The notes beneath the pieces are model-generated. The model saw nothing but the letters and a program-made list of their open reading frames with translations, searched no databases and was not told where the DNA came from. DNA of 6,061 nt from Methylococcaceae bacterium (GTDB taxonomy: Bacteria; Pseudomonadota; Gammaproteobacteria; Methylococcales; Methylomonadaceae): positions 1-6,061 of the forward strand of contig CANNLO010000297.1 in the NCBI GenBank assembly GCA_947505055.1. The letters run 5' to 3'. Numbering within the stretch: position 1 is the stretch's first letter; every line of letters starts with the position of its first letter. A program made the position numbers and the translations under genes. Below are positions 1 through 6,061 of the stretch, one piece after another.

Positions 1-42
1 ATAGTATTCGATGATTTAAAAATTAATGCGCTGGTAATCAGC

Positions 43-483
43 TTAACGTTGGCGCCCCACATGGGACTTCTCAATCACATTGCAAAAGCCAATCACGGAC
101 ATTGTGCAAGTCGACTCCAAGCCCAAATTACGGCTCAGGGTGCGGTTTATCACATGCAAGGGCGTGATTACCTGCCAATTTTGCCTATCCGCCCTGTACG
201 CCAATACCGGCGTTAATCCATTGGGTTCGGCTTGACGTCTCGCCTGTGTCCACCAAGTTTTGATTAAGCCTGGTGTAACTCGGCTATAACGCTTGCACTC
301 AATCGCCAGGGTTTTAAATGAATCCGCAACCTGTCCCACCTCGTCATCATGTACGATCAAATCAAAACCGCCTGACCGGGATTGCTCTAGGTTACGGATT
401 AACCGGACTCCAGACCACTCGTAGACAAGTTTACAAAACTCTCGCTCTGAACTTGCGCCTTTGGCTCTTGAATTTATTGTCAT
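43..483 (-). CDS. PD-(D/E)XK nuclease, Holliday-junction-resolvase-like
   Basis: This 146-residue protein looks like the small resolvase-type nucleases of phages and islands. The visible core is a conserved Glu in the first helix (E13, in SSERE), then GFD (D41) and IECK (E62, K64). D41, E62 and K64 form the D...ExK metal-binding and catalytic triad. A Gln in WWTQA (Q80) sits where this fold often has a helix-borne Gln. Such enzymes cut branched DNA or act as nickases; the true substrate cannot be read from the sequence. It starts 12 bp after the SSB-like gene's stop with only a weak ribosome site (CGAG), so it is probably translated from the same message. Its role could be resolving replication or recombination intermediates of the element. 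A restriction-like or nuclease-effector role is less likely given the replication neighbours. The fold call is fairly safe; the resolvase role is inference. Confidence 0.78.
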   Translation of the reverse strand: MTINSRAKGASSEREFCKLVYEWSGVRLIRNLEQSRSGGFDLIVHDDEVGQVADSFKTLAIECKRYSRVTPGLIKTWWTQARRQAEPNGLTPVLAYRADRQNWQVITPLHVINRTLSRNLGLESTCTMSVIGFCNVIEKSHVGRQR

Positions 484-495
484 TACAAAACTCGG

Positions 496-882
496 TTAAA
501 AATTCAAGTCGTCATTAAATGGGTGTGAACCATCATCATTGACAGTATGTCCAGGCACATCTGGTTTCGGTTTGCGCCGCTTTTGAATATCGTAAGGTGA
601 TAACGAATTGTTCACCGTGATATTAAAGCCATGCCTGGTTTCTCCAGTTGCTTTATCTGACCAACTTGACGGTTTTAGACTACCGATAACCGACACGGGA
701 TCACCTTTCGTTAGTCGTGAAATCTTTTCGGATGCGTCACCGAAGGCGATCCCGCTAACGACAATTGGCTGATCTTCGCCTATGCCCACTGATAGTAAAA
801 AGTTTGTGAACGGCTTACCGCTTGCCCCTATACGTGAGATAGGGTTTTGAATTAATTTACCACTACATATTGCATCTAACAT
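496..882 (-). CDS. ssb: Single-stranded-DNA-binding protein (OB-fold, SSB-like)
   Basis: The 128-residue product has the pattern of a short SSB. Residues 1-95 fit an OB fold, with alternating hydrophobic strands, a KGDPVSVIGSL segment (about 59-69) and a strand ending FNITVNN. A proline- and lysine-rich linker (KRRKPKPDVP) follows. The acidic tip ends NDDLNF, resembling the DDDIPF tail by which SSBs recruit replication and repair proteins. It is shorter than chromosomal SSB (about 170-180 residues) because the linker is short, as in phage and plasmid SSBs. It would coat single strands exposed during replication of the element. The ATG at 882 is chosen because GGAG lies 7 nt upstream; the in-frame ATG at 924 has no ribosome site. 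The gene follows the candidate origin and precedes the nuclease gene, so the two probably form a small operon. Confidence 0.82.
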   Translation of the reverse strand: MLDAICSGKLIQNPISRIGASGKPFTNFLLSVGIGEDQPIVVSGIAFGDASEKISRLTKGDPVSVIGSLKPSSWSDKATGETRHGFNITVNNSLSPYDIQKRRKPKPDVPGHTVNDDGSHPFNDDLNF

Positions 883-888
883 TTGAAT

Positions 889-898
889 TCTCCGGAGA
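889..898 (-). promoter_or_regulatory. Ribosome binding site of the SSB-like gene, inside a perfect palindrome
   Basis: On the minus strand GGAGA precedes the ATG at 882 by 7 nt and decides the start of the SSB-like gene. It lies inside the perfect 10-bp palindrome TCTCCGGAGA, so the ribosome site could pair with itself, or a dimeric repressor could bind here. The ribosome-site role is clear; any regulatory role is speculative. Confidence 0.7.
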
Positions 899-1008
899 TA
901 GTTATTAACCCTTCTATTAGCCATTGGCGTCTGTTTGTTTTTTATATGAATGATTCTAAGAAAATAATCGAAAAACTAATACGCACACTGGGAAACAGAA
1001 AAACAGAA

Positions 1009-1062
1009 AAACTAACCATACTAACAAAATTAAAAAAACTAGATAAACTAGCCAAACTAAGC
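1009..1062 (+). repeat. Six tandem 9-bp iterons, consensus AAACTARNN
   Basis: Units start every 9 bp at 1009, 1018, 1027, 1036, 1045 and 1054: AAACTAACC, ATACTAACA, AAATTAAAA, AAACTAGAT, AAACTAGCC, AAACTAAGC. The first six bases are near-constant (two units have one mismatch) while the last three vary, as expected for a bound motif rather than simple slippage. A further AAACTAA lies at 973-979, outside the phase, and one inverted AAACTAG at 1158-1164. Likely binding sites for an element-encoded initiator; the helicase's C-terminal region is one candidate. Confidence 0.72.
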
Positions 1063-1085
1063 GTTATACAAGGGTTCTAACGCTT
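1059..1085. repeat. Perfect hairpin abutting the iterons
   Basis: AAGCGTTA (1059-1066) and TAACGCTT (1078-1085) are exact inverted repeats with an 11-nt loop. The left arm overlaps the last iteron. No T-run follows on either strand, so it is not a terminator. Single-strand initiation hairpins for plasmid primases have this general form (for example ssi sites of RSF1010), so it may be a priming site for the AEP primase; that role is inference. Confidence 0.6.
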
Positions 1086-1213
1086 CCAAATCATTCAGAA
1101 ATATTCTAGAGACACCACAAACAATGGATAAATAGACTACTAATAACTTCTGTTTTCCTAGTTTCTCTAAATTTCTGTTTTTCTGTGTGCGCACTGTTTT
1201 TCGATTTTTTTGA

Positions 1214-2857
1214 TTAAAAATCACCGTCCTTATATCTTCGGTACTCATCTTCAGTCGCCTGCTTGGTTGTTATCAATGCATAAATTTTCGCATTTTTTTC
1301 GCCAACATTAACCCGCCATTTTTTTCCACAATAATCATTAAGAACTGAGGTTATTCTTGGTTTACTTCTTCCCGTGTCATCGTGAATAGCTTTGATTAAT
1401 TCTGTCTTATTTATGATTCCAGCTTTTATGGTTTCGATGATAGCTTCAATAATGACTTTGTCGCGCGTCTCATTTATCGATGCTTTGAGTGCTGCTTTTG
1501 CCTGTGCGCTGCTAGCTTCCGATTCAACCTGCACCGAGGCTAGTATCTCTTGATAAGTTAGCCCGTCTTCCACCGAGTAACTGAAGGCTAACTCGCGTGC
1601 AACTACGCCTCTGTTTTTAATGTTTACAAATAAAACTTGTTTTTTTGTATTGGTCTTAGCGATTTCATCGAGCATAAATACACAATCAGAGTCATCAACG
1701 ACATCAGAAGTCCCACTGAAGACCACTTTCCCATCTGAATCTCTGTTTTTATTCGTGTGAGCTAAACTAATCAAGGTACCTCCGTTAAGGACATACTCCC
1801 GCGCTCTATTCATGAATTCACTACCGCGCCTTTTATCCATAAGGTCAGTAAATTTCTTCAACGTGTCTAGTATGATGACGATGCCGCTGGCTGTTCCATC
1901 ATCAATCAGTTGGCGCATATAACCTTGAAGTGCCTCTGCTTCGAAGCCATTGTGACCAGGCGATAACATGTGAAATCCAGTCGTCTCAGCTAAACTAATT
2001 TTATTTACTAAGCCTTTATAATCATCATCAGCATTAATATAAAAAATATTGTCACCACTTATTCTATTGGCTTTGACGGATTCTATTAACAGCCAAAGCA
2101 CTAACAAGGTTTTTCCGGTGTTTGGCTTGGCGTAAATTACTGTCGCCTGACCTAATATGGCAATTCGATTTAATACATAGATATCTGCTAACATTTTTGC
2201 CCTCATAGCTTGAGATTGTCCGCTGAGCGAGAAGTCTCTCATCGAGAAAGGTTTCTTTGGGTTTTCTGGATCACCTTTAATTATTGTTTCGCTTTCTCCG
2301 TAATCAGGCATTGTTGAGTAATCAACATTATGAACATCCCTGAATGTATCCCTAGCCTGCACCTGTTGTGCTTGTTGCCTCATATACTCTCGTTGTACAA
2401 ATGTGTTATAAGACATCCCTTCAACTTCTAACAAATTATCACCTGCATCCTTTAGAGCTGAGTTAATATCGCTGCCGTGAACTAGCGTGCAAAATGTACT
2501 GAAAGCGTCATGCGCGCCTTTACCGGCTGTAAATAAAGGATCTGCAGAACTAAAAGAATGCACTCGCAACTCGCCGACGTCATCTAACCTTACATTAGCT
2601 GAATAGTTTCCAGTTTGACTGTTGGGATGCCTAAAAGCATCGCCGCGTTGGTCGTATCCGGCTTGTATCATCCAGTCATGCGGCGAGTATTTTGCGTTAA
2701 AAGCGTCGATTAATTTAAGTGAATCGGATGACTTAATAGTTACTTTTCGCTTTGTGGCTGCGGTCCTTGCTGCCTCGAGTGCTAAAAATTGCGATTTTAA
2801 TTCCTTACGCTTTATAGCAATTTCACTTGCCCATATTTGCAAAGGGTTAAGATTCAT
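1214..2857 (-). CDS. Replicative DNA helicase, RecA/RepA-like ATPase, with primase-partner N-terminal region
   Basis: A 547-residue ATPase. Residues about 45-140 resemble the segment joining primase and helicase in phage primase-helicase fusions: IQAGYDQRGDAFRHPNS, a strand pair ending LRVHSFSSADPLF, then HDAFSTF...HGSD. Residues about 215-440 are a RecA-type motor with Walker A AKPNTGKT (K249, T250; Ala replaces the usual first Gly), a hydrophobic Walker B strand GIVIILD (D331) and a LISLAHTNK motif (H367), as in RepA- and KaiC-like ATPases. Residues about 460-530 look like a winged helix that could bind DNA. It would unwind the element's DNA ahead of the host polymerase. The ATG at 2857 is chosen because it overlaps the primase stop (ATGA) and follows a G-rich ribosome site (GGGGTGG); the longer frame to 2920 merely overlaps primase coding. 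The gene ends beside the candidate origin. Helicase class is inferred from motifs. Confidence 0.82.
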   Translation of the reverse strand: MNLNPLQIWASEIAIKRKELKSQFLALEAARTAATKRKVTIKSSDSLKLIDAFNAKYSPHDWMIQAGYDQRGDAFRHPNSQTGNYSANVRLDDVGELRVHSFSSADPLFTAGKGAHDAFSTFCTLVHGSDINSALKDAGDNLLEVEGMSYNTFVQREYMRQQAQQVQARDTFRDVHNVDYSTMPDYGESETIIKGDPENPKKPFSMRDFSLSGQSQAMRAKMLADIYVLNRIAILGQATVIYAKPNTGKTLLVLWLLIESVKANRISGDNIFYINADDDYKGLVNKISLAETTGFHMLSPGHNGFEAEALQGYMRQLIDDGTASGIVIILDTLKKFTDLMDKRRGSEFMNRAREYVLNGGTLISLAHTNKNRDSDGKVVFSGTSDVVDDSDCVFMLDEIAKTNTKKQVLFVNIKNRGVVARELAFSYSVEDGLTYQEILASVQVESEASSAQAKAALKASINETRDKVIIEAIIETIKAGIINKTELIKAIHDDTGRSKPRITSVLNDYCGKKWRVNVGEKNAKIYALITTKQATEDEYRRYKDGDF

Positions 2858-3408
2858 ACCACCACCCCATTGCGCTTTGAAAGGTGGTAATAAAACGCGC
2901 CCCGATTGGGTAGGTAACACAATTGAGCCGCCCGTTCGGTTGCACGATCCGTTTTGATACCTAATGCTTCGAGTTTGTCATTTAGAATTTCTTGGGCGAG
3001 CATCCAGTTTATTCCGCTTAATGGCTTTTCTAGCGGGATTAACAGCCTTGCCTTTTGATTTTCAACCGTCGCACTACGGCTGTTGTACAACTCAAAATCA
3101 GCATCATCAATAATTTCTACCAGTTTTTCAGCCAAATCTGGCAAAGTCGGTGGATTGTCATCCAAGTCGGCCCAAAGCATCCAGAACTCCCCTAATTCTT
3201 CTTGAGTTTTGAAGCATCGACTTAATAGCGTTGATGGAATTATCCACTGCGCACGGGTTTTCTCAACTTGCTGCGGGTTGTTAGCTAGGTGACATATATC
3301 ACTCCAGCCAATTGTTAAATACGGCGTTAATTTTTTATTAGGCTTATTGATGTCAAGTTCGTTGCTGTGAAACTGCCCGAAACCGGAAGTCATTAAAACG
3401 TCAATCAT
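2854..3408 (-). CDS. DNA primase, archaeo-eukaryotic primase (AEP/prim-pol) domain
   Basis: The 184-residue protein is essentially one AEP catalytic domain. Motif I is WADLDD (D81, D83), the metal-binding acidic pair. Motif II is YNSRSATVENQKARLLIPL (about 108-126), matching the S-R-S-A-T...R...iPL pattern of phage prim-pols. The third metal ligand is probably D154 in GIKTD, followed by the AQLCYLPNR block of the family. It would make primers on the element's single-stranded template. The start is well supported: GGAGG lies 7 nt before the ATG. Related phage and satellite proteins usually carry primase and helicase in one chain; here the primase stops just after CYLPNR and the helicase begins in the overlapping frame. 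Transcription probably starts at the operator-like promoter near 3462. It could act as a primer-polymerase instead of a plain primase; the sequence does not separate the two. Confidence 0.8.
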   Translation of the reverse strand: MIDVLMTSGFGQFHSNELDINKPNKKLTPYLTIGWSDICHLANNPQQVEKTRAQWIIPSTLLSRCFKTQEELGEFWMLWADLDDNPPTLPDLAEKLVEIIDDADFELYNSRSATVENQKARLLIPLEKPLSGINWMLAQEILNDKLEALGIKTDRATERAAQLCYLPNRGAFYYHLSKRNGVVV

Positions 3409-3461
3409 GGCGATCCCTCCAAACCAATAAACAGCTTGGTCTAGTTGTGTTTTCTTAGATT

Positions 3462-3490
3462 TTTATAAACAATTCGTTCGCCTTGGGTAA
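3462..3490 (-). promoter_or_regulatory. Candidate promoter of the primase-helicase operon
   Basis: On the minus strand TATAAA (3462-3467) matches the -10 consensus at 5 of 6 positions. TTACCC (3485-3490), 17 bp upstream, is a weak -35 (3 of 6) lying inside one arm of a 12-bp inverted repeat. Predicted transcripts would start near 3455, giving a leader of about 45 nt before the primase ATG. The weak -35 suggests activation or repression at the overlapping repeats. Confidence 0.5.
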
Positions 3491-3541
3491 CTGCCCAAAG
3501 GAGTCGTTAAGTTATCCTATGTGTAGTTACCCAAGGTTACT
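3481..3541. repeat. Operator-like 12-bp inverted repeat with nested dyads
   Basis: CCTTGGGTAACT (3481-3492) and AGTTACCCAAGG (3525-3536) are exact inverted repeats separated by 32 bp. Each arm belongs to its own imperfect dyad: CCTTGGG...GCCCAAAGG (3481-3501) and AGTTACC-CAA-GGTTACT (3525-3541, one mismatch). A third related box, AGTTATCC, lies at 3510-3517. No T-run follows on either strand, so this is not a factor-independent terminator. The placement upstream of the primase gene and over its candidate -35 fits a regulator binding as paired dimers, possibly with looping. The binder is unknown; the 80-residue HTH protein encoded just upstream is an obvious candidate. Confidence 0.62.
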
Positions 3542-3555
3542 TTGGCAATCTTTCT

Positions 3556-3798
3556 TTATTCTCTTGGCGATCGGACCCATTTAAAGAACTTTGGATTGTT
3601 GATTATTATCTTCCTACCTATCCGCACGATTGCCCCAGATTTTGCAAGGCCATTCGAATGTTCGTTGAAAATCCAAGATCGTAATCCGCCCATCGTAAAT
3701 ACGGGGTATTTTTGGATAAATTGTTTTACAGTCGAATAATCAGAATCGTAGGGGTTTGAATCCATTTCATCTGCTTCGGCTTCGGCTTGTATGTTCAT
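3556..3798 (-). CDS. Small AlpA/excisionase-like DNA-binding protein
   Basis: An 80-residue protein with an acidic N-terminus (AEAEADEMD, from a 6-bp tandem in the DNA) and a compact C-terminal domain. The block TVKQFIQKYPVFTMGGLRSWIF...GAIVRIGRKIIINNPKFFKWV (about 23-75) has the layout of winged-helix excisionase and AlpA-type regulators: a helix-turn-helix, a strand R-I-G-R-K-I-I-I, then a final helix with paired Phe and a Trp. Such proteins bend DNA at att sites to direct excision, activate or repress int, or turn on island genes. The ATG at 3798 follows GAGG with 5-nt spacing. It sits between two repeat clusters (3878-3932 upstream, 3481-3541 downstream), either of which could be its binding site. 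Family membership is by pattern only; a plain transcription regulator role is equally possible. Confidence 0.66.
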   Translation of the reverse strand: MNIQAEAEADEMDSNPYDSDYSTVKQFIQKYPVFTMGGLRSWIFNEHSNGLAKSGAIVRIGRKIIINNPKFFKWVRSPRE

Positions 3799-3877
3799 AT
3801 CTGCCTCAAACTTAAATTTAACTAAGAATCACGGCTGTGTGTTATGGCGGCTTAAGGCAAGTAGATCAGATTAGGGT

Positions 3878-3932
3878 GTGGGTGTTCGAAGTGGGTGTTC
3901 GTAGGTGTTCGTGGGTGTTATTTATAACACCC
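3878..3932 (+). repeat. Direct-repeat array GTGGGTGTTC ending in a hairpin
   Basis: GTGGGTGTTC at 3878 and 3891, GTAGGTGTTC at 3901 and GTGGGTGTTA at 3911; the last three start exactly 10 bp apart, one helical turn. The final copy is also the left arm of an 8-bp perfect hairpin, GGGTGTTA (3913-3920) with TAACACCC (3925-3932). The hairpin begins 11 bp beyond the stop of the 224-residue gene, but on that strand it is followed by ACGAAC rather than a T-run; a TGTTTT run follows only on the plus strand. It is therefore more like a protein-binding array upstream of the AlpA/Xis-like gene than an ordinary terminator, though it may slow transcription. Confidence 0.65.
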
Positions 3933-3943
3933 TGTTTTAATGA

Positions 3944-4618
3944 TTAATTATTTCCTCTGTGCGCGTAACTTTCATGGTTTTCCATTCGCCATAGCTTATT
4001 AATTCCAATTTTCCATGCTGCATCAAAAGCCGTTATAGCTTTAAATAAATCATCTTTATATTCAAATTCACAAATTGACTTTATAGTTCCTTTTTCACCG
4101 TCCGGTATTGCCATGGGTTTAAATCCCTTGGCTTTAATTACTCCCAAAATGGCCACTTGCTGTTTATCCCGCTTAGTTAAAGGTTTTTTCTTTGGTTCTA
4201 TCTTTGCATGATCACCCATGCCAGCACCTTCGGCCACCAACTCTTTAACTATCCATAAATCAATTAGCTCCTGCCAAAAACCTTCTGGAAACCATTTTTT
4301 ATCAGCATCCACGAACTTCTTAAATTTCGTATTGTGAATTTTGATTGTCGATGGAATTAATTTTTTGTATGTTTGGGGTTCTATATGATATCCAGGTGGT
4401 GGATATTTAGGCATGCTATTGGGTATTATTTCATCTACCCAACAAGCAAAATTCCCTTCATATTCCAATTCGCCAGCACGACAAATATCAAACAGGGTTT
4501 TCTCTAGTTTATCTCGCTGGGTCGTTCTGGCTTTAGCAACTGGATATTTTATATTTACTATTTGAGTAATGGTTAAAAAATCTGGAAGTTTTATTTCGTC
4601 ACTAAATATTGGCGTCAT
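3944..4618 (-). CDS. Protein of unknown function, translationally coupled to the integrase
   Basis: I do not recognise this 224-residue soluble protein. It has no signal peptide or membrane segment. Residues 14-60 (DFLTITQIVNIKYPV...DICRAGELEYEG) look like a small helical DNA-binding or adaptor domain of the kind that opens with a helix-turn-helix and ends in a two-strand wing. The middle (about 65-130) is aromatic- and proline-rich. The lysine-rich C-terminal third (KKKPLTKRDKQQVAILG, then IPDGEKGTIKSICE, then AFDAAWKIG...LWRMENHESYA) resembles a tail I associate with hypothetical proteins of integrated elements. The integrase stop and this ATG overlap as TGATG, with a G-rich ribosome site inside the integrase end, so the two should be made together. 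An alternative GTG lies one codon upstream (4621). A role in integration, excision or regulation is suggested by context only. Confidence 0.7.
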   Translation of the reverse strand: MTPIFSDEIKLPDFLTITQIVNIKYPVAKARTTQRDKLEKTLFDICRAGELEYEGNFACWVDEIIPNSMPKYPPPGYHIEPQTYKKLIPSTIKIHNTKFKKFVDADKKWFPEGFWQELIDLWIVKELVAEGAGMGDHAKIEPKKKPLTKRDKQQVAILGVIKAKGFKPMAIPDGEKGTIKSICEFEYKDDLFKAITAFDAAWKIGINKLWRMENHESYAHRGNN

Positions 4619-5673
4619 CACATACCCCCGAAAATTTTCTCATTCATAGAAGCCACCACATTTGATACATGGCCGTCTGATAAATGGGCGTATCTTTTCA
4701 CCATCGAAAGTGTTTTATGCCCAAGCACTTCGGCTATTTCAGCCAGACTAGCTCCGTTCATGGCTAAATAAGAAGCGGTGCAATGTCTTAGGTCGTGCCA
4801 TTTAAAATCGGTTATTTCAGCGGCTTCCATTGCGTTTAAAAATGCTTTTCGTAAATCAATGGGCTTTTGTGGATTTCTCGAACTTGGGAATAATAGCTTG
4901 GTATCTAATCGCCTAACCTTGTTATGTTCTTTTAATAACTCTAGGCTTGCCCCTGCCAATGTTACGCGCCTTCTCTCTCCGTTCTTGGTTTCATGTAGGA
5001 TTAAAAAACCATCTTTTAAATTTACATCCGACCATACCAGTTCCATTTGTTCGGCTTGTCGCATACCTGTGGATAGTGCCAATACTACGCAAGGATAGAG
5101 TAGGGGGTTTGGTGATTCTTTACAGGCTTGCAATAATCTTGCTCTATCGTCATCATCCAAGAACCGAACACGGCCACGCGGTAATTCGGGGCTTGAGACC
5201 TTCTTGGCTGGGTTATCAGTTAACCAGCCCCATTTGTTGATTGCAATGGTGAAAGCATGCTGTAGGTTCTTAAGATACTTGCTTACAGTGGCCGCGCTTT
5301 GAGTCATGCCACCAAGGTGTTCGTCTATTATTTGCTGTGTGATATCTGATAACAGGTAATGCCCAATCTTACTAGACCACCAATCAAGTTTGCTTTTACG
5401 CTCGGTTTGTTCCTTGGGGCTGTATGTTTTGTCTTTATTTTTTGGTAGGTATTCAGTGCAATACCTATCTAACATTTCCTTAACTGTGTGTTTTTTTGCT
5501 TCGACTGTTTTAAACCAACGACCCTCACGAATTGCGCTCTCGGTATCTTGTACCCATTTTTTTGCATCAGTAATGCGCTTAAAGGTTGCAGTATCTTTTT
5601 CTTTTAAGAGTCTAACTTGTGCTGTGTAATAGGACTTTCCGTTCGCGTCTAGTCTTTTAGTGATAGTAGCCAT
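4618..5673 (-). CDS. int: Tyrosine recombinase (site-specific integrase)
   Basis: A 351-residue integrase of usual phage/island length. The N-terminal part has an arm-binding-like segment (about 1-55, ANGKSYYTAQVRL) and a SAM-like core-binding domain (about 62-160, ending WGWLTDNPAKKV). The catalytic domain shows the full set: R205 in STGMR, K230 in the beta hairpin ETKNGE, H293 and R296 in HDLRH, H319 in LGHK and the nucleophile Y328 in KRYAHLS. It should catalyse recombination between attP and the tRNA-Lys site at the right edge. The ATG at 5673 follows AGGA with 6-nt spacing. Its coding end overlaps the next gene by TGATG. The probable promoter lies about 130 bp upstream beside an 11-bp tandem repeat, allowing autoregulation. 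No residue is missing, so it is likely active. Confidence 0.95.
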   Translation of the reverse strand: MATITKRLDANGKSYYTAQVRLLKEKDTATFKRITDAKKWVQDTESAIREGRWFKTVEAKKHTVKEMLDRYCTEYLPKNKDKTYSPKEQTERKSKLDWWSSKIGHYLLSDITQQIIDEHLGGMTQSAATVSKYLKNLQHAFTIAINKWGWLTDNPAKKVSSPELPRGRVRFLDDDDRARLLQACKESPNPLLYPCVVLALSTGMRQAEQMELVWSDVNLKDGFLILHETKNGERRRVTLAGASLELLKEHNKVRRLDTKLLFPSSRNPQKPIDLRKAFLNAMEAAEITDFKWHDLRHCTASYLAMNGASLAEIAEVLGHKTLSMVKRYAHLSDGHVSNVVASMNEKIFGGM

Positions 5674-5754
5674 AATTGTTCCTGTAGGGTAACAATCGGC
5701 TTTCTGATATGATGCATTTAGCCATTGCTTAACCCAGAATTAAGTTAGTGGTAA

Positions 5755-5787
5755 GGCTTTGTTGGTGCTGATTACACCCTCAAGGCC
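5755..5787 (-). promoter_or_regulatory. Imperfect hairpin in the int leader
   Basis: In the predicted int leader the minus strand can fold GGCCTTGAGGGTG against CACCAACAAAGCC around the loop TAATCAG, with 10 of 13 positions paired. No T-run follows. It may be a binding site or a leader structure affecting int expression; chance cannot be excluded. Confidence 0.3.
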
Positions 5788-5806
5788 GCTTTATTTCTAG
5801 GTTTAT

Positions 5807-5812
5807 ATTATA
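5807..5812 (-). promoter_or_regulatory. Candidate -10 element of the int promoter
   Basis: A perfect TATAAT on the minus strand lies about 134 bp upstream of the int ATG. No good -35 exists at 17 bp; the best is TTGCAA (5832-5837, 4 of 6) at a long 19-bp spacing. The -35 region falls within the 11-bp tandem repeat, so a protein on the repeat would affect this promoter. Confidence 0.5.
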
Positions 5813-5814
5813 CT

Positions 5815-5836
5815 CTCACGTTGCACTCACGTTGCA
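5815..5836 (+). repeat. Perfect tandem 11-bp repeat CTCACGTTGCA
   Basis: Two identical adjacent copies (5815-5825 and 5826-5836), about one helical turn apart, lie 115 bp from the tRNA fragment and upstream of int. Paired direct repeats at this place are typical of integrase arm-type sites or of operators for int. No third copy was seen in the window. The binder is unknown. Confidence 0.65.
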
Positions 5837-5950
5837 AATGAATATAAAAGAGGGTAATAAATGGCAAAAATTGACAACAATACAAATCATTTAACTAATT
5901 GATTTAATTATTATTGTTTGTTGTGGCGTGTTGGTATTTTTTGACTTAAA

Positions 5951-5999
5951 CGCACTTTTAATGCGATGGTCGCGCGTTCGAATCGCGCACGACCAACCA
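5951..5999 (+). other. Attachment site: 3' part of tRNA-Lys(UUU)
   Basis: The sequence folds as the 3' portion of a tRNA. It has anticodon stem CGCA/TGCG (5951-5954, 5962-5965) and anticodon loop CTTTTAA with anticodon TTT at 5957-5959. The variable loop TGGTC (5967-5971) is followed by a T stem GCGCG/CGCGC around TTCGAAT (5972-5988), the acceptor strand ACGACCA, discriminator A and encoded CCA (5997-5999). The outermost anticodon-stem pair is lost (A5950 against A5966) and no D arm or 5' acceptor strand precedes it, so this is not a working tRNA. The break at the anticodon stem marks the left limit of the shared att core. The 3' part kept next to its own terminator is what is left at the distal junction after insertion into a tRNA gene. 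Confidence 0.85.
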
Positions 6000-6019
6000 A
6001 TTATTTATAAGTAAAATCA

Positions 6020-6051
6020 AGAGGTTATCTGTCGCGGAAGCCTCTTTTTTT
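6020..6051 (+). terminator. Factor-independent terminator, originally of tRNA-Lys
   Basis: AGAGG-TT pairs with AA-G-CCTCT (one bulged G), closing an 11-nt loop and followed by seven T including the last stem base. It lies about 20 bp after the CCA end, the expected position for a tRNA-Lys terminator, which supports 6000-6061 being original chromosome flanking the element. Confidence 0.75.
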
Positions 6052-6061
6052 ATGCCCGTCA

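Follow-up and report, generated by a model that had tools for sequence, protein, structure and literature searches.

In Gram-positive PICIs, as described in part of PMC6092414, the origin is the region immediately 3' of the initiator gene, and the plan consists of rep followed by an ori in which two iteron sets flank an AT-rich region; in the PICI assay given there, a rep-ori plasmid replicated whereas a rep-deleted one did not. Gram-negative PICIs feature an integrase with a specific attachment site and the gene order int-alpA-pri-rep-ori. Most PICIs are not known to contain phage structural or lysis genes.

In P4, the crr region lies directly 3' of the alpha gene and bears annotated type 1 repeats in both orientations, some of them 9 bp apart (4314/4323), and a separate origin is annotated at 9086-9809 as well. 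P4 alpha combines a primase and an SF3-type helicase in one protein, and its C-terminus (671-770), with the solved structure 1ka8, is presumably a winged-helix origin-binding domain. Iteron plasmids and RSF1010 have tandem initiator sites and a RecA-type helicase with a separate primase, together with longer iterons and a separate initiator protein. The PICMI satellites of Vibrionaceae, according to the part of PMC10803314 drawn on here, are 6,110 bp long and integrate downstream of fis; besides int, alpA and a primase they have a gene that shares 4 nt with int. This int-overlapping gene, iolg, is required for excision of a PICMI, and the whole word iteron is absent from the main text of that source.

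The DNA analysed here, hereafter the window, is a stretch of 6,061 nucleotides from a Methylococcaceae bacterium that comprises most of an integrated element read on the minus strand, with int, a primase-like gene, a helicase gene, a gap proposed as ori and an SSB gene following one another in one direction (Table 1). G001, the nearest genome among those searched, carries the same stretch at 99% over positions 1-5999. This similarity and a 49-bp copy of the tRNA-Lys(TTT) 3' end stop together, and positions 5951-5999 were therefore taken as an attachment-site copy; the far attachment site, or other boundary of the element, was not found. The window shares with PICIs the one-directional order from int to rep, and agrees with Gram-negative PICIs in direction, in int, primase, helicase and ori, and in possessing an integrase (PF00589) with a specific attachment site, which is seen on one side. 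The 80-aa protein did not match AlpA. Neither the genes of the window nor those that come next in the near-identical locus L034 include a recognised phage structural or lysis gene, one phrog holin match (E 0.089) not being counted; the far boundary of the element was not found. The element is graded as PICI-like and not as proven, because an AlpA match is lacking, the far end was not found and no helper is known.

Table 1. Features of the window, with positions counted from its first nucleotide.
Feature	Position	Strand	Remarks
PDDEXK nuclease / resolvase-like protein	43..483	-	PF24608 3e-17, phrog_244
Single-strand DNA-binding protein (SSB)	496..924	-	PF00436 2.4e-06
Proposed replication origin, whole SSB-helicase gap	925..1213	.	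289 nt, 69% AT against 59% for the window
Left iteron arm	971..1062	+	copies starting 973, 993, 1001, 1009, 1018, 1027, 1036, 1045, 1054
Six strictly phased 9-bp units	1009..1062	+	lag-9 identity 0.73
Dyad AAGCGTTA(11 nt)TAACGCTT, inner edge of left arm	1059..1085	.	8-bp; pairs in predicted fold
Centre between arms, candidate melting region	1063..1146	.	84 bp, 68% AT; putative role after the PICI description
Right iteron arm	1147..1211	-	mirror-image copies 1150, 1159, 1175, 1194 (spanning 1150-1199)
Helicase/initiator candidate	1214..2857	-	RecA-type, weak AAA_25 match; ATG at 2857 (read directly)
Predicted winged helix, helicase C-terminal	about 1217-1525	-	structure model
Primase-like partner	2854..3408	-	phrog_3228 5.5e-05
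Small 80-aa protein upstream of replication genes	3556..3798	-	no family match; position where PICIs have alpA
225-aa protein, function not assigned by family searches	3944..4621	-	overlaps int by 4 nt
Tyrosine integrase	4618..5673	-	PF00589 1e-31
Attachment-site copy, 3' end of tRNA-Lys(TTT), 49 bp	5951..5999	+	similarity to G001 copy ends at 5999

The alpha/crr replicon plan of P4 is not followed in the window, where the primase-like and RecA-type helicase genes are separate and the primase-like stop overlaps the helicase ATG by 4 nt (ATGA, 2854-2857); in L040, L048 and L049 the primase-like part is fused to a helicase. The element differs from PICMIs in its location at tRNA-Lys; the 225-aa gene starts inside the int stop (4618-4621) in a manner reminiscent of iolg. 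Direct repeats of GGTGTTCGTA (x2.6, 3894-3919, upstream of the 80-aa gene) and of CTCACGTTGCA (x2, 5815-5836, near the attachment site) are possibly regulator and integrase arm sites, respectively. Upstream of int, positions 5718-5788 (minus strand) gave a sub-threshold Rfam match to R1162 antisense RNA (30.3 bits, cut-off 55). Further on, a DUF5681 gene of the element, not taken as a terminase, follows in L034, and past it restriction-modification-like genes, which may be cargo or chromosomal, were observed in G001 (L034 1-5300 and L111; one HsdR-type match, the neighbours judged by eye). A second integrase region of G001 (C60:3614-4900, L002) has 65% identity and perhaps belongs to another such element.

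The interval between the SSB gene, which starts at 924, and the helicase stop, which ends at 1214, contains no other likely genes, in agreement with the gene-free gap claimed in an earlier reading of the sequence alone (the sequence-only reading). That reading had further described six 9-bp units sharing AAACTA. Their period and phase were confirmed in the units AAACTAACC, ATACTAACA, AAATTAAAA, AAACTAGAT, AAACTAGCC and AAACTAAGC at 1009-1062, but AAACTA is exact in only four of the six, the other two having one change each (ATACTA, AAATTA), and the array is longer than claimed. The lag-9 identity of the six units is 0.73 over 54 bp. When 925-1213 was dinucleotide-shuffled 500 times, no 54-bp stretch exceeded 0.60 at this lag, and a maximum of 0.67 was seen at any lag from 4 to 15 in 200 shuffles of the gap. 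The same strand bears further copies 5' of 1009, namely AAACTA at 973, which is in phase, and the AAACAG variant at both 993 and 1001, and reverse-oriented copies (CTGTTT/TAGTTT) are located at 1150, 1159, 1175 and 1194. The phased array is the inner part of one arm of a mirrored, opposed two-arm set. CGCACAC stands between the outer and inner copies on each arm, at 982-988 and, on the minus strand, at 1185-1191 (both read directly), and the 300 nt after the helicase stop contain 135 inverted 8-mer pairs against a shuffle mean of 40.5, with 0/100 shuffles as high. None of the 33 control tiles of the window matched the gap in either 8/9-bp periodicity or inverted repetition. GC skew, a measure that is uninformative here, exhibited no inflection at 925-1213, and the dyad at 1059-1085 is not strictly kept, as one arm base differs in the G001 copy.

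This layout corresponds to that of the PICI origins of SaPIbov1, SaPI1, EfCIV583 and EcCICFT073 as given in part of PMC6092414, since the gap likewise lies 3' of a rep-type gene and comprises two iteron arms around an AT-rich centre; it begins at the stop of the helicase, which is the putative initiator. As both the gene order and the two-armed plan of the window are those of PICI and E. coli loci, the region was filed as a PICI-type origin. Positions 925-1213 most likely serve as the origin from which a small integrated element on the Gram-negative PICI plan replicates, a reading well supported by sequence comparison, namely by the layout of PICI origins, by the gene order and by a phase that is kept in most relatives while the sequence drifts. 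The iteron gap had already been put forward as a candidate origin by the sequence-only reading, which was upheld on this point and had missed the two-armed layout and the described type.

The E. coli loci comprise CFT073 (L102), which from its place we take to be EcCICFT073, and eight loci picked among the 50 matches listed. All nine feature a rep gene, then 200-444 nt with repeats and then SSB, which directly follows the gap in L107, comes after one small ORF in the eight others and is annotated as frameshifted in L103. Reverse-oriented repeat copies in these gaps, counted without a shuffle test, range from one (L104) to nine. The rep genes that were typed belong to D5/DUF5906 (L102, L106, L109 and L110), RepA-like AAA_25 (L103 and L104) and DUF927 (L107).

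Regions directly 3' of helicases related to that of the window were compared as a set of 40, consisting of the ORFs that remained from 42 distinct helicase ORFs after removal of four truncated pieces and one without downstream DNA, together with the window, L048 and L049, the last two bearing other helicase types; the window and L034, as well as L035 and L036, are near-identical pairs and each pair is counted twice. Periodicity reached significance (at most 1/100 shuffles) in 22 of the 40, the lag being 9 in 18 of them and 8 in the other four, and inverted repetition did so in 24. When 37 of them (the set without L034, L048 and L049) were compared with 2400 half-overlapping tiles from the same loci, 22/37 lay above the 95th percentile of the tiles for 8/9-bp periodicity, 24/37 for inversion and 19/37 for both, against 0.33% of the control tiles for both. 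Neighbour spacings of up to 12 bp, collected from these 40 regions and the nine E. coli ones by a method to which spacings under 7 are invisible, were 9 bp in 121 cases, 8 bp in 36 and 10 bp in 22 (n=211, 49 regions). The repeat words themselves are unrelated, approximately GGGAAACTA in L098, GGTTTGCTA in L100, GTTATTCGT in L058 and GGAATAAGT in L057, and each of the three elements in the genome G138 has a word of its own, close to GAACAGTTT, AAACTTACC and GTTTTTACC, respectively. The drift of sequence at constant phase that the sequence-only reading had proposed to look for is therefore found in most relatives, as differing words at a period of 9 (or 8) bp directly 3' of the helicase.

Relatives keeping the genes without iterons, which had been named as evidence against an origin, were encountered in part. 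Neither signal was detected beside the helicase, even at 5/100 shuffles, in 10 of the 40 regions (L016, L062, L064, L065, L067, L069, L070, L078, L079 and L099), two of which have clear arrays 3.2-3.5 kb on. Both are viral contigs, L078 with a strong 9-bp inverted array 3.2 kb downstream of the helicase (tile from 10208) and L079 with one at 3.5 kb (tile from 10440); L062 has a weaker 9-bp inverted array about 4 kb downstream, and the seven others gave no distant array by the same score in the DNA examined. The period is kept in L035/L036 with no excess of inverted 8-mer pairs, and L061 has the period only at 2/100 shuffles and no inversion. Two loci combine familiar parts with other ones: L049 (1121-3682) has the same primase-like N-terminus joined to a DUF5906 helicase, yet inverted CCTATGACA-type repeats lie directly 3', and L046 (7113-10483) resembles a module swap, in which the primase-like and N-terminal helicase part (57%) and the SSB (60%) correspond to those of the window and enclose a different large ORF, with GTGTAGG copies plus a core-like sequence in its gap.

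The same comparison bears on a coding explanation, by which the repeats would encode a Lys/Leu-rich short peptide from a plus-strand ORF at 946 to 1080, AAA CTA giving Lys-Leu each three codons. A 44-codon in-frame ORF is present there (within a 65-aa ORF) and 9 bp equal three codons, but any 9-mer array keeps a stop-free frame open, and the ORF is on the strand opposite both neighbouring genes. The repeats of relatives are unrelated in sequence, stand in either orientation and are spaced by 8 as well as 9 bp, which makes coding unlikely; the frame conservation that the earlier reading had listed as counter-evidence did not appear among these words and steps, and as no frame is kept by relatives the peptide explanation was rejected as exceedingly improbable.

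The repeats might instead be operator sites through which a repressor or activator controls the SSB operon, without any origin, as they sit just upstream of the SSB gene. The single promoter-like match is on the plus strand (chance mean 1.8), and the ORF that comes next varies among relatives, in which the repeats remain attached to the 3' end of the helicase gene. Opposed arms around an AT-rich centre are, moreover, the described origin plan of PICIs (part of PMC6092414), and an operator function in place of an origin is considered very improbable.

Mirrored arms could also form a hairpin in the helicase-SSB transcript or a DNA cruciform that acts as terminator, attenuator or packaging signal, the repeats merely making up the arms. 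The minus-strand transcript is predicted to fold at -75.1 kcal/mol with the arms in register (z -5.1, 0/200 shuffles as stable), and z was below -2 in 32 of 36 regions folded with 40 shuffles each. Stable folding is not specific, however, as L069, which has no iterons nearby, folds at z -3.6, and a hairpin does not need tandem phasing within an arm. No terminator-like site was found in 850-1300. In L036 the 9-bp period is kept (0/100 shuffles) and the fold is no better than that of shuffles (z +1.5), and less clearly the same is true of L061 (period 2/100, z -0.3) and L075 (period 3/100, z -0.7); a period without an unusual fold favours protein sites over structure, and the hairpin explanation is regarded as improbable.

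If the arms of the proposed origin are protein sites, the adjacent helicase is the candidate for their recognition. Its structure model has a mean pLDDT of 88, and the C-terminal part, arranged as helix-helix-helix-strand-strand, is predicted to fold as a winged helix. Among 29 helicase sequences this part has a mean identity of 24%, versus 44% for the RecA part, and the variable C-terminal winged helix is likely the reader of the iterons. Iterons and C-terminus covary (Mantel p 0.002 in 22 loci chosen as having iterons), but iteron similarity followed helicase divergence no more strongly for the C-terminus (rho 0.37) than for the RecA part (rho 0.40), so that the covariation does not single out the reader domain and was not used as proof. 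Foldseek with the C-terminal model gave no match at E <= 0.001, the C-terminal profile reached a best E of 0.32 in a PDB sequence search, an absence that says little, and the same profile did not match the C-terminus of P4 alpha, a helicase of another type than that of the window.

By tblastn at E 1e-5, neither the 50,697 phage records nor the 72,556 plasmid records contained a match to the helicase itself, which also sets it apart from the helicases of iteron plasmids and RSF1010, and the helicase-SSB region had no match in phages by blastn. BLASTP against one E. coli RepA-type helicase of a PICI-like locus revealed no real similarity (best E 0.21). The helicase profile A2 had matches in 17 of the 237 family genomes, 6 of 101 in the order sample and 3 of 369 in the class sample, and a wider profile, A3, matched 2 of 398 genomes of the phylum sample, with G001 included in each of these counts; A2 further yielded 22 IMG/VR loci. 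A relative of the window helicase is carried by Methylovulum psychrotolerans.

On the origin reading, the following order of events is proposed. The element would excise from the chromosome before the origin fires, presumably upon phage induction, and copies of the adjacent RecA-type helicase would bind the 9-bp repeats via their C-terminal winged helices. As the arms face each other, two helicase assemblies would be placed in opposite orientation around the AT-rich centre, which they may melt before loading on opposite strands. The coupled primase-like protein would prime the loaded helicases, the SSB of the element would stabilise them, and replication would depart both ways from the gap.

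The kind of origin is a known one, and the window is set apart as a variant by its hosts, by its helicase and by iterons that are free to change at a fixed period: compared with PICIs, Methylovulum psychrotolerans is among the hosts, the words of the repeats are unrelated and the helicase is without a phage or plasmid match. The PICI-type origin would be extended both to satellite-like elements in relatives of methane-oxidising bacteria and to a helicase without a match in the phage and plasmid collections searched. The related loci constitute a natural series of origins, with a recognised sequence that changes under a maintained period and geometry, on which two questions can be tested directly: in what way short phased repeats are read by an initiator-helicase, and what separates the origins of satellites that reside together, such as the three elements of G138.

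A subset of these origins, to which the window does not belong, contains a core near CTACAGGCCGCGYCATTGCT between the arms. A core near TACAGGCCGCGYCATTRC was observed beside or between inverted iterons of unrelated sequence in L038 (10629-10648), L053 (10267-10286) and L102 (44183-44202), and further in L126, L130 and L135. The initiators that accompany it are of at least two types (divergent AAA_25 and D5/DUF5906). A matrix derived from five host-family words scored 20.7 in L102, 16.0 in L105 and 13.8 in L050 (reverse strand), values reached by 2, 8 and 12 of 2266 tiles away from the origins then known, and the top two of those tiles (L052 and L046) adjoin repeats 3' of large ORFs. The seven other E. 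coli loci scored at chance, the matrix scores likewise indicate no core in L035/L036, the RepA-like L103/L104 and many others, and P4 crr contains no match within two mismatches. The window itself scored -6.7, below 99% of control tiles, and the core is therefore not claimed for it. Three spellings of the core were not found in the literature searched. It is possible, though less likely than not, that these loci follow one modular satellite-origin design, in which the 9-bp iterons change freely and together with the initiator while spacing, mirror layout and, in a subset, an ~18-bp core near TRYARGCCRCGYCATTRC persist across at least two helicase types (AAA_25 and D5/DUF5906); a priming or melting step common to these origins, and perhaps supplied by the host, might then take place at the core, and the window would be a member whose core has degenerated or been lost.

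In the class sample, TRNARGCCGCGCCATTRC was found in 0 of 369 genomes and its reversed control gave 7 matches (counted from the table), so that the core is not a general feature of the class. Within the 237 family genomes, the pattern TRYARGCCRCGYCATTRC in any context gave 12 matches versus 2 for the reversed control, four of the 12 being known origins and eight new. Four of the eight new matches (L120, L126, L130 and L131) exceed the inverted-repeat threshold; among those below it, L121 and L125 have iterons by eye and L123 and L124 do not. In IMG/VR, TACAGGCCGCGYCATTRC is exact in six contigs, five of them over the inverted-repeat threshold. Two of the contigs over threshold, L136 (coding-like) and L137 (longer repeat), were judged by eye as other than origin type; L133, L134 and L135 are of origin type by eye, and so is L138, though below threshold. 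The E. coli form of the core is present in 103 contigs; of 80 examined, 78 have flanks, and 42 of these 78 lie over the threshold, but they represent no more than 10 distinct contexts and mostly share one iteron family.
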